This document shows, one piece after another, positions 1 through 64,000 of a stretch of DNA of 64,000 nt. The notes under the pieces were generated by a model. The model was not told the DNA's origin and did no database searches. It saw only the letters and a list, made by a program, of their open reading frames with translations. The stretch is from Thermoanaerobacter kivui (lineage in GTDB: Bacteria; Bacillota; Thermoanaerobacteria; Thermoanaerobacterales; Thermoanaerobacteraceae), in contig NZ_CP009170.1 in the NCBI RefSeq assembly GCF_000763575.1, positions 707,501-771,500 on the forward strand, given 5' to 3'. Within the stretch, counting starts at the first letter, position 1; the number at the start of each line of letters is the position of its first letter. Position numbers and translations under genes: made by a program.

Positions 1-486
1 AAACAGATGATGGAACAATACGAAAGGTACAACTGTTCTATTATTGGGGTACAAGAAGTGCCGTATGAGGATGTAGATAAATATGGTATTGTTGATTCTA
101 CACCTATTGAGGACAGATTGTACAAGGTGAATAATCTCGTAGAAAAGCCTAAAAAAGAAGAAGCTCCGTCAAATATAGCTATTCTGGGAAGATATATAAT
201 AACGCCAAGAATATTTGAAATATTAGAAATCACGCCACCAGGAGCAGGTGGGGAGATACAGCTTACAGATGCGTTAAAAACTCTTTTAAATTATGAAGCA
301 ATTTACGCCTATAATTTTATTGGCAAGAGATATGATGTGGGAGATAAATTAGGTTACCTTATGGCAACTGTTGAGTATGCTCTGAAAAGAGAGGACTTAA
401 GGGAACCTTTTAAGAGGTATTTATTAGACGTTACGAGAAGCTTAGATCCTGTGATGGATGAAGCTGCAGTTACAATTACACAATAA
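1..486 (+). CDS. galU: UTP--glucose-1-phosphate uridylyltransferase, C-terminal part
   Basis: This is the 3' end of a GalU-type nucleotidyltransferase that makes UDP-glucose from UTP and glucose 1-phosphate for exopolysaccharide. The frame is open from the first base, so the N-terminal nucleotide-binding half lies outside the window. Visible family features are the VEKPKKEEAPSN segment, the GRYIITPRIFEIL stretch and the GGEIQLTDAL motif of the substrate pocket, followed by the usual helical tail with KRYDVGDKLGY. It ends 24 bases before a Wzz-type gene on the same strand, so it is probably the first visible gene of a capsule or exopolysaccharide operon. The family assignment is confident; the precise sugar nucleotide is inferred. 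Confidence 0.93.
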   Translation, partial: KQMMEQYERYNCSIIGVQEVPYEDVDKYGIVDSTPIEDRLYKVNNLVEKPKKEEAPSNIAILGRYIITPRIFEILEITPPGAGGEIQLTDALKTLLNYEAIYAYNFIGKRYDVGDKLGYLMATVEYALKREDLREPFKRYLLDVTRSLDPVMDEAAVTITQ

Positions 487-510
487 GTTTAAAGCGAAAG
501 GAGAATAAAA

Positions 511-1458
511 TTGGAGGAAGAAATTTCATTAAGAGAACTTATTGAGGTAATTTTAAAATATAAAAAAACAATCATTATTGTAACTCTTGCTGCAACTTTA
601 GTAGCAGCAGTGCTTAGTTTTTTCATAATAAAACCCACCTATGAAGCTACTACAACTTTGTCTGTTACTGATGTAACACCTGAAACAGGTTTTTTTGGTT
701 CGAATACCACGGTTATTCTTCCGGGGAAAGATTCAGATCTGCCGGCAGTACAAAGTGACAGCATAGAAAAAGATTTATCTTTGTTGCTGTCTTCACTTTT
801 GAAATATCCTGATATGTCAGTGGAGGCATTTAAAGAAGAGGTTACTAATCCTATTGTTCTTATGAATACTGTAAAACAATTAGGATTAGATCCTCAAAAG
901 TACACAGTAGAAAATTTAAAAAAGCAAATTTCAGTTTCTGTTGTTAATAATACAAATCTTATAACAGTAACTGTAAAGGAAAATGATCCAAAGCTTGCGG
1001 CAAAAATTGCAGATACAATAGCCCAAAATTTTCGGACTTATATCATTGAGAGGAATAACAGGCAGACAGATAAATTAATCGAAACTTTGAACAAACTTAT
1101 AACTCTCCAAAATGATAAAATAAAAGAGGCAACAGCGGAACTTAATAAAGTTCAAACAAATTCTCAAGACAAGCTTTTAATTGAGCAGAAACAAAAACAG
1201 TTGGATTTACTAAAAAGCACACGAGATATAATGTTAGAAAAATATAATATACTGGAATTGGTTAAAGAATCAGACCTTGGCAAACAGAGTATTCTTATAA
1301 CTAGCAAAGCGTTAGTGCCGGATAAACCAGTAGCTCCTAAAAAGTTGTTGAATATAATTATAGCATTTATGTTGGGACTTATGGTCAGTATTTTTATAGT
1401 GTTTTTTATGGAATATTGGAAAAATACTGACCCTAAAAGAACTACTGTAAAAGCTTAG
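511..1458 (+). CDS. Wzz/YveK-type polysaccharide co-polymerase
   Basis: The 315-residue protein has the Wzz layout: a cytoplasmic N-terminus, a first membrane segment around residues 19-38 (IIIVTLAATLVAAVLSFFII), a long extracytoplasmic helical region with coiled-coil character at about 185-240, and a second membrane segment near 280-300 after a PDKPVAPKK motif. Such proteins set chain length and, in Firmicutes, activate a separate BY-kinase, here encoded two genes downstream. The start is TTG, chosen because AAAGGAG lies 8-9 bases upstream. The intact paralogue here may compensate for the broken second Wzz gene that follows. Polymer identity cannot be read from the sequence. Confidence 0.85.
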   Translation: MEEEISLRELIEVILKYKKTIIIVTLAATLVAAVLSFFIIKPTYEATTTLSVTDVTPETGFFGSNTTVILPGKDSDLPAVQSDSIEKDLSLLLSSLLKYPDMSVEAFKEEVTNPIVLMNTVKQLGLDPQKYTVENLKKQISVSVVNNTNLITVTVKENDPKLAAKIADTIAQNFRTYIIERNNRQTDKLIETLNKLITLQNDKIKEATAELNKVQTNSQDKLLIEQKQKQLDLLKSTRDIMLEKYNILELVKESDLGKQSILITSKALVPDKPVAPKKLLNIIIAFMLGLMVSIFIVFFMEYWKNTDPKRTTVKA

Positions 1459-1483
1459 GAGAAAAGAGGAAAGGGGTTTAAAA

Positions 1484-2232
1484 ATGGCAGAAGAGGAACT
1501 TGAATTGCGAGAAATTTTTCTTATTACGAGAAAAAGAGCAAAAATGATAGTAAGTATAACTCTTTTATCGATTATAATGAGTGGGATATTTTCATATTTC
1601 ATTGCTACTCCTGTGTATAAAGCGAGTACTTCTTTGATAGTCAGCAGAACACAAAGTTCCGCGCTTAACAATAGTCAGATACAAGTTCAAGATATACAAA
1701 CTAGTAGGATGCTAGCTGCCACTTATAGTGAATTTGTTAAAAGCAGGAGGGTTTTGCAGCCAGTAATTGAGAGACTGAGCAACTTTGGACAAGGCGGATA
1801 CTGGATTAGCCCTGAGTTTTGCAGCCAGTAATTGAGAGACTGAGACTACCTCTAACTGTTGACCAATTAAAAAATAGTGTAGATGTAGCAGCTAAAGGTA
1901 ACACAGAGATTATTGAGATAAGCGTAAAAAATAGTGACCCTCGTAAAGCAGCAGAAATAGCAAATGCGATTGCGGATTCATTTGTGGAAAACATTGTAAA
2001 AATAATGAACATTGATAATGTGCAAGTAATTGATAAAGCTATTCCACCAACCTCTAAAATTAGTCCTAAAACAAGTTTGAATATTGCGGTAGCTGCTATT
2101 TTAGGCTTTATGATAAGCGTCTTTATTGTATTTTTATTGGAATATATGGATAGAACTATAAAAAGCCCAGAAGATATAAAGAAATACTTGGACTTACCTG
2201 TATTAGGTGTCATTCCCGAAATAAAAAATTAA
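1484..2232 (+). pseudogene. Second Wzz/YveK-type co-polymerase, broken by a 65-bp insertion-duplication
   Basis: The N-terminal part (115 codons from ATG at 1484) has a Wzz start with a membrane segment at residues 20-40. Its frame ends at a stop at 1829-1831, and the rest (RLPLTVDQLKNSVDVAAKG onward, with a PPTSKISPKTS motif and second membrane segment) continues in another frame to 2232. The break is a 65-bp insertion: a 29-bp sequence appears at 1751-1779 and again at 1816-1844, separated by 36 bp of unrelated sequence. Removing 65 bp rejoins the frame as ERL-RLPLT, the expected family sequence. The gene sits directly before its presumed kinase partner. A truncated N-terminal membrane protein could still be made, but function as a co-polymerase is unlikely. 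Confidence 0.85.
1751..1844. repeat. 29-bp direct repeat flanking 36 bp inside the second wzz gene
   Basis: Two exact 29-bp copies begin with GTTTTGCAGCCAGTAATTGA at 1751 and 1816, a period of 65 bp. Because 65 is not a multiple of three, the insertion moves the downstream reading frame. The 36 bp between the copies are not a third copy, so this is not simple slippage of a short repeat. Precise recombination between the copies would restore the gene. Confidence 0.9.
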
Positions 2233-2256
2233 ATTTAGGTGAGGATGTGAAAATGA

Positions 2257-2967
2257 ATGGTAGCAGCAAGAAATCTAATTGTAGCAGATCCAAAATCGCC
2301 TTTTGCTGAGGCTTTTCGTGCTTTAAGAACTAATTTGCAATTTACAAGTGTAGATAAAAAAGTTAAAAGTATATTAATTACCAGTTCACTACCTAATGAG
2401 GGAAAGAGTACTGTTGTTAAAAACTTAGCTTATTCTGTAGCTTTGACAGGAAGTAAAGTTATTGTAATAGATGCAGATTTAAGGAATCCCACAGTTCATA
2501 AACTTTTATATTTGCCTAATAGTAGAGGCTTAACAAATTTATTGATAGATGAAGGGGACTATGAGGCTTATTTAAATATAGATAACAGCTACAGTAATTT
2601 ACATATATTAACTTCCGGACCGATTCCACCTAATCCAGCAGAGTTATTGGGTTCGAATAAAATGAAAAAATTATTAAGTAATATTCAAAAAGATTACGAC
2701 TATGTATTTATAGATAGTCCTCCTGTTGTAACTGTTACAGATGCAGTAGTATTAGCGCCAGTGGTTGACGGAATAATACTTGTTATACAAGCTGGGAAAA
2801 CAGAAATTGAAGCAGTCAGCCGAGCAAAAGAAATTTTAGAAAGTGTAAAAGCTAATATTCTTGGGGTTGTACTAAATAGAGTAAAAGAAAGCCATAAAGG
2901 ATACTACTATTACTATTATTATTATGATGATAATAACCCACAACATAAGAAAAGAAGGAAAAGATAA
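2257..2967 (+). CDS. Bacterial tyrosine kinase (BY-kinase) of CpsD/YwqD type
   Basis: This cytoplasmic kinase of 236 residues carries the BY-kinase motifs: Walker A at about residues 44-55 (SSLPNEGKSTVV), Walker A' near 75-82 (VIVIDADLR), Walker B near 150-157 (VFIDSPP), and a C-terminal tail with eight consecutive tyrosines followed by DDNN. The tyrosine cluster is the autophosphorylation site in this family. In Firmicutes the kinase is separate from its membrane activator, which here would be the intact Wzz protein. The start is ATG 2257, preceded by AGGTGAGG; an ATG four bases upstream is out of frame. It overlaps the following phosphatase gene by one base (TAATG), so the two are translationally coupled. 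Confidence 0.93.
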   Translation: MVAARNLIVADPKSPFAEAFRALRTNLQFTSVDKKVKSILITSSLPNEGKSTVVKNLAYSVALTGSKVIVIDADLRNPTVHKLLYLPNSRGLTNLLIDEGDYEAYLNIDNSYSNLHILTSGPIPPNPAELLGSNKMKKLLSNIQKDYDYVFIDSPPVVTVTDAVVLAPVVDGIILVIQAGKTEIEAVSRAKEILESVKANILGVVLNRVKESHKGYYYYYYYYDDNNPQHKKRRKR

Positions 2968-3746
2968 TGGTGGATATACATTGTCATATATTACCTAACC
3001 TTGATGATGGTGCTGAGTCCTTGGACATTTCGAAGGAAATGGCACTTATTGCAGTACAAGATGGTATAAAGTCAATTGTAGCGACACCTCATTATATAGA
3101 ATATGAGCATGAAATATCAAAAGAGAGTATTTTAAATACTTGTCAGCAGGTAAATGAGTTTTTAATTCAAAATTGCATAGATTTAAAGATAATTCCAGGG
3201 TGTGAAGCTTTTGTTTCTCCTACATTAGTGGAAAGTTATAAAAAAGGGGAAGTTATGTCAATAAATGATATGGGTAAATATATTTTGATAGAATTACCAG
3301 TAGCTAGTTATCCGGAATACATAGAGGATGTAATATTTGACTTTAAGGTGATAGGAGTTACTCCTATTATAGCTCACATAGAAAGATATTCATATGTTAA
3401 AGGAGATTTTGATATAATATACAGGTTAATTAACGAAGGAGCGCTTATGCAAATTAATTCTACAAGCATTACAGGCTTGTTTGGAGATGAGATAAGGTAT
3501 AAGTCATTAGAGCTTATAAAACACAATATGGTGCATTTTATAGCTTCTGATGCTCATACAACAAGGGGAAGAGCGCCTAAGATATCAAAAGCTTTAGAGA
3601 CTTTAAAAAAAGAAGGAATTGAAGATGCCTACATAGACTATTTGATTAGTAACAGTCAAAAAGTGATTAATGGCGAAGATATTGAAGTGATAGAACCAAT
3701 AAAAAAGAAACTAAGTTGGTTTCACAAAATAAAGAGACGCTTCTAG
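2967..3746 (+). CDS. PHP-domain protein-tyrosine phosphatase of CpsB/YwqE type
   Basis: The 259-residue protein starts with MVDIHCHILPNLDDGA, the HxH metal site of PHP phosphatases, and continues with ATPHYIEYEHE, IIPGCEAFV, IELPVASYPEY, PIIAHIERYSYV and FIASDAHTTRGR, which supply the remaining metal ligands. It would remove phosphate from the tyrosine tail of the upstream BY-kinase and so set the phosphorylation cycle that controls exopolysaccharide export. The stop-start overlap with the kinase supports joint expression. The last codons lie inside a perfect hairpin that also serves as terminator. Length and motif order are normal for the family. Confidence 0.93.
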   Translation: MVDIHCHILPNLDDGAESLDISKEMALIAVQDGIKSIVATPHYIEYEHEISKESILNTCQQVNEFLIQNCIDLKIIPGCEAFVSPTLVESYKKGEVMSINDMGKYILIELPVASYPEYIEDVIFDFKVIGVTPIIAHIERYSYVKGDFDIIYRLINEGALMQINSTSITGLFGDEIRYKSLELIKHNMVHFIASDAHTTRGRAPKISKALETLKKEGIEDAYIDYLISNSQKVINGEDIEVIEPIKKKLSWFHKIKRRF

Positions 3747-3768
3747 CTGCGTCTCTTTATTTTGTGAA
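3721..3768. terminator. Bidirectional terminator with 20-bp perfect arms
   Basis: Bases 3721-3740 and 3749-3768 are exact reverse complements around an 8-base loop. The A/T-rich outer arms supply a U tract for transcripts from both sides. The hairpin covers the last codons of both convergent genes, so the coding ends and the terminator share sequence. Confidence 0.88.
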
Positions 3769-4668
3769 TTCTTGAAGCACCTCGTTTAATTTTTCTATAT
3801 CTGGTTTCCAATAACTTATTCCATTTAAATCATAAAAGTCTCCTGGCACTGTGAATTTTTCTATCGAATCTGGTGATACGTCTTTAACGAAGTATATTAA
3901 GGCAAGTATTTGCTCATAATTGAGATTAGTGCACAACTTTCCTTTAAAAGTATTGTATAAATTTATATAAGTAGAAACATCTTTTGCTTTACTTTTAAGC
4001 TGGCTAGCAAAGGCAATTATAAACTTTTGTTGCCTTTTAACTCTGTTTATATCTCCCATGGGGTCATATCTCCATCTTACATACTGATAAGCCTTTTGAC
4101 CATCCAAAATTTGGTATCCTTTATCTAGGTTGGCTCCATGGCTATGCATGTTTACTTCTACATCGAGAGGTACACCACCGATTGCGTCTACAATATCTGG
4201 TATTGTCTGCATGTCTATTGAAATGTAATAAGGCACATTGATACCTAAAAAATCACTTATGGTTTTTAAGCTAAGAGCATAACCTTTTTCTCCCATACCG
4301 CCATATACATATGCAGCATTTATTTTGTCTTTATGAAATCCGGGAATATCTACATATGTATCTCGCGGAATAGAAAGAACTTTTACGACTTTACCATTAA
4401 AATCAATTGAAAATATCATTATAGTATCAGTCCTAAAATTTCCTATGGTGTGTACTCTTTCATCATCTTTGTCTAAGCCTAAAAAGGCAATATATATTTT
4501 ACTTTTAGATAGTGCCTGTTCAGAATTGGAAATATTATTTTTGTTATCATTATTAAATACAGATTCTGGATGTTTTGTTATATGGATGTATTTATAATAT
4601 ACAAAAAAGGCACATGAAGCTATAATAGCTACTATTAAAAAGAAAATAGACCATTTTCTTTTTTTCAT
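3757..4668 (-). CDS. LytR-CpsA-Psr (LCP) family glycopolymer transferase
   Basis: This 303-residue protein has an N-terminal membrane anchor at about residues 7-24 and then the LCP domain: AFLGLDKDDE near 62, RTDTIMIFSIDF near 83, ILSIPRDTYVDIPG near 98, and the RVKRQQKFIIAF helix near 213. LCP enzymes transfer lipid-linked glycopolymers onto peptidoglycan outside the membrane. Its position facing the exopolysaccharide genes suggests it attaches that polymer to the wall. It is transcribed towards the capsule genes and ends in the shared terminator. The arginines that bind the pyrophosphate (RTD and IPRD) are present. Confidence 0.9.
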   Translation of the reverse strand: MKKRKWSIFFLIVAIIASCAFFVYYKYIHITKHPESVFNNDNKNNISNSEQALSKSKIYIAFLGLDKDDERVHTIGNFRTDTIMIFSIDFNGKVVKVLSIPRDTYVDIPGFHKDKINAAYVYGGMGEKGYALSLKTISDFLGINVPYYISIDMQTIPDIVDAIGGVPLDVEVNMHSHGANLDKGYQILDGQKAYQYVRWRYDPMGDINRVKRQQKFIIAFASQLKSKAKDVSTYINLYNTFKGKLCTNLNYEQILALIYFVKDVSPDSIEKFTVPGDFYDLNGISYWKPDIEKLNEVLQEFTK

Positions 4669-4798
4669 TTGTTTTCACCCTGTTGCTTGTGTATAAAAAA
4701 TGTAACGTATTAGAATATTTTGTTATGGCACAACTATTATTTTAACTCATTTTATGATAAAAAGTAAATAGTTTTTTACAAAAGAATAATATTTTTTC

Positions 4799-4846
4799 TC
4801 CCGCCAAAAATATATTTAAAATAGAAAGAAAGGCGGGATTTTTTTT
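4799..4846 (+). promoter_or_regulatory. Terminator-like hairpin overlapping the translation start region
   Basis: TCCCGCC at 4799-4805 can pair with GGCGGGA at 4832-4838, and a run of eight T follows at once. The TTG start of the next gene at 4845 lies in the end of that T run. The shape is that of a terminator with a 26-base loop placed immediately before a coding region, so it may attenuate transcription or hide the ribosome site (GAAAGG at 4827-4833, partly in the stem). The alternative is a coincidental terminator remnant. Confidence 0.5.
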
Positions 4847-5894
4847 GAGTAGAAAAGAGATTTCGGCTTTTAAAGTTGCTGCAAGCTATATAGGAACAGT
4901 AGTAGGGGCGGGATTTGCTTCGGGACAAGAAATATTGCAGTTTTTTGCATATCACGGAGTAAAAGGAACTATAGGGCTTGTAATTGCTGTTTTTATGTTT
5001 GTGTTTTATGGGTATATAATTTTACGATTAGGTAACAGGCTTAATGCCTCTTCCTATAAAAAGGTCATCATGAAGGCTGGGGGACCTTTATTTGGAAGAG
5101 TGATAGATTTAGTAGTTACATTTTTTTTGTTTGGAGCACTATCTGCAATGATAGCAGGTTGTGGTGCAATTTTTGAAGAGCAATTTGGGCTTCCTTCTGC
5201 TTTTGGTGGTGTAGTAATGGCAGTATTATCGGTTGTAACAGTATTAACAGGAATTGGAGGAGTTATTTCTGCCATTTCTTTTGTAGTGCCTTTGCTCTTG
5301 CTTGCCATAATCATTGTGGGTATTTTTTCCCTTTTTTATGGACCAGACATTACGGTTATAACAATTGCTGACTTTCCTTTTAAAGCTGCAGTAAAAAATT
5401 TTGCATTGTCGGGAGTACTTTATGCTTCCTATAATCTTTTGATGGCAGTTGCCATTCTTGCTCCTCTTGGACAGAAAACCAACGACAGGTCAAAACTAAG
5501 ATGGGGAGCTATATTAGGAGGAATGGGATTAGGATTAGGTGCGTTTTTGATATTTTTTACAATTCTTATAAATATGCCTACTGCTTCTTTATATGAGATA
5601 CCCATGCTTTATGTTGCTGGTAATATTTCACCGGTTTTGAAATTTGTATACAGTTTTATTTTGATTGCAGAAATATATACTACGGCTGTTGGAAATCTAT
5701 ATGGGTTTGCGGCAAGGTTTACAGAAGTTGGGTCAGTGAAATATAAGATTTTTACTGTTGCCTCGGGGGGAATGGCCCTTATAGCTAGTGGGTTTGGTTT
5801 TGCAAAACTTGTTCATCATTTATATCCTATCGCTGGTTATGGAGGCATTATTATGCTTATTGGCCTTACATATAGAATAATAAATCACAAATAA
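4845..5894 (+). CDS. YkvI-family membrane transporter
   Basis: The 349-residue protein is almost entirely membrane segments, about ten of them, and opens with FKVAASYIGTVVGAGFASGQ, the conserved first helix of the YkvI group in the APC-type amino-acid transporter superfamily. YkvI proteins are uncharacterised; an amino-acid or small-solute transport role follows only from the superfamily. The start is TTG at 4845; it is the only in-frame start close to the GAAAGG ribosome site. It stands alone, with a terminator-like hairpin over its start region. Internal helix breaks (GxG and P residues) match those of the family's first and sixth helices. Confidence 0.8.
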   Translation: MSRKEISAFKVAASYIGTVVGAGFASGQEILQFFAYHGVKGTIGLVIAVFMFVFYGYIILRLGNRLNASSYKKVIMKAGGPLFGRVIDLVVTFFLFGALSAMIAGCGAIFEEQFGLPSAFGGVVMAVLSVVTVLTGIGGVISAISFVVPLLLLAIIIVGIFSLFYGPDITVITIADFPFKAAVKNFALSGVLYASYNLLMAVAILAPLGQKTNDRSKLRWGAILGGMGLGLGAFLIFFTILINMPTASLYEIPMLYVAGNISPVLKFVYSFILIAEIYTTAVGNLYGFAARFTEVGSVKYKIFTVASGGMALIASGFGFAKLVHHLYPIAGYGGIIMLIGLTYRIINHK

Positions 5895-6000
5895 TTTCAA
5901 TTTTTGAGGTATAGCTAATTTTTTATCTATAGAATGTCGAAAAATGTAGATGAGTATGTTAAAATATTTAATAGGACTAATGTTGGACGGAGGTGTAATA

Positions 6001-6660
6001 TTGGGAAACAAATATTTGTACGATAAAAAAACTGTATGCCCAGTATGTAAAAAAGAGTTTACATATACCAAAGTAAGATCTTCGCAATTGAAGGTGGAAG
6101 AAAGAGAAAGAGATTTTTATACTAAATATAAAGATGGCATTAATCCTTTCTTTTATGAAGTTATTGTATGCCCAAATTGTGGATATGCTGCTTTGGAATC
6201 TGAATTTGACAGAATAACTAATGACAAAAAGGAAAAAATCTTATCACTGGTAACGGCTAAGTGGGTTAAAAGAGAATTTTCTGGTGAAAGAACACCTCAA
6301 AAAGCGTTAGAAGCCTATTTATTGGCTTTATATTGTTCCCAGATAAAAGAAGATAAGCCCATAGTTTTTTCGAAGACTTGTCTTAGAATTGCTTGGATAT
6401 ATAGGATTTTAAATGATAAGGCAAATGAAGAAAAATATTTGAAATATGCATTGGATTCTTATATAAAAGCCTATAGTGGTTCAGATATATATGAAGAAGA
6501 AGTACTTCTCATATATATGATAGCAGAACTTAATAGAATGTTAGGCAACAGGGAAGAGGCATTAAAATGGTATAATAAAGTGATAAATCATCCTGATAGG
6601 TCTCGACATAATTTAATAGTCAATCTTGCAAGAGATGGATGGCAAAGTTTAAAAGAATGA
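6001..6660 (+). CDS. DUF2225 zinc-ribbon and TPR-like protein
   Basis: The protein of 219 residues starts with a four-cysteine zinc ribbon (CPVCKKEF near residue 12 and CPNCGYAALESEF near 57), followed by helical repeats resembling TPRs (KALEAYLLALYCS, KYLKYALDSYIKAYSG, EALKWYNKVIN). This matches DUF2225, whose function is unknown. The start was set at TTG 6001 because GGAGGTG stands five bases upstream at 5989-5995; an in-frame ATG at 5950 has no such site. It is followed directly by a terminator that begins in its stop codon. Confidence 0.82.
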   Translation: MGNKYLYDKKTVCPVCKKEFTYTKVRSSQLKVEERERDFYTKYKDGINPFFYEVIVCPNCGYAALESEFDRITNDKKEKILSLVTAKWVKREFSGERTPQKALEAYLLALYCSQIKEDKPIVFSKTCLRIAWIYRILNDKANEEKYLKYALDSYIKAYSGSDIYEEEVLLIYMIAELNRMLGNREEALKWYNKVINHPDRSRHNLIVNLARDGWQSLKE

Positions 6661-6690
6661 GGGCATGTTTTTTAGAATGCCCTCATATTT
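6658..6690 (+). terminator. Rho-independent terminator
   Basis: TGAGGGCAT (6658-6666) pairs with ATGCCCTCA (6677-6685) around a 10-base loop and is followed by TATTTTATT. The stem includes the stop codon of the DUF2225 gene. Confidence 0.85.
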
Positions 6691-6727
6691 TATTAAGAGA
6701 GCAAAAAGTTTAAGAAAGGGGATTGGG

Positions 6728-9403
6728 ATGTCTTACGGTAAGAAGCAAATGCAACAAACAATTTACTACTTTGATAAAACTGACTTTACCGGCTTAAATA
6801 GTCAAGAAGCGCAAAAAAGGTTATTGAAATATGGGCCGAATATATTGGAGGAAGGGCACAAAGTTAGTCCTTTGCAAATATTTTTAAATCAGTTTCAAGA
6901 TTTTATGGTGATGGTTTTATTGGCAGCAACTTTAATTTCTGCTTTGATGGGAGAATTAGCGGATGCTTTGACAATAACGATAATCGTCATTTTAAATGCT
7001 GTATTAGGATTTATCCAAGAATATAGAACAGAGCAGTCTTTGGAAGCTTTAAAAAAACTTGCAGTGCATATTGCAAAAGTTTTGAGGGATGGAGAACAAA
7101 AAGAGATAAAGGCTTCTCAGATTGTAATAGATGATATTATTATATTGGAGGCGGGAGATAAAGTTCCAGCAGATGCTGTTTTGATAGAAAGTCATAATTT
7201 AGAAGTGGATGAATCGATTTTGACTGGTGAGTCAGTCCCTGTCCACAAGGAAGCTGTAAACAATGTAAAAAGAGCGGCAGTAACTAATAGTAATGTAGTT
7301 TATATGGGTACAATTGTTACGAAAGGAAGAGGGAAAGCTATTGTAACTGCTACAGGTATGCAAACAGAAATGGGGAAAATTGCAGGGATGATTAAAGATA
7401 TTGAAGAAGATGAAACGCCATTACAAAAAAGACTTAATAAACTTGGAAAAGTGTTAGTAGCTGGAGCTCTTGCTATATGTGGTATTGTAGTAGTATTAGG
7501 AATAATAAGAGGAGAGTCTTTGTATTATATGTTTTTATCAGGTGTAAGTCTTGCAGTTGCTGCTATTCCTGAGGGACTTCCTGCTGTTGTTACAGTTTCT
7601 TTGGCTATTGGGGTACAAAGGATGCTTAAAAGAAATGCGTTAATAAGAAAATTACCTGCTGTTGAAACTTTGGGATGCACTAATGTAATATGTACGGATA
7701 AGACAGGTACTTTGACAGAGAACAAAATGACTGTGACAAAAGTGTTTTGCGATGAAGAAGTTTTTGAAGTAAAAGGTGATAAAAGTAAAGAATTTACTAA
7801 AATAAAAAATAAAGAGAGAAGTGCCTTTAGAAAAATGTTGGAGATAGGGGCATTGTGCAATAATTCAAAGATTAAGAGGGAGAAGATAAAAATTGGCAAA
7901 GAAGCTTTAGAAGAAGAAAAATACTTAGGAGACCCTACCGAAGCTGCTATACTTTCTTTTTCAATGAAATCAGGACTTTCGCTTGAATTGGTAGAAAATG
8001 TTAAAAGAATAGAGGAAATTCCTTTCGATTCATATAGAAAAAGGATGTCCGTTATTGTGGAGATAAGCGGTGAAAAATATGCCTATGTAAAAGGTGCACC
8101 AGATGTAATGTTGGACCTTTGTACATATAAATATACAGAAGGAAAAGAAGTGCCACTTACTGTTTTTGATAAAAAAAGAATATTAGATATCAATGAAAGT
8201 TTTGGCAGGGAAGCTTTAAGAGTATTGGCCTTTGCTTATAAAAAGCTTCCTCCTAAATTTCCAATGGTTGCGGAGTTTATAGAAAAAGATTTGGTTTTTG
8301 TAGGATTGGAAGGGATGATAGACCCTCCTCGAAGGGAAGTATATGAGGCGATTTTAAAATGCAAGATGGCAGGAATAAAACCTGTTATGATAACAGGTGA
8401 CCACAAGATTACTGCAACTGCTATAGCAAAAGAATTAAAAATATTAGGGGAAAATGATAAAGTAATCACAGGGCAGGATTTAGATAAAATGGGCGATAAG
8501 GACCTTGAGAAAGCTTGTACAAATATTAGTGTTTATGCAAGAGTAACCCCAAGACATAAGCTCAGAATTGTCAGAGCCCTTAGAAACAAAGGTTTTACAG
8601 TAGCTATGACAGGGGATGGTGTAAATGATGCCCCTGCTTTGAAAGAGGCAGATATAGGTATTGCTATGGGAAAAGGAGGAACAGAAGTTGCAAAAGAGGC
8701 TTCCTCTATGATTTTATTAGATGATAATTTTGCTACTATTGTGGCAGCTGTTGAAGAGGGAAGAATAATTTATGACAATATACGAAAGTTTATACGATTT
8801 TTGCTTTCTTGTAATTTTGGAGAAGTTTTGACTATGTTTTTTGCAGCTTTAATGGCCTTAAAATTGCCTCTTGCTCCAATTCAAATATTAATGGTCAATC
8901 TTGTTACTGATGGGTTACCAGCTTTAGCTTTGGGGATGGATCCTCCTGAAAAAGATATAATGATGATGAAACCAAGAGAGGCTAAAGAAAGTGTGTTTTC
9001 AAGAGGATTGGGTATAAGAATCATTATAGTGGGCTTTTTGATGGCAATGAGTACTCTTGGGTCATATGTATTTGCGTTAAGCTATGGGACATTAGAAAGA
9101 GCTAGAACTATAGCTTTTGCTACATTAGTGATGGTAGAGCTGATACACGCCTTTGAATGCAGGTCAGAAAGAAATTTAATTTTTGAGATAGGGATTTTTA
9201 CTAATCCTTACTTGGTGTTAGCAGTTTTAACATCATTTTTGCTTTTCTTAGCTACAATATATGTTCCACCTTTAAGTGTTGTGTTTAGGACAACAGTGCT
9301 TACTGGCTATGATTGGCTGGTGGTGGTGTTTTTCTCTTCAATAGAATTTGTATTTAACAATCTTTATACTGCTTATATAGTACCATTAACTAAGGCGAAG
9401 TGA
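6728..9403 (+). CDS. P-type ATPase, PMR1/SERCA-like calcium exporter
   Basis: The protein is an 891-residue P2-type cation pump. In order it has a cation-ATPase N domain, membrane pair M1-M2 near residues 60-110, the TGE loop ([12 protein letters not shown] near 180), M4 with PEGLP near 288, the phosphorylation site [11 protein letters not shown] near 328, KGAPDVM in the nucleotide domain, [10 protein letters not shown] near 630, and M6 with [23 protein letters not shown] in M4 and NxxTDG in M6 are the calcium-site pattern of PMR1/SERCA pumps. The start was set at ATG 6728, preceded by AAGAAAGGGG; an upstream in-frame ATG at 6665 lies inside the preceding terminator. It ends at a perfect hairpin. 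Calcium rather than another divalent cation is inferred from motifs. Confidence 0.92.
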
Positions 9404-9419
9404 AGTCACTTCGCCTTAG
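9390..9419. terminator. Bidirectional terminator between the P-ATPase and the next gene
   Basis: CTAAGGCGAAGTGA (9390-9403) and TCACTTCGCCTTAG (9406-9419) are exact reverse complements with a two-base centre. The hairpin covers the coding ends of both convergent genes. Confidence 0.8.
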
Positions 9420-9741
9420 ACTTTAATACTTTTAGAGAATATCGAAGTTCTAAATAATTTACTAATCTTGTAATTAGCTCTTTTTTGTCTTTTTCTAACC
9501 AATTCCATTTATGTCTGTAATCAGCCACTACTGATTTTATAAAGTTATTGGGAATCTTGGAAGAAAATTTTTTGTAAACAAACAATCTTGAAACTTTCCC
9601 ATCTCCTTTTTCTAAAGTAACAGGATTTATTCCGTAACTTACTTTTTCTTTTTGTACCAATGCGTACCAGTTATAGTCATCAATTCTTCCGTAGATGATT
9701 CCGTACTGGTTATTTTTACTTTCTACTGTTATTTTGGGCAT
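9406..9741 (-). CDS. Unrecognised small soluble protein
   Basis: A protein of 111 residues with no signal peptide or membrane segment. It is rich in lysine and aromatic residues, and the middle (YKKFSSKIPNNFIKSVVADY) looks folded rather than random. No family is recognised. The ATG at 9741 is chosen because GGAGG lies about eight bases upstream on the minus strand; an in-frame TTG five codons earlier overlaps that site. It is convergent with the P-ATPase gene and lies upstream of ndk on the same strand only by chance spacing of about 40 bases, so co-transcription with ndk in the order ndk then this gene is possible. Confidence 0.65.
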   Translation of the reverse strand: MPKITVESKNNQYGIIYGRIDDYNWYALVQKEKVSYGINPVTLEKGDGKVSRLFVYKKFSSKIPNNFIKSVVADYRHKWNWLEKDKKELITRLVNYLELRYSLKVLKSKAK

Positions 9742-9798
9742 AAGGTATACCTCCAATAGTTTTCTCTATTAGAGTTTATGCCCTGTCCACAAAAATAT

Positions 9799-10206
9799 TC
9801 ATGCTAATTCAGGAAACCACAGTGCTATTTCTCTCTTTGCAGATTCAATACTATCTGAGCCGTGTATGATGTTAAAAGTGGTGCTTATGGCAAAATCACC
9901 TCTTATCGTCCCAGGAAGTGCTTCTTCTACTTTTGTGGCACCATTTAAAAGTCTTACTATTTTTACGGCGTTTTCTCCTTCTAGTACCATTGCAAAGACA
10001 GGACCTGAGGACATGTACTGTATTAAAGGTTTGTAGTAAGGCTTGCCTTTGTGTTCCTCGTAGTGCTTTTCTAAAAGCTCAATTGTTGGAGTTATTACTT
10101 TTGCCGCTTTAAGCCTTAAACCTTTGTTTTCATATCTTTTTAATATTTCTCCTATAAGCCCTCTCTTGACACCGTCGGGTTTTACTATAGCAAGAGTGGT
10201 TTCCAT
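9799..10206 (-). CDS. ndk: Nucleoside diphosphate kinase
   Basis: This 135-residue enzyme moves the gamma-phosphate between nucleoside triphosphates and diphosphates through a phosphohistidine. Seen in the sequence are the opening TLAIVKPDGVKRG (nucleotide site), the RGDFAIS stretch, and NIIHGSDS, which contains the catalytic histidine near residue 115. The length is normal. It starts at ATG 10206, only a few bases beyond the decayed C-terminus of an MFS transporter gene on the same strand. Confidence 0.96.
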   Translation of the reverse strand: METTLAIVKPDGVKRGLIGEILKRYENKGLRLKAAKVITPTIELLEKHYEEHKGKPYYKPLIQYMSSGPVFAMVLEGENAVKIVRLLNGATKVEEALPGTIRGDFAISTTFNIIHGSDSIESAKREIALWFPELA

Positions 10207-10211
10207 TTAAA

Positions 10212-10659
10212 TCAATCCTTTCCTTGTATTAATTTGACATTATTTCTCACAAGAGAAGTAAAGGCGCATATCAATGAAAAGATTCCGGCGGCTATATAAG
10301 CTCCTTTAATACATTAGCATGCCAGCTCCTATTGCTTGGAAAGCTCGCATAATTATTAACATATATATATTTACAGAAAGACTCAAGATCGCAGAAGATA
10401 TTGAAAAAGTCAAAAGGCCGTATTGATACAGTTTTTTATAACCCATCATATCGCCAAGTCTTCCAAAAGTCATCATTAGACTATTTAAAACTAATAAATA
10501 TGTCATGGAGACCCAGCTTACTGTTGTTATATTTGTGTGGAAAATCTTTGTAAATTCTGGCATTGCTATGTTGACTATACTTCCGTCAATTGGCCCCATT
10601 ATGCTACCAATGACAACTGCAGAAAGAATTAACCATTTGTTGTACTGTTTTTGTGACAT
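10212..10659 (-). pseudogene. MFS drug-efflux transporter (DHA2/EmrB type) with a large internal deletion
   Basis: The first 117 residues are a good DHA2-family N-terminus: helix 1 with IMGPIDGSIVNIAMP (motif D1-like), WVSMTYLLVLNSLMM, and the loop GRLGDMMGYKK (motif A). After residue 117 the frame stops. Further along, 10212-10310 encodes, in another frame, a typical transporter C-terminus (YIAAGIFSLICAFTSLVRNN). The whole middle of about 300 residues is missing. An internal deletion with loss of frame is the simplest reading. Confidence 0.85.
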
Positions 10660-10775
10660 TTATTTTCACTCCGATACTATAAATTATACCACAATCTTTG
10701 GCAAAAGTCTGTGCAAAATGTCAGCTAAATAAGTTATCTACTAATTCTTTACACGCACTTAGCAAAAGATAAATG

Positions 10776-10804
10776 TTGAAAAAAAAGGCATTGTACAATA
10801 TAAT
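10776..10804 (+). promoter_or_regulatory. Sigma-A type promoter before amj
   Basis: TTGAAA at 10776-10781 and TATAAT at 10799-10804 are separated by 17 bases, 32 bases before the proposed start of the next gene. Confidence 0.6.
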
Positions 10805-10836
10805 TATAGAGGAATTTTAAATAAAGAAAAGAATGG

Positions 10837-11655
10837 ATGGGACAAATGATAGATGCAAAAAGACTGATGATAGTAGCTTTTTTCACAATGGTCATAAATC
10901 TGATTGACACACTTTCTTATTCAATAAGACCTTCGGGTGTAAGAACTCGAAAGCTTGCTGTTGCTCTTTCGCTTTTTAATATTATGGCTGTGATATCAAG
11001 ATTATCAAATATGATTCAAGCACCTTTTCTTGGCAGTATTGTAGATATGGCGATAAAAATGGACAAGGTCTATCTCCTTCAAAATGATATGAGAATTGTA
11101 CTTTTTTCAGCTACATTAGGGGCATTGATAGGAGCACCTTTGATGCCCACTTTTGTATCGATTTTTACTGTTGCCATAAACGGAATGGAAGGAGCAGGGA
11201 CAGTACCAAAACTTATCCTTCAGGTTTTTAGATGGAAAAACTTTAAAAAGCTTAAGAAAAAAATTGTTGTGCCAAAGTTGTCCATGTTAAAAGGGGTGCT
11301 GGAAGCGGATATACCCAAAAGTTTTTTGATATATAACGTGATAATCACTTCTATATACACCACAGGTATTGTGTCTTCTCTATACGCTGGGGCCATTATA
11401 CCAGAGTATAGAATTACAGCCAGTCAGCTTTCAGGAATAGTGAATGGATTTGCCACTATTTTATTTACGGTTGTAGTTGACCCTGTTGCTGCCCTTATTA
11501 CTGACCAGGCTTTAAACGGAAAAAGGCCACAAAGTGATGTAGATAAAATGGCGGTACTTCTGGTTTTCGGCAAAATATTTGGAACTTTACTGGCGCAGCT
11601 TGTTTTTGTTCCAGCAGCAGAGTTAATATTATTTGTCACAAAATTGATAGTTTAA
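10837..11655 (+). CDS. amj: Lipid II flippase of the Amj family
   Basis: A membrane protein of 272 residues with about six to eight hydrophobic segments. The pattern MIVAFFTMVINLIDTLSYSI, then GVRTRKLAVALSLFNI and APLMPTF matches Amj (YdaH of Bacillus, former DUF2837), an alternative lipid II flippase that backs up MurJ in peptidoglycan synthesis. Length is as expected. The start is uncertain: ATG 10837 or ATG 10846, neither with a strong ribosome site. It is monocistronic with its own promoter. Confidence 0.82.
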   Translation: MGQMIDAKRLMIVAFFTMVINLIDTLSYSIRPSGVRTRKLAVALSLFNIMAVISRLSNMIQAPFLGSIVDMAIKMDKVYLLQNDMRIVLFSATLGALIGAPLMPTFVSIFTVAINGMEGAGTVPKLILQVFRWKNFKKLKKKIVVPKLSMLKGVLEADIPKSFLIYNVIITSIYTTGIVSSLYAGAIIPEYRITASQLSGIVNGFATILFTVVVDPVAALITDQALNGKRPQSDVDKMAVLLVFGKIFGTLLAQLVFVPAAELILFVTKLIV

Positions 11656-11755
11656 CAAAAACGTAAAAAATTTTTAATACACTTTTAACGAAAATGTTGT
11701 ATAATTAAAAATATAAAATAGTTTAATTGCGCTAAGCAATTGGCAATTAAAGGAG

Positions 11756-12253
11756 ATGGGGTCATTGTATTTCATTAATCCAACGAAGGGAAGAATGGAT
11801 ATCGACAAAATGTTCGAAGATATCATGGAGTTTGTGGAAGGAGACCGGCAATCCAGCTACAAGCTGATGGTGGGTACGGATTCTCAACCGGGCAAATCCG
11901 TATGCTTTGTTACTGCTGTAATCATATATCGAGAAGGGAAAGGTGCGAGGTATTATTATAGGAAATTTTACAACAAAAAAATTCCTTCTCTGAAACAAAG
12001 GATTTTTATGGAGGCTACTTACAGCATAGAAGTAGCAAACCAGCTTTTTGAAAGGCTTAATCAAACTGACAAAAAAGATATAAACATTGAGATACATCTT
12101 GATGTGGGTGAAAACGGCAAAACGAGGGACATCATAAAAGAAGTTGTAAACATGGTATTAGGGTGTGGATTTGAAGCTCAAGTAAAACCCTCTTCTTATG
12201 GTGCCAGCAAAGTGGCTGACAAACATACTAAAAGCATGGCTAATATTGGATAA
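11756..12253 (+). CDS. YkuK-family (DUF458) RNase H-like protein
   Basis: The 165-residue protein contains LMVGTDSQPGKSVCFVTAVIIY at about 38-60 and IHLDVGENGKTRDIIKEVVNMV near 115-135, both typical of DUF458/YkuK, which has an RNase H-like fold with acidic residues in those strands. Its role is not established. It is linked in the literature to sporulating Firmicutes. Upstream lies TATAAT at 11700-11705; GGAGATGG precedes the start. A clear terminator follows the stop. Confidence 0.82.
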   Translation: MGSLYFINPTKGRMDIDKMFEDIMEFVEGDRQSSYKLMVGTDSQPGKSVCFVTAVIIYREGKGARYYYRKFYNKKIPSLKQRIFMEATYSIEVANQLFERLNQTDKKDINIEIHLDVGENGKTRDIIKEVVNMVLGCGFEAQVKPSSYGASKVADKHTKSMANIG

Positions 12254-12286
12254 GACCTCTTAAAAAAGGGAGGTCTTGTTTTTTTA
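12252..12286 (+). terminator. Rho-independent terminator
   Basis: AAGACCTC (12252-12259) pairs with GAGGTCTT (12270-12277), followed by GTTTTTTTA. Confidence 0.88.
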
Positions 12287-12344
12287 CTTAATCTATTGAA
12301 TCAAAGGGAGACTTTTCAAATATTATAAATAAAGGATTTAGTGC

Positions 12345-12373
12345 AAAAAAGGCATAGGTAAACTCTATGCCTT
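12345..12373 (-). terminator. Terminator of the PAP2 gene
   Basis: AAGGCATAG (12349-12357) pairs with CTATGCCTT (12365-12373). Read on the minus strand it is followed by a T run and overlaps the coding end of the PAP2 gene. Confidence 0.8.
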
Positions 12374-13234
12374 AATCAGTTTGTCATTTAGTTTAAAAAG
12401 GTTAAATACATAAGGTGCACCAAGAGAAAGCCACAGTCCACAAATTGCATACCTTATTGCATTAAAAATATTTCCAGAAGGCAACACAAATTTTAATCCA
12501 TCTTTAAGTACAAAAAATACAATTATGCCAATTAGTAACTTCAAAATTTGCTTTTGAAGAGGAGCATGGACAGTAAAATCAAATTTTTCTTTGTCCATAA
12601 AATAACCTATTAAAGTACCAGAAATTAAACCCATGTATTCATAAATATCCTTGTGAGGGAAAATTAATATAAAAAGCGCAGGGATTAAAATTGACAAAAT
12701 AACTTTAAAAGATAAACTTATGTTAAAATTGCTTTCTTTCACGATGCTTTCAATAAGTTCACTTAAAATTATTATTAAAACAGCTATCAATATTCCGCCA
12801 ATAATATCTATCGGCCAGTGGACACCTAAATACATTCGCGAAAATGATACGAGTAATACGATGGCGATTCCTACATACCACAGCCATTTTTTTTGATAGT
12901 GTACCATTAAAGTCCCCCAAACAGTTGTAGAACCTTGCGCATGACCGCTTGGGAATGAATATCCTCCTGCTGATTGTGTAAATACAGACCTTATTCCCGG
13001 ATAGCCTATTGGCCTATTTATTTTTGTTATTTCTTTTAATATTGTATTTACGTATATGGAGCTTATCAATATAAGTCCAAGCTTTAAGCCAAATCGTTTA
13101 TCTACACACCAATAAAATAGCGGGATAAAGATAAAGTAAAAGCCTGCACTACCTAACATTGTTATAGCTATAAAAAAATAATCTAACAATGGATTTGTTA
13201 TGGTTTGTATGGCTTTTAATATGTCAGCTTGCAT
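12365..13234 (-). CDS. PAP2-family membrane phosphatase
   Basis: A 289-residue integral membrane protein with the three PAP2 motifs: KEITKINRP near residue 66, YSFPSGHAQGS near 92, and SRMYLGVHWPIDIIGG near 132. These supply the phosphate-binding lysine and arginines and the two catalytic histidines. Members hydrolyse lipid phosphates such as undecaprenyl pyrophosphate or phosphatidate on the outer face. The C-terminal part has four or five further membrane helices and is longer than in minimal PAP2 enzymes. The substrate cannot be chosen from sequence. Confidence 0.9.
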   Translation of the reverse strand: MQADILKAIQTITNPLLDYFFIAITMLGSAGFYFIFIPLFYWCVDKRFGLKLGLILISSIYVNTILKEITKINRPIGYPGIRSVFTQSAGGYSFPSGHAQGSTTVWGTLMVHYQKKWLWYVGIAIVLLVSFSRMYLGVHWPIDIIGGILIAVLIIILSELIESIVKESNFNISLSFKVILSILIPALFILIFPHKDIYEYMGLISGTLIGYFMDKEKFDFTVHAPLQKQILKLLIGIIVFFVLKDGLKFVLPSGNIFNAIRYAICGLWLSLGAPYVFNLFKLNDKLIKA

Positions 13235-13384
13235 TTTATCACCTCACTATATATAATTCACCGCAAAACTTTATTTTCCTTCATGATTTAAAAATTTTAA
13301 CGTAAAATTAAAGAAAAAGATAAAAAGTGTGATAAAATGTTTATAGGAATAATTTCAAAATTTAAGAATAGGAGGTTATATAAG

Positions 13385-14128
13385 TTGAATTTTTTGGAAA
13401 GATTGTATGGCATATTTTTTCAACCTGTCGAGACCATTAAAGAAATTGTAAGGAAAAAGCCAATTTGGCAGGCTGTTGTTGTCATCATAGTTACAGGTTT
13501 GTTGACTATGACAAGCAGTAGGTTTACAATGGTTGGTCCGGATTTATTTTCCTCCACTCCAGGTATGCCTGATTTTGGGAGGTTAAGGTCACTGTTTGTT
13601 CTGATGGCTGTATTTGGGAGTATATTTATAGCTCCTTTGACTTACTTTCTTTTTGCGGCAGTGTATCACTTTTTAGCAGAAATTTTAGATGGAAAAATGT
13701 ACGCTAAAACAGAAGACAATACACCTTTAACTCAAAATGAAGACAATAGCGGTGAAATTCAGCAAATGACGGCTGGTGACGGCGATGAGATAGTAATAGG
13801 CACAGCAAAAGGACTGTATTCCGCAATGGGGTTTGCAAAACTTCCCATGATTTTTATGGTGCCCGTAAATTTATTTGCCCGTCTGTTGAGCGAGAGAGGT
13901 GGCGCAATACTTACGGATTTATTTATAATAGCATTTACTATATGGGTAATTGTTTTGAAAATTATATCCATAAGAGAAAATTACAAAATGACTACAGGAA
14001 ATGCAGTGCTTGTGTATTTTCTTCCGTACATAGTTTTGATTGTTTTATTTATAATAATGATGATTTTTGTGGGAGCGACTTTTGTAAGCGTATTTTCTAC
14101 GATTTTTAAAAATATACCAATTCAATAA
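13385..14128 (+). CDS. YIP1-domain membrane protein
   Basis: The protein of 247 residues begins with LNFLERLYGIFFQPVETI, the typical opening of bacterial YIP1-domain proteins, and has five predicted membrane segments with an acidic loop at about 113-140. The start was set at TTG 13385 because GGAGGT lies 8 bases upstream at 13371-13376; an ATG at 13337 lacks a ribosome site. Function is unknown; YIP1 relatives act in membrane organisation. It ends in a strong terminator that is followed at once by a group II intron fragment. Confidence 0.78.
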   Translation: MNFLERLYGIFFQPVETIKEIVRKKPIWQAVVVIIVTGLLTMTSSRFTMVGPDLFSSTPGMPDFGRLRSLFVLMAVFGSIFIAPLTYFLFAAVYHFLAEILDGKMYAKTEDNTPLTQNEDNSGEIQQMTAGDGDEIVIGTAKGLYSAMGFAKLPMIFMVPVNLFARLLSERGGAILTDLFIIAFTIWVIVLKIISIRENYKMTTGNAVLVYFLPYIVLIVLFIIMMIFVGATFVSVFSTIFKNIPIQ

Positions 14129-14144
14129 AATGGAAATTTTTTTC

Positions 14145-14172
14145 AAAGAGGAGTTTTTCTCCTCTTTTTTAT
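14145..14172 (+). terminator. Terminator after the YIP1 gene
   Basis: AAAGAGGAG (14145-14153) pairs with CTCCTCTTT (14159-14167), with a T tract directly after. Its tail abuts the first base of the group II intron fragment. Confidence 0.88.
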
Positions 14173-14470
14173 GTGCGCCCGGCATGGGCTAAAGCTTAAG
14201 CGGTGAAAGTCCGCTATGGGCATGGAATTAAACCTGTCAAAGGCAAAGGTGTCCATCGTGAGATGGAATCTGAAGGAAGCCGGCGGCAAAATCCCGGCCC
14301 GATGAACAAACCACATATGAGGCTGAATTGGAGTGGACGAGTTTGCATAACGAAACGAAGTCCAACACTGCCCGAACTCCAAGCAGTAAATGTGGCGGTA
14401 TATGGGAGGAAAGTTATCGCTCTTACCCGGGAAGGTCTTTAAGATACGCTGTGGAAGAAACAGAATACAT
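14173..14470 (+). mobile_element. Group II intron, 5' fragment (domain I), no reverse transcriptase left
   Basis: The segment begins GTGCGCCCGGCATGGGCT, the conserved 5' end of bacterial group II introns, and continues with further domain I landmarks: AGCGGTGAAAGTCCGCT, CTGAAGGAAGC, GATGAACAAACC and CGAAACGAAGTCCAAC. About 300 bases can be followed to near 14470. No reverse transcriptase frame and no domain V hairpin are found before the biotin promoter, so the 3' portion is lost. The start lies within a few bases of a terminator T tract, the target preference of group IIC introns. Short open frames inside it are not genes. Confidence 0.72.
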
Positions 14471-14560
14471 TTACAAGCGGAACATTTCTGGAGAACTTTT
14501 AGAAATTTATAAAAACAACATTTTGTTCAGGAAAACCTGAATTAAGGATTTTTAAAGAAA

Positions 14561-14613
14561 TGTTAACCTTATAATAAATATAAGTTGACAATTAAGTTCG
14601 AAGTGAGTATAAT
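14561..14613 (+). promoter_or_regulatory. BirA-type operator overlapping a consensus promoter of the biotin operon
   Basis: TGTTAAC (14561-14567) and GTTGACA (14584-14590) form the two halves of a BirA-like operator separated by 16 bases. The right half contains the -35 hexamer TTGACA (14585-14590), and TATAAT (14608-14613) follows after 17 bases. Biotin-loaded BirA bound here would block RNA polymerase. The bioY gene at 30 kb has the same arrangement. Confidence 0.85.
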
Positions 14614-14689
14614 TAGAGTAAGCAACAAATTATGGCAAAAACAAAAATAACCAAGCAAAGAAAATAAACCTATCAGGGGAGGAATGTAT

Positions 14690-15865
14690 TTGTTTAGATT
14701 TTTAGAGAAGGAGCTGGAGTTACTAAAAGAGAGCTCACTTTATCGTCAGCTTCCTGGACCATTAGAGGAGTTTAATGGTTCCAGGGCAATCATCAACGGA
14801 CAGGAAGTGCTTCTTTTTTCTTCCAATAATTACCTTGGCATGTCTCATCATCCCCGTGTTAAGGCTGCGACCCTAGAAGCTGTGGAAAGGTGGGGGACAG
14901 GAAGTGGAGGTTCTCGTTTGACTACTGGTAATTTTGTTTTGCACCGTCAATTAGAGGAGCGCATTGCACGATTTAAAAGCACGGAGGATGCTATTGTGTT
15001 TAGTTCTGGTTATCTGGCCAACTTGGGAGTGATTTCAGCCCTGGTGGGCCAAGGAGACCTGGTGCTCAGCGATGAGCTAAACCATGCCAGCATAATTGAC
15101 GGCTGCCGCTTGAGCCGAGCCACAGTTAAAGTTTTCCGCCATAAGGATGTAGCCCATCTAAAGGATATTCTCCTGGCGGAACGTAACTCATACCGTAGGT
15201 GCCTTATCGTTACCGATGGTGTTTTTAGTATGGACGGGGATATAGCTCCTTTGCCCCAACTGTTGCAGTTGGCCGAGGAGTTCCAGTCCCTTCTCATGGT
15301 GGACGATGCCCATGCTACTGGGGTTTTGGGCAAGAGGGGGGCAGGAACAGTGGAACATTTTGGACTGGAAAATAAAAATATTATCCAAGTAGGTACATTA
15401 AGTAAAGCCCTTGGGAGTGAAGGTGGGTACGTAGCTGGCAATGTTATTTTAATTGATTATTTACGGAATCGTGCTCGCAGCTTTATTTTTTCTACTGCTC
15501 TTTCTCCACCGATAGTTGCTGCTGCTATAGCGGCCCTGGATGTCTTAGAAGAAGAGCTGTACCTCCTTGATCAGCTACACGCTAACGTCCGCCAATTTTA
15601 CAAAGGCTTAAAAGAATTAGGCTTTGAGGTGTTACCCACGGAATCAGCTATTATTCCCCTGATGGTAGGGGAATCCCATCGGACACTGGCTCTTTCGTCA
15701 GCTCTGGCGGAAAAGGGTGTATTTGTGCCGGCCATTCGCCCGCCTACAGTACCGGAAGGCACTAGCCGTTTAAGGATTACTGTCATGGCTACCCACAAAC
15801 CGGAAGATATTCAAAGGGCTTTAGAAGCTTTTTTATGGGCCGGGAAAAGGGTGGGACTCATTTAA
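14690..15865 (+). CDS. bioF: 8-amino-7-oxononanoate synthase
   Basis: BioF joins pimeloyl-CoA and alanine with loss of CO2, using pyridoxal phosphate. The protein of about 391 residues has SSNNYLGMSHHP near 45, GTGSGGSRLTTGN near 72, the aldehyde-stacking HASIIDGCRLS, VDDAHATGVLG near 205, and the PLP lysine in GTLSKALGSEGGY near 237. The start was set at TTG 14690 because GGGGAGG ends seven bases upstream; ATG 14684 sits only one base from that site. It leads an operon and is visibly more GC-rich than flanking genes, with many GCC, CTG and CGG codons. Confidence 0.95.
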   Translation: MFRFLEKELELLKESSLYRQLPGPLEEFNGSRAIINGQEVLLFSSNNYLGMSHHPRVKAATLEAVERWGTGSGGSRLTTGNFVLHRQLEERIARFKSTEDAIVFSSGYLANLGVISALVGQGDLVLSDELNHASIIDGCRLSRATVKVFRHKDVAHLKDILLAERNSYRRCLIVTDGVFSMDGDIAPLPQLLQLAEEFQSLLMVDDAHATGVLGKRGAGTVEHFGLENKNIIQVGTLSKALGSEGGYVAGNVILIDYLRNRARSFIFSTALSPPIVAAAIAALDVLEEELYLLDQLHANVRQFYKGLKELGFEVLPTESAIIPLMVGESHRTLALSSALAEKGVFVPAIRPPTVPEGTSRLRITVMATHKPEDIQRALEAFLWAGKRVGLI

Positions 15866-15890
15866 AAAGTAGGGGAGGAGGTGAGACCAA

Positions 15891-16400
15891 ATACATAAAA
15901 CAAGAGGATCACTTAGGGAGGTAGTAAGAATTGCCTTACTGGCAACATTCATTATTGTTAGTGGCTCTTTTAAGTTACCCGGTATCATACCAGGTACCGA
16001 GTTTCAACTCTCGGCTCCTATTGCGGTAGCCATTGCTGCCAACTTTGGCTTTAAGCGCTATTTTTTAGCTGGGCTAGTGGCCAGCGTTGTTTTATACAGC
16101 ATTGGGGTGCACAATTTCTTTAATGTGATAGTGTCCATAGTTTTTCGTTTGGTAGCTGGCGGTATCATTGCGATTTTAGGTCCCAGTTTCTTTGTGGTTA
16201 CCATTGCTGGTCCCCTGGGTTCTGTAGCTGCCCGTCTGGTTCTTGCTGGCCTTTTGCACAAGGGGGTAAGTGTTTTGTTGGTTGCTGCTTTGCCTGGGAT
16301 GTTCTACACGGCTTTAACGGCCTGGCCTTTAACCAGACTTATGGACAGAGTTAAGAAACAAATTAAGGGAGGGACTTTTTTTGGAGAAAGTGGTATATAG
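15891..16400 (+). CDS. Small membrane protein of the biotin operon, possible ECF-type substrate-binding component
   Basis: An open frame encodes about 169 residues with four or five hydrophobic segments (for example RIALLATFIIVSGSF, PIAVAIAANFGFKRYFLAGL, and GPSFFVVTIAGPLGSVAARL). GGAGGT (15877-15882) is followed after eight bases by ATA at 15891, exactly where a start codon should be; no ATG, GTG or TTG is suitably placed there. Either ATA is used or the original ATG has mutated. An internal GTG at 16077 would give only 107 residues. Its position between bioF and bioW suggests a role in pimelate or biotin-precursor uptake, but this is inference. It overlaps bioW by 20 bases. Confidence 0.6.
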   Translation: MHKTRGSLREVVRIALLATFIIVSGSFKLPGIIPGTEFQLSAPIAVAIAANFGFKRYFLAGLVASVVLYSIGVHNFFNVIVSIVFRLVAGGIIAILGPSFFVVTIAGPLGSVAARLVLAGLLHKGVSVLLVAALPGMFYTALTAWPLTRLMDRVKKQIKGGTFFGESGI

Positions 16401-17241
16401 CGTCCGAATGAGGGCTGCCCAGGGAGCTCCCCACGAAAAAGGAGGGCGACACATATCGGGGGCGGAAAGGATTGTTTCTGCCCAGGAGGTAGCTTCTATT
16501 GTCCAGAAAATGTTCTTTCGTGCCAAAAACCATGCCCTGGGTGAACCTGATTTTATAAATATCAGCATCGAGCGCCTAGAGTTTTCTGAAATAAAGCAGA
16601 TTGCTGCTTTGCCGCTTGTAACGGTAAAAGCTAATGACCATGGGCAAGCGCTTTTTTGTGCACGGCAGCTTCTTTTGGCTAGCGGGGTGGAAGAGCAGGT
16701 TATAGAAGAGGCTATAGAAATGCTTGCCCGAGGACCTTCGCCTGACGGGCGAAACATGAGAGGGGCGGTAATCATGGATGCCCAGAGTGGTCGGCGTCTG
16801 GAGCCCGACTCTTGGCGAGGTGTACGTGCCTCCCATATGGATTATACTCCACAGGCTGCTAAGCAGTTATCGTGTCTGCTAGAGCCGCTGGGGTTAGATC
16901 ATTTCCGGGTCAAGGAAGCCCTGGCTCTGGCCTCTAAGGTTATCTGGAGCGGAACTCTGGCTGAAATATGTTGTTCGGATGACCCCCATTATACCACGGG
17001 TTACGTTTCTTCCCGGCGCCTGGGCTATGTGCGTATACCCCATTTAAAGCATCCCTCATTTAAAGGAGGGCGGGTGTTCTTTGTTCGTCTCAAGGATGTG
17101 AATCTTACGGAGTACATAACCAGGCTTGAGGAGGAACCAGTTTTGATAACTCAAATCAGCGCTGTGCGGGGTGTAAAAGATCTTACATCATTACTAGAGG
17201 AGGGACACCAATGGACTATGCCAGAAAGGGTTACTTCATAA
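16381..17241 (+). CDS. bioW: 6-carboxyhexanoate--CoA ligase (pimeloyl-CoA synthetase)
   Basis: BioW activates pimelate with ATP and CoA to give pimeloyl-CoA, the BioF substrate. The 286-residue protein opens with YSVRMRAAQGAPHEKGGRHISGAERIV, containing the family's HEKGG and HISGAE signatures, and includes RGPSPDGRNMRGAVIM near 120 and RVFFVRL near 235. The start is TTG 16381 with AGGGAGGGA upstream; it overlaps the preceding gene, and its own end overlaps bioD by 31 bases. BioW indicates that the operon uses free pimelate rather than the BioC/BioH route. Confidence 0.95.
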   Translation: MEKVVYSVRMRAAQGAPHEKGGRHISGAERIVSAQEVASIVQKMFFRAKNHALGEPDFINISIERLEFSEIKQIAALPLVTVKANDHGQALFCARQLLLASGVEEQVIEEAIEMLARGPSPDGRNMRGAVIMDAQSGRRLEPDSWRGVRASHMDYTPQAAKQLSCLLEPLGLDHFRVKEALALASKVIWSGTLAEICCSDDPHYTTGYVSSRRLGYVRIPHLKHPSFKGGRVFFVRLKDVNLTEYITRLEEEPVLITQISAVRGVKDLTSLLEEGHQWTMPERVTS

Positions 17242-17954
17242 CCGGAACGGATACTGGCGTGGGAAAAACAGTAGTTACCGCTGGCCTGACGGGTGTTTTT
17301 CGCCACCATGGTATTGACGCCGTAGCTATCAAACCTGTGCAAACCGGGGCAGTTATCAAAAACGGGAAATTAATTCCCGAAGATGCGTTCTTCTATCGCC
17401 TGGCAGCTGACCTTCCCCAACCCATTGACCAATTAAACCTTTACCGCTTTGTTCCGGCGTTATCTCCTCACTTGGCAGCCAAACTTTGTGGGGAAAAGAT
17501 AGAACCCGAAAAAGTAGTAGCTTTTTGCCGACAGACCCTTTTGTGCCACCAGTTGACTTTTATTGAGGGGGCTGGAGGACTGTGTGTGCCTCTTTCTGGC
17601 CCTAACTTTACCGTAGCTGATTTGGCCCGGGAACTTTCCTTACCCCTAATTGTAGTGGCCAGGACTGGTTTGGGAACCATTAATCATACAGTTCTCACGG
17701 TGGCTTATGCCAAAAGCCTCGAACTAGAAGTAGCGGGGATAGTTTTTAATGCCTTAGGGCAGCAGCAATTAGGTCCTGCCGAAAGTGACAATCTCGAAAT
17801 TATTGCCCAGATGACCGGTGTACCGATCCTGGGTATCTTACCCCACCTGTCGAGGGTGAACGTGGAAGGTGGGGCTGTTGAAGGACTGCTGGAGGCGGTG
17901 GAAGAATCTGTTTCCTGGAGTCAGTTGGCTCCATGGCTTAAACCTAAAGCATAA
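17211..17954 (+). CDS. bioD: Dethiobiotin synthetase
   Basis: BioD closes the ureido ring of dethiobiotin from diaminopelargonate, CO2 and ATP. The 247-residue protein shows the P-loop TGTDTGVGKTVVTAGL near residue 10, KPVQTGA near 38, EGAGGLCVPL near 119 (Mg and carbamate site), and NHTVLTVAYAKSLEL. ATG 17211 has AGAGGAGGGA upstream and lies inside the end of bioW. The length is normal for clostridial BioD. Confidence 0.95.
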   Translation: MDYARKGYFITGTDTGVGKTVVTAGLTGVFRHHGIDAVAIKPVQTGAVIKNGKLIPEDAFFYRLAADLPQPIDQLNLYRFVPALSPHLAAKLCGEKIEPEKVVAFCRQTLLCHQLTFIEGAGGLCVPLSGPNFTVADLARELSLPLIVVARTGLGTINHTVLTVAYAKSLELEVAGIVFNALGQQQLGPAESDNLEIIAQMTGVPILGILPHLSRVNVEGGAVEGLLEAVEESVSWSQLAPWLKPKA

Positions 17955-17974
17955 ACGATATGGAGGTGTTTCTA

Positions 17975-19342
17975 TTGAGCAACTATGATCCTTCTCTTCT
18001 GGAACAATGGGACAAACAGTATGTTTGGCATCCTTTTACCCAAATGCAGCAATATCTCCGGGAAAAACCCCTGATCATTGAGCGGGGAGAGGGCAGTTAC
18101 CTGATTGATGTAGAGGGGAACCGCTATTTGGACGGTGTATCCTCCCTTTGGGTTACTGTCCACGGCCATTGTCACCCGGAATTAAACCGAGCCATTAAGG
18201 AACAATTAGATAGCATCGCTCATTCAACCCTCTTAGGTATTGCCAATGTACCGTCTATCTTGTTGGCTAAGAAATTAGTGGAAATTACCCCGCCAGGATT
18301 AAATAAAGTTTTTTACTCTGATAATGGAGCTACAGCGGTGGAAATTGCCCTCAAGATGGCCTTTCAGTATTGGCAACAAAAGGACGGCGGTCGTTATCGT
18401 AGAAAAACCAAGTTTATATCTTTGGTCAATGCTTACCACGGAGACACTATTGGTTCAGTAAGTGTCGGGGGTATACCCCTTTTCCATAACATTTTCAAAC
18501 CACTACTCTTTGAGTGTTTACACGCCCCTGCGCCATATTGTTACCGGTGCCCTTTGAGTTTAGAAAGGGAAAGTTGTAAGATGGCCTGTCTTAATCAGTT
18601 GGAAAGGTTGATGGAAGAGCACTGTGAGGAGGTTGCTGCCCTCATCATTGAGCCTTTAGTCCAAGGGGCGGCGGGCATGATCACTGCTCCGGATGGTTTC
18701 CTTCGCCGGGTGCGGGAATTGTGTTCAAAGTATAACATTCTGCTCATTGCCGACGAGGTAGCAGTAGGTTTTGGCCGTACAGGTCGTCTCTTTGCCTGCG
18801 AGCACGAAGATGTAACTCCCGACTTAATGTGCCTAGCTAAGGGTATTACTGGAGGATATCTTCCCTTAGCTGCTACCTTGGTCACCGATGAGATCTACAG
18901 AACCTTTTTAGGCGAGCCGGAGGAATGTAAGACTTTTTACCATGGACATACCTACACAGGTAATCCCTTAGCCTGCGCTGCGGCTTTGGCCAACATTGAG
19001 CTCTTTGAAAAAACAGACTTGTTAGCCTCTCTCCAATCTAAAATTGAACTTTTACGCCGGGGGCTAAATAAATTCTGGGATTTACCTCATGTAGGAGATA
19101 TCCGTCAACGAGGTATGATGGTAGGTATTGAACTTGTGGTAGATAAAGAGACCAAAGAGCCTTATGACATCAAGGAGCAAATAGGTCACCGAGTTATCTT
19201 GGAGGCTCGTAAGAGAGGGCTCATCATTCGGCCCCTGGATAACATCATTGTTCTCATGCCTGTGTTGTCCATCTCTAAAGAAGAACTAAACCGCGTTCTA
19301 GAGATTGTTTATGAATCTATAGAGGCAGTAACTGGTAAATGA
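17975..19342 (+). CDS. bioA: Adenosylmethionine--8-amino-7-oxononanoate aminotransferase
   Basis: BioA transfers an amino group to 7-keto-8-aminopelargonate using PLP. The protein of 455 residues has [10 protein letters not shown] near 15, [13 protein letters not shown] near 52, [15 protein letters not shown] near 113, [13 protein letters not shown] near 150, and the PLP lysine in [13 protein letters not shown] near 285. The start was set at TTG 17975 because GGAGGTG (17962-17968) lies before it; an in-frame ATG at 17960 overlaps that site. It follows bioD by about 20 bases and precedes bioB by 16. Confidence 0.95.
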
Positions 19343-19358
19343 GAGGAGGAATGGGTGC

Positions 19359-20342
19359 ATGGAAAAGAATCTGATGTGGAAGAAGATTAAAGAAAAGACT
19401 CTTCAAGGAGAAGGTATATCTCAAGAGGAAGCGTATTACCTGGCTAGCTGGCCAATGGAAAAATTAGGAGAGATTTTTTATCTTTCTCGCCAAGTTCGGG
19501 AACGCTTCGGAGGGAGAAATGTAGAACTATGTGCCATTATCAATGCCCGTTCGGGTTTATGTAGTGAAGATTGCCACTTTTGTGCTCAATCATCACGTTT
19601 TAAAACTGGTGTGGAAGTGTATCCCCTTATTGATGTAGAAAAAGCTTTAGAAAAAGCCCAGCGCATGGAAGCTGCTGGAGTAAAGCGTTTTGCTTTAGTT
19701 ACCAGTGGTAAAGGCATCGGTGAAAGGGATTTTGAAAAGGTATTAGAAATCTACCAGGTTCTAAAAACTAAAACTCGCCTAAAGCTGTGTGCTTCTCTGG
19801 GGATTATTGACGAAGAGAAAGCTCGTCGTTTGAAGGAGGTGGGGGTTACTTCCTACCACCATAACTTAGAAACTGGACGAAGCTATTTTTCTAAGATTTG
19901 TACTACTCATACCTTTGAAGAGAGAGTGGCTACTATTCAAGCCGCCCGGAATGCGGGGCTAAATATATGCTCTGGAGGAATTATTGGATTGGGGGAAATT
20001 ATGGAACATCGACTGGAAATGATTTTTGAGCTAAAGAAGCTGGGAGTGATGTCAGTGCCGGTGAACATTTTGAATCCCATTCCTGGTACACCTCTTGCTA
20101 ATCAGGAACGTCTTTCAATAGAAGAAATTCTCAAAACCTTAATTCTTTTTCGCCTTATTATTCCGAGAGCTGTTTTTCGTTTATGCGGTGGTAGGGAGCG
20201 AGGGTTAGGAGAGAACCAAAAAGAAGCCTTAGTAATGGCTGTAAATGGCTTGATGGTTGGCAATTACCTTACTACTTGGGGCAACAGAATCCAAGAAGAC
20301 TTGGATATGATCGCTGAGGTAGGTTTAAAGGTGTTAGTTTAA
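19359..20342 (+). CDS. bioB: Biotin synthase
   Basis: BioB is the radical SAM enzyme that inserts sulfur into dethiobiotin. The 327-residue protein has the cluster motif GLCSEDCHFCAQS near residue 60 (CxxxCxxC), YHHNLETG near 158, and SGGIIGLGE near 204. The [2Fe-2S] ligands fit the remaining conserved cysteines and the arginine in RLCGGRE. It ends the operon; downstream is only an IS21 remnant, and no clear terminator is seen. Confidence 0.95.
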   Translation: MEKNLMWKKIKEKTLQGEGISQEEAYYLASWPMEKLGEIFYLSRQVRERFGGRNVELCAIINARSGLCSEDCHFCAQSSRFKTGVEVYPLIDVEKALEKAQRMEAAGVKRFALVTSGKGIGERDFEKVLEIYQVLKTKTRLKLCASLGIIDEEKARRLKEVGVTSYHHNLETGRSYFSKICTTHTFEERVATIQAARNAGLNICSGGIIGLGEIMEHRLEMIFELKKLGVMSVPVNILNPIPGTPLANQERLSIEEILKTLILFRLIIPRAVFRLCGGRERGLGENQKEALVMAVNGLMVGNYLTTWGNRIQEDLDMIAEVGLKVLV

Positions 20343-20519
20343 TTTCTCTCTGCAAGAAGGATTAGAAAAAGTTGTTACAAGGAAATCCTGGTAAGTGACC
20401 AACACTCTAATTTGATAAATTTGAAATACAAGGTAATAGTAAAGACTTGTTATAGAAGTGATATATAGAGAGGAGTTTGAATGCAATACAGAAGAATAAA
20501 TAACAGTGTAGTGTTGTAA

Positions 20520-21105
20520 AAGTCAATATATTTTGTACAAAAAGTGGCATATAATTTTGTACAAAAAATGTACTAAGATACATTAGAAGAACTGTTAAAA
20601 TATTCAACTTTTGACTTTAATCTATATGAAGGCCCTTTTATTGATATAACATGCGAATAATGAAGTAATCTATCTGATATTGCGTTAGCTATTGTCGCTG
20701 ATCCAAATACCTCTGCCCTATCATTACTTGGTAGCGGAGATAGATACTCCTTTTCTTTTTCCTTCCAATCTACCTGGGTTTGTTTCCCAGCAGGAGTTTC
20801 AAATCTTGGATGACCACTTGCCTTTTTAGTAGGTTTCAGTCCCTTTCTCTTTACATATTTGTTGAAATTAGAATATGTTCCAATATCATAATTTTTAGAA
20901 ACAAAGTATTCGTATACTCCCTTTACCGTAACCCCCTTTATCTCAAGCTTTGCTTTTATTTCATCATAATATTTATCTAATTTGCTTGCTTATTTCTTGT
21001 TTTTGGTTTGCCTTCATATCCTTCATAATACTTTTTAACAAAATAATTATTTACTTCCTACTTGATTTATGCCATATTATTTATTTATCGAAAATTATTT
21101 TCTAC
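20520..21105 (-). mobile_element. IS21-family remnant: istA N-terminal part fused to istB C-terminal part
   Basis: On the minus strand from about 21060 to 20573 the sequence encodes KYYEGYEGKPKTRNK, then after a one-base frame break LDKYYDEIKAKLEIKG and GHPRFETPAGKQTQVDWKE, which are IstA-like. It then passes directly into IANAISDRLLHYSHVISIKG, the C-terminus of the IstB ATPase. The catalytic core of IstA and most of IstB are deleted. The end carries two copies of TTTTGTACAAAAA (near 20530 and 20555), the multiple terminal repeats of IS21 elements. No function is expected. The 230 bases between bioB and this remnant hold nothing recognisable. Confidence 0.75.
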
Positions 21106-21167
21106 ATTCAAGCAGGATTTTTAAAATTTATAAAGAATATATAATGTATAGATAGGTGGTGTTGGGT

Positions 21168-21659
21168 ATGGGAGAAAATGGGAATGTTTTAATTAAAGAC
21201 TTAGAGAAAAAAGATAAAAAGATATTTTCTTTTTGGCTTCAAGATGTAAATGTAGTTAAGTTTTTGATTGATTTGTTTAAAATATCCCGAGAGAAAGACA
21301 ATGTTTTAAATATACCATTTGGGAAAAACAGAAAGATGTTTGTGTTAGAAACCAAGGAAGGTTTTAAATTGGGATTTTGTGTGCTTTACGATATTGATTG
21401 GCAACAGAAGAAATGCAGTATGTATATTTATATTGAAAAAGGAGAAAATGTCAATCTTGAGACTGCTCAAGAAATAATCAATTCTCTGTTAAAAAAAACT
21501 GTTTTGAAGTACAATTTAAAGGATATTGAAGTTCATACAAAAGATGACGTTTTAGCTAAATGCTTTAACAATGTGGCGGACTTTAAAAAAGGAGAAGATG
21601 GATATAGCTTTAGAATAGCTTTAGATGAAATAAAACTTCCTGTAAATATGGCCCAATAG
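21168..21659 (+). CDS. Unrecognised soluble protein, possibly GNAT-like
   Basis: A soluble protein of 163 residues. The central part (MFVLETKEGFKLGFCVLYDI followed by KKCSMYIYIEKGEN) has the alternating pattern of beta-strands 2-4 of GNAT acetyltransferases, but the acetyl-CoA loop (Q/RxxGxG/A) is not evident, so the assignment is weak. ATG 21168 was chosen because AGGTGG lies eight bases upstream; GTG at 21156 overlaps that site. It is 65 bases upstream of pgsA on the same strand. Confidence 0.55.
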   Translation: MGENGNVLIKDLEKKDKKIFSFWLQDVNVVKFLIDLFKISREKDNVLNIPFGKNRKMFVLETKEGFKLGFCVLYDIDWQQKKCSMYIYIEKGENVNLETAQEIINSLLKKTVLKYNLKDIEVHTKDDVLAKCFNNVADFKKGEDGYSFRIALDEIKLPVNMAQ

Positions 21660-21724
21660 GGCCTTTTGATTTTGCGTTTTTTGTATTATAATTTATATTA
21701 AATTTGGCAGGTAGAGGTGTTTAG

Positions 21725-22240
21725 ATGAATATACCAAATTTTCTTACACTGGTTAGATTTTTTCTTATACCGCTTTTTGTATACACTTTTTTTTATGTGC
21801 CTAATGGCAATACATATGCTGTGGCGATTTTTATATTGTCAGGAATTACAGACATTTTAGACGGATATATAGCGAGGCATTACAATCAAATAACTAAGAT
21901 TGGGACTTTGCTTGACCCTCTTGTGGACAAACTTATGATACTTACTGTTCTCACGAGTCTGTGGTTTAAGGATATAATTCCTTTTTTCATCATTTTTATT
22001 TTGATGATAAAAGAGCTGTCAATGATAATAGGGGCGGCAATACTTTATAAAAAACAAGAAGTTGCCATCCCTGCTAATAAATACGGCAAGGCTGCAACAG
22101 CTTTCTTTTATGTTGCTATAATTTTTTCAATCTTTGAATGGCCCTATGGATTTACCTTGATGATTATAGCACTGCTGTTAGCTATTTTAGCCTTTTTTAT
22201 CTATGCTTTTGAATTTTATAAAAGGAGCAGAAAAAATTAA
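21725..22240 (+). CDS. pgsA: CDP-diacylglycerol--glycerol-3-phosphate 3-phosphatidyltransferase
   Basis: The enzyme makes phosphatidylglycerol phosphate at the membrane. The 171-residue protein has the CDP-alcohol phosphotransferase motif DGYIARHYNQITKIGTLLDP with DxxD continuing to LVDK (residues about 44-69), preceded by PNFLTLVRFFLIP, and four or five membrane segments. The length is standard. A homologue in another branch of the family (for example cardiolipin or PS synthase) is less likely given size and motif. Confidence 0.9.
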   Translation: MNIPNFLTLVRFFLIPLFVYTFFYVPNGNTYAVAIFILSGITDILDGYIARHYNQITKIGTLLDPLVDKLMILTVLTSLWFKDIIPFFIIFILMIKELSMIIGAAILYKKQEVAIPANKYGKAATAFFYVAIIFSIFEWPYGFTLMIIALLLAILAFFIYAFEFYKRSRKN

Positions 22241-22299
22241 ACTTTTTATGGGAAAAAGTCGATATAAAAATAATATAACACATTTGGGGGGAGATACAT

Positions 22300-23095
22300 T
22301 GAAAAAAGCTATAAAATTCAAAAAAAGACGTGATATAGATGCACTACTAAACCTAAAAAAACAGGTAAGACTCTCAAGCTTACAAACAAAATTGAGTTTA
22401 ATGATTATAATTATTGTGATTTCATCTTTAGCATTGAGTGGGTACATATTTTAGATTTTCTTCTAAGGAAATCACTAATGCAACTTTGTCTAATATGGCT
22501 AATAGGGTTGGTTCAGTAAATAAAGAGTTAGCTCTTTATTTAGAAGGAGTTGCCAATAAACTCAATTATTTCGCAAAAGATGATTCTAATTTGATGATTA
22601 AAGGAAATACAGGAGAAGAAACAGCTGACCGCATAAATAACGTGCTCATTAAATTAAAAAATATGACTCCAGATGACGCTTTGATTTATTATGGGACAGC
22701 TGATAAGAAGATTTTCACATTTCCTCACGTGGATTTAAACCCTGATTTTGATCCCATTATGCAGTCGGCAGATAAAAGTATTGAGAAGCAAAAATCAAGC
22801 TGTAAAGGATACGCAAAATGCTTTTGGCGAATTTGAGAATTTTATAAACAGCATTTCTGAAATGATAAATAACATAAATTCCTTAATGAATAGCATGGAA
22901 AAGGAGAAAAACGAGATTGTTCAGTCGATGGAAAACATCTCTGGAATTTCAGAAGAAACGGCGGCTTCTACTGAGGAAGTAAGTGCTTCTACGGAAGAGC
23001 AGCTTTCAGCTGTGGAAGAACTTAAAGAATCTGCAAAGAATTTAGAAGAAGTGGCTTTAAAATTAGATGAAGCTGTGAAGATTTTTAAAATTTAA
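22300..23095 (+). pseudogene. Methyl-accepting chemotaxis protein, frameshifted and internally deleted
   Basis: The first part starts at TTG 22300 after GGGGGGAG and has a membrane segment (LMIIIIVISSLALSGYIF), but stops at 22454. A second frame continues as RFSSKEITNATLSNMANRVG and a periplasmic-type sensor segment to about 22800. A third frame gives the receptor C-terminus (ISEETAASTEEVSASTEEQL). The HAMP domain and most of the signalling helices, including the CheA/CheW tip, are missing between the last two parts. Two frame changes plus the deletion make it a clear pseudogene. Confidence 0.88.
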
Positions 23096-23103
23096 GATTT
23101 AGG

Positions 23104-23142
23104 AGCGCTTAGAAGCTTTTAAGCTTTTAAGCGCTTTTTTAT
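23104..23142 (+). terminator. Terminator after the MCP pseudogene
   Basis: AGCGCTTA (23104-23111) pairs with TAAGCGCT (23128-23135), with further A/T pairs inside, followed by a run of six T. Confidence 0.75.
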
Positions 23143-23190
23143 GCTTAATTTTGTTTATAACATCTTGTATGATAAAATAGTTTATGCGTA

Positions 23191-24054
23191 ATGGAGTCTC
23201 TATACCATAGGGGGGTGTTAATTATAAATACCAAGGATAAATTGCAAAAGTTAAAAGACTATATACATAATTTGGATAACGCATTGATTGCTTTTTCTGG
23301 AGGGGTAGATAGTACTTTTTTGGCTAAAATAAGTTACGATGTCTTAGGAGATAGGGTATTGGCTGTTACTGCTACTTTTCCAATGTATTCTAAAAGCGAA
23401 TTAAAAGAAGCTATAGACATTGCTAAAAAAATAGGAATTCCCCACTTGGTTGTGGAGTTTAATGATATTCTTGAAATAGAAGAATTTAAAAAAAATCCTT
23501 TAAATAGGTGCTATATATGTAAATCCAATTTATTTTCGAAATTTAAAGCTATTGCTAAAGATAGAGGCCTAAATTACGTTTTGGAAGGGACAAATGCTGA
23601 TGATGTGTCTGATTTTAGGCCGGGAAGAAGGGTTTTAAAAGAATTGGGAATTTTGAGCCCTTTGCTGGAATGTGGTATAAAGAAAGAAGAAATAAGAATT
23701 TTGTCAAAAGAGATGAATCTTCCAACTTGGGATAAGCCTTCTTACGCTTGTCTTGCTTCCAGAATTCCTTATGGTGAAGAGATAACTTATGATAAGCTTT
23801 CTATGATAGAAAAAGCAGAAGAGGGTTTGAGAGATTTAGGTTTTTCAGGATTTAGAGTGAGATACCATGGAGATGTTGCAAGGATTGAACTTCCAAAAGA
23901 GCAGATGGATGCAATATTTGAAAAGAGTGTAAGGGAGGAAATTGTAAAGAGGCTTAAAAATGCTGGGTTTAAGTATGTAGCACTGGATTTAGAAGGATAC
24001 AGAACTGGTAGCTTAAATGAACCGCATGTGAGGGTGGTAAAAGATGTACAGTGA
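23191..24054 (+). CDS. larE: LarE, ATP-dependent sacrificial sulfur transferase
   Basis: LarE adds sulfur to the nickel-pincer nucleotide precursor in several clostridial and lactobacillar cofactor pathways. The protein has the PP-loop SGGVDSTFLAK near residue 37, NPLNRCYICKSNLF with cysteines near 105, and CLASRIPYGEEIT near 190. The start is doubtful: ATG 23191 has no ribosome site, while GGGGGGTG at 23210-23217 stands six bases before ATA 23224 and three before ATT 23221, so the real protein may begin with INTKDKLQKLK. It overlaps larB by 11 bases. No larA (the lactate racemase apoenzyme) is in the window. Confidence 0.92.
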   Translation: MESLYHRGVLIINTKDKLQKLKDYIHNLDNALIAFSGGVDSTFLAKISYDVLGDRVLAVTATFPMYSKSELKEAIDIAKKIGIPHLVVEFNDILEIEEFKKNPLNRCYICKSNLFSKFKAIAKDRGLNYVLEGTNADDVSDFRPGRRVLKELGILSPLLECGIKKEEIRILSKEMNLPTWDKPSYACLASRIPYGEEITYDKLSMIEKAEEGLRDLGFSGFRVRYHGDVARIELPKEQMDAIFEKSVREEIVKRLKNAGFKYVALDLEGYRTGSLNEPHVRVVKDVQ

Positions 24055-24805
24055 GAAAATATTACAAGTTTTAACACAGTTTAAACAAAATAAAATAACA
24101 ACAGAAGAAGCATTGGAGGCTTTAAGAAAGCTCCCTTATGAGGATTTGGGTTTTGCAAAAATCGATTATCACAGGGAGATAAGAAAGGGATTTCCTGAAG
24201 TAATTTTTTGTGGGGGAAAGACTCCACAGCAAGTCAAAGAAATCGCTTTTAATATGTACAAAAATGGGAGCGATGTTTTAGGGACAAGAGCTTCCCACGA
24301 GCATTTTGAGGCGGTAAGAGAACTTTTAGAAAAAGCAGTGTATTATGAGACAGCGAGAATTATTTCTATAAGAAATACTCCTCCTAGAAAGACAAAGGGG
24401 ATAATTGGAGTGGTGGCTGCCGGCACTTCTGATTTAGCGGTTGCTGAAGAAGCTGCAGTTACTGCAGAGCTCATGGGCAATACCGTAAAAAGGTTTTACG
24501 ATGTAGGAGTTGCAGGTTTGCACAGGCTTTTGGATAAGATTGAGGAGATTAGGGAATGCCGCGTGATAATCGCAATTGCTGGCATGGAAGGGGCACTTCC
24601 TACTGTGTTAGGAGGTTTAGTGGGCTCCCCCATAATTGCTGTACCTACCAGCGTGGGATACGGTGCAAATTTTCACGGTTTGTCCGCTCTTTTGGCTATG
24701 CTTAACTCCTGCGCCAGTGGAGTGAGTGTTGTAAATATTGACAACGGTTTTGGAGCGGCGTATTCTGCCAGTTTGATAAATAAAATAGGGGAGGAAGGAA
24801 AGTGA
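24044..24805 (+). CDS. larB: LarB, nicotinate adenine dinucleotide carboxylase/hydrolase
   Basis: LarB carboxylates NaAD and releases AMP as the first step of nickel-pincer cofactor synthesis. The 253-residue protein has an N-terminal helical region and then the PurE-like domain: GVVAAGTSDLAVAEEAAVTAE near 125, IAIAGMEGALPTVLGGLV near 177, and PTSVGYGANFHGLSALL near 203. It starts inside larE and ends with ATGA-type overlap into larC, so larE-larB-larC form one operon. Confidence 0.93.
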   Translation: MYSEKILQVLTQFKQNKITTEEALEALRKLPYEDLGFAKIDYHREIRKGFPEVIFCGGKTPQQVKEIAFNMYKNGSDVLGTRASHEHFEAVRELLEKAVYYETARIISIRNTPPRKTKGIIGVVAAGTSDLAVAEEAAVTAELMGNTVKRFYDVGVAGLHRLLDKIEEIRECRVIIAIAGMEGALPTVLGGLVGSPIIAVPTSVGYGANFHGLSALLAMLNSCASGVSVVNIDNGFGAAYSASLINKIGEEGK

Positions 24806-25979
24806 AAGTAGTGTATTTTGATTGTTTTGCAGGAATTTCTGGCGATATGACTATTGCTTCACTATTATCTCATGTTGATGTTGGGGAATTTAAAGATAGA
24901 TTAAAAGGAGTAGCTTTAACTAATTTTGATGTAGAAATAGGAGAAACACAGAAAAAAAGCATTAGTGCCAAGACATTTAAAGTGATATACGATGAGACCC
25001 ATCACTATCATCACAGACATATGAAAGACATAAGAGAGATTATTGAAAAGAGCGACTTGGAAGATGAAGTAAAGAGGATGAGCATTGAAATGTTTGAAAA
25101 TCTGGCAAAAGCAGAGGCAAAAGTGCATGGAAAATCTCCCGAAGAAGTGCATTTTCATGAGGTTGGAGTGGTAGACTCTATAGTGGATATAATAGGTACG
25201 GCGATACTTATAAACATGATAAAACCGGAGAGAATTATTTCTTCGCCGATTCCGATAAGTTCGGGATTTGTAATGAGCCAGCACGGTCTTATGCCTGTAC
25301 CTGCTCCAGCGACAGCAGAGCTTTTAAAGGGAATACCTGTGTATCAAAGCGATGTAAAAGGTGAAATTGTGACTCCAACAGGTGCTGCTATTGTAAAAAC
25401 TTTGGCAAATGAATTTGGCGGTATGCCCGATATGACGATAAATTCTGTTGGATATGGTGCTGGTACAAAGGATTTAGAGATACCAAATGTTTTGAGGACG
25501 TATGTAGGAGAGGAAGAAGTAAAAAAAAACCTGAGACATTGATGGTTTTGGAGACAAATATAGATGACATGAATCCAGAGTTTTATCAGTATTTGTTTGA
25601 ACTGCTTTTTAAAAATGGAGCATTAGACGTGTTTTTGACTCCTATTATAATGAAAAAGCAAAGGCCGGGAACACTCCTGACTGTAATTTGTGAAAATGAA
25701 AATGCAGATAAATTAAAAGAGATAATATTTAGAGAAACTTCTACTTTTGGCATAAGATACTACGAAGCTTTAAGGCACAAGCTTGATAGAGATTTTTCAG
25801 TTGTGGATACTCCTTACGGGAAGATAAGAGTGAAAAAAGGCTATTTAAATGAAAAACTTATTAAGGCGTATCCTGAGTATGAGGATGTTAAAGCTATTGC
25901 TGAAAAGACTGGAATTTCAATTAGCGATATTTATAGAAATGTGATAAGACATATTGATTTGCTATTTTTTAAAGATTGA
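24802..25979 (+). CDS. larC: LarC, nickel insertion protein, encoded in two frames
   Basis: LarC inserts nickel into the pincer cofactor at the expense of CTP. The first frame (24802-25542, 246 codons) has YFDCFAGISGDMTIASLL, the HHYHHRHMKD histidine-rich metal region, EVHFHEVGVVDSIVDIIG and SPIPISSGFV. The second frame (25539-25979) gives NIDDMNPEFYQYLFELLF and the C-terminal domain. At 25521-25529 there is a run of nine A; a -1 shift there turns VKKN-stop into a continuous KKPETLMVLETN. Lactobacillus LarC is likewise made through a programmed frameshift (family knowledge), so this may be functional rather than a mutation. Confidence 0.88.
25521..25529 (+). other. A9 slippery run at the larC1/larC2 junction
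   Basis: Nine A residues read as GTA AAA AAA AAC in the first frame. Slipping back one base gives AAA CCT GAG ACA, which continues without stop into the LarC C-terminal domain. The first frame stops 13 bases later at 25540-25542. Confidence 0.75.
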
Positions 25980-25999
25980 AAGCGGGGTTAACCCGCTTT
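25979..25999. terminator. Bidirectional terminator between larC and the histidine kinase gene
   Basis: AAAGCGGG (25979-25986) and CCCGCTTT (25992-25999) pair around a five-base loop. It includes the end of both convergent genes. Confidence 0.85.
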
Positions 26000-27337
26000 T
26001 AATGTGAAATAAAAAGTGGTGCCTACTCCTTCTTGACTTTCTATTCCATATTTGCTGCCGTGCAATGTCAATATTTCTTTTACTATTGCAAGGCCAAGGC
26101 CTGTTCCTGATTTGTTTCCTTTGTAATATCTGTCAAATATGTGTTCCAAATCTTTTTGAGGGATGCCGCATCCTGTATCTGATATTTTAATTAAAACATT
26201 TTTATCCTGTGGTATTGCCTCTATTGAAAGAGTTCCTTTTTTTGTCATGCTCGCTATAGCGTTGCTTATTATATTTATAATGGCTCGCTTTATCATTTCT
26301 CTATCTGCCATTACTTTGAGTTTGAGATTGTTCACTTTTACATTGATATTTTTTTCCAAAATTTGAATTTCAAATATGTCTAAAATCTCAGAAATCAGTT
26401 TTTCTAAATCTATATTTTCTTCTTTTATCTCTACCATTCCTGACTGAAGTTTAGAAAGTTCTAATACATCGTCTACTAATTTAGACATTCTTTCTGTCTC
26501 TTTGATCATCGTATTTAAGTATTTTTCTCGCTTTTCTTTGTCATCTCCATAGTAGTCCAAAAGCATTTCAGAATATCCCCGTATAAGGCCAAGAGGTGTT
26601 TTTAAGTCATGGCTTATGTTTGCAATCAAATCTTTTCTGAATTTATCTGTAATAGACAGCTGCTTTACCATTGTGTTCATAGATTTTGCAAGGTCTCCTA
26701 ATTCATCTTCTTCTTTGTAATTTATTTTGACATCTAAATTTCCAGAAGCGATTTGGTGAGCAGCGTTTTTTAGTATTTGTATGGGTCGAGTAAATTTTTT
26801 TGACATATAGACGGATATAGATAATATGGCAATTAGTGTGATGACAAAAATCCACCAAAAAACTTGCTTAAAAAGATTGACAGAATCGTTTATAGCGGCG
26901 ATAGGAATGCTCATTATTAAAGTAGCGGGTTTTCCGTTATATAAAAAAGGTCTTATGATTGAAAGGTATTCTATGTGCAAAAAAGGGTGTTCATATTTTA
27001 CCACTTTTACGCTGTCGCTGGGGCGCAAAAGTGCTTCAGGGATTCCGAAACCTCTGCCGTATCCTCTATTTCCAGCTATTATTATGTTGTTTTCAGAAAT
27101 GGCAATGACTCGAGCATTTGACTTGTCAATGAGTTCACTCATTAGTCTTTCGTCATTATTGTTTATTGCTTCAACGATTTTTTCACTGTAACTTTTAAGC
27201 TGGTTTATTTTGTAATAAGAGTATATCTTATTAATAAAAACTACCTGTGTCAACCAAAACAGTGATAATATGATGCCTCCAATCAAAAGATAAGAGATAA
27301 AAAGTTTCTTTTGTATTCCCTTCAATTTATTCACCAT
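25988..27337 (-). CDS. Sensor histidine kinase
   Basis: A 449-residue membrane kinase. It has a first membrane segment at about 13-32, an extracytoplasmic sensor domain of about 130 residues without recognised fold, a second membrane segment near 163-182, HAMP to about 235, the H-box SHDLKTPLGLIRGYSEM near 246, the N-box NIISNAIASM, DTGCGIPQKD and GTGLGLAIVK. It would autophosphorylate and pass phosphate to the response regulator encoded just upstream; the two genes overlap by 11 bases. The signal is unknown. Divergent neighbours encode secreted proteins, hinting at an envelope-related stimulus. Confidence 0.94.
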   Translation of the reverse strand: MVNKLKGIQKKLFISYLLIGGIILSLFWLTQVVFINKIYSYYKINQLKSYSEKIVEAINNNDERLMSELIDKSNARVIAISENNIIIAGNRGYGRGFGIPEALLRPSDSVKVVKYEHPFLHIEYLSIIRPFLYNGKPATLIMSIPIAAINDSVNLFKQVFWWIFVITLIAILSISVYMSKKFTRPIQILKNAAHQIASGNLDVKINYKEEDELGDLAKSMNTMVKQLSITDKFRKDLIANISHDLKTPLGLIRGYSEMLLDYYGDDKEKREKYLNTMIKETERMSKLVDDVLELSKLQSGMVEIKEENIDLEKLISEILDIFEIQILEKNINVKVNNLKLKVMADREMIKRAIINIISNAIASMTKKGTLSIEAIPQDKNVLIKISDTGCGIPQKDLEHIFDRYYKGNKSGTGLGLAIVKEILTLHGSKYGIESQEGVGTTFYFTLKAG

Positions 27338-28004
27338 CCAATTTATAACCTATCCCCCATACTGTTTTTATGAGTTTACGCTTTTCTCCTAATTTTTCTC
27401 TCAACTGTTTTATATGGGTATCAACTGTTCTTAAATCTCCATAAAAATCATATCCCCATACTTCATTAAGGCACTTTTCGCGGGATACAACTTTTCTTTT
27501 ATTATCTATTAAGAGTTTTAAAAGGTCAAATTCTTTTGGCGTAAGGTCAATTTTTTCTCCATCAACCGTGACTTCTCTAGAACTTACATTTATAGAAATT
27601 CCTTCATATTCTGTTTTCCCATCTTCTTCTGAAGCTCCATAAGTTCTTGACAAAATTGCTTTAACTCGAGCAACTACTTCTTTAGGGCTAAAGGGTTTTA
27701 CGACGTAGTCGTCTGCTCCTAATTCAAATCCTAAAAGTTTATCATATTCTTCTCCTCTTGCTGTTATCATCATTACGGGCACTTTTGACTTTTCTCTAAT
27801 TGTTTTTAAAAGGCTCCACCCACTTATATCTGGAAGCATTATGTCTAAAAGAATTATGTCTATATCTTTATGATGATTATTAAAATATTCAAGCCCTATT
27901 TTGCCATTTTCAGCTATCAGTACTTCGTATCCATTATTTTCTAAATAAGTTTTTAAAATATCTCTCATTCCTTCTTCGTCTTCAATTACTAAAACTTTTT
28001 GCAT
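27327..28004 (-). CDS. OmpR/PhoB-type response regulator
   Basis: The 225-residue protein has a receiver domain with DEE near 9-11, the phosphoacceptor in IILLDIMLPDISG near 53, the conserved threonine in MMITARG and lysine in YVVKPFSP, then a winged helix with DLTPKEFDLLKLLI and RTVDTHIKQLREKLG. It is the partner of the kinase that follows in the same operon. Its likely DNA targets are the TTCACAC-type direct repeats found upstream of both divergent secreted-protein genes (inference). Confidence 0.95.
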   Translation of the reverse strand: MQKVLVIEDEEGMRDILKTYLENNGYEVLIAENGKIGLEYFNNHHKDIDIILLDIMLPDISGWSLLKTIREKSKVPVMMITARGEEYDKLLGFELGADDYVVKPFSPKEVVARVKAILSRTYGASEEDGKTEYEGISINVSSREVTVDGEKIDLTPKEFDLLKLLIDNKRKVVSREKCLNEVWGYDFYGDLRTVDTHIKQLREKLGEKRKLIKTVWGIGYKLDGE

Positions 28005-28069
28005 AAAAAACCACCTCCCATCTCTAGTTTAATTATTTTTTAATCAGTTTACAATATTTAAAATTAAAC

Positions 28070-28124
28070 TTCACACTTTTCTCACAAATTATATAAAATT
28101 ACTTCAAACTATTTGGGTATCATA
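28070..28124 (+). promoter_or_regulatory. Shared activator-type promoter, copy 1
   Basis: TTCACAC (28070-28076) and CTCACAAAT (28081-28089) are direct repeats 11 bases apart, as in OmpR/PhoB boxes. TCAAACTA follows at 28104-28111 and TATCAT at 28119-28124. Copy 2 at 29161 has the same elements in the same order, with TCAAACTA exactly 34 bases after the first repeat in both. Confidence 0.68.
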
Positions 28125-28163
28125 AAGAATGAAAAGGAAAAATTTAAAAGGAGGTATCCATAT

Positions 28164-29050
28164 ATGAAGAGAAACAAATGGTTAATAGTTTTAGCAGTTG
28201 TATTGGCTTTGGCAATTCCTTTGACAGTTTTTGCAGCAAATACTGATTCACCACTGACAAACAGCATAAAAGGTTTTTTTGGAATTGACACATCAAAGCT
28301 TACACCAGAGCAAGAGCAAATAATTACAGATTACAACAAAAAATAGCCGACCTTGAAAAAGAGTTTATAAACAAACTCTTATCAGAAGGGCTTATAACTC
28401 AACAACAAGCAGATAATATAATTAAAAACATTGATAGCAAAGTTACGAAAGCAAATCAAGACAATGTTCCCTTCTTTATTGGTGGTGTAAGAGGATTTGA
28501 CAAAGGATTTTTTGGAATAGGCCGAATTGATACTTCAAAGCTCACAGAACAGCAAAAAGCAGCTTTAACAGAAATATACAAACAAATGGCAGCACTACAA
28601 AAGAATGTAGTAAATAAGTTGACATCAGAAGGATTATTGACTCAAGATCAAGCAAACAAAATCACAAGCAAAATAGATAATATTGTGGCTAATATAGATA
28701 AAAATGGATTTAGCAGTTTTAAAGGCCTATTTGAAGGAAAAGATGGATTAGGGTTTATCTTAAGAGAAGTTGATCCTTCTAAGCTTACAGAACAGCAAAA
28801 AACAGAGCTGATGAATTATTTTAAACAAATGGCGCAGTTACAAAAACAATTAGTTGATAAATTTGTAAGCTTTGGAGTTATTACTCAGGACCAAGGTAAT
28901 ACGATTAAAAATAGAATTGATACAATGGTGAAAAATATGGAACAAAACGGATTGCCTCAAGGATTTTTCAAACATTTTGAAGGAAGAAGAGGAGATTTTA
29001 AAGGTAAATGGCAAAATGAAAATTGGCAAACCAATACTGCTCCTCAATGA
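28164..29050 (+). pseudogene. Secreted DUF2680 protein, one-base frameshift
   Basis: ATG 28164 follows GGAGGTATCCATAT. The N-terminus is a signal peptide (MKRNKWLIVLAVVLALAIP, cleavage likely after VFA). Frame 1 stops at 28346, while the rest continues in another frame to 29050. The whole encodes three repeats of a DUF2680 unit (DTSKLTxEQ, xLQKxxxxKLxSEGLxTQxQAxxI) of about 95 residues each. Restoring one T near 28331 gives a continuous reading (ITD-LQQKIADLEKEF). A real single-base deletion or an error are both possible. It is divergent from the two-component operon and shares a promoter type with the next gene. Confidence 0.78.
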
Positions 29051-29160
29051 TATAGTAACCCTCTCTAATTGAATTTTTTGAATAAAAAGAGATGGTTAAA
29101 TGCCATCTCTTTTCTATTTTTTTTGCATAGTAGGAACCCTCATATTACTCTAAAAAAATG

Positions 29161-29214
29161 TTCACACATCCTTCACAAATCCAATATAGTTATCTCAAAC
29201 TAAAGGGTTATTAT
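29161..29214 (+). promoter_or_regulatory. Shared activator-type promoter, copy 2
   Basis: TTCACAC (29161-29167) and TTCACAAAT (29172-29180) lie 11 bases apart, TCAAACTA at 29195-29202 and TATTAT at 29209-29214. The order and spacing match the promoter at 28070. Confidence 0.68.
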
Positions 29215-29258
29215 ATAAATGTAGCAAATAAAAAATCAAAAAAGGAGTGTGGTTTTAA

Positions 29259-29798
29259 ATGAATCTCAAAAAGGTAGTAGCAGTAGTACTTACAGGAGGT
29301 ATGCTTTTAAGTGGAATAGCTGCTTATGCAGCCACAACTGGCAATACAACTGGTTCTTCAACGCCACGTCAATATTCTACGACAGCACCAAGATATGGAA
29401 TGAGTAGAAATGCAGATTTTCTTGCAAAACTGACTGGCAAGACGACAGATGAAATTTTAAGTGAACTACAAGCAGGGAAGACATTAGTCCAAATAGCAGA
29501 AGAGAATGGCATAACACTTGACAATCTGAAAAAAGCTTTAATTGAGCAAAAAGAAGGGGTTATAGACCAATTAGTCAAAGATGGGAAAATAACTCAGGAT
29601 AGAGCTGACACAATCAAAAAAGCCATTGAAGACAGAATAAATTCCTGGGATGGAACATGTCAATATGGTAAAGGTTCAGGTGCTGGCTTAGGTCTTGGAT
29701 TTGGAAAAACAGGATTAGGAGCAGGTTTTGGTGCTAAAGGAGCACATAAAGGAGTAGGTTATAGGGGAGGAAACTTTGGACCAACTGTTCAGCAGTAG
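29259..29798 (+). CDS. Secreted helical protein with glycine-rich tail
   Basis: A 179-residue protein with a signal peptide (LKKVVAVVLTGGMLLSGIAA, cleavage near AYA). The middle contains LTGKTTDEILSELQAGKTL and EENGITLDNLKKALIEQKEG, a repeat pattern seen in secreted clostridial proteins of unknown function, followed by DGKITQDRADTIKKAIEDRI, which resembles the DUF2680 unit of the upstream gene. The last 40 residues are rich in glycine. The common promoter architecture with 28164 suggests control by the adjacent two-component system. GGAGTG precedes the ATG. Confidence 0.78.
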   Translation: MNLKKVVAVVLTGGMLLSGIAAYAATTGNTTGSSTPRQYSTTAPRYGMSRNADFLAKLTGKTTDEILSELQAGKTLVQIAEENGITLDNLKKALIEQKEGVIDQLVKDGKITQDRADTIKKAIEDRINSWDGTCQYGKGSGAGLGLGFGKTGLGAGFGAKGAHKGVGYRGGNFGPTVQQ

Positions 29799-29800
29799 GG

Positions 29801-29832
29801 AAAAAAGGCAAGGGTTTAACCTTGCCTTTTTT
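29801..29832. terminator. Bidirectional terminator between 29259 gene and bioY
   Basis: AAAAAAGGCAAGG (29801-29813) and CCTTGCCTTTTTT (29820-29832) are exact reverse complements with a six-base loop. Confidence 0.9.
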
Positions 29833-30364
29833 CATAGGACTCTACAATAGGCTTTAACTTTAAAGTGAGATACGAAGCGATACTTGCCTTGATTAAATCG
29901 CCAGGTATAAAAGGAAGTGCCCCGACTAAAATGGCTTTTTTAAATGGCATTCCTGTAACAAAAGAGAGCTGAGTTACTCCTAAAATATAAACAAAAATTA
30001 TTGCAAATAAGAGATAGCTTATAAAAATATTAATAAAATTTGCTTTTTTATTTTTTAAAGTCAAAGAAATTAAAAAAGCTGCAAAGGGCCAACTTAAAAT
30101 ATATCCTCCTGTAGGTCCTACTAAAACATTAAAACCTCCTGTAAGTCCAGAAAAGACAGGTATTCCAATTGCACCTAAAAGGTCAAAAATAAGAAGGCTT
30201 AAAAATGCTGATGTAGGATTTAAAAGTCCTCCAGCTAACATTACTGCAAAAGTCTGTCCTGTGATAGGTACTGGAGAAAAAGGTAAGGGTATTTTTACAA
30301 AACCCATTATAAAAGTAATAGCAGCAAAAAGAGAAGCTAAAATCATGTCTTTAGTTTTTATCAT
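29816..30364 (-). CDS. bioY: Biotin ECF transporter substrate-binding protein
   Basis: BioY is the membrane S-component for biotin uptake. The protein of 182 residues begins MIKTKDMILASLFAAITF and carries PVPITGQTFAVMLAGGLL near 32, the family signature, then GPTGGYILSWPFAAF near 88 and FIPGDLIKASIAS near 160, with six membrane segments. The start was set at ATG 30364 because an in-frame ATG five codons earlier contains the GAGGAGG ribosome site itself. A BirA-type operator overlaps its promoter, matching that of the bioF operon. The energising EcfAAT module is not in the window. Confidence 0.95.
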   Translation of the reverse strand: MIKTKDMILASLFAAITFIMGFVKIPLPFSPVPITGQTFAVMLAGGLLNPTSAFLSLLIFDLLGAIGIPVFSGLTGGFNVLVGPTGGYILSWPFAAFLISLTLKNKKANFINIFISYLLFAIIFVYILGVTQLSFVTGMPFKKAILVGALPFIPGDLIKASIASYLTLKLKPIVESYEKRQG

Positions 30365-30397
30365 ATTTTTCCTCCTCATTGTATTATTACAACAATT

Positions 30398-30452
30398 ATT
30401 ATATTTTTTTTAAAAAGAATTGTCAACTATTTTTGTATAATGGTTAACAATT
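30398..30452 (-). promoter_or_regulatory. BirA-type operator over the bioY promoter
   Basis: AATTGTCAAC (30418-30427) and GTTAACAATT (30443-30452) form an almost perfect palindrome with a 15-base centre. On the minus strand TTGACA (30421-30426) lies in it and TATAAT (30398-30403) follows after 17 bases. This is the same repressor-over-minus-35 design as at 14561. Confidence 0.88.
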
Positions 30453-30462
30453 CTTTAAAAAG

Positions 30463-30490
30463 TGGCCCTCTTAAATTTTTAAGAGGGCCA
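30463..30490 (-). terminator. Terminator of the DUF151 gene
   Basis: TGGCCCTCTT (30463-30472) pairs with AAGAGGGCCA (30481-30490) just beyond the stop codon of the minus-strand gene. Confidence 0.75.
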
Positions 30491-30498
30491 GTAGAATT

Positions 30499-30921
30499 TT
30501 AACTATCGCCATCATCAAATTTTAAATCTGCCATATCATAAGTGAATTCCGCTAAACGAACATTTATGAAAATCGGTATATCAGTTCGCATTGCTAAAGC
30601 TATCGCATCACTAGGTCTTGAGTCTAATTTTATAACTCTATCCCCTTGTTTTATATAAAGCTCTGCATAATAAGTGTCATCTTTTAAATCAGTAATTACA
30701 ACTTTTTCAGGTTTTCCTCCAAGTTCTTCAATAGCAGATTTTAAAAGGTCAGGGGTTAAAGGGCGAGGCGGTGTAATTCCTTGAAGAGGGATAGCTATGT
30801 TTTGAGCTTCCAGTGGACCTATGACTATAGGCAAAACTTTCTTTTCCTCTTCATCTGTCAATAGGACGGAGAAATTTCCTTCCACGTCCATCGTAATTGC
30901 CTTAACACGAAATTTTAACAT
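30499..30921 (-). CDS. Bifunctional nuclease-domain (DUF151) protein
   Basis: A soluble 140-residue protein. The motifs LPIVIGPLEAQNIAIPL near 30-47, DDTYYAELYI near 80 and LDSRPSDAIALAMRT near 99 are those of the DUF151/BFN family, related to a plant bifunctional nuclease and common as stand-alone proteins in Clostridia and Thermotoga. The cellular role is not known. GAGGTG precedes the ATG on the minus strand. Confidence 0.85.
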   Translation of the reverse strand: MLKFRVKAITMDVEGNFSVLLTDEEEKKVLPIVIGPLEAQNIAIPLQGITPPRPLTPDLLKSAIEELGGKPEKVVITDLKDDTYYAELYIKQGDRVIKLDSRPSDAIALAMRTDIPIFINVRLAEFTYDMADLKFDDGDS

Positions 30922-31086
30922 TTTTTACACCTCGATTTAAAACATCTTCTTATTATCATTATATCATACTTATGCGAATTTAATCTGATTGTTTTTACAC
31001 AGTCCGAGAACTCGATATAAATTCAAAATCGACACTTTCGTTCCAAAATAAACAAATTTTATAAATTAAGTGATATAATATAAAAA

Positions 31087-31320
31087 ATGGGCGAAAAGTA
31101 TGTTAAATTTTGTTTTAAGCCAAAAAATGGTAAAGTTGTTAAGGCACTTGCAAAGTCCATCAAAATACAGGAAGTGATAATTAATGAGGTGATGGCTGGT
31201 GCTGTCGCAACGGGTGCCGGACAATATACATTACAAGCAGGGATAGGTGGAGCAATTGCTGGTGGAATCAATTATTATTTTGAACATCCAATGCCAACCT
31301 ACTTTTTTGTGATATATTAA
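31087..31320 (+). CDS. Leaderless relative of a bacteriocin core peptide
   Basis: The 77-residue product has two parts. The last 40 residues (ATGAGQYTLQAGIGGAIAGG and YYFEHPMPTYFFVIY) closely resemble the end of the double-glycine precursor at 54218 (GIGGAVAGGVKYYV, PWPTYFFMIY). The first 35 residues have no double-glycine leader and no match to it. It may be a chimera left by recombination, an immunity-like decoy or simply a remnant. A long hairpin follows at 31390. It marks the left edge of the bacteriocin-type region. Confidence 0.5.
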   Translation: MGEKYVKFCFKPKNGKVVKALAKSIKIQEVIINEVMAGAVATGAGQYTLQAGIGGAIAGGINYYFEHPMPTYFFVIY

Positions 31321-31389
31321 AATTTTGATTTTTTCTATCAATCTTTTATTTTTTGTAAGATAATTTTGACGAAAAGTTAAGTAATAATT

Positions 31390-31436
31390 TGAGGAAATTG
31401 CATATAAAATAATTTTAAAAATATGCAATTTCCTCA
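31390..31436 (+). terminator. Long hairpin after the 31087 gene
   Basis: TGAGGAAATTGCATAT (31390-31405) and ATATGCAATTTCCTCA (31421-31436) are exact reverse complements with an A/T loop. The 200 bases beyond it up to 31639 hold no other recognisable feature. Confidence 0.6.
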
Positions 31437-31639
31437 TAAATAAATTTTTAAAAACTATTAATATAAACTCTTGTGAATAATGTCAAATTTTGTTCCACTT
31501 TATAATCTAATTAAAAATGGAAATGGCAGGGTATTTGTTATAATTGATATGCTTATAAGCTGACTCATCTATAAATTATTTATTATCAGGGCTATTATAC
31601 AATTTATTATAACTTTTAATTTTTATACTTGAGGAGAGA

Positions 31640-31834
31640 ATGGATGTTATGAAAAATTCTGATAAAAAAAATTATTATGTTGTTGGTATAATTTCTGGAA
31701 CACTTACTTATTGGTTAACTAAAAACATAAATTCTTATTTATCACTAGTTGTAGCTGTTTTAATTGGTTTTGGCGTAGGATATTTATATAGAATTATATC
31801 TGAATTTATCGAGAACAAAAAACATAAAAAATGA
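31640..31834 (+). CDS. Small two-helix membrane protein, candidate immunity protein
   Basis: A 64-residue protein with two membrane segments (YYVVGIISGTLTYWL and LSLVVAVLIGFGVGYLYRII) and a lysine-rich end. It aligns along its length with the 61-residue proteins at 32603 and 54844 (VGxxxxxLTxNxNxYxxxxVxxLxGxxVGxxYRI). The size, charge and placement among precursor genes fit a bacteriocin immunity protein, but no biochemical assignment can be made. GAGGAGAG precedes the start. Confidence 0.6.
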   Translation: MDVMKNSDKKNYYVVGIISGTLTYWLTKNINSYLSLVVAVLIGFGVGYLYRIISEFIENKKHKK

Positions 31835-32060
31835 TTTTTAAATAACAAAAATAGCGGAATAACTTTTGTAACGAGGCTTTTTATAACATATATTTAACAA
31901 AATCTTATAAGGACATAACTTCAGAAATATAAAATTTAAGGTGAAAAGTAAGTTGGCCCTTGAAAGAAGCAAATAGAAATTTAGAGGTGTAAAATAAATG
32001 AATTAAATAAAATGTAAAGCTTATGAGAAAGTTTTAAAACTTTCTCATAAGCTTTATTAA
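31835..32060 (+). repeat. Decayed bacteriocin-locus repeats and a hairpin
   Basis: Bases 31828-31872 recur at 56210-56253 (TTTTTAAATAACAAAA, GCGGAATAACTTTTGTAA). Bases 31950-31998 match the leader region of the peptide genes at 36966 and 51258 (GGCCCTTGA, AATAGAAATT, GTAAAATAA, then ATGAAT), but the coding part is lost after a few codons. At 32016-32055 a perfect 20+20-base palindrome could act as terminator. No gene remains here. Confidence 0.55.
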
Positions 32061-32091
32061 GTAAAAAAATAGAAACTTAAAAGGTGGTTAA

Positions 32092-32454
32092 ATGTATAAA
32101 AATCAAGATTATTTATTAAAAAGTTTAATGGTATTGCTATTAGCAATAATTATGATAGATATCTATAAGAGTACTTTGATGAAGGATAATGCAATGTTTT
32201 CAAATATAATGGCTTTATGGATTTTATTTACTTCTTATATTGTCTATAGAAAATATAATAATAGTTTAACTCCTAAAATGGGTATTATTTTTGTTTCAAT
32301 AATATCAATCACAAATTTATTATGCTATTTATTTCCTGATATAAATTATTCTTTTGCAGGAGAGATTATTTATCATATAGTTTTACTTATTGGATTGGGT
32401 TTATTAATTTATGCTTCATATAGCGATTTTAAAAACGTGTTTAACAAAAAGTGA
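32092..32454 (+). CDS. Small membrane protein, paralogue of 33607, candidate immunity protein
   Basis: A 120-residue protein with four predicted membrane segments. It shares a layout and many residues with the 125-residue protein at 33607: IIMIDIYKS versus IIINIYKS, ALWILFTSYI versus SLWILFASYV, and YGSY/YASYxDFKN at the end. Both follow precursor-type genes or remnants. No known family is recognised. AAAGGTGG precedes the ATG. An immunity role is inferred from neighbours. Confidence 0.6.
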   Translation: MYKNQDYLLKSLMVLLLAIIMIDIYKSTLMKDNAMFSNIMALWILFTSYIVYRKYNNSLTPKMGIIFVSIISITNLLCYLFPDINYSFAGEIIYHIVLLIGLGLLIYASYSDFKNVFNKK

Positions 32455-32602
32455 ATATAATCCGTAGTTAAGTCTATATAATTGTGTAAAAAGTTGAGAC
32501 ATTCCTCTTGTCTAAGATACATTAAATTATTATTGTAATTTTAATTTTTGATATTATTAGAGGGATAGTAAAAAATTAGGTAAAAAAGGGGAATAAAATA
32601 CC

Positions 32603-32788
32603 ATGAAAAATTTAAGTTATACAAATTTTTTTATTTTTGGTATGATTGTTGGGCTAGTTTCAGCTTTGTTAACAGAAAATATGAATTATTATTCACGAAT
32701 GATAGTGTCAATATTAGTTGGGTTAAGTGTAGGTATTGTGTATAGAATTGTATACAATTTTTATTGGAGGCAAAAAAAGTCAAAATAA
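32603..32788 (+). CDS. Small two-helix membrane protein, near-identical to 54844
   Basis: A 61-residue protein with two membrane segments (FFIFGMIVGLVSALL and MIVSILVGLSVGIVYRIV) and a basic tail RQKKSK. Only three residues differ from the copy at 54844 (T/I, F/S, and A/V or Y/F substitutions). It is related to 31640. It lies upstream of the 33290 precursor in a duplicated block, so immunity or a general accessory role is plausible. AAGGGG precedes the ATG. Confidence 0.65.
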   Translation: MKNLSYTNFFIFGMIVGLVSALLTENMNYYSRMIVSILVGLSVGIVYRIVYNFYWRQKKSK

Positions 32789-32809
32789 AAAGTTAAGTCT
32801 ATATAATTA

Positions 32810-32935
32810 AAACTTGAATTCAGCAAGTGAATTTATAAAATACCCAAATAGAGCCATTTGAGGGCCAAATTAAGCGAAAATTTTTTACAAAAAATATATG
32901 GAGATTGCTCTTTTTCCTGATAAAATTTAATGTTA
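32810..32935. mobile_element. IS1380-type left-end remnant
   Basis: The 125 bases starting at AAAACTTGAATTCAGCAAGT match the left end and 5' leader of the IS1380 element at 37291 (for example GAGCCATTTGAGGG and TATATGGAGATT). The transposase gene is absent. A second identical remnant lies at 55052-55175. The following 230 bases up to 33170 hold no recognised gene. Confidence 0.75.
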
Positions 32936-33219
32936 ACTAATCATGCTTAACAAAGCACAACCATGGATGAAAATCTATTTTCGCATAAAATATAGGGAAA
33001 ATAGAGTAATTCTTATAATAGTTAGGAATGGTAAGTACATTGTCTGGAAGGGAAATAAACAATAACCCTACATTTTCTTTAGCTTAGATTAAAAAAACGT
33101 GAAACTACAGAAAAATGTAGTAGACAACGAAAAAAATTTTATGCTAAATTAGAGGTAAGATATAGAAATGGATGTGAATTCAAGAAAAATTAAGAAAGAA
33201 AAGCGAGTTTCTTACATAT

Positions 33220-33289
33220 TGCCATGCATGGCAGGTTAAAATAGATGAAAATCGCGCGATTGGAGTCAGAAAGGAGAGGAGGGAAAGGA
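33220..33289 (+). promoter_or_regulatory. Conserved upstream region of precursor gene 33290
   Basis: TGCCATGCATGGCA (33220-33233) is a perfect 14-base palindrome and also occurs at 55461-55474 and 56454-56467 before other precursors. TTAAAATA follows, then the palindrome AATCGCGCGATT (33250-33261) and the ribosome site GGAGAGGAGGG. An activator or repressor site near -60 to -70 is likely; no regulator gene lies nearby. Confidence 0.5.
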
Positions 33290-33550
33290 ATGGAAGCCGT
33301 AATACCAATGAATGAATTTATGGAATTGACAGAAGATGATTTAATAGTTGTTGATGGTGGAGATATAAAAGCTGCAGCTGAACACTATCTTGAAGGCCTT
33401 GCTGGAGTAGCATTAGGTGTAGAGATGATTGGGGCTTCAGTAAAACAAAAAAATGGGGTTAGAAGAGTTGGAGAAGTTGTAGGTGGCATTGGTGCAATAT
33501 TGTCTGGTGTTTATTTAATGGGATACGGTGTCGTAGATCTTTTTAGATAA
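33290..33550 (+). CDS. Double-glycine bacteriocin-type precursor peptide
   Basis: The 86-residue product has a 24-residue leader ending in ELTEDDLIVVDGG, the class II double-glycine type cleaved by C39 peptidases, and a core of 62 residues starting DIKAAAEHYLEG with glycine-rich hydrophobic segments (VGGIGAILSGVYLMGYGV). The leader is identical to that of 55531, while the core is unrelated. ATG 33290 was chosen over an in-frame ATG at 33245 because GAGAGGAGGG lies just upstream. Export would use the C39 transporter at 58310. A toxic activity is inferred. Confidence 0.8.
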   Translation: MEAVIPMNEFMELTEDDLIVVDGGDIKAAAEHYLEGLAGVALGVEMIGASVKQKNGVRRVGEVVGGIGAILSGVYLMGYGVVDLFR

Positions 33551-33606
33551 TTCAAAAGAGGGGGATTTTTTACCCCCCTTCTATTAATGCAAAGGAGAGA
33601 TATTTC

Positions 33607-33984
33607 ATGTTAAAATTAAACAAAAATAATATTTTTAATATCATACTATTACTGGTATTTATTTTAATTATAATAAATATTTATAAAAGCATTTTAAAGA
33701 AAAATGATTTGTTTCCTTATATTGTATCACTTTGGATACTTTTTGCTTCTTATGTTTTACGGTATAAATTTAAAATGAAGTTTTCTTCAACTGCAGGTAC
33801 AATTTTTGCTTCTATAATTAATATAACTCATATTATGTCATATGTATTTCCAGTAATATTTGAGAGATATTCTTTTATTAGTACAATATATATTATTTTA
33901 TTAAGTGTTAGTTTATTTTTGATTTTTTACGGATCATATATAGATTTTAAGAATCCGCCCAAAAAAGATTTTAGCCAGTTATAG
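33607..33984 (+). CDS. Small membrane protein, candidate immunity partner of 33290
   Basis: A 125-residue protein with four membrane segments, paralogous to 32092. It lies 56 bases downstream of the precursor gene at 33290 and follows AAAGGAGAGA, so the two are probably co-transcribed. Bacteriocin precursors are commonly followed by their immunity gene, which is the basis for the suggested role. Bases 33985-34260 downstream show nothing recognisable. Confidence 0.6.
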   Translation: MLKLNKNNIFNIILLLVFILIIINIYKSILKKNDLFPYIVSLWILFASYVLRYKFKMKFSSTAGTIFASIINITHIMSYVFPVIFERYSFISTIYIILLSVSLFLIFYGSYIDFKNPPKKDFSQL

Positions 33985-34261
33985 GCTATATAAATATCCA
34001 GAATGAATGATATAAAGAAAGACAGAGTTAAATCTATAATAATTGTGTAGGGATGTGAAAAATTAATAAAAATAATTATGACCAAAAGCTAAAATATGTA
34101 TAACATACAATATATAGTAATTGGAATGACCAATCAAGCAGAAAGAAAGTGACAAGTGAAAAGAAAAGAACGAAAGAGGTGCCAAAGAAGGACATAAATA
34201 TCCTGTAGAAGTCAAATGTTAAAAAATGGCCTGAACTAGATTCAGTGAAAATTAAGCCGAT

Positions 34262-35540
34262 TGCATCAGACCACTAAGAGATTTAAACTCATCAAATTTA
34301 CCCAGTTTAATAGCTACAATAGCGACAGTAAGCAAAGTAATATGGCCAAAAGTATTAACGTTGCTGACAGAATTAATATTTCTAACATAAGCCTTTTCAA
34401 AATCCAGAGCTTTAAATCTAAATTTATCTTTTTGATTCTACTCTTAGTCTATAGACAGCCTTAAAATATAGGGAGTCTCTATTAATAGAAGACCTATAAT
34501 CAGAAGATATAATAACATACTTAGTACAGCCTCTATGCTTTTTGCCATTAAAATATTTAGGATGCTGAATAGGGCAAGCAGAGTCATCTTTAGAATTGCA
34601 GAACTTGCAAACAAATTTTTGCTTAATAAAACCATCAAAATATTGCTTGCCGTCTTTGAGCATTTTAATACCCGCTTCACAAACGATATAACCATCATCA
34701 GTCAGAGGGGGATTTTTAGAATTACGCTTGTTAAGAGGAATAAAACAATGACCATGGAGAGTATTTCTAACATAATTATAGAGTTTCTTAACGTCATAAC
34801 CTTTATCAGCGATAAAATTAGTACCAGTCAGTTTAAACCAATTATTAGTATCAGCAAGTAAAGACAAAGCGACATCAAAATCAGGGACATCAGCAGGAGT
34901 AGTAGTTTCAGCGATAGGTAATCCAGAGATAGCATCAACAATAATATGATTTTTATAGCCCCAATAAAACTTATAACGTTTATTAGAAGAATCATTAGAA
35001 GCAGAATAAACGCCTAATTTACAATCCTTATCAGATTTAGGCTGATTATCTTTAGAGAATTTATTTTTAGAAAAAGACTTAGGGTTATTTAACTTAGTGT
35101 TAGCTTTAATAGGGGTAGAGTCCATGGAAATAAACTCACCAGAGATAATACCCATATTTTTGAGGATATTGACTTGATTTTGAAAGATAGTGGTTAAATA
35201 ATCATGAGAGAACTCATTAATAAAACGGCGGAAAGTCCAATAAGAAGGAAGAGGTTTAAGGATGTTAAAGCCACAAAGATGAGCAATGATAAGATTATTG
35301 CGGAGATAATCTAAAAGGTCAGAAATTGTACCGAATCTTAAAGCTTAATAACAATAAAAGCTCTAAACATTGCATGATGAGAATAACCCTTACGGCCATG
35401 ACTAGAGGAAGGGAATTCAGGTATTGAAGACAAGTCTAGATTTTTAAACATAGAAAAATAAAAGTCTATTTTAGACTGGAAGTAAAAAGTTCAGGTATAT
35501 TTAAAAGTAATTGAAGCTGGTACATGTAGGATTTCCTCCT
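34262..35540 (-). mobile_element. Insertion sequence with broken DDE transposase
   Basis: On the minus strand the reading runs MYQLQLLLNIPELF near 35523, a stop, then SSHGRKGYSHHAMFRAF, a stop near 35345, then an intact 243-residue stretch (35155-34424) with SMDSTPIKANTKL (catalytic D), YKNHIIVDAISGLPIAE and GTNFIADKGYD (second D). After another frame change the tail FKALDFEKAYVRNINS and FGHITLLTVAIVAIKLG continues to about 34262. This is an IS4/IS1182-like DDE transposase with at least three disruptions. The exact IS family is uncertain. Confidence 0.75.
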
Positions 35541-35604
35541 CCTTAAGAAATATTTTCATGCTGTATATATAATAATTCGACAAATGGGAGGAGAAATCCT
35601 ACAT
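35524..35604. repeat. Imperfect inverted repeat at the 5' end of the insertion sequence
   Basis: ATGTAGGATTTCCTCCTCC (35524-35542) pairs with GGAGGAGAAATCCTACAT (35587-35604), one base shorter, across about 44 bases. It may be a terminal structure of the element or a transcript leader hairpin covering the transposase start. Confidence 0.55.
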
Positions 35605-35689
35605 AAAAGATAAAAAATTCAAGAGTGATAGAAAAAAAGTATGTCTCCAGAATCGCTTAAATGAAGGCTTTTGAATTTTGCACAAGTCT

Positions 35690-36908
35690 AGTATAACTTC
35701 ATAAGGAGTTATCTTAATAAGAACCCTGCTATTAGCATACTTTGGAGCAGTAGAGTAAATATGTTTTCCACCATTTAGACTGAATTTCCCATAAGCATTG
35801 GTTTTGACTGTTACATACTCAGCCACATCAAAGGGGTTACTAGGTAATTTGAGCATGGCCTTTCTGTCTTCTCTGAAAAGTTCGGCATGAGTTCCTTCTT
35901 TCCGATAGTGTTCCCGTTCCATGTCCTCATCGCATAATCGTAAAAGTTCAACATTAAAGTCCTCTAACTTTTCAAACCGAGGAGGTGGCACTAGAAAGTT
36001 ACGCCTGTGATACCCTACTTTGTTCTCTACATTTCCTTTCTCATGCCCGGCATTTGAATTGCAAAATGTAACTTCAAAACCGTAGTGCTGTTTAAACCTT
36101 AGAAATGCATCTGTAAGTTTTCTTTCACTATTTTTTAATAGCTTCACAATATTACTGGCATTATCAAACCACAGCTTATGCGGTACCCCACCGATATGTT
36201 CAAATATGTTTTTCAATCCCTGGAATAAACATTCCTGATTTTCTCCCTTGAAAAGCTGTGTATAACCTACATTGCTATAGGGGAATGATAGATTCAAATA
36301 AAATCCATGATACAATGTTCCATTCTCATAAAAATCAGCTTCACCAAAATCTACTTGAGCCTCCCCTGGTATATGTTCTAATGGTAAACGGCATGAGTTG
36401 TTTTGATACAGCTCTTTTTCTTCATAGCCACATATCCTGCTACAGTGCGATAAGAACAATTAAATTTATCACCATATTTTTCGCACAGCCTATCATAAAC
36501 CCGTTTGGCAGTATGCCTTTGTTTTCTTCGGGCTTTTTTGTCTTCTTCAAGCCATTGATCTATATCTTCTTTGAAAGGCTCAAGTTTTGGAAATACCTTT
36601 TTCGCTTTGGTGTCAGTTGAAGCATTCCAGTCTTCCTGGTAAACATATTTGCGCACCGTTTTCCGGTCAACTTTAAATTTCCTTGCTATTTCACTGATAT
36701 TTAACCCTTTAAAAAAGAACGCATTTCTGATATCATCTATTTGGGTCATTGTGAGCATCCTCCATTCCTCCCTTGCAGTTAAGAGTTTCCCTAACTACAA
36801 GGATAATGGTTTTTATGGGTGCCTGCAATGACCCTTTGCAAATCTGGGGATTTTTGAGTTGCAAAAGTGGGGATTTTTCTTTGCAACTTTGTCCATTTTT
36901 ATTTTACA
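35690..36908 (-). mobile_element. IS21-family element, truncated, with frameshifted istA
   Basis: The istA-type gene starts at ATG 36758 with a helix-turn-helix (LNISEIARKFKVDRKTVRKY). After a one-base shift in an A-rich run near 36410 it continues as LPLEHIPGEAQVDFGEADFY (catalytic D), WFDNASNIV (second D), and GHEKGNVENKVGYHRRN (E). The end near 35690 is replaced by the neighbouring insertion sequence, and no istB is present. The outer end (36840-36908) has repeated TTGCAAA...GGGGATTTTT units and finishes in TGTAAAATAAAAATGGACAA on the minus strand, typical IS21 ends. It separates the peptide gene 36966 from its usual upstream sequence. Confidence 0.8.
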
Positions 36909-36965
36909 ATAAACAAGCTAGCGCGGCCCTTGACAGAACCAATAGAAATTATGGAGGTAAAATAA

Positions 36966-37115
36966 ATGGATGGTGTCAATTTTTTGATGGAAAAATTAAA
37001 TAATTTTCCTGTAATTAAGGTTTCTTTGTTGTTTATACTAGTTGCTCTTGTAGTATTAAGCGGAATAAAAATAGGAGAAATAGTAGGAAAATTTGTATAT
37101 TATATACTACACTAG
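36966..37115 (+). CDS. Leaderless small membrane peptide, near-copy of 51258
   Basis: The 49-residue product (MDGVNFLMEKLNNFPVIKVS, then LLFILVALVVLSG, and GIKIGEIVGKFVYYILH) differs at four positions from the peptide at 51258. Its end resembles the core of the broken precursor at 50732 (GIQIGEYVGKAIYYATHP), but it has no double-glycine leader. The ribosome site GGAGG lies 9 bases before the ATG. The upstream sequence (GCCCTTGACAGAACCAATAG) matches 51208 onwards, and an IS21 element has landed 50 bases upstream. Confidence 0.6.
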   Translation: MDGVNFLMEKLNNFPVIKVSLLFILVALVVLSGIKIGEIVGKFVYYILH

Positions 37116-37152
37116 ATGTTTTAATAGCACAGTTAGTTGGGAAAGCACAGTA

Positions 37153-37182
37153 ATATGGTGAAAGTATATACTTTCACCATAT
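37153..37182. terminator. Perfect palindrome next to an IS1182 end
   Basis: ATATGGTGAAAGTAT is followed immediately by its reverse complement. A decayed IS1182 terminus begins at the next base (37183). It probably ended the transcript of the 36966 gene. Confidence 0.65.
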
Positions 37183-37276
37183 CAGTTTGTTGACAAAGCA
37201 AAATTTTAGCCCCTGTTTTCTTAGTACCGAAAGCAGGGGCTGTATATATCTGGATAAAATTTTCTTTAAAACTCCA
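37183..37276 (-). mobile_element. IS1182 right-end remnant
   Basis: The sequence is the reverse complement of the last 95 bases of the intact element ending at 47372 (starts CAGTTTGTTGACAAAGC, contains GCCCCTGTTTTCTTAGTACC). The rest of that copy has been lost. Confidence 0.85.
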
Positions 37277-37290
37277 AATAATGGATATTT

Positions 37291-38395
37291 TAACTTGGAT
37301 TCGGCAAGTGAATTTATGAAATACCCAAATAGAGCCATTTGAGGGCTAAATTAAGCGAAAATTTTTTACAAAAAATATATGGAGATTCCCCTTTTTTTGA
37401 TAAAATTTAAGTGACAAACAAAAACATTAACAGAAAGGAGAATCTCCATAGTATGAGTTTAACACTTAATCTTACAAAAGAAAAGGGGTTTTCAAAATAT
37501 ATTTTGCCAGCAACTTTTGATAATTTTACAGTATCAAACAATGTAACTTTCACCTATATCCAAGCATTTAAAGAAAAAATCGGCTTTAATAAAATTCTTT
37601 CAAGCATATTATCCTTTAAAAAAGCACCAAATGCTGTTTTTCAACCAGCCGAGATTATTGACTTTATGATTGATTCTGTAATTCAAGGGAATACCCGCTT
37701 TCTTCACATGGACCAACTAAGATATGCTAATGCATACACAGAAATTAAAGGACATAAAGTTCCCAGCGAAAAAGTATGCAGGGACTTAATTAAAGCCATG
37801 CCTGAAAGTTCTCTTGAAGAATTAAGACTTATTAACAAGACTTTGCTTTCCTTGCAATCTAAAGGAACGAAACATGAAGTCATTATGAATTTTGATGATA
37901 CAGTTTGTACTATATTTGGAGAGCAGGAAGGTGCTTCAGTAGGTTATAATCTAAGGTACCATGGTCGACCATCTATCAGGCTATAGTAACGAACATTGAA
38001 TACATGACACCTGAACAGATATTTCATGAATACAACCAACGCTGCGACATTGAAAACAAAATAGATGAACTAAAAGAAGGATTTGCTTTTTCAAAAAACA
38101 GTCAAAGAAACAAATTTTGCAACGAAATATTTTTGCTTATCAAAATGATCGCTTACAATCTCCACAATTGGTTCAAAAGGACTATCTTGCCAGAGTTTAT
38201 GAGTCATCATGAGATAACCACAATAAGGCGAATATTATATAATGTACCTGGTAATCTTGTTGGGAAAGGACGTTATAGGCATATACGTTATCCTAATAAT
38301 CCATTTCTTAAAACTGTGATAACATATATACGAAAAGCACTAATGGTATTTTTTAAAGGCAAAAAACATTTTTCTCAAATTATCACAACCTGATT
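37291..38395 (+). mobile_element. IS1380-family element, copy 1, internally deleted transposase
   Basis: The left end AACTTGGATTCGGCAAGTGA starts at about 37292. The transposase gene (ATG at 37453, after GGAGAATCTCC) encodes a normal N-terminus with NFDDTVCTIFGEQEGASVGY and RYHGRPSI, then meets a stop at 37984-37986. From 38004 the C-terminal part resumes (YNQRCDIENKIDELKEGFAF, catalytic E region). The middle, expected to follow HGRPSYHP, is deleted. Exactly the same deletion joint occurs in copy 2 at 49590. The matching right terminal repeat is missing here. It is probably not autonomous. Confidence 0.8.
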
Positions 38396-38451
38396 AAAAA
38401 ATTTTCTCACTTTCTGAGAACATTACAGCTAAGATATATTAATATCTGTTA

Positions 38452-38480
38452 TTGATAATTTGGATTAATTGACGTATAAT
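38452..38480 (+). promoter_or_regulatory. Promoter of the 38581 gene
   Basis: TTGATA (38452-38457) and TATAAT (38475-38480) are 17 bases apart, about 100 bases upstream of the start. The leader contains a small inverted repeat (AGTAGTGAGAACTACT). Confidence 0.6.
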
Positions 38481-38580
38481 AGAGTAGAATGAAAGTAGTG
38501 AGAACTACTACTCTCATAAACTGATTTCATTTTGTGCCTGGTAAACTGCTTCTTTGGTAAGAATAGGGGGTTAATTTAAA

Positions 38581-39849
38581 ATGTCAGAAAAACATGATTT
38601 ATATTTTCAACCTGAACCTGGCTTTACCGCGGAAGAGGCTTATGAAGAGGCTTCTCGCTGTTTGAATTGTAAAATTCCTTCCTGTCAGAGAGCCTGCCCT
38701 TTAAAAGTAGATATCCCAGGCTTTATTAATGCCATTAAGGAAAAAGATCTGGAAACGGCTATGATGATTATTAGAGATCGTCATCCCTTGCCCGCTATGT
38801 GTGGTTATGCCTGCCCCAGCAGTAAATTTTGTGAAGGGCATTGTGCTTTGGCTAAAAAAGGCAAGCCTATTGCAATAGCCAAGCTAAAACGTTTTGTAGC
38901 TGATTGGGAATATGCTAACAGTATCAACGCTCAAAGATGGGCAAAACCTAGAGATGTTGCTGTTGTAGGAGGTGGACCGGCTGGAATCACTGCTGCCTAT
39001 GAACTTTTGAAACTGGGGCATAGAGTGACCATTTTAGAAGCTAGTAATTTATTAGGAGGACTTTTAAGAAAGGCTTTGCCTGATTTTCGTTTGCCCAGGG
39101 AATTGGTGGATATTGAAGTTCAGAGGATAAAAAGATTTGGGGTTAGAGTAGAGACAGGAGAGATTTTGGGCAAAAACATCACCTTAAAAGATTTAAAACG
39201 TGTTTATGATGCAATTTTAATTGCCGGCGCCCCATATAAATCTAAAAAGTTAAATATTCCTGGAGAAGAACTACCTCAGGTATATTCCGGTATAGAATTT
39301 TTGATAAAACTTAAAAGTCTTCAATTGGATGAAGTGGATAAAATAAAGGTTGGTGAAAAGGTAGTTGTCATCGGTGGCGGGAATGTTAGTATAGACGTTG
39401 CGAGGTCATGTTTGCGCTTAGGAGCTAAGGAAGTGATAATTATTTATCGTAAAGGACCTGAAGAAATGCCTGCCTTAAAAAAAGAGGTAGATAAAGCTTT
39501 AGAAGAAGGAGCGAAAATCGTTTACTGGAGTACTCCGATTGAGATTAAAGGAGAGAATGGAAGGGTAACAGCAATAAACATTCAAAACCCTAATGGACAA
39601 GAAACTCTCCCGGTGGACGAAGTTTATGTAACTATTGGATACACCCCTAACCCTGAAAGCTTTAAAATTCCTGAATTAAAGCTGACAGAAAAAGGCTTAG
39701 TTGAAATAGATCCAAACACTTGTGAAACCTCCATCGAAGGGGTTTTTGCAGCTGGAGATGTAGCCTATGGTCCTTCCACTATTGCTGAGGCTATGGCTAG
39801 TGGCAAAAAGGCTGCTTGGGGTATCCATAAATATTTATCCCGAAAATAA
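38581..39849 (+). CDS. NAD(P)-dependent oxidoreductase, glutamate synthase small-subunit type
   Basis: The 422-residue protein has an N-terminal Fe-S region (CLNCKIPSCQRACPLKVDIP near 27, then CGYACPSSKFCEGHC near 74), an FAD-binding Rossmann motif VVGGGPAGITAAYELLK near 129, an NADPH-binding VIGGGNVSIDVARSC near 262, and the C-terminal FAD loop GVFAAGDVAYGPSTIAEAMASGKKAA. It belongs to the family of glutamate synthase beta subunits and related proteins that pass electrons from NAD(P)H to a partner. No glutamate synthase large subunit is nearby, so its partner is unknown. It is the only intact housekeeping-type gene between 34 and 50 kb. Length is slightly shorter than in GltD. Confidence 0.88.
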   Translation: MSEKHDLYFQPEPGFTAEEAYEEASRCLNCKIPSCQRACPLKVDIPGFINAIKEKDLETAMMIIRDRHPLPAMCGYACPSSKFCEGHCALAKKGKPIAIAKLKRFVADWEYANSINAQRWAKPRDVAVVGGGPAGITAAYELLKLGHRVTILEASNLLGGLLRKALPDFRLPRELVDIEVQRIKRFGVRVETGEILGKNITLKDLKRVYDAILIAGAPYKSKKLNIPGEELPQVYSGIEFLIKLKSLQLDEVDKIKVGEKVVVIGGGNVSIDVARSCLRLGAKEVIIIYRKGPEEMPALKKEVDKALEEGAKIVYWSTPIEIKGENGRVTAINIQNPNGQETLPVDEVYVTIGYTPNPESFKIPELKLTEKGLVEIDPNTCETSIEGVFAAGDVAYGPSTIAEAMASGKKAAWGIHKYLSRK

Positions 39850-39853
39850 AACA

Positions 39854-40790
39854 CTAACAAAAAAGACAAAAAACAACAACTACTCCTAATGCCTCTAGCT
39901 TTTTGATGGACTGTTTCACAATTGCTTCTTTCTTGCGTTCTTCATAATAGGTTATTCCTAAGTCGCTATATGTTTCTTTTCGCTTCAATAAATAATGCAC
40001 AATTGTAAGAATGCTATGGGCAACAGCAACTGCAGCGCGATTGGCTCCTCGCTGGGCAGCTATACGGTGATACTGCGCTGATAAATATGTATCTTTCGTG
40101 TGAGCAGCAGCTCTTGCAGCTTCTACTAACACAGACCGTAATTTTTCGTTCCCTTTTCGTGTTCTACCCGATTTTCTTTTCCCTACACTTTCATTTTACC
40201 TGGAGCTACCCCCGCCCAGGAGCAAAGATGAGCTGCAGAAGGAAATTGCTCCATGTCAAGTACCAATCTCAGCTATAATGTGTTTAGCTGTGCGTCTGCC
40301 CACTCCTGGAATAGTGTCTAAACGCTCCAGGTCCTCCTCAAAAGGGAGCATTCGCCTCTTTATCTCTTCATCCAATAAGGCTATTTGTTCATCGAGAAAA
40401 TCTATATGTGCCAGCTGTGTCTTTAACATTAATCTTTGATGTGGCCCTATTAAACCATTTAAAGCTTTCTTTAGTTCTTCTTTCTTATTCTTTAATCGTT
40501 TCTGAGCCAATTCGGATAAAATGGCAGGATCTTCTTCTCCATTAATTATAGCTTCAATCATCGCACGTGATGATTTCCCCAGTATATCTGTAGTTACAGA
40601 AGCAAGTTTAATATTTGCTCCCTCTAATACTTTTTGCATCCGGTTTATTTCTCTGGCACGTTCTTCTATTAAGCTCCGTCGATATCTTATTAATTCCCGC
40701 AATTCCCTCTGCTCTCTTGAAGGTATATAACTGCCCTGCAGTAAACCATGCTGCAATAGCCCTGCAATTCACTCTGTCAATGGTAATGTA
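39854..40790 (-). mobile_element. IS110-family transposase remnant
   Basis: Minus-strand sequence from about 40770 encodes GLLQGSYIPSREQRELREL and RRSLIEERAREINRMQKVLE, then LDTIPGVGRRTAKHIIAEIG, typical of the C-terminal half of IS110 transposases. A frame change near 40256 is followed by MEQFPSAAHLCSWAGVAPG and a stop, then by a tail with RIAAQRGANRAAVAVAHSIL near 39900-40100. The N-terminal DEDD domain is lost. It is not functional. Confidence 0.82.
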
Positions 40791-40843
40791 ATATTTTATA
40801 GGCCCCTTTTTCATATACACCTTTATGAAAAACAAATGCAAAT

Positions 40844-41180
40844 TCATTCCTTAATTTCTTCTATGAAGTTAGTCACAATATCAATATATTCGTTAACTAA
40901 CTCTATAAGGGTTTTTATAATTGTCAAAAATTATTTTGTGGTTTATATCTTCATACTGGTGAACAATTCTATTTCTTACACCAGTAAAAGAGGCAAGCTG
41001 TTTTGAAACTTTGTTAGGTAAAATCTTTTTATCCCCAAGTATTATAAAAGATTCATAATAACTTTTAGGAGGTCTTAACCCTTTGTATTCTATAATTAAA
41101 GAATTTATATCCATGCAGGTTTCTATTATAAGCTGTACCAGTCTTTCACCAGTATAATAAATGAAGTAATTGCTTTTTAT
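40844..41180 (-). pseudogene. HepT-type toxin, C-terminal part, cut off from its start
   Basis: Minus-strand reading from 41180 gives SNYFIYYTGERLVQLIIETC, then IEYKGLRPPKSYYESFIILG and GVRNRIVHQYEDINHKIIFD, with the HepT RNase motif RxxxxHxY (RNRIVHQY). A one-base insertion near 40920 shifts the frame; removing one T restores IKTLIELVNEYIDIVTNF to a stop at 40844. There is no start codon. The missing first 33 residues lie on the other strand at 41664. Inverting 41181-41759 would join the two parts. Confidence 0.8.
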
Positions 41181-41254
41181 TGATAAATCGAGTTTAAGTT
41201 ATAAATAGTTTTTGATATAGTTTTAAAATACGTTTGTTATGCGAGGGGAAGTAC

Positions 41255-41710
41255 ATGTTTTATGAGATAGATGGCATTTTTTACGACAAAGAAAAATTAA
41301 ATGAATTTGTTAACAAATATAATCCATCATTAATCTTGATATTTGGCTCCTATGCAAGAGGAAGAGTACATGAATTGAGCGATTTAGATATTGGAATAAA
41401 ATTTGATAAAAACATAGAAATGGCTTTGTATAGCTCAATATTAAAAGAGCTTGTAGAAATTTTCAATAGAGAGGATATTGATGTTGTAATTTTAAACTAT
41501 GCTGATCCACTTTTGCGTTTTGAAATTATAAGTAGTTGCAAAGTGTTGTATCAGGCTTATCCTGAAGCATACCTAGATTTTTATTTGTATTCTGTCAAAG
41601 GTTATGATGATGTGAAAAGATTAAGAAAATTGGAAGAAAATTATTTAAAAAAGGGGATAAAAAATGAATTACAAAGATGTCATCCGCCGCAAATTAATAA
41701 GCCTCTCTAA
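41255..41710 (+). CDS. MntA-type minimal nucleotidyltransferase antitoxin
   Basis: The protein of 151 residues has the minimal nucleotidyltransferase motif GSYARGRVHELSDLDIGI (GSx10DxD), as in MntA antitoxins that adenylylate HepT. The third acidic residue is in EDIDVVILNYAD. ATG 41255 follows GAGGGGAAG; an in-frame ATG seven codons earlier lacks a site. Its 3' end overlaps the start of hepT by 47 bases, the normal operon order, but hepT is interrupted after 34 codons. The coding sequence itself looks intact, so this would be an antitoxin without toxin. Confidence 0.82.
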   Translation: MFYEIDGIFYDKEKLNEFVNKYNPSLILIFGSYARGRVHELSDLDIGIKFDKNIEMALYSSILKELVEIFNREDIDVVILNYADPLLRFEIISSCKVLYQAYPEAYLDFYLYSVKGYDDVKRLRKLEENYLKKGIKNELQRCHPPQINKPL

Positions 41711-41767
41711 TTATGTAAAACAACTTCTGCCAATAACTGAATATACTTATGAGGAATACATAAAAGC
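41664..41767 (+). pseudogene. HepT-type toxin, N-terminal part
   Basis: ATG 41664 begins MNYKDVIRRKLISLSNYVKQ and LLPITEYTYEEYIK, the first helix pair of a HepT/DUF86 protein. It then runs into the antisense of sppA and loses similarity at 41767. GGGG lies eight bases upstream. The remainder is on the minus strand at 40844-41180. Confidence 0.75.
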
Positions 41768-42645
41768 CTTAATATTTCAAGTCCCATACCTTCTAAATTG
41801 CTCTTTGTACCGCTTCCAAAAAGTACGCTAAAAGGATTTGGCGTTGTATAATATTTTAACACAGGTTTGTCTTTTATGCCTGCCTCTTCCGCAGCAATAT
41901 CTACTGCATCATAAAAATCTCCCAGTTTATCCACAAGACCAATTTTAAGGGCCTGCCTTCCTGTAAATATTCTTCCATCTGCTAATTCTTTTACTTTATC
42001 TATAGGCATTTTTCTTCCTTAAGACACAATCTCTAAAAACTGTTGAAAAGTGTCGTCTATTATCCCCTGCAATATTTTCTTTTCTTCAGGAGTCAAATCC
42101 CTTGTAGGAGAACCCATGTCTTTGTGAACGCCACTTTTTATAGTCACTTCTTTTAACCCCAATTTGTCGTAAAGCTCTTTATAATTGGTATACTGCATAA
42201 TAACACCAATGCTTCCTGTTATTATAGCAGGGTTTGCCACTATTATGTCTCCTGCACATGCTGCCATATATCCCCCTGAAGCTGCAGTATCTCCCATTGA
42301 AACTATGACTTTTTTACCGGTTTCTTTTAATTTTTTAATCTCTTTGTAAATTTCTATTGATTTTGCAGCAGAACCACCTGGACTGTTTATTTTAATTATA
42401 ACGGCTTTGACAGTGTTATCTTCTTGAGCTTTCCTTATCTGTTCAACTGGGTCATTTAAATTTTGCGGTATTCCCAATAAATTTGTTGTCTCTCCAATAA
42501 TACCTTCAATTGTTATAACGCCTATTGTGTTGGAAGTCAATGGCACATTTTTGTTCTCTTGAGGCATTGTAAGAAAAATAGAGGCAATAGAAGTACCGAT
42601 TATCAAGACAATCACAATTAGTCCTATTAAGGCTTTTTTACTCAT
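41707..42645 (-). pseudogene. sppA: Signal peptide peptidase SppA, internal stop and altered end
   Basis: From ATG 42645 the frame encodes an N-terminal membrane anchor (ALIGLIVIVLIIGTSIASIF), NTIGVITIEGIIG, and the catalytic serine region DTAASGGYMAACAGD. At 42019-42021 a TAA interrupts; the same frame goes on as GRKMPIDKVKELADGRIFTG to a C-terminus. Replacing TAA by AAA gives the expected VSKGRKM. The last 20 residues (LCIPHKYIQLLAEV) are antisense hepT sequence introduced by the inversion at 41760. Without readthrough the product lacks the C-terminal part of the domain, including the catalytic helix region. Confidence 0.85.
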
Positions 42646-42658
42646 TTTTTCTCCTCCC

Positions 42659-44327
42659 TCATTCTCCTTTATATAATCTCTCCACAAAGCTTTTTGCCAT
42701 TAAATACACCACAATATTTAATGCGATAAACAAACCCTCTATTACCGAAGCAATTATCACTTTAGCATTAGCAAAGCCAAACTTTTCAAATAGCCCAATA
42801 ATCGCAAACATACAACCTATCAAAAAAATCGTAACAATCATGCAAAAGCACATTTAAATTTCCCTTCATAGCCTTTTGAGGATTCTCCCATTCAAAGGAA
42901 GGCTTCATGGCGTCTATCAAAAGGCTTAGTATATTTACTGCGGAAATGCCTATAAGCATTAAAACAATCAGTATTACCATACTTAAAAGGTGTATTTTAA
43001 AAAGATACCAGCCCAATACATATATAGGAAGTATAATCACTATTGTAATAATTATACCAAAAATCCATTTTGCTTTTAACTGTAGTGCCGGCTCAACTGG
43101 CATCAACTTTGATATGTAAAACATTTTTCCTTCCCTTGAAAAGGAAGTAGATGAAAGGCTATTGCTTCCTGCTACAAAAAGCGAAAAAGCAAGTCCTATC
43201 ATTGAAACCCAAAACCAGCCGTTAGGAGCTGACGTATAATTTGTGATATTTTCAAGTCCAATTTTTGTATTTTCTATAAAAGAAACAATGAATATAAAAG
43301 GAATTATTATAGCAACTGGCAGTACATTCATAGCATACACAGGTACTCTTGTAAAAAGCTTTCATTCTCTTAAAGGCAAAGCCTTTAATACGCTTGACTT
43401 TACTATACTCTTTTCAAGGAATATTTTCTTTCTTTTCGCTTCAACTTCCTGTCCTGAAATTACCGCTTTAAAATACATTTTTTGAGCAGAAACAACTAAA
43501 ATACCTGTAAACAGTGCTGATACGGCAATAAACATCAAAAGATTCAAAAATCCTGACATAGTATTGTAGTCAGTCATAGAAACAGCTTCCCATAGAGCAG
43601 GAGGAAAACTTCTGGATATCATCTTTGCAATATTAACATTTTGCAAAATAAAACTGTCTATTGCCTGCTGTCCGCCATTCTGTGGCATTCTATTTATGAC
43701 AAATTGTATCCCAAAGGAGAAAATTAACGCAAAAACACTCACTATAACTGTATATAAGTCCTTTTTCTTTCTTAAATTCACAAACCTCATCATTAAAACA
43801 GAGACAATTGCCGCAAGCGAAAGAGGTATTACAGGTGTAAATATGAATACAATAAATGAAACGAGGTAGTATAAAATTCCTGCCTGTGTGCCAATGCCGT
43901 AAATGAAAATTGCCGGCAGCATCAAAAATGCCAGTATCACATACTCATTTAACAAAATTATGCAATATTTTGACAAAAGTATTTTATAAGGTTGTATGGG
44001 AAGGGGTATTAAAATATTCGTGTCATCAGAAAAATAAAACACAGAAATAGTCCAAAAAAAGCCGAATACCAATGTCAAAAGCTGAGCTAAAAGAAGGACT
44101 GTCACAGGCATAAGCTGAGGCTGGTTAATTAACATGCTTGCTACATACATGCTGTTTAAATACATTATGTACATAAAAAGCAATGTTCCCCCGCCAACAG
44201 CCATTCCAAATAGAGCAAGCACTATTTCCCATAAATCTTTCTTTTTAACAAAATATTTATATCTCATTGCCGAAATGCCATAATAAACTTTCATTTGTGT
44301 TTTTAAAAGGGAGATAAACTCTTTCAT
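42659..44327 (-). pseudogene. ABC exporter permease, two frameshifts
   Basis: From ATG 44327 (MKEFISLLKTQMKVYYG) an intact run of 321 codons with eight or more membrane segments stops near 43362. A second frame (43340-42786) continues with NVLPVAIIIPFIFIVSFIEN and LSSTSFSREGKMFYISKLMP, and a third (42853-42659) ends in MAKSFVERLYKGE. Together they make a large permease of about 550 residues of the ABC-2 exporter type found with a single ATPase gene. The start overlaps the ATPase stop (ATGA). The substrate is unknown. Confidence 0.83.
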
Positions 44328-45032
44328 TTTTCTGTCAACTCCAGGAATATTTTCTCTAAAGATTCCCATTCATGTTGGCTCTTTATCTCTTCCATAGTAC
44401 CATAAGCTATAATTTTGCCTTTGTTTATTATCGCTATTTTATCGCACAGCCTTTCTGCAACTTCCAAGACGTGTGTTAAAAAAAAACACAGTAAAACCTG
44501 CTTTTGTATGTTCTGCCATAAGCTCTTTAAGTAAAAAGGCAGATTTTAGGTCCAGCCCTACCATGGGTTCATCCAAAATCCAAACAGAAGGATTGTGAAT
44601 AAGTGCGGCTGTAATGAGGAGCTTTTGTTTCATTCCATGAGAATAACTTTGTATTAAGTCTCCAATGGCATTCTTTAGATCAAAAGCCTCCAAGAAATAT
44701 TCAATCCTCTCTTTCCTGTCTTTTTCAGATACGCCGTATACATCTGCAATAAAATTGAGATATTCTATGCCTGTCAGTTTGTCATAAATATCAGGGCTGT
44801 CTGGAACATATCCTATGCGCTTTTTAACCTCTATAGGATTTTTGTCGATATCAATTCCGTCTACTTTAATTTCTCCCGTATCGTGAGACAGAAGACCTAC
44901 TATCATTTTTATCGTAGTAGTTTTGACAGCACCGTTAGGACCTAAAAATCCAAATATTTCACCTGGATTTACAACAAGGTCAATGTTGTCGACAGCTTTT
45001 ATTATATCATAAATTTGTTCAAAATTTGCCAA
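44324..45032 (-). pseudogene. ABC exporter ATPase, frameshifted, altered Walker A
   Basis: The frame from TTG 45032 has FGFLGPNGAVKTTTIKMIVG, where the Walker A glycine before lysine is valine, then SYSHGMKQKLLITAALIHNP (signature), and VWILDEPMVGLDL (Walker B). At a run of nine T (44477-44485 read on the minus strand) the frame shifts; removing one T restores THVLEVAERLCDKIAIINKG and a normal end ELTEK at 44324. The N-terminus is also a few residues short. Both changes suggest decay. It pairs with the permease pseudogene. Confidence 0.82.
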
Positions 45033-45144
45033 TTAAATTAATAAATTTTATCATTTTTTCTTGTATTTTCAGCCAAAAGGTAGTATTAAAAAACTTTTAA
45101 ACTTCATATTATTATTTTGAATTACATTAACAGGGAGGAGAGCT

Positions 45145-45732
45145 ATTGGACACCAAAAAATATTAAAACCAATTCTCCTTTTACTAGCACTCATTTTTTT
45201 AACTTACTTTTCTATTTCCTTTTTCAATAAAACCATAGAGACAGTTGCAGACAATAAAGAAGAGATAAAAACTGTACTGGATGAATTTTTTAAAAGAAGA
45301 GGAAGTGTACTTTTAAGCGGCGACATAAGAGAAATAGAAGGTTTTTACGACAAGTCATCTACATACGGCAAATGGGCATTGGACCATGAAAGGAGGCGAA
45401 TCGAATACGTTAAAGGATGGTCTGAAAAGAGAGATCTTAAGTTTACAGAAGCAGAGTCTTTTTACAGGATAAAAAGCGTAAAAGCTGGTGAAAACTCTAT
45501 TTGGGTGTATCTTGTTGAGACGATGAAAATGGGATACGCTTACAACATAAAAAGCGATGTAATAAATTACATGGGATTAGGTATACGGCATTCCATACAG
45601 TTCGTAAAAGTTGATGGAAAATGGCTTATAAGAAGAGATTGGTATTATGACCCACTTGACGAAGACTCTGCCTATATAGACGCTACTCCCGCCGAAATAC
45701 TTCCGATAGATATCATGTCCCTTTCGACTTAG
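45145..45732 (+). CDS. Membrane-anchored protein resembling the N-terminal domain of clostridial amidase-like proteins
   Basis: The open frame of 195 codons has a membrane anchor at residues 7-27 (LKPILLLLALIFLTYFSISF) and an extracytoplasmic alpha/beta domain with FYDKSSTYGKWALDHERRRI and FVKVDGKWLIRRDWYYDPLD. GGGAGG (45134-45139) stands five to six bases before ATT 45145, the only in-frame candidate at the right place; a TTG at 45379 would remove the anchor. Domains like this usually precede an Amidase_6 module, which is absent, so the gene may be truncated. It ends before a terminator hairpin occupied by IS1182. Confidence 0.55.
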   Translation: MGHQKILKPILLLLALIFLTYFSISFFNKTIETVADNKEEIKTVLDEFFKRRGSVLLSGDIREIEGFYDKSSTYGKWALDHERRRIEYVKGWSEKRDLKFTEAESFYRIKSVKAGENSIWVYLVETMKMGYAYNIKSDVINYMGLGIRHSIQFVKVDGKWLIRRDWYYDPLDEDSAYIDATPAEILPIDIMSLST

Positions 45733-45778
45733 GATGGGATAAGAGGGTAATTTATAGATTTATACATATAAATGATTA

Positions 45779-45806
45779 AAAGATAGAGAAAAAATCCTCT
45801 ATCTTT
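45779..45806. terminator. Terminator hairpin, left copy of a 28-bp target duplication
   Basis: AAAGATAGAG and CTCTATCTTT pair around an A-rich loop. The identical 28 bases occur at 47373-47400, directly after the IS1182 element. Before insertion it was the shared bidirectional terminator of the genes at 45145 and 47399. Confidence 0.85.
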
Positions 45807-47372
45807 CAGACTGTTGACAAAATATCGGGAACCCGTTATGATGAGAAGGGTTCCTTGTTTTTTTAACGGTACAAAGCAAAAGAGGAGAGGAGAAGAAAGA
45901 TGTTATCAAAGAAACAGGATGCCAGACATCAAATAGAATTTGTAAGCATAGATCAGTTAGTTCCAAAAGATCACCTTTTAAGGAAGATAGAAAGAGTTAT
46001 AGATTTTAGTTTCATATATGATTTAGTAAAAGAGAAATATTCCGAAGATCACGGCAGACCAAGCATAGACCCAGTAGTACTCATAAAAATACTTTTCATT
46101 CAATATCTTTTTGGTATACCATCGATGAGGAGGACAATAGCAGAAATAAAAACAAATGTAGCGTATAGATGGTTTTTAGGGTATGGGCTGACAGAAGAAA
46201 TACCTCATTTTTCAACATTTAGTCAGAACTACATAAGAAGATTCAAGGGGACGGATATATTTGAAAAAATATTTACGAAAATTTTAGAAGAAGCAATAAA
46301 ACATGGGCTAGTAAATGCAGAGGAAGTATTCATAGATTCAACCCATGTAAAAGCAAGTGCCAACAAGAAGAAATACACCAAAGAAATAGTAGAAAAAGAA
46401 GCCAGGACTTATCAAGAAAAACTAGAAGAAGAAATAAACAAGGATAGAGAGGCTCATGGCAAAAAGCCATTAAAGAAAATCAAGAAGATAAAGACGAAAG
46501 AAGTGAAAGTAAGCAAAACAGACCCGGATAGCGGAATGTTAAACAAAAACGGAAAAGAAAAAATCTTTGCATATTCTTTTCACACAGCCTGCGATAAAAA
46601 CGGATTTGTATTAGGAGTAAAAGTTGAAGCTGCAAATGTACACGACAGTGTGATGTTTCAAGAAGTATTAGAAGAAGTTGAAAAGAGGGTAAGAAAACCG
46701 AAAGCAATAGCAGTAGACGCAGGCTATAAAAATCCGTACATATTAAAGACAATATTTGATAGACAAATAATACCATCAGTGCCGTATACAAGGCCAAAAA
46801 CAAAAGATGGTTTCATGAAAAAACATGAATTTGTTTATGATGAATACTATGACTGTTACATATGCCCGCAGAATGAAATATTAACATATGTTACAACCAA
46901 CAGAGAAGGATATAGAGAATACAAATCAAACCCAGAAAAATGTAAAAACTGTCCTCTAAGAGAAAAGTGTACCCAAAGTAAAGACTACACAAAGAGGATA
47001 TTCAGGCACATATGGGAAGGATATGTAGAAGAAGCAGAACACCTAAGGCATACACCTTACTGTAAAGAAGTATATGAGAGAAGGAAAGAGACAATAGAGA
47101 GAGTATTTGCAGATTTAAAGGAGAAGCATGGTTTGCGATGGACGACGTTAAGAGGGAAGGAAAAATTGTCCATGCAAGCGATGCTTGTTTTTGCTGCCAT
47201 GAATTTAAAGAAAATGGCCTTATGGTTATGGAGGAAGGGCAAAGGGCCCTTTGACATTTCAAAACTTTATTCATTATTTGGAGTTTTAAAGAAAATTTTA
47301 TCCAGATATATACAGCCCCTGCTTTCGGTACTAAGAAAACAGGGGCTAAAATTTTGCTTTGTCAACAAACTG
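45807..47372 (+). mobile_element. Intact IS1182-family element in a duplicated terminator
   Basis: The element runs from CAGACTGTTGACAAA to TTTGTCAACAAACTG, which are imperfect terminal inverted repeats of about 15 bases. On each side lies the same 28-base hairpin sequence, a target duplication of unusual length. A second, decayed end of the same element at 37183 also abuts a perfect palindrome. Confidence 0.88.
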
Positions 47373-47402
47373 AAAGATAGAGAAAAAATCCTCTATCTTT
47401 AA
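45900..47402 (+). CDS. IS1182-family transposase
   Basis: The 500-residue DDE transposase has the N-terminal DUF772 region (HGRPSIDPVVLIKILFIQYL), EVFIDSTHVKASANKKK (first D), AIAVDAGYKNPYI (second D), CPLREKCTQSKDY, and ERVFADLKEKHGLRW (E). It looks intact, with no frame break, and is preceded by AGAGGAGAGGAG. The stop codon and last ten codons lie beyond the inverted repeat in the duplicated target DNA, so the C-terminus depends on the insertion site. An active element is possible. Confidence 0.92.
   Translation: MLSKKQDARHQIEFVSIDQLVPKDHLLRKIERVIDFSFIYDLVKEKYSEDHGRPSIDPVVLIKILFIQYLFGIPSMRRTIAEIKTNVAYRWFLGYGLTEEIPHFSTFSQNYIRRFKGTDIFEKIFTKILEEAIKHGLVNAEEVFIDSTHVKASANKKKYTKEIVEKEARTYQEKLEEEINKDREAHGKKPLKKIKKIKTKEVKVSKTDPDSGMLNKNGKEKIFAYSFHTACDKNGFVLGVKVEAANVHDSVMFQEVLEEVEKRVRKPKAIAVDAGYKNPYILKTIFDRQIIPSVPYTRPKTKDGFMKKHEFVYDEYYDCYICPQNEILTYVTTNREGYREYKSNPEKCKNCPLREKCTQSKDYTKRIFRHIWEGYVEEAEHLRHTPYCKEVYERRKETIERVFADLKEKHGLRWTTLRGKEKLSMQAMLVFAAMNLKKMALWLWRKGKGPFDISKLYSLFGVLKKILSRYIQPLLSVLRKQGLKFCFVNKLKDREKILYL
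47373..47400. terminator. Terminator hairpin, right copy of the target duplication
   Basis: Identical to 45779-45806. It now serves as terminator for the minus-strand HD gene and contains the final codons of the transposase. Confidence 0.85.
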
Positions 47403-47877
47403 TTTTCTTTATCTGCTTCCTGAAGTTTTATAACATCTTCGTCTATAGAATTTTTGTCATGGTGATGCCTTACAATATCGACTATTCTCTCATTTAATCC
47501 AATTTCTTTACAAATTTGTGCACCATATTCTGCATGATTATAATACACTTTTAAAAAATATACATACCTTTTGATAAAATTACTCAAAAAAAAGGAATTT
47601 TATTCAAAATCACTGCTATGGCTTTTTTTGTAGGAGTAATTTTTGTTTTTATTTTTCCAATATCATGAAAAAGAGCCGCTTTTAAAAGGTCATATTCCTC
47701 TACCCTATATTTATCAATAAGATAATAACACACATCTAAAAAATGCCTTTTTTCATACACAGGCAATTTATTAAAGTATTCTAACTCTTTTTCATTTAAA
47801 AAACCCATTAAAAATTTATAATCTTCCTTATAAATTTTGGCCTTTTTCGCTTTAAAATATTGTTTTATCCTATTCAT
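47399..47877 (-). pseudogene. HD-domain phosphohydrolase, frameshift in a T8 run
   Basis: ATG 47877 starts MNRIKQYFKAKKAKIYKEDY; the frame includes LLKAALFHDIGKIKT (the HD motif) and stops at 47584 just after a run of eight T on the minus strand. The other frame continues with LKVYYNHAEYGAQICKEIGL and IVDIVRHHHDKN, the later metal histidines. One base difference in the run would restore a protein of about 158 residues. It may be a true mutation, slippage or an assembly error. The substrate is unknown. Confidence 0.75.
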
Positions 47878-47887
47878 AAAATCACCT

Positions 47888-48149
47888 TTATTCTAATATT
47901 ATTCCTTCTTTTTCAAGAGCCTCTAATACTTTATCTGACTTTATAGTATCAAAACAGGCATTTATGTCAATATAAAGTTCCCTATCTTCTTCCAATGGCT
48001 TAACATATTTTCTTACTAAATCATATATTACTTGTGTTCCTTTTCCTTTTTTAAAACCTTTCTTGAACTCCATTGCCTGTAAAGCTGCCATAAGTTCTAT
48101 TGCTATAAACCCTAAAAAACCTTTTTCAGATATTACAGGAGTTACTCCA
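47888..48149 (-). pseudogene. Histidine ammonia-lyase family, C-terminal fragment
   Basis: Minus-strand reading GVTPVISEKGFLGFIAIELM and AALQAMEFKKG, then GKGTQVIYDLVRKYVKPLEE and DRELYIDINACFD, resembles the last 80 residues of HutH-type lyases (IELLAAAQAL, GTxxxYDxxRxxVxPLxEDR). The MIO-forming ASG site and the rest are missing. It lies ten bases from the HD pseudogene. Assignment is by remembered family pattern. Confidence 0.6.
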
Positions 48150-48177
48150 TTTTACGTTAATTCTTTATCGCAATAAA

Positions 48178-48214
48178 ACAAAAAACACGAGAGTTTTTTC
48201 TCTCGCGTTTTATT
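48178..48214. terminator. Hairpin with T tract
   Basis: AAACACGAGAG and CTCTCGCGTTT pair with one mismatch around a T-rich loop. The next 130 bases to 48340 contain no recognised feature. Confidence 0.6.
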
Positions 48215-48344
48215 ATTAAATTGTAAAATTTTTCTATCATTTTTTAACCCCATACTCAAAACTCTTAAAATTAAATTATAAACTATAGATGAGAAAATTT
48301 AATAACAAATATTACCATTAGATAGATACACTTTATCTAAGCCA

Positions 48345-49137
48345 ATTTTAGTTGCTCAAAAATCTCATCGATAGGTATATTATTTTTAGCTTGATCATAG
48401 TTCCATTGAATACGCTGCTTTTGTACATCTTTACGAACTATAACTATTCCACAACCAAATTGACAATATTTATCACTTGAAACTGTACAATACAGGTATG
48501 TCAATGATATAAGACATAATAACCTATCTATTGATTTTGTAGAGCGTACTCGATATGTATTTAAGCCAAGGTTGTTCTTTGTCTGCCTGAAAAAAATCTC
48601 TATGGGTCACCTCTGACTGTAGTAATTTAGAATAGTCTCAGTATTTAGTTCAGTATCAGTGCATAAAAATGCATGTAGAGCTTTTTGATTTTTAAAAGCT
48701 TTTTCAGGCCAGCATATTAGAACTACAGCATTATCTATCCCATTTAAAGCACCTTCATAACGATATACCCAGTAATTAGAACCTTTCACTGTAACGAGGT
48801 GAACTTCGTTCTTATCAATATACTGGGCAAAGTCTTTTATCTGGATGCGAATCCCTTTGAGATATATAATGCGGTTGATTTTAAGCGCACCAATAAGATG
48901 ATAGCCTTGCTTAAAGTGTGCATTAATTACTTTTTCATTTGCAAACCAGGAATCACAAAGACCATATGCTGGCCCTTTGGGTATCGGGAGTGTTGATACC
49001 ATAATGTAGTATGGCAATACTATTCTGCCACAAGATATCACCATAGCAAGAAATTGATGGTCCCAAACCTGTTTTCCTTTTAAATGCGATTGATGAAATC
49101 CTGTTGCTTGAATAGGATGTTTAGCCTGTAACGAAGG
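48345..49137 (-). mobile_element. Transposase remnant of IS4/IS701 type
   Basis: On the minus strand the 5' part reads LKGKQVWDHQFLAMVISCGR, YGLCDSWFANEKVINAHFKQ (catalytic D) and VVLICWPEKAFKNQKALHAF. A frame change near 48607 is followed by IEIFFRQTKNNLGLNTYRVR (catalytic E) and LISLTYLYCTVSSDKY, ending near 48345. The N-terminus is cut off where an IS1380 fragment begins at 49138. The precise IS family is uncertain. Confidence 0.72.
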
Positions 49138-50206
49138 TATCAAACAATGTAACTTTCACATACATACAAGCATTTAAAGAAAAAATCGGCTTTAATAAAA
49201 TTCTTTCAAGCATATTATCCTTTAAAAAAGCACCAAATGCTGTTTTTCAACCAGCCGAGATTATTGACTTTATGATTGATTCTGTAATTCAAGGGAATAC
49301 CCGCTTTCTTCACATGGACCAACTAAGATATGATAATGCATACACAGAAATTAAAGGGCATAAAGTTCCCAGCGAAAAAGTATGCAGAGACTTAATTAAA
49401 GCTTTGCCTGAAAGTTCTCTTGAAGAATTAAGACTTATTAACAAGACTTTGCTTTCCTTGCAATCTAAAGGAACGAAACGTGAAGTCATTATGAATTTTG
49501 ATGATACAGTTTGTACTATATTTGGAGAGCAGGAAGGTGCTTCAGTAGGTTATAATCCAAGGTACCATGGTCGACCATCTATCAGGCTATAGTAACGAAC
49601 ATTGAATACATGACACCTGAAGAGATATTTCATGAATACAACCAACGCTGCGACATTGAAAACAAAATAGATGAACTAAAAGAAGGATTTGCTTTTTCAA
49701 AAAACAGTCAAAGAAACAAATTTTGCAACGAAATATTTTTGCTTATCAAAATGATCGCTTACAATCTCCATAATTGGTTCAAAAGGACTATTTTGCCAGA
49801 GTTTATGAGGCATCATGAGATAACCACAATAAGGCGAATATTATATAATGTACCTGGTAATCTTGTTGGGAAAGGACGTTATAGGCATATACGTTATCCT
49901 AATAATCCGTTTCTTAAAACTGTGATAACGTATATACGAAAAGCACTAATGGTATTTTGCTTAACATAGTAAACACATAGAATATACCAAAAAATATACC
50001 AAATGATAGAAACCGCCATATCAAGTAGACGGTTAGCTTTGCTATACCTTAAAAGAGTAAATTAACTGTAAAAAAGGATATAGCTTTTATTCTTTCAATG
50101 TAAATATGCAGTTATCAAAGTGCAAAACTTATAACAAAACACCTGTTTTTTTACATTCATGGAAATTGAATTTTTAATTTGCTTGCTACTTGCCGAATTC
50201 AAGTTT
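49138..50206 (+). mobile_element. IS1380-family element, copy 2, left end lost
   Basis: It begins inside the transposase gene at the codons for VSNNVTFTYIQAFK and continues as in copy 1, including the same internal deletion after RYHGRPSI (stop at 49590). The C-terminal part at 49610-49969 ends differently (ALMVFCLT). The right terminal repeat ACTTGCCGAATTCAAGTTT is at 50188-50206. The bases from 49970 to 50180 have no other gene. Confidence 0.8.
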
Positions 50207-50295
50207 ATATACCTGCTATTGTTGGATTTATTATGGGTGTTTTGGGATCAACTATTTATATTATAATTAGCAAAAATAATAAACGAAAGGGTTAA
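50207..50295 (+). pseudogene. C-terminal fragment of a small membrane protein
   Basis: Directly after the IS1380 end the frame reads VYIPAIVGFIMGVLGSTIYI, then IISKNNKRKG and a stop. It looks like the second membrane segment and basic tail of a small protein of the 31640/32603 type whose start was removed by the element. Confidence 0.45.
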
Positions 50296-50352
50296 GTGTA
50301 AGATACTATATTATAAAAAGTTTAAATTAAAAATTATAGAGGCGAATAAAAG

Positions 50353-50580
50353 ATGAAGGAAAAAGCAAGTAAGTTATTAATTATAATAACTGGCTTTGTT
50401 ATTTCAGCGTGTGGTTTATTAAATCTTATTATACTGTCGGATTCCTCAAAAAAGATTTTTCTTATTGTGGGTCCTTTATTGATAGTTTGCGGAATAATTG
50501 CAATAATATTTGGATTTAACATACTAAAGAAAGGGAACAGTAGGAGAGTGTTGGAAAAGTTCCATCAAATTGGAGGATAA
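50353..50580 (+). CDS. Small two-helix membrane protein
   Basis: A 75-residue protein with membrane segments LLIIITGFVISACGLLNLII and IFLIVGPLLIVCGIIAIIFG and a basic C-terminal tail. GAGGCG precedes the ATG. No family is recognised. It lies at the left edge of the main bacteriocin region, before the broken precursor at 50732, and may be an immunity protein (inference). The 150 bases that follow contain no gene. Confidence 0.55.
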   Translation: MKEKASKLLIIITGFVISACGLLNLIILSDSSKKIFLIVGPLLIVCGIIAIIFGFNILKKGNSRRVLEKFHQIGG

Positions 50581-50731
50581 AGGTGCGATTCTGGGTGCCG
50601 AGCAAAGCCAGGTGCTAAAGAAGTGCTAAAGCGAATGTGGTACAATGTTTTTCCAAGGAAAAGCAAAGAGTTTTTGAGAGTTATTGCAAGTATTCTCTAA
50701 AATTAGGAAATTATCTTATTAACTTTCCGGG

Positions 50732-50947
50732 ATGGGATCTAAAAATAGAAATGTTGATTTAGGTAATTTTTCTGAAAGAGGATTACAAGATATAACATCT
50801 GAGCAAGAACTTCAAGAAATAAATTGAGGTGCTTTGCCAATTCTTGCAGTGGCTGGGGCAGTAGCAGCAGTAGGAGGAGTAGTTTATCTAGGAATTCAAA
50901 TTGGTGAATATGTAGGAAAAGCTATTTATTATGCTACACATCCATGA
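50732..50947 (+). pseudogene. Double-glycine precursor with a stop at the first glycine
   Basis: ATG 50732 opens a 30-residue leader (GSKNRNVDLGNFSERGLQDI, then TSEQELQEIN) followed by TGA GGT where GGA GGT would give the double glycine. The frame then continues through a 40-residue core (ALPILAVAGAVAAVGGVVYL, then GIQIGEYVGKAIYYATHP) to a normal stop at 50945. A single G-to-T change explains the loss. The core end matches the leaderless peptides at 36966 and 51258. Confidence 0.78.
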
Positions 50948-50986
50948 TTTAAGCTATAATAAAAGTGAGAGGAGGCATAACAAAAA

Positions 50987-51166
50987 ATGGAATTAATGAA
51001 TGTTGTTGGATTTAATGAAATTTCTGAAAATGAATTGTATGATATTAACGGTGGAATAGCTCCTGTAGTTATAGCAGGTATTATAGTAGGGGGAGCTTTT
51101 GTGATAGGCTTAGGCATAGGAGCTTATGTAGGATATAAAGAAGCAGAAAGAGCAGATAGAAAATAG
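50987..51166 (+). CDS. Double-glycine bacteriocin-type precursor peptide
   Basis: The 59-residue product has a leader ending in GFNEISENELYDINGG and a core of 36 residues, IAPVVIAGIIVGGAFVIGLG then IGAYVGYKEAERADRK, a hydrophobic GxxxG-rich segment with a charged tail. Class II bacteriocins show this pattern. GAGGAGG precedes the ATG by about eight bases. It is 40 bases after the broken precursor, so the two may once have been a pair. The leader differs from the FMELTE type of the other genes. Confidence 0.78.
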   Translation: MELMNVVGFNEISENELYDINGGIAPVVIAGIIVGGAFVIGLGIGAYVGYKEAERADRK

Positions 51167-51257
51167 AAAGGTAGTATCTGTCAAGGGTAGAGGCTTTGCC
51201 CCAGCTAGCGCTGGCCCTTGACAGAACCAAATAGAAATTATGGAGAGGGTAAAATAA

Positions 51258-51407
51258 ATGGATGGTGTCAATTTTTTGATGGAAAAATTAAATAAATTTC
51301 CTGTAATTAAGGTTTCTTTGTTGTTTATAATAGTTACTCTTGTAGTATTAAGCGGAATAAAAATAGGAGAAATAGTAGGAAAATTTGTATATTATCTACT
51401 ACACTAG
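51258..51407 (+). CDS. Leaderless small membrane peptide
   Basis: A 49-residue peptide (MDGVNFLMEKLNKFPVIKVS, LLFIIVTLVVLSG, GIKIGEIVGKFVYYLLH), near-identical to 36966. It has no double-glycine site; the last 17 residues resemble the core of the 50732 precursor. Possible roles are a leaderless bacteriocin or an immunity peptide that mimics the core. GGAGAGGG lies nine bases upstream. GCCCTTGACAGAACCAAATA at 51209 is shared with 36920. Confidence 0.6.
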   Translation: MDGVNFLMEKLNKFPVIKVSLLFIIVTLVVLSGIKIGEIVGKFVYYLLH

Positions 51408-51449
51408 ATGTTTTAATAGCACAGTTAGTTGGGAAAGCACAATAATGCA

Positions 51450-51522
51450 GTATGGTCTTAAAATACCTATCTCGAAAATAAGAGAAACTGCAGGAACAGA
51501 TAAACAGGTTACAAGTGCATAA
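51450..51522 (+). pseudogene. C39 peptidase fragment
   Basis: The frame LKIPISKIRETAGTDKQVTS followed by a stop matches residues 32-52 of the intact transporter at 58310 (LKIPISKIREVAGTDKQGTS). Nothing else of that gene remains. Confidence 0.7.
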
Positions 51523-51644
51523 TATAAAATTTAAGTGTTTTAAAATATTTCTAAATATTTTAAAACACTTAAAAATAGCTCTTTTACATAAAAAATAATG
51601 AAAAACCAAGTAAAAGAGAGGAAATGTAAGCAAATAATAGCAAG

Positions 51645-51930
51645 CAGGAGCTAATTCAAAAAAAAAAAAAAAAAGAACAGATAAAAATGAAGCTTTTTGA
51701 AGGTTGAACGTATTTACCAATAGAGGTAAACTATTCTTATAGAGAAACACATAAATAAAGAATTATCAGTTGAGCAAATTTTACATAAACATCTGGAATG
51801 GTCGTAATTTCTAAGTCATCAGTGCTGTTCATTATTTTTAATACTTATTTTGTAAAAAGATTTACCATGGTATTTTAAAATTTAGATGAAAATCGGCCGA
51901 TTGTAGTCAAAAAGGAGAGGAGGGAATAAG
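51645..51930 (+). repeat. Upstream block of precursor 51931, copy at 53930-54217
   Basis: The two 285-base blocks are almost identical from a long A run to the ribosome site. They contain AGAATTATCAGTTGAGCAAA, CATCTGGAATGGTCGTAATT and ACCATGGT. The A run is 17 long here (51658-51674) and 23 long in the other copy (53942-53964). The palindrome before the ribosome site is AATCGGCCGATT here and AATCGCGCGATT there. No gene is contained. Confidence 0.88.
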
Positions 51931-52113
51931 ATGGAAGCAGTATTACCAATGAATGGATTTATGGAATTGACAGAAGAGGACTTGATGATGATTGACGGTG
52001 GAAAAGGCTTTTTGCATGGTGCTGGATTTTGGATTGGTTTAATAGATATGGCAATAGATTTTGGCAATGGGGTTGTTGATGGTTTTAAAGATGGATTAAA
52101 TGCTTGGAAGTGA
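51931..52113 (+). CDS. Double-glycine precursor, alpha-like member of a two-peptide pair
   Basis: The 60-residue product has a leader ending in FMELTEEDLMMIDGG and a core of 36 residues, KGFLHGAGFWIGLIDMAIDF then GNGVVDGFKDGLNAWK. The core resembles that of 56530 (GTLIGIIDAVYDFGKGFVDG), with a shared DFGxGxVDGFK stretch. It is followed 31 bases after its stop by a second precursor, 52145, an arrangement found in two-peptide class IIb bacteriocins. GAGAGGAGGG precedes the ATG. Confidence 0.82.
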   Translation: MEAVLPMNGFMELTEEDLMMIDGGKGFLHGAGFWIGLIDMAIDFGNGVVDGFKDGLNAWK

Positions 52114-52144
52114 GAAAGAAAGATTTTTTGAGAGGAGGTATAAA

Positions 52145-52330
52145 ATGGATAGCGAATTTAAAGTTTTAAATGAAACGGAATTAAGAGATGTTAATGGTGG
52201 AGGTATACTATATTACATTGGGTATGCTGTTGGATATATAGGGGGAATGATATTTAATGCTCCTATTGATTATCCACCAGCTTCGATGAGCTCAAATACA
52301 GTTTGGGGTAGTGTTTTTAATCAAAATTAA
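52145..52330 (+). CDS. Double-glycine precursor, beta-like member of a two-peptide pair
   Basis: The 61-residue product has a short leader (MDSEFKVLNETELRDVNGG) and a core GILYYIGYAVGYIGGMIFNA, then PIDYPPASMSSNTVWGSVFNQN, with GxxxG-type spacing (GYAVG, GYIGG). It corresponds to 56810 (GFVAGYLTYYLM) as 51931 does to 56530. The ATG at 52145 follows AGAGGAGGT; an upstream in-frame ATG at 52100 overlaps the previous gene. A hairpin ends the transcript. Confidence 0.82.
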   Translation: MDSEFKVLNETELRDVNGGGILYYIGYAVGYIGGMIFNAPIDYPPASMSSNTVWGSVFNQN

Positions 52331-52341
52331 TAGTTTAGAAA

Positions 52342-52380
52342 ATATCACAAGAGAAGGAAATATTCCTTCGCTTGTGATAT
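52342..52380 (+). terminator. Hairpin after the 51931-52145 pair
   Basis: ATATCACAAG (52342-52351) pairs with CTTGTGATAT (52371-52380), and inside them GAAGGAA pairs with TTCCTTC. The 200 bases to 52593 hold no recognised gene. Confidence 0.7.
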
Positions 52381-52593
52381 CTAAAATATGAGTTACTACT
52401 TAGCTATCATTGCTGTTTTGCTATGGGGACTTGTACAGTGTCGTCTTTTTGGTGTTTTATTACATTCAGTGAACGCTGTACCAGTAATCATGACTCTGCT
52501 TTTTATATACAATTTATAAATTAGCTGGGTAGTAACAAATATAATAGATGAAATTATACTTAAACTTATTTTTGAGAAAATGGAGCGAATTAT

Positions 52594-53370
52594 ATGAATA
52601 AAGATAATCAAATTTTTGAGAATATAATTATATATTTAGGAATATATTTTCTTTGTTCACTATTAATTGCGGGAATTTTGATGGTATTTATAGGTAATAT
52701 AGATTTTAATATAATGACTTTGTTATCGTCAATATTAACAATAGTATGTTTATTTTTACTTTTTAAAAATAGAAATATAAGCTTATACAGATATTGCTCA
52801 TTCAAAAAAATAAAATTTAGTGAATTGATATTATTAATATTTATGGGTTTAATTTTTAACATGGTTTTAGAAATAATGAATTTTACATTAGAATTATACA
52901 AGCATTTTCCTGATTATTATAAGTACCAAGATTTTTATAACAAAATAGGGAATTATAAAGTAAATTTTCTAACAGTTTTTTTATCTGTTGTAATCATAGC
53001 ACCAATAGTAGAAGAAATAATTTTTAGAGGTTTAATTTTTAATGAATTAAGAAAAGAATTATCAATTTATACGGCAATAATAATACAGTCAGCTATATTT
53101 GCTATAATTCATGGTTCATTATACCAAGGCTTTTATGCATTTTTACTAGGCATTTTTTTATCAGTTATGTATTATTTAACTGGATCAATTTGGGCTCCTA
53201 TTATTATACATATATCTTCAAATTTAATTGGATTATTAGGAGGATTGTTTGATAATATAATTCATAATATGAATAAGATAGAATCAACATTTTATTTTTT
53301 TCTTGGCTGTATTTTATTAATTATAACAATTAAATTTTTTTATTCTCAAAGAAAAAAGTGCTATATGTAA
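52594..53370 (+). CDS. CPBP-family (CAAX protease/Abi) membrane protein, candidate immunity
   Basis: A 258-residue protein with seven or so membrane segments and the CPBP motifs: APIVEEIIFRGLIFNELRKE near 132 (EExxxR), FAIIHGSLYQGFYAFLLGIF near 168 (histidine motif) and PIIIHISSNLIGLLGG near 208. These form the intramembrane glutamate and histidine site. Members next to bacteriocin genes (PlnI, SkkI type) confer immunity by family knowledge. It lies 260 bases after the 51931-52145 pair on the same strand. Confidence 0.82.
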   Translation: MNKDNQIFENIIIYLGIYFLCSLLIAGILMVFIGNIDFNIMTLLSSILTIVCLFLLFKNRNISLYRYCSFKKIKFSELILLIFMGLIFNMVLEIMNFTLELYKHFPDYYKYQDFYNKIGNYKVNFLTVFLSVVIIAPIVEEIIFRGLIFNELRKELSIYTAIIIQSAIFAIIHGSLYQGFYAFLLGIFLSVMYYLTGSIWAPIIIHISSNLIGLLGGLFDNIIHNMNKIESTFYFFLGCILLIITIKFFYSQRKKCYM

Positions 53371-53441
53371 AAATATGTTATTTAATTAATAATGATTTAT
53401 ATAAGATGAAAATATATTATAAATTATCGAGGTAATAAAAT

Positions 53442-53682
53442 ATGTCAATCTTCACTCATTTCATATGCATAAAACAACACGATATAAAAGATTGTGGTGC
53501 AGCATGTATTGCAACAATATCAAAGCAATATGGGCTTAATACCTATGTCAAAAATACGAGAAGCTGCAGGAACGGATAAACAAGGGACAAGTGTATATGG
53601 CTTGATAAAATCAGCCGAAAAGCTTGGCTTTACGGCAAAAGGAGTTAAAGCGAATAAATCGGAAGATATTTTTGGTTTATGA
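53442..53682 (+). pseudogene. C39 peptidase domain of a second exporter, truncated
   Basis: ATG 53442 starts MSIFTHFICIKQHDIKDCGA and ACIATISKQYG, equal to the N-terminus of the exporter at 58310. After one base shift it goes on as KIREAAGTDKQGTSVYGLIK and KGVKANKSEDIFGL, then stops at 53682. Only about 80 of 740 residues remain. The region 53683-53930 contains nothing further. Confidence 0.8.
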
Positions 53683-53929
53683 CAATTATTAGTATACTAA
53701 AGTATACTTTTTGCAGAAAAATTTATTTAAAAAAATTAAAAATAGTATACTTTCGGATATTGAAAAAATGAACAATTTTATATTATTATAAAGAAAACGT
53801 AAATATGAAGATGCATGGACATATAGTCGGTACATAATTGTATGTTTTTTAAAACTTAAGTCAGAGGAAATTGCACTTAAAACAAACAATTAGGATAATT
53901 AATGTAAAATTAAGATAAATTAAGGAAAC

Positions 53930-54217
53930 GTGAGCAAATTCAAAAAAAAAAAAAAAAAAAAAAACGGATAAAAATGGAGCCTTTTGAAGGTTGAACGTGT
54001 TTATCAATAGAGGTAAATTGTTCTTATAGAGAAACACATAAATAAAGAATTATCAGTTGAGCAAATTTTACATAAACATCTGGAATGGTCGTAATTTCTA
54101 AGTCATCAGTGCTGTTCATTATTTTTAATACTTATTTTGTAAAAAGATTTACCATGGTATTTTAAAATTTAGATGAAAATCGCGCGATTGGAGTCAGAAA
54201 GGAGAGGAGGGAATAAG
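53930..54217 (+). repeat. Upstream block of precursor 54218, copy of 51645-51930
   Basis: Near-identical to 51645-51930, with a 23-base A run at 53942-53964. It carries ACCATGGT (54151-54158), the palindrome AATCGCGCGATT and the ribosome site GAGAGGAGGG before ATG 54218. Confidence 0.88.
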
Positions 54218-54493
54218 ATGGAGGTTGCATTATCAATGAATGAATTTATGGAATTGACAGAAGAAGATTTGATGGTTGTTGACGGCGGTGGACCAATGCT
54301 TGCTGCATATCCTGTTGATTGGAAAGGTTTATATAATGAGGTAGTTGGTGGGTTTCTAGGTGGAGCAGCTGGGGCTATAGCAACTGGTAATATAGAAAAA
54401 GCATTGGTATCAGGAATAGGGGGTGCAGTTGCTGGTGGAGTTAAATATTATGTTAAAAACCCATGGCCAACATACTTTTTCATGATATATTGA
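54218..54493 (+). CDS. Double-glycine bacteriocin-type precursor peptide
   Basis: A 91-residue product with a leader MEVALSMNEFMELTEEDLMV and VDGG, and a 67-residue core GPMLAAYPVDWKGLYNEVVG, GFLGGAAGAIATGNIEKALV, SGIGGAVAGGVKYYVKNPWP, TYFFMIY. The glycine-rich centre suggests a membrane-active helix. The C-terminus matches the leaderless product at 31087. ATG 54218 has GAGAGGAGGG upstream; an in-frame ATG at 54173 lies in the upstream repeat. A 19-base-pair hairpin follows. Confidence 0.82.
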   Translation: MEVALSMNEFMELTEEDLMVVDGGGPMLAAYPVDWKGLYNEVVGGFLGGAAGAIATGNIEKALVSGIGGAVAGGVKYYVKNPWPTYFFMIY

Positions 54494-54561
54494 AGCTTTG
54501 CTTATAAAATTTTGTTAAAACTAAATATATCCATAACTATGTTATTTTAATTATATTAAAA

Positions 54562-54622
54562 AACTCCATGTAGTGAGAATAAGTATGAGGGTAATTACGT
54601 TAAATTCTCACTACATGGAGTT
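54562..54622 (+). terminator. Hairpin after precursor 54218
   Basis: AACTCCATGTAGTGAGAAT (54562-54580) and ATTCTCACTACATGGAGTT (54604-54622) are exact reverse complements. Confidence 0.75.
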
Positions 54623-54754
54623 ATCATTAAATAAATTAAGAATGTTAGTTGAAAAATATGTAAGTTTTTACTCAAAGATTCTTGCTTAAATTTTTTCTTG
54701 TTTTGTTTAGGATATTTATAAATAAGATTATGAGAGAAAATTTTTTATTTTGTT

Positions 54755-55603
54755 TAAGATACATTAAATTATTATTGTAATTTTAATTTTTGATATTATT
54801 AAAGGGATAATAAAAAATAAGTTAAAAAGGGGAATAAAATACTATGAAAAATTTAAGTTATATAAATTCTTTTATTTTTGGTATGATTGTTGGGCTAGTT
54901 TCAGTTTTGTTAACAGAAAATATGAATTTTTATTCACGAATGATAGTGTCAATATTAGTTGGGTTAAGTGTAGGTATTGTGTATAGAATTGTATACAATT
55001 TTTATTGGAGGCAAAAAAAGTCAAAATAAAAAGTTAAGTCTATATAATTAAAACTTGAATTCAGCAAGTGAATTTATAAAATACCCAAATAGAGCCATTT
55101 GAGGGCCAAATTAAGCGAAAATTTTTTACAAAAAATATATGGAGATTGCTCTTTTTCCTGATAAAATTTAATGTTAACTAATCATGCTTAACAAAGCACA
55201 ACCATGGATGAAAATCTATTTTCGCATAAAATATAGGGAAAATAGAGTAATTCTTATAATAGTTAGGAATGGTAAGTACATTGTCTGGAAGGGAAATAAA
55301 CAATAACCCTACATTTTCTTTAGCTTAGATTAAAAAAACGTGAAACTACAGAAAAATGTAGTAGACAACGAAAAAAATTTTATGCTAAATTAGAGGTAAG
55401 ATATAGAAATGGATGTGAATTCAAGAAAAATTAAGAAAGAAAAGCGAGTTTCTTACATATTGCCATGCATGGCAGGTTAAAATAGATGAAAATCGTGCGA
55501 TTGGAGTAAGAAAGGAGAGGAGGGAAAGGAATGGAAGCCGTAATACCAATGAATGAATTTATGGAATTGACAGAAGATGATTTAATAGTTGTTGATGGTG
55601 GAG
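54755..55603 (+). repeat. 850-bp duplicated block, copy 2 (copy 1 at 32513-33362)
   Basis: It contains the membrane-protein gene 54844, the IS1380 left-end remnant (55052-55175), the palindrome TGCCATGCATGGCA (55461-55474) and the leader of precursor 55531. Similarity with copy 1 ends one base after the second glycine codon. Confidence 0.9.
54844..55029 (+). CDS. Small two-helix membrane protein, near-identical to 32603
   Basis: A 61-residue protein (MKNLSYINSFIFGMIVGLVS, then a second segment IVSILVGLSVGIVYRIVYNF and RQKKSK). It differs from 32603 at a few residues, so the sequence is conserved between two copies that were both invaded by an IS end downstream. Immunity or export accessory function is possible. 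AAGGGG precedes the ATG. Confidence 0.65.
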   Translation: MKNLSYINSFIFGMIVGLVSVLLTENMNFYSRMIVSILVGLSVGIVYRIVYNFYWRQKKSK

Positions 55604-55800
55604 TTGATTGGGCTGCTGTTGCAGCAGGTACAGGCATTGTATTAGGGGCTGCAGGTTTAGCGGTTAGTGCTGGACTTGCTTTTATACCTGTAGCTGTTAT
55701 CTTAGGAGCTGGAACAGCAGGTGAAATTGCACTTGCGGGTTTGACAGTTGCTGCATCTGGTATAGGTGGTGCAACAATTGGCTATGGTTTTAGCCATTAA
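55531..55800 (+). CDS. Double-glycine bacteriocin-type precursor peptide
   Basis: An 89-residue product with a leader identical to that of 33290 (MEAVIPMNEFMELTEDDLIV, VDGG) and an unrelated 65-residue core VDWAAVAAGTGIVLGAAGLA, VSAGLAFIPVAVILGAGTAG, EIALAGLTVAASGIGGATIG, YGFSH. The core is almost wholly alanine, glycine and aliphatic residues, resembling large hydrophobic bacteriocins of the circular or class IIc look, though with a double-glycine leader. GAGAGGAGGG precedes the ATG. A hairpin and a membrane protein gene follow. Confidence 0.82.
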   Translation: MEAVIPMNEFMELTEDDLIVVDGGVDWAAVAAGTGIVLGAAGLAVSAGLAFIPVAVILGAGTAGEIALAGLTVAASGIGGATIGYGFSH

Positions 55801-55811
55801 TCTAATTGAAC

Positions 55812-55849
55812 TTCGAGTTATCAGCAAGTTTATTTGCTGATAACTCGAA
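55812..55849 (+). terminator. Hairpin between precursor 55531 and gene 55859
   Basis: TTCGAGTTATCAGCAA (55812-55827) and TTGCTGATAACTCGAA (55834-55849) are exact reverse complements. Without a strong T tract it may reduce rather than stop transcription into the next gene. Confidence 0.65.
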
Positions 55850-55858
55850 ACTAAAGAA

Positions 55859-56203
55859 ATGAGGTACGATAAAATGGGTTCTAAGAAAATGGAAAAACTA
55901 TTGTTTTTTTTGACTTTTTTAATTTCTATAATTGCAGTTTTGTCTTCTTTGATATTTTTAATGAACTTATTGGTTTCAGGTAATATTGCTAATACAAATA
56001 TTATAGTGGTAATAGCTTTGATATTTGATCCGTGTGTAATTTTAATACTTAATTATATAGTATACACTAAGAATTACAAGTATTCCCCGTTGAAACAACC
56101 TGATGAAGTGAAAGAAAAAATAATTATAGGATTTATCTGGGCAATTTCAATAGTAGTTTTGCTAACAATAGTTCTTGCTATTATTACAAATTTGAGTTTT
56201 TAG
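55859..56203 (+). CDS. Small membrane protein, candidate immunity for 55531
   Basis: A 114-residue protein (possibly starting at ATG 55874 after GAGGTACG) with three predicted membrane segments (LFFLTFLISIIAVLSSLIFL, TNIIVVIALIFDPCVILILN, IIGFIWAISIVVLLTIVLAI). No family is recognised. It lies 58 bases after the precursor at 55531, so an immunity role is likely by position. Downstream 56210-56253 repeats the sequence at 31828-31872. Confidence 0.6.
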   Translation: MRYDKMGSKKMEKLLFFLTFLISIIAVLSSLIFLMNLLVSGNIANTNIIVVIALIFDPCVILILNYIVYTKNYKYSPLKQPDEVKEKIIIGFIWAISIVVLLTIVLAIITNLSF

Positions 56204-56453
56204 GTTTTTAAATAATGATTTTTAAATAACAAAAGTAGCGGAATAACTTTTGTAATTATGAGAACAATAAGTGCATTTAATAATGATTTTGATTATTCTA
56301 TTAAAGAATGGAAGGAAAATAAAAAGCACCCTTATATTTTTCTATAGTTTGGAGTAAAAAAATACAAAAACTACAGAAAAACGTAGTAGTAGGTTTAGGA
56401 AAAACAAAAAAGAAAAGCGGGTTTTTTACATATCGTATAGTTGATAAAAAATT

Positions 56454-56467
56454 TGCCATGCATGGCA
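56454..56467 (+). promoter_or_regulatory. 14-base palindrome upstream of precursor 56530
   Basis: TGCCATGCATGGCA, followed by TTTAAAATA, as at 33220 and 55461. The distance to the start codon is about 60-70 bases in all three cases. Confidence 0.5.
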
Positions 56468-56529
56468 GTTTAAAATAAATAGGCGAAAGCTGTTGGTTTA
56501 AGTCAAGTTAAAAAGAAGGAGGGAGGAAG

Positions 56530-56730
56530 ATGGAAGCTAGTTTAAACCAACCTAATTCTAATATGTTGTATTTAACTGAAGATGAGTTACAAAAAATAAA
56601 TGGAGGCAATCCATGGGAAACTTTAGGGAAATTAGGTACTCTAATAGGAATAATTGATGCAGTGTATGATTTTGGGAAGGGATTTGTTGATGGTTTTAAG
56701 GCAGCTTATGCTCGGGACCGTGATAAGTAA
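56530..56730 (+). CDS. Double-glycine precursor, alpha-like member of a second pair
   Basis: A 66-residue product with leader MEASLNQPNSNMLYLTEDEL and QKINGG, and a 40-residue core NPWETLGKLGTLIGIIDAVY, DFGKGFVDGFKAAYARDRDK. The core resembles 51931 (IGLIDMAIDF, GNGVVDGFKDGL). GGAGGGAGG lies just before the ATG. It is followed after 79 bases by the beta-like precursor 56810. Confidence 0.82.
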   Translation: MEASLNQPNSNMLYLTEDELQKINGGNPWETLGKLGTLIGIIDAVYDFGKGFVDGFKAAYARDRDK

Positions 56731-56809
56731 AATATATAAATAATGAAATTAGAATGTTCATTTTTCGCGTTAAAGTGGGTATCAAACCGAAAAAAGGAGT
56801 GTGAAATAA

Positions 56810-57013
56810 ATGAATACAATAAAAGAAGAAGAATTACTCACTATTAATGGAGGCGATAATGGTTTTTTTTCTAAAGTTGGTTTCGTAGCAGGATATTTAA
56901 CTTATTATCTAATGAAGGGTGCTTCTTATACGCAACCCAGTGCTTTTGAAATAATGAAAAAATCAAGAGAAAAAGAAAGAAATAAAGAACTTTTACTACA
57001 GGGATTGGTATAA
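56810..57013 (+). CDS. Double-glycine precursor, beta-like member of a second pair
   Basis: A 67-residue product with a short leader MNTIKEEELLTINGG and a 52-residue core DNGFFSKVGFVAGYLTYYLM, KGASYTQPSAFEIMKKSREK, ERNKELLLQGLV. The first half resembles 52145 (YYIGYAVGYIGGMIF) with GxxxG-like spacing; the charged tail is longer. AAAGGAGTG precedes the ATG. Together with 56530 it would form a two-peptide bacteriocin. Confidence 0.78.
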   Translation: MNTIKEEELLTINGGDNGFFSKVGFVAGYLTYYLMKGASYTQPSAFEIMKKSREKERNKELLLQGLV

Positions 57014-57186
57014 GAGAGTGTAGTTTTTTAATGACAAATAGGTTATAAGCAGCTTTCGCCTATTTTAAAAATTTTTGTCTAATAACTAATATAATCTAAT
57101 TTGCACTATATCATTATAGTTTTATGAAAAAATTTAGAAAAGAATTATGTTATTTTTTGTATTTTATGAAAAAAGGAGTATTTTAA

Positions 57187-57666
57187 TTGATGAGTATCAA
57201 TAAAAAGATTCAAGATTACCTAAATAATGTTTCAGATTATTCTTATATTTTGATAATGGTGATGTTTACATGGATGGCAAATGTTTTGACAGGATTATAT
57301 ACTAATATTTTTAATATTCCTTTTAAGAGGCCGCAATTCGGTATGTCGCCAATATTGATGCTTATTTTAGTAGGAATAGTAGGACCAATAATAGAAACAT
57401 ACCTTTTTCAAGTTGTTTTAATTTATTTTTTAAAAAAAATAAATTATTTAAATAACAACAAAGCTTTGCTTGTAATTGTAGCTTCAATAATTTTTGGGAT
57501 ATTGCATAATTATAGTTCTGATTACATAATTTTTGGTTTCCTCTTAGGGGTGATTTTAAATTATTCGTATTTAATATATAAAAATAAAACTCTGAGTTCA
57601 TTTATTATTGCTCTAACTATACATATCATTTATAATATACTAGTTCTACTAGTTTTTTATTTATAA
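57187..57666 (+). CDS. CPBP-like membrane protein with altered catalytic motif
   Basis: A 159-residue protein (start at GTG-less ATG 57190 or 57187 after AAAGGAG) with four membrane segments and GIVGPIIETYLFQVVLIYFL, FGILHNYSSDYIIFGFLLGV and TIHIIYNILVLLVF, the three CPBP motifs. The first motif has ETxLFQ instead of EExxFR, so the second glutamate and the arginine are replaced. It may be an immunity protein without protease activity. It follows the 56530-56810 pair. Confidence 0.75.
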   Translation: MMSINKKIQDYLNNVSDYSYILIMVMFTWMANVLTGLYTNIFNIPFKRPQFGMSPILMLILVGIVGPIIETYLFQVVLIYFLKKINYLNNNKALLVIVASIIFGILHNYSSDYIIFGFLLGVILNYSYLIYKNKTLSSFIIALTIHIIYNILVLLVFYL

Positions 57667-57747
57667 TAACAGTCCTCACAAAACAACTAGTGTTTAAAAG
57701 TTAGATCTAAATGTTTGAAAAACATGAAAAGTTAAAGGAGTATTTTA

Positions 57748-58256
57748 ATGAATATATGTAAAAAAATTCATGACTATTTAAATAACCTTTCTGATTTATG
57801 TTATATTCTAATAATGATAATACTTTCATAATTTAATAGATAACTTAATGGTCTTGTATGCTAATATTTTCTAATATTGATTTTAGTGGACCTGAATTTA
57901 ATATGTCACCAATATTAATGTTTATTTTAGTAGGAATAATAGGTCCAGTATTAGAAACATACCTTTTCCAAGTTGTTTTACTTTACTTTTTAAGCAAGAT
58001 AAACTATTTAAATAATCACAAGGCCTTACTTATAATTGTGGCTTCAATAATCTTTGGAATATTACATAGCTATAGCTTATTTTACATGATTTCAACTTTT
58101 TTAGCGGTAGTAATTTTAAATTATTCATATTTGATTTATAGAAATAAAACCCTAAGTTCATTTGCGATTGTTTTATCTATTCCTAGTATTCACAATATAA
58201 TAGATGTACTGCTCTTCATAATTACCAATAGAAATACGTTAATATTTAACTTGTAA
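57748..58256 (+). pseudogene. Second CPBP-like protein, N-terminus out of frame
   Basis: ATG 57748 starts MNICKKIHDYLNNLSDLCYI, matching the start of 57187, but the frame stops near 57830. From about 57858 another frame continues with FNMSPILMFILVGIIGPVLE, TYLFQVVLLYFL and FGILHSYS to a normal end. A start inside the second frame (ATG 57858) would give 132 residues that still contain all three motifs, so a shortened product is possible. It is a tandem duplicate of 57187. Confidence 0.68.
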
Positions 58257-58309
58257 TCTTATGATTGATTTAATGATGTTAGTGATAATTTTATAAAAGG
58301 TGAGATATT

Positions 58310-60532
58310 ATGAACATATTTAAGCGCTATGTATGCATTAAACAACATGACATAAAAGATTGTGGAGCTGCATGTCTTGCAACAATATCGAAACAGTATG
58401 GATTAAAAATACCAATATCAAAAATAAGAGAAGTTGCAGGGACAGACAAACAGGGCACAAGTGCTTACGGTTTAATAAAAGCAGCAGAGAAACTTGGTTT
58501 TACAGCTAAAGGAGTTAAAGCAAACAAACCCGAAGATATTTTTAATGAATTTCCACTTCCTGCAATAGCCCATGTGATTATTGACGGGAGATTACTTCAT
58601 TATGTGGTAATACATAAGATAACTAAAAAAGAATTAATTATTGCTGACCCTGCAAAGGGAATCGTAAGATATACTCCTAAAGAATTTTTTAAAATATGGA
58701 CAGGCGTACTCATTCTTATGGTGCCAACAGTTCAATTTAAAAAAGGTGATGAAACGCAAGGACTATTTTCAAGATTCTTTTCATTATTAAAACCTCAAAA
58801 AAGACTGATAGTACACATATTTTTTGTATCCCTAGTATTTACTATTTTAGGAATTATAGGCTCATTCTATTTCAAATTCTTAATGGACTCCATACTTCCA
58901 AATGGCTTAGTTAAAACTCTTAATATGTTCTCAATAGGAATTATTGTATTATACATTTTTAAAATTTTACTGAATGCCTTTAGAACGCAGTTACTTTTAT
59001 ATTTAAGCCAAAATATTGATATACCATTGATGCTTGGATACTACAACCATGTCATTGAATTGCCTATGAATTTCTTTGATACGCGGGAAGTAGGAGAAAT
59101 AATATCTCGTTTTAATGATGCAGCAAGGATAAGGGAAGCTATATCAGGAGCGACTCTTACTGTAATGATAGATACGTTAATGGTTATAATAGGTGGTGCT
59201 ATATTATATAGTCAAAACCACATGCTATTTGGTATAACCCTTGTTCCTGTTATTTTATATGCTATTATTGTCTGGGTATTTAACAATCCTTTAAAAAACA
59301 TAAATAGAACAATGATGGAAAATAATGCAAAATTGACATCTTATCTTGTAGAATCATTAAACGGGATTGGAACTGTAAAAGCATTCAATGCAGAACGGAA
59401 GGTAAATTTTGAAACAGAAAAGAGATTTATAAAATTTATAAAAAGTGCTTTTAAAAATGGATGGATGAATAATTTACAATCCTCATTAAAAAGTGGAGTA
59501 AAAAGTGTATTTGGAATTGTTTTACTATGGGTTGGAGCCAATGAAGTAATACATGGCAGGTTGTCCATAGGTGAACTTTTAACCTTTAATGCTTTACTTG
59601 CTTACTTTTTAGAGCCTATAGAAAATCTTATAAATCTTCAACCCCAAATACAGACAGCCTTAGTTGCAGCAGACCGATTAGGTGAAATACTAGATTTAGA
59701 AATAGAAAAGAGCAAAAATGAAGATAAAAAGATCAATCCTGCATCATTAAGAGGAGATATAGACTTTGTAAATGTAACTTTTAGGTATGGAACAAGGCAG
59801 AAGGTTTTAGATGACATAACTTTACACATCTCTTCAGGAGAAAAAATAGCACTTGTTGGTGAAAGCGGTTCGGGTAAAACAACTCTGGTAAAGCTCCTAA
59901 TGAGTTTTTATCAACCGGAGAAAGGCGAAATACTTATAAATGGATATAATATAAAAGATATAAATTTAGAAGTTCTAAGAGAAAAAATTGCGTACATATC
60001 ACAGAATGCTTTTTTCTTTAATGGCACTATCAGAGAAAATCTTACTCTTGGATCAGATAATATAGAATTTGAAGAAATAATAGAGGCTTGTAAAAAAGCC
60101 CAGATTCATGATTTTATTAATAGTCTACCTTTACGATATGAAACTATGTTAGAAGAAAATGGTGCAAATTTGTCTGGTGGGCAAAAGCAAAGACTTGCAA
60201 TAGCAAGAGCAATCTTGAAAAAGCCTGATATATTAATAATGGATGAAGCTACTAGTAATTTGGATAGTACTACCGAAAAAACAATACATGATATGATAGA
60301 TGAATTCAGTAAAGATATTACTACTATAATAATTGCTCATAGATTAAGTACTATTATGAGAAGTGATACTATATATGTTATGGATAAAGGAAAAATCGTA
60401 GAAAGTGGTAGTCATGAAGAATTAATGAGATTAGGAGGAAAGTATTATGAATTATGGAAGGACCAAATTCCAATATCTAATTACGAACTTGGAGATGAAG
60501 AAGCAGCAGCTTCTAATTCGATAGGAGCGTGA
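58310..60532 (+). CDS. Peptidase-containing ABC exporter (C39, bacteriocin type)
   Basis: The 740-residue protein has an N-terminal C39 cysteine peptidase (QHDIKDCGAACLATISKQYG, catalytic cysteine about residue 17; HYVVIHKI and ADPAKGIV with the histidine and aspartate), six membrane segments between about 165 and 460, and an ATPase domain with GESGSGKTTLVKLLMSF, LSGGQKQRLAIARAIL, DILIMDEATSNLDS and IIAHRLSTI. It cleaves double-glycine leaders and exports the cores. It is the only intact exporter in the window, so it probably serves all the precursors. It overlaps the HlyD-type gene by four bases. Confidence 0.95.
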   Translation: MNIFKRYVCIKQHDIKDCGAACLATISKQYGLKIPISKIREVAGTDKQGTSAYGLIKAAEKLGFTAKGVKANKPEDIFNEFPLPAIAHVIIDGRLLHYVVIHKITKKELIIADPAKGIVRYTPKEFFKIWTGVLILMVPTVQFKKGDETQGLFSRFFSLLKPQKRLIVHIFFVSLVFTILGIIGSFYFKFLMDSILPNGLVKTLNMFSIGIIVLYIFKILLNAFRTQLLLYLSQNIDIPLMLGYYNHVIELPMNFFDTREVGEIISRFNDAARIREAISGATLTVMIDTLMVIIGGAILYSQNHMLFGITLVPVILYAIIVWVFNNPLKNINRTMMENNAKLTSYLVESLNGIGTVKAFNAERKVNFETEKRFIKFIKSAFKNGWMNNLQSSLKSGVKSVFGIVLLWVGANEVIHGRLSIGELLTFNALLAYFLEPIENLINLQPQIQTALVAADRLGEILDLEIEKSKNEDKKINPASLRGDIDFVNVTFRYGTRQKVLDDITLHISSGEKIALVGESGSGKTTLVKLLMSFYQPEKGEILINGYNIKDINLEVLREKIAYISQNAFFFNGTIRENLTLGSDNIEFEEIIEACKKAQIHDFINSLPLRYETMLEENGANLSGGQKQRLAIARAILKKPDILIMDEATSNLDSTTEKTIHDMIDEFSKDITTIIIAHRLSTIMRSDTIYVMDKGKIVESGSHEELMRLGGKYYELWKDQIPISNYELGDEEAAASNSIGA

Positions 60533-61923
60533 CCTTTGTGAGAGAGATAGTACAAAATATAGAAGAACTTACAGACAGCAGAGAACTTTTAGAATCCAAA
60601 CCGCATCCTATTGCGAGTGTTTCTGTTTATATTTTATTGCTTCTTATTATATCTTTCTTGATATGGTCTTATTTTAGCGAGAAAGAAATAGTAGTTAAAG
60701 CAAACGGAATTATAAGACCTTACAAAGAATTTATCATCTCAAACAAAGTGACAGGCAATGTGGAGAAAATATATGTTACAGATGGTCAAAAAGTGAAAAA
60801 AGGAGATGTTTTATACGTAATAGAGCATAAAAACTTAGAATTACAAAAATCCATATTAGAAAAACAACTTGCTAATAAGATTAGTGAAGTAGAAAATTTA
60901 AAAAAATTAAAAAATAGTATTCAGGATGGAAAAAACTATTTTGATAAAAGTTCTGAGAATGAAATGTATTATTACTATAAGTATTTAGATTTTTACATAA
61001 ATAAAAAAGCCATAGAAAGCCAACTTTACGGTATTAATGTTCAGGCACAGAATATAGATAACATATTGGAGAATTTAAAAAATTTAAAAAAATCCATAGA
61101 CCAAAATGAAAATAAGATAAACAATGACACTTCTTATTACAACCAATTTGTTGATTATCAAATGAATATTAATCAGAGACAGGATAAAATTGAGCAATTG
61201 CAAAATGCCTTAACTCAAAAATATTATGATGCAGAAAATACAGTTCAAAATGCAAAAGATGACCTTATAAGTTATCAAAATCAATATATGCTTAGCCTCA
61301 AGTCAAATATCGAGCAGAATGAAGAAAAACTCAAGGAAATCAAAGCTAATTTGAATAATGTAAATGTAGAAAAATTCACAGCAGATACCATAGCTCAAAT
61401 AGAAGATAATATCTACTCCGATGAAAAAGAAATAGAGAAATTAAAAGGAGAACTTCAGAATATAAATCTTGCAATTGAGGATTATATAATAAAGTCTCCA
61501 GCAAACGGCAAAATTGATATGATAACGAGTATAAAAGAAGGAGATTTAATACAAAGTGGATTAGAAATGGTTAAAATTATTCCAGATAATTCAGAATATA
61601 TAGTAAAACTTTATATTCCTAACAAAGATATTGCAGATATAAAAGTTGGCCAAAAAATAAAATATCATATTTTAGCTTTGCCTTATCAAGAATACGGAGA
61701 GCTGTCAGGTGAAATAGTAAAATTAAGTATAGACTCGAGATTAGACAAACAAAGTGGGCTTAATTACTATGAAGCAGAGGCGACCATTGATAATAAACCT
61801 CTGTATAATCGTAAAGGAGAAAAGAAAAACATAAAGGTGGGCATGATAGTAGAAGCCCATGTTATTGGCCATAGGGAAAAAATGCTTTACTATCTTTTAG
61901 AACAACTCAATTTGAAAGATTAG
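60529..61923 (+). CDS. HlyD/LcnD-type secretion accessory protein
   Basis: A 464-residue protein with one membrane anchor at about residues 32-50 (SVYILLLLIISFLIWSYFSE), a lipoyl-like half motif near 60-90 (VKANGIIRPYKEFIISNKVT), a long coiled-coil region from about 95 to 310, the second half (YIIKSPANGKIDMITSIKEG) near 320 and a beta-barrel end with LYIPNKDIADIKVGQKIKYH. Such proteins partner C39 exporters of bacteriocins in Gram-positive bacteria. The start GTG/TTG at 60529-60540 overlaps the exporter end; the exact codon is uncertain. It ends the bacteriocin locus. Confidence 0.9.
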   Translation: MTFVREIVQNIEELTDSRELLESKPHPIASVSVYILLLLIISFLIWSYFSEKEIVVKANGIIRPYKEFIISNKVTGNVEKIYVTDGQKVKKGDVLYVIEHKNLELQKSILEKQLANKISEVENLKKLKNSIQDGKNYFDKSSENEMYYYYKYLDFYINKKAIESQLYGINVQAQNIDNILENLKNLKKSIDQNENKINNDTSYYNQFVDYQMNINQRQDKIEQLQNALTQKYYDAENTVQNAKDDLISYQNQYMLSLKSNIEQNEEKLKEIKANLNNVNVEKFTADTIAQIEDNIYSDEKEIEKLKGELQNINLAIEDYIIKSPANGKIDMITSIKEGDLIQSGLEMVKIIPDNSEYIVKLYIPNKDIADIKVGQKIKYHILALPYQEYGELSGEIVKLSIDSRLDKQSGLNYYEAEATIDNKPLYNRKGEKKNIKVGMIVEAHVIGHREKMLYYLLEQLNLKD

Positions 61924-61955
61924 TTGAGTTCCTTTAACCTGTAGGGAATTAACTG

Positions 61956-62216
61956 TTGACAATTCATGAGATTTTATATATATTATATATCAAATGGAAT
62001 ATGAGGCTATGAAAGAGAGGAGTAAGTGTATACTGGCTAAAGAGAGGGATATCCCATGGGCTGAAAGGATTCCCGCCAAAGGTACACTGAAGGTAGCTCT
62101 GGAGCCTGTAAACCGAAGTTTAGTAGGTTTAAACGGGTCTGCCCGTTATAGCTTGAGTGATAAATGAAGGTGGTACCGCGAAATGCCCTTTCGCCCTTTG
62201 TGGGTGAAAGGGTTTT
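61956..62216 (+). promoter_or_regulatory. T-box leader of valS with promoter and terminator
   Basis: TTGACA (61956-61961) and TATATT (61979-61984) form a promoter. The leader from about 62000 carries stem I elements (AGAGAGGAGTAAGTGTATAC, AGAGAGGGATAT) and the T-box sequence AAGGTGGTACCGCG at 62167-62180, followed by the terminator CCCTTTCGCCC...GGGTGAAAGGG and TTTTAAAA. Uncharged tRNA would pair with GGTGGTACC and stop termination. The specifier is taken as valine from the downstream gene; GTA near 62081 would fit but was not proven. Confidence 0.9.
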
Positions 62217-62242
62217 AAAATTCTGTAGAAGGAGTGTGAGGA

Positions 62243-64000
62243 ATGAAAGAGATAGCTAAAACCTACAATCCAAAGGAATTTGAAGATAGAATTTATGCTT
62301 TTTGGATGGAAAAAGGATATTTTACTCCTAAAATAGACCCTGAAAAACAGCCATTTACCATTGTTATACCGCCTCCAAACATAACAGGGCAATTGCACAT
62401 GGGACATGCACTTGATAATACTTTGCAGGACATATTGATAAGATGGAAAAGAATGCAGGGTTATGCAGCTTTGTGGATACCTGGCTCAGACCATGCCAGC
62501 ATTGCGACGGAGATAAAAGTTTTAGACACGATAAGAGAAGAAACGGGGCTCACAAAGGAAGAAATAGGAAGAGAAGAGTTTTTGAAAAGGGCATGGGCAT
62601 GGAAGGACAAATACGAAAACCGTATTTTAAGCCAATTAAAAAAGTTGGGTTCTTCTTGTGATTGGATAAGGACACGCTTTACTATGGATGAAGTATGTTC
62701 AAGGGCGGTAAGAGAGGTTTTTGTTTCACTCTATGAAAAAGGGCTCATATACAGAGGTGATAGGATAATAAATTGGTGCCCAGACTGCAACACTGCTTTA
62801 TCTGATGCGGAAGTGGAACATAAAGAGCAAAAAGGGCATTTGTGGTACATCAAATATCCCATAAAAGGGGAAGATGGATATGTAGTTATAGCTACTACAA
62901 GGCCAGAGACGATGCTGGGGGATGTAGCAGTTGCTGTAAATCCTGATGATAAAAGGTATAAGGATGTGGTAGGTAAGACTTTGATACTGCCACTTGTGGG
63001 AAGGGAGATACCTGTAATTGCTGACAGCTACGTTGATCCTTCATTTGGAACAGGTGCTGTTAAAGTTACACCTGCTCACGACCCAAATGACTTTGAGATG
63101 GGGACAAGACACAATCTTCCATTTATCAATATAATGAATGAGAATGCGATAATCAATGAAAATGGGGGAAAATATAAAGGGCTTGATAGATATGAGGCGA
63201 GAGAAAAGATAGTAGAAGACCTCAAAAATCTCGGACTACTTCTAAAAGTTGAAGACCACGTTCACAATGTGGGACATTGTTACAGGTGCGATACGGTAGT
63301 TGAACCTCTACTTTCCAAGCAGTGGTTTGTAAAAATGGAGCCCTTAGCAAAACCTGCTTTAGAAGTTGTAAAAGAAGGAAAAATTAAGTTTGTCCCTGAA
63401 AGATTCGAAAAAATATACACTAATTGGTTAGAAAACATAAAGGATTGGTGTATTTCCAGGCAATTATGGTGGGGACACAGAATTCCTGCCTGGTACTGCG
63501 ATGACTGTGGTCATATAACTGTATCGCGTAAAGACCCGCAAAAATGTGAAGCGTGCGGAAGCATACACATACATCAAGACGAAGATGTATTAGATACTTG
63601 GTTTAGTTCTGCACTTTGGCCTTTCTCTACTATGGGTTGGCCAGAAGAAACAGAAGATTTAAGATATTTCTATCCGACAGATGTACTTGTTACGGGATAT
63701 GACATAATTTTCTTCTGGGTTGCAAGAATGATTTTTATGAGTTTGGAATTTATGAAAGAAGTGCCATTTAAGCATGTTTTGATACATGGTTTAGTCAGGG
63801 ATGCTCAAGGTAGAAAAATGAGCAAATCTCTTGGCAATGGAATAGACCCGTTAGAGGTTATTGAAAAGTATGGAGCAGATACTTTAAGGTTTACATTAGT
63901 TATAGGAAATGCTCCAGGAAACGATATGAGGTTTAGTCAGGACAAAGTTGAACTCAGCAGAAACTTTGCAAATAAATTGTGGAACGCTTCAAGATATGTG
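62243..64000 (+). CDS. valS: Valyl-tRNA synthetase, N-terminal 586 codons
   Basis: ATG 62243 follows AGGAGTGTGAGG and starts [20 protein letters not shown]. The class I motif is [15 protein letters not shown] near residue 45 and the KMSKS loop is [16 protein letters not shown] near 525. The editing domain contains [17 protein letters not shown] and [19 protein letters not shown]. Zinc-finger cysteines (CDDCGH, CEACGS) lie between them. The frame is open to the window end, so the anticodon-binding and C-terminal coiled-coil parts are outside. It is regulated by the T-box leader. Confidence 0.97.

Follow-up and report, generated by a model that had tools for sequence, protein, structure and literature searches.

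A conserved TTCACA box array accompanies an OmpR/PhoB-type two-component system and secreted DUF2680 proteins in Thermoanaerobacter kivui and its relatives

Introduction

The closest described counterparts of the locus analyzed here are CpxRA-CpxP of Escherichia coli, CssRS-HtrA of Bacillus subtilis and the PhoP/PhoB phosphate systems. In E. coli, the regulator-kinase operon is divergent from the gene of a secreted helical partner across a gap of 149 bp in K-12, and a direct-repeat regulator box with a period of 10 bp, of the TTTAC type on the strand of the partner, lies upstream of the partner gene. CssRS is an OmpR-type envelope system of the Bacillota that serves in secretion stress, and the CssR box of B. 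subtilis is TTTTCACA-like; a box sequence was not found in the accessible parts of the CssR literature. To our knowledge, CpxP/Spy-like partners of two-component systems have not been described in Clostridia and their relatives, and the literature searched gave none. The available portion of one publication describes CssRS as inducing HtrA proteases, one of which adjoins it (PMC12826053). The PHO boxes of PhoP/PhoB are described, in the part of the source that was available, as head-to-tail 11-nt direct repeat units with up to four units per promoter (PMC7866108).

The window analyzed in this study is a stretch of 64,000 nucleotides of the T. kivui genome (contig NZ_CP009170.1, positions 707,501 to 771,500), and all coordinates below are positions within it. 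It holds a two-component system and two genes for secreted DUF2680 proteins, D1 and D2, which the initial annotation had proposed to be tied together by a common promoter design.

Results

Regulator, kinase and secreted proteins

The sensor histidine kinase gene (25988-27337, minus strand; HAMP, HisKA and HATPase_c by domain profiles) encodes two membrane segments with about 120 residues outside, as judged by eye. The neighboring regulator gene (27327-28004, minus strand) encodes a receiver domain (PF00072, 101 bits) and a Trans_reg_C winged helix (PF00486, 100.8 bits), which places its product in the OmpR/PhoB family. D1 and D2 are on the plus strand, so that the regulator is divergent from the secreted-protein genes, as initially annotated. 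This architecture resembles CpxRA-CpxP, with a gap of 159 bp here and a direct-repeat box likewise upstream of the partner, but the box period is 11 bp instead of 10, the phylum is another, and the curated CpxR and CpxA cut-offs, which belong to enterobacterial models, were missed at 174.8 of 341 and 135.5 of 486 bits, respectively. The two-component system is adjoined by genes that we take to be larE-, larB- and larC-like (23191-25979). The larC-like gene is made up of two overlapping ORFs (24802-25542 and 25539-25979), a layout that presumably resembles larC frameshifting.

D1 is found in two parts on the plus strand: a first part with a signal-peptide-like start and the beginning of a DUF2680 repeat, ending at a frameshift stop (28164-28346), and a remainder in the shifted frame with three DUF2680 domains (28334-29050). 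A terminator-like hairpin on the same strand (29085-29113) separates it from D2 (29259-29798, plus strand), whose secreted product has a single DUF2680 domain and a tail rich in Gly. Both N-terminal sequences appeared signal-peptide-like by eye, the DUF2680 (PF10925) matches of both proteins scored above the gathering threshold, and the whole genome contained no DUF2680 genes other than these two. The frameshift of D1 is located at a run of six A residues (28334-28346) where the matching stretch of the congeners is one base longer; D1 was open in all eight congeners and interrupted in the T. kivui genome, for which a sequencing or assembly error, a pseudogene and a slippage site are each possible explanations.

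The AlphaFold model of a single-domain relative was a helical hairpin (helices at residues 27-53 and 59-78; residues 31-70 had block means of 84 to 92), and D1 was modeled less confidently, with a mean pLDDT of 69.8, as three helical hairpins. A Foldseek search with the D1 model returned no Spy/CpxP or other match at an E-value of 0.001. The best VIA-align match was a LemA protein with a Z-score of 7.1, a value that on the tool's own scale is common among helical bundles; neither a Spy nor a CpxP chain was among the matches listed, and the best E-value of a PDB sequence search was only 0.18. The DUF2680 partner shares with CpxP a short LTxxQ-like motif. Membership in the Spy/CpxP family is nevertheless not supported, as the LTXXQ domain scored 18.1 bits against a cut-off of 24.3 and hhalign gave 20% over 16 columns. 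Of the 101 genomes searched, namely that of T. kivui and 100 relatives, 54 had DUF2680 matches. No regulon or function for DUF2680 was found in the literature searched, and the family is unmentioned in a publication on a CO-grown relative.

Box arrays in the two promoters

The direct repeat TTCACAC-N4-YTCACAAAT reported at both genes in the initial annotation was recovered with zero mismatches at 28070-28089 and 29161-29180. In front of D1, box 1 (TTCACAC, 28070-28076) and box 2 (CTCACAAAT, 28081-28089) are followed by a degenerate box 3 position at +22 (28092-28099) and by box 4 (TTCAAACTA, 28103-28111) at +33, and a further TTTACA box at -22 (28048-28053) is present in all nine congeneric genomes. 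In front of D2, box 1 (TTCACAC, 29161-29167), box 2 (TTCACAAAT, 29172-29180) and box 4 at +33 (CTCAAACTA, 29194-29202) are preceded at -22 by CTCATAT (29139-29145), which is TTCACA in two of the nine congeneric genomes (L063 and L064). All of these elements are on the plus strand. The element TCAAACTA, described as lying 34 bases after the first repeat, indeed starts at 28104 and 29195; read as YTCAAAC, the block begins at +33 and is therefore a box within the same 11-bp register (0, +11, +33). The 11-base period noted previously extends to a four-box array. The -10-like hexamers, also noted previously, are TATCAT (28118-28123) and TATTAT (29209-29214), both at +48 on the plus strand and conforming to TATYAT. 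By eye, both promoters lacked a -35 hexamer at a suitable spacing from this -10, which would be expected of an activator-dependent promoter.

A genome search for the paired repeat, which had been suggested as a check, found exact TTCACA-N5-YTCACA only twice in 2,397,824 bp, at these two promoters. Within the 64-kb window alone, TTCACAC-N4-YTCACAAAT with three mismatches allowed gave 3 matches against 1.94 expected, which was not significant. The longer pattern YTCACAN5YTCACAN16YTCAN11TATNAT, searched in the genome with up to three mismatches, gave four places, namely both arrays with zero mismatches and two others with three, where the reversed control pattern gave two. The number of three-mismatch places was thus at the control level, and the surroundings of the one inspected (L178) were not informative. 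Within the genus, hslV- and topA-like genes repeatedly have a three-mismatch place between them.

Conservation in the genus and nearby genera

The regulator, the kinase, D1 and D2 were all present in the eight congener loci fetched. Both arrays were recognizable among the congeners, with the boxes kept at both genes in nine congeneric genomes. The one exception was L062, in which promoter 1 has lost box 4; in L063, the corresponding box has the letters of box 1 (TCACAC). Two congeners, L066 (genome G007) and L068 (G009), have the kinase gene divided between two frames, and D2 is split in L066; either the system is subject to repeated breakage of its parts or these assemblies contain homopolymer errors.

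In the sister genus, the DUF2680 profile was without a match in eight of nine genomes, and the orthologous pair was reached through the kinase. In all eight loci read, the regulator (70-74% identical), the kinase (51-54%) and a divergent D2 homologue (46-49%) were found, and a paired box with 0 or 1 mismatch to YTCACA-N5-YTCACA was located between the regulator and the D2 homologue, 64-69 bp from the regulator start. A -10-like hexamer was present at +48 in the sequences counted by eye. In two genomes from another family of the order, the regulator (62-64%) and the kinase (47-48%) were kept and a D2 homologue was not found next to the regulator, but the paired box was still located 50-51 bp from the regulator, so that the box seems to go with the regulator. 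The three-block pattern also had matches with two mismatches in the sister genus, of which the one read (L059) was upstream of a galU-like gene, where a TTCACA-N5-TTCACA pair is conserved.

The array across the phylum

Outside the genus, 40 DUF2680 loci were collected from 24 genomes, in 39 of which our own profile identified 41 DUF2680 ORFs; upstream regions of the other ORFs of the same loci (n = 511) served as the control. The TTCACA-N5-TTCACA form, which was fixed after 21 loci had already been viewed with YTCACA-N5-YTCACA, was found within 300 bp upstream with up to one mismatch for 16 of the 41 DUF2680 ORFs, a set that contains near-duplicate genomes (G040 and G086), versus 3 of the 511 controls (Fisher P = 3e-17). 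With up to two mismatches, the counts were 22/41 and 6/511 (Fisher P = 6e-23), and the antisense strand gave none (0/41). The remaining 19 DUF2680 ORFs had no paired box within two mismatches, some of them through operons or wrong start calls; start codons were chosen by a script and some look wrong (e.g. L114).

We then took these 41 ORFs together with those of nine named loci, retained only the 26 distinct promoters with up to two mismatches, dropped all others and aligned the 26 on boxes 1 and 2. C, A and A were found at +24, +25 and +27 in 17, 21 and 21 of the 26 promoters and at +35, +36 and +38 in 17, 21 and 22 of them. These columns, which were unused for selection, indicate four boxes 11 bp apart. 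The cleanest array was that of L137: TTCACAAATCC TTCACATCTAC CTCAAACTCTC CTCAAAACTTC GGGTTATACT. A -10-like hexamer was located at exactly +48 in 18 of the 26 promoters, the next best offset being found in 4.

It is very improbable that the repeats belong to ordinary sigma-A promoters in which TTCACA serves as the -35 element (TTCACA-18-TAAAAT and TTCACA-18-TATAGT), alike by the common descent of D1 and D2. A promoter scanner did score both at 10/12, but congeners L063, L064, L067 and L068 do not retain the -10 that this reading requires, a -10 at +24 is rare across the phylum (4/26 versus 18/26 at +48), and a -35 leaves boxes 2 to 4 unexplained. As a plain -35, TTCACA was rejected because it is not conserved as such.

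Other genes under the same array

The full grammar was found at 46 places in 23 genomes versus 3 for the reversed control (sign test P = 3e-11). Among the 30 places that were read for downstream genes, 11 precede DUF2680 genes and two precede HtrA-type proteases (Trypsin_2 with PDZ). The others include two SHOCT, one SLH, one HlyD-like and one ApbE protein as well as small secreted proteins, and several places were without a clear gene. Taken together with the HtrA arrays of T. kivui itself described below, this set of targets may point to envelope protein quality control. The small regulon expected from the initial annotation stands for the T. kivui genome at full stringency but not elsewhere, where the grammar also precedes these and other envelope-type genes.

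Among the individual places, L239 (G029:C1:2635501-2635554, minus strand), from another order of the class to which T. kivui belongs, has an array ending in TTCACACTAAAGGGTTATTAT that is almost identical to promoter 2 and precedes a SHOCT-domain protein. The arrays of L216 and L224 precede small secreted proteins that share an FxExxWxFC-like segment and Met/Gly-rich stretches and are possibly another partner family.

Like CssRS, the system described here is of the OmpR type and from the Bacillota, and HtrA genes are under the same array in relatives; unlike CssRS, it has no HtrA at the T. kivui locus and its main targets appear to be DUF2680 proteins. The HtrA genes of T. kivui are elsewhere, one of them behind another regulator-kinase pair (L180; locus L246) with two 11-bp arrays of the TTTACAC/TTCATAA type, whose -10 is 15 bp past the last box. 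This HtrA and its pair are possibly a CssRS-HtrA-like operon.

Linkage of the regulator to DUF2680 genes

A relative of the window regulator was found within 2.5 kb in 14 of the 40 DUF2680 loci versus 2.15 expected, an upper bound with every receiver-domain match counted; the 14 include L135, whose DUF2680 domain (29.7 bits) was missed by our own profile and without which the count is 13 of 39. In 8 of the 24 genomes, a DUF2680 gene was no more than 2.5 kb from the best match of the genome to the window regulator; 0.09 such cases were expected, and a million simulations of this adjacency never exceeded 3.

A tree of 53 regulators placed that of the window in a clade of 22 rows (support 98/86) together with many DUF2680-linked regulators and best matches from genomes that have DUF2680; the seven paralogues of T. 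kivui itself were all outside this clade. DUF2680-linked regulators were also spread over several subclades of the tree, pointing to a set of related systems rather than a single orthologue. This spread, together with the similar grammar of the HtrA promoter arrays in T. kivui, would agree with a paralogous regulator such as the HtrA-linked L180 being the main binder, with the neighboring system not being the main controller. We consider this unlikely given the tight synteny of the window regulator with DUF2680 genes and the box kept beside the regulator where the D2 homologue was not found.

The arrays could also be read as PHO boxes, with the DUF2680 genes in a phosphate regulon under PhoP. 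The geometry is the same, as PHO boxes are 11-nt head-to-tail repeats in the accessible part of their description (PMC7866108), and G074 has a PstS-like gene preceded by a TTAACA version of the array with identical -10 spacing, which suggests that PhoP follows this grammar with a different letter. That letter, however, separates the two: box position 3 is C in 24 of the 26 first boxes of the DUF2680 arrays and A in the PstS-linked array. Moreover, the pst-phoU cluster of T. kivui contains a regulator-kinase pair of its own, outside the clade of the window regulator, and the curated PhoB and PnpS cut-offs were missed (216/296 and 224/400 bits). The recognition helix reads THIK or THVK in most clade members and VHIR in the pst-linked regulator of T. 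kivui; at a guess, this helix difference decides between TTCACA and TTAACA. A phosphate regulon is thus a highly unlikely reading of the arrays, and assignment of the two-component system to PhoPR was rejected based on the lack of pst/phoU linkage, the missed cut-offs and the different recognition helix.

Discussion

The array, its conservation, the spacing of its -10 hexamer and its statistical link to DUF2680 genes and to this regulator type are established. Conservation in the genus, the eight of eight sister-genus loci and the phylum-wide statistics for both box and linkage support the initial proposal that a shared promoter design ties the OmpR/PhoB-type system to two secreted proteins. 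In sequence terms, the arrays also fit the spacing of about 10-11 bp of tandem direct repeats in the OmpR/PhoB family.

We regard it as probable that the locus is an autoregulated PhoB/OmpR-type two-component envelope-stress switch that activates -35-less DUF2680 promoters through the box array. The membrane kinase (25988-27337) would phosphorylate the regulator (27327-28004), which would bind TTCACA-type boxes head to tail in an 11-bp register at 0, +11, weakly +22 and +33, with an extra box at -22. With 15 bp between the last box and a -10 that lacks a -35, the bound regulator would recruit RNA polymerase to the promoters of D1 and D2, and the divergent layout, which places array 1 in the upstream region of the regulator itself, would allow autoregulation. 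The site of action of the DUF2680 proteins would then be outside the membrane, and a CpxP/Spy-like role as small helical chaperones or as partners of the sensor would be the most likely one. In our best reading, the system may work like CpxRA-CpxP or CssRS-HtrA, judging by the likenesses described above, as a member of neither.

More tentatively, and with considerable doubt, DUF2680 might be the Bacillota counterpart of CpxP/Spy, comprising secreted helical-hairpin holdases and feedback partners of widespread two-component systems, which together with HtrA would form a phylum-wide envelope proteostasis regulon driven by a four-box TTCACA array on -35-less promoters, with THIK versus VHIR setting TTCACA versus TTAACA.

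A promoter code that can be read and is linked to a regulator offers a direct way of finding the inducing signal and the partners of DUF2680, a family without known function that is present in 54 of 101 genomes, and points to an envelope-stress response in Clostridia and their relatives. The occurrence of the same repeats in front of relatives of these genes in many related bacteria likewise points to an undescribed surface-stress response.
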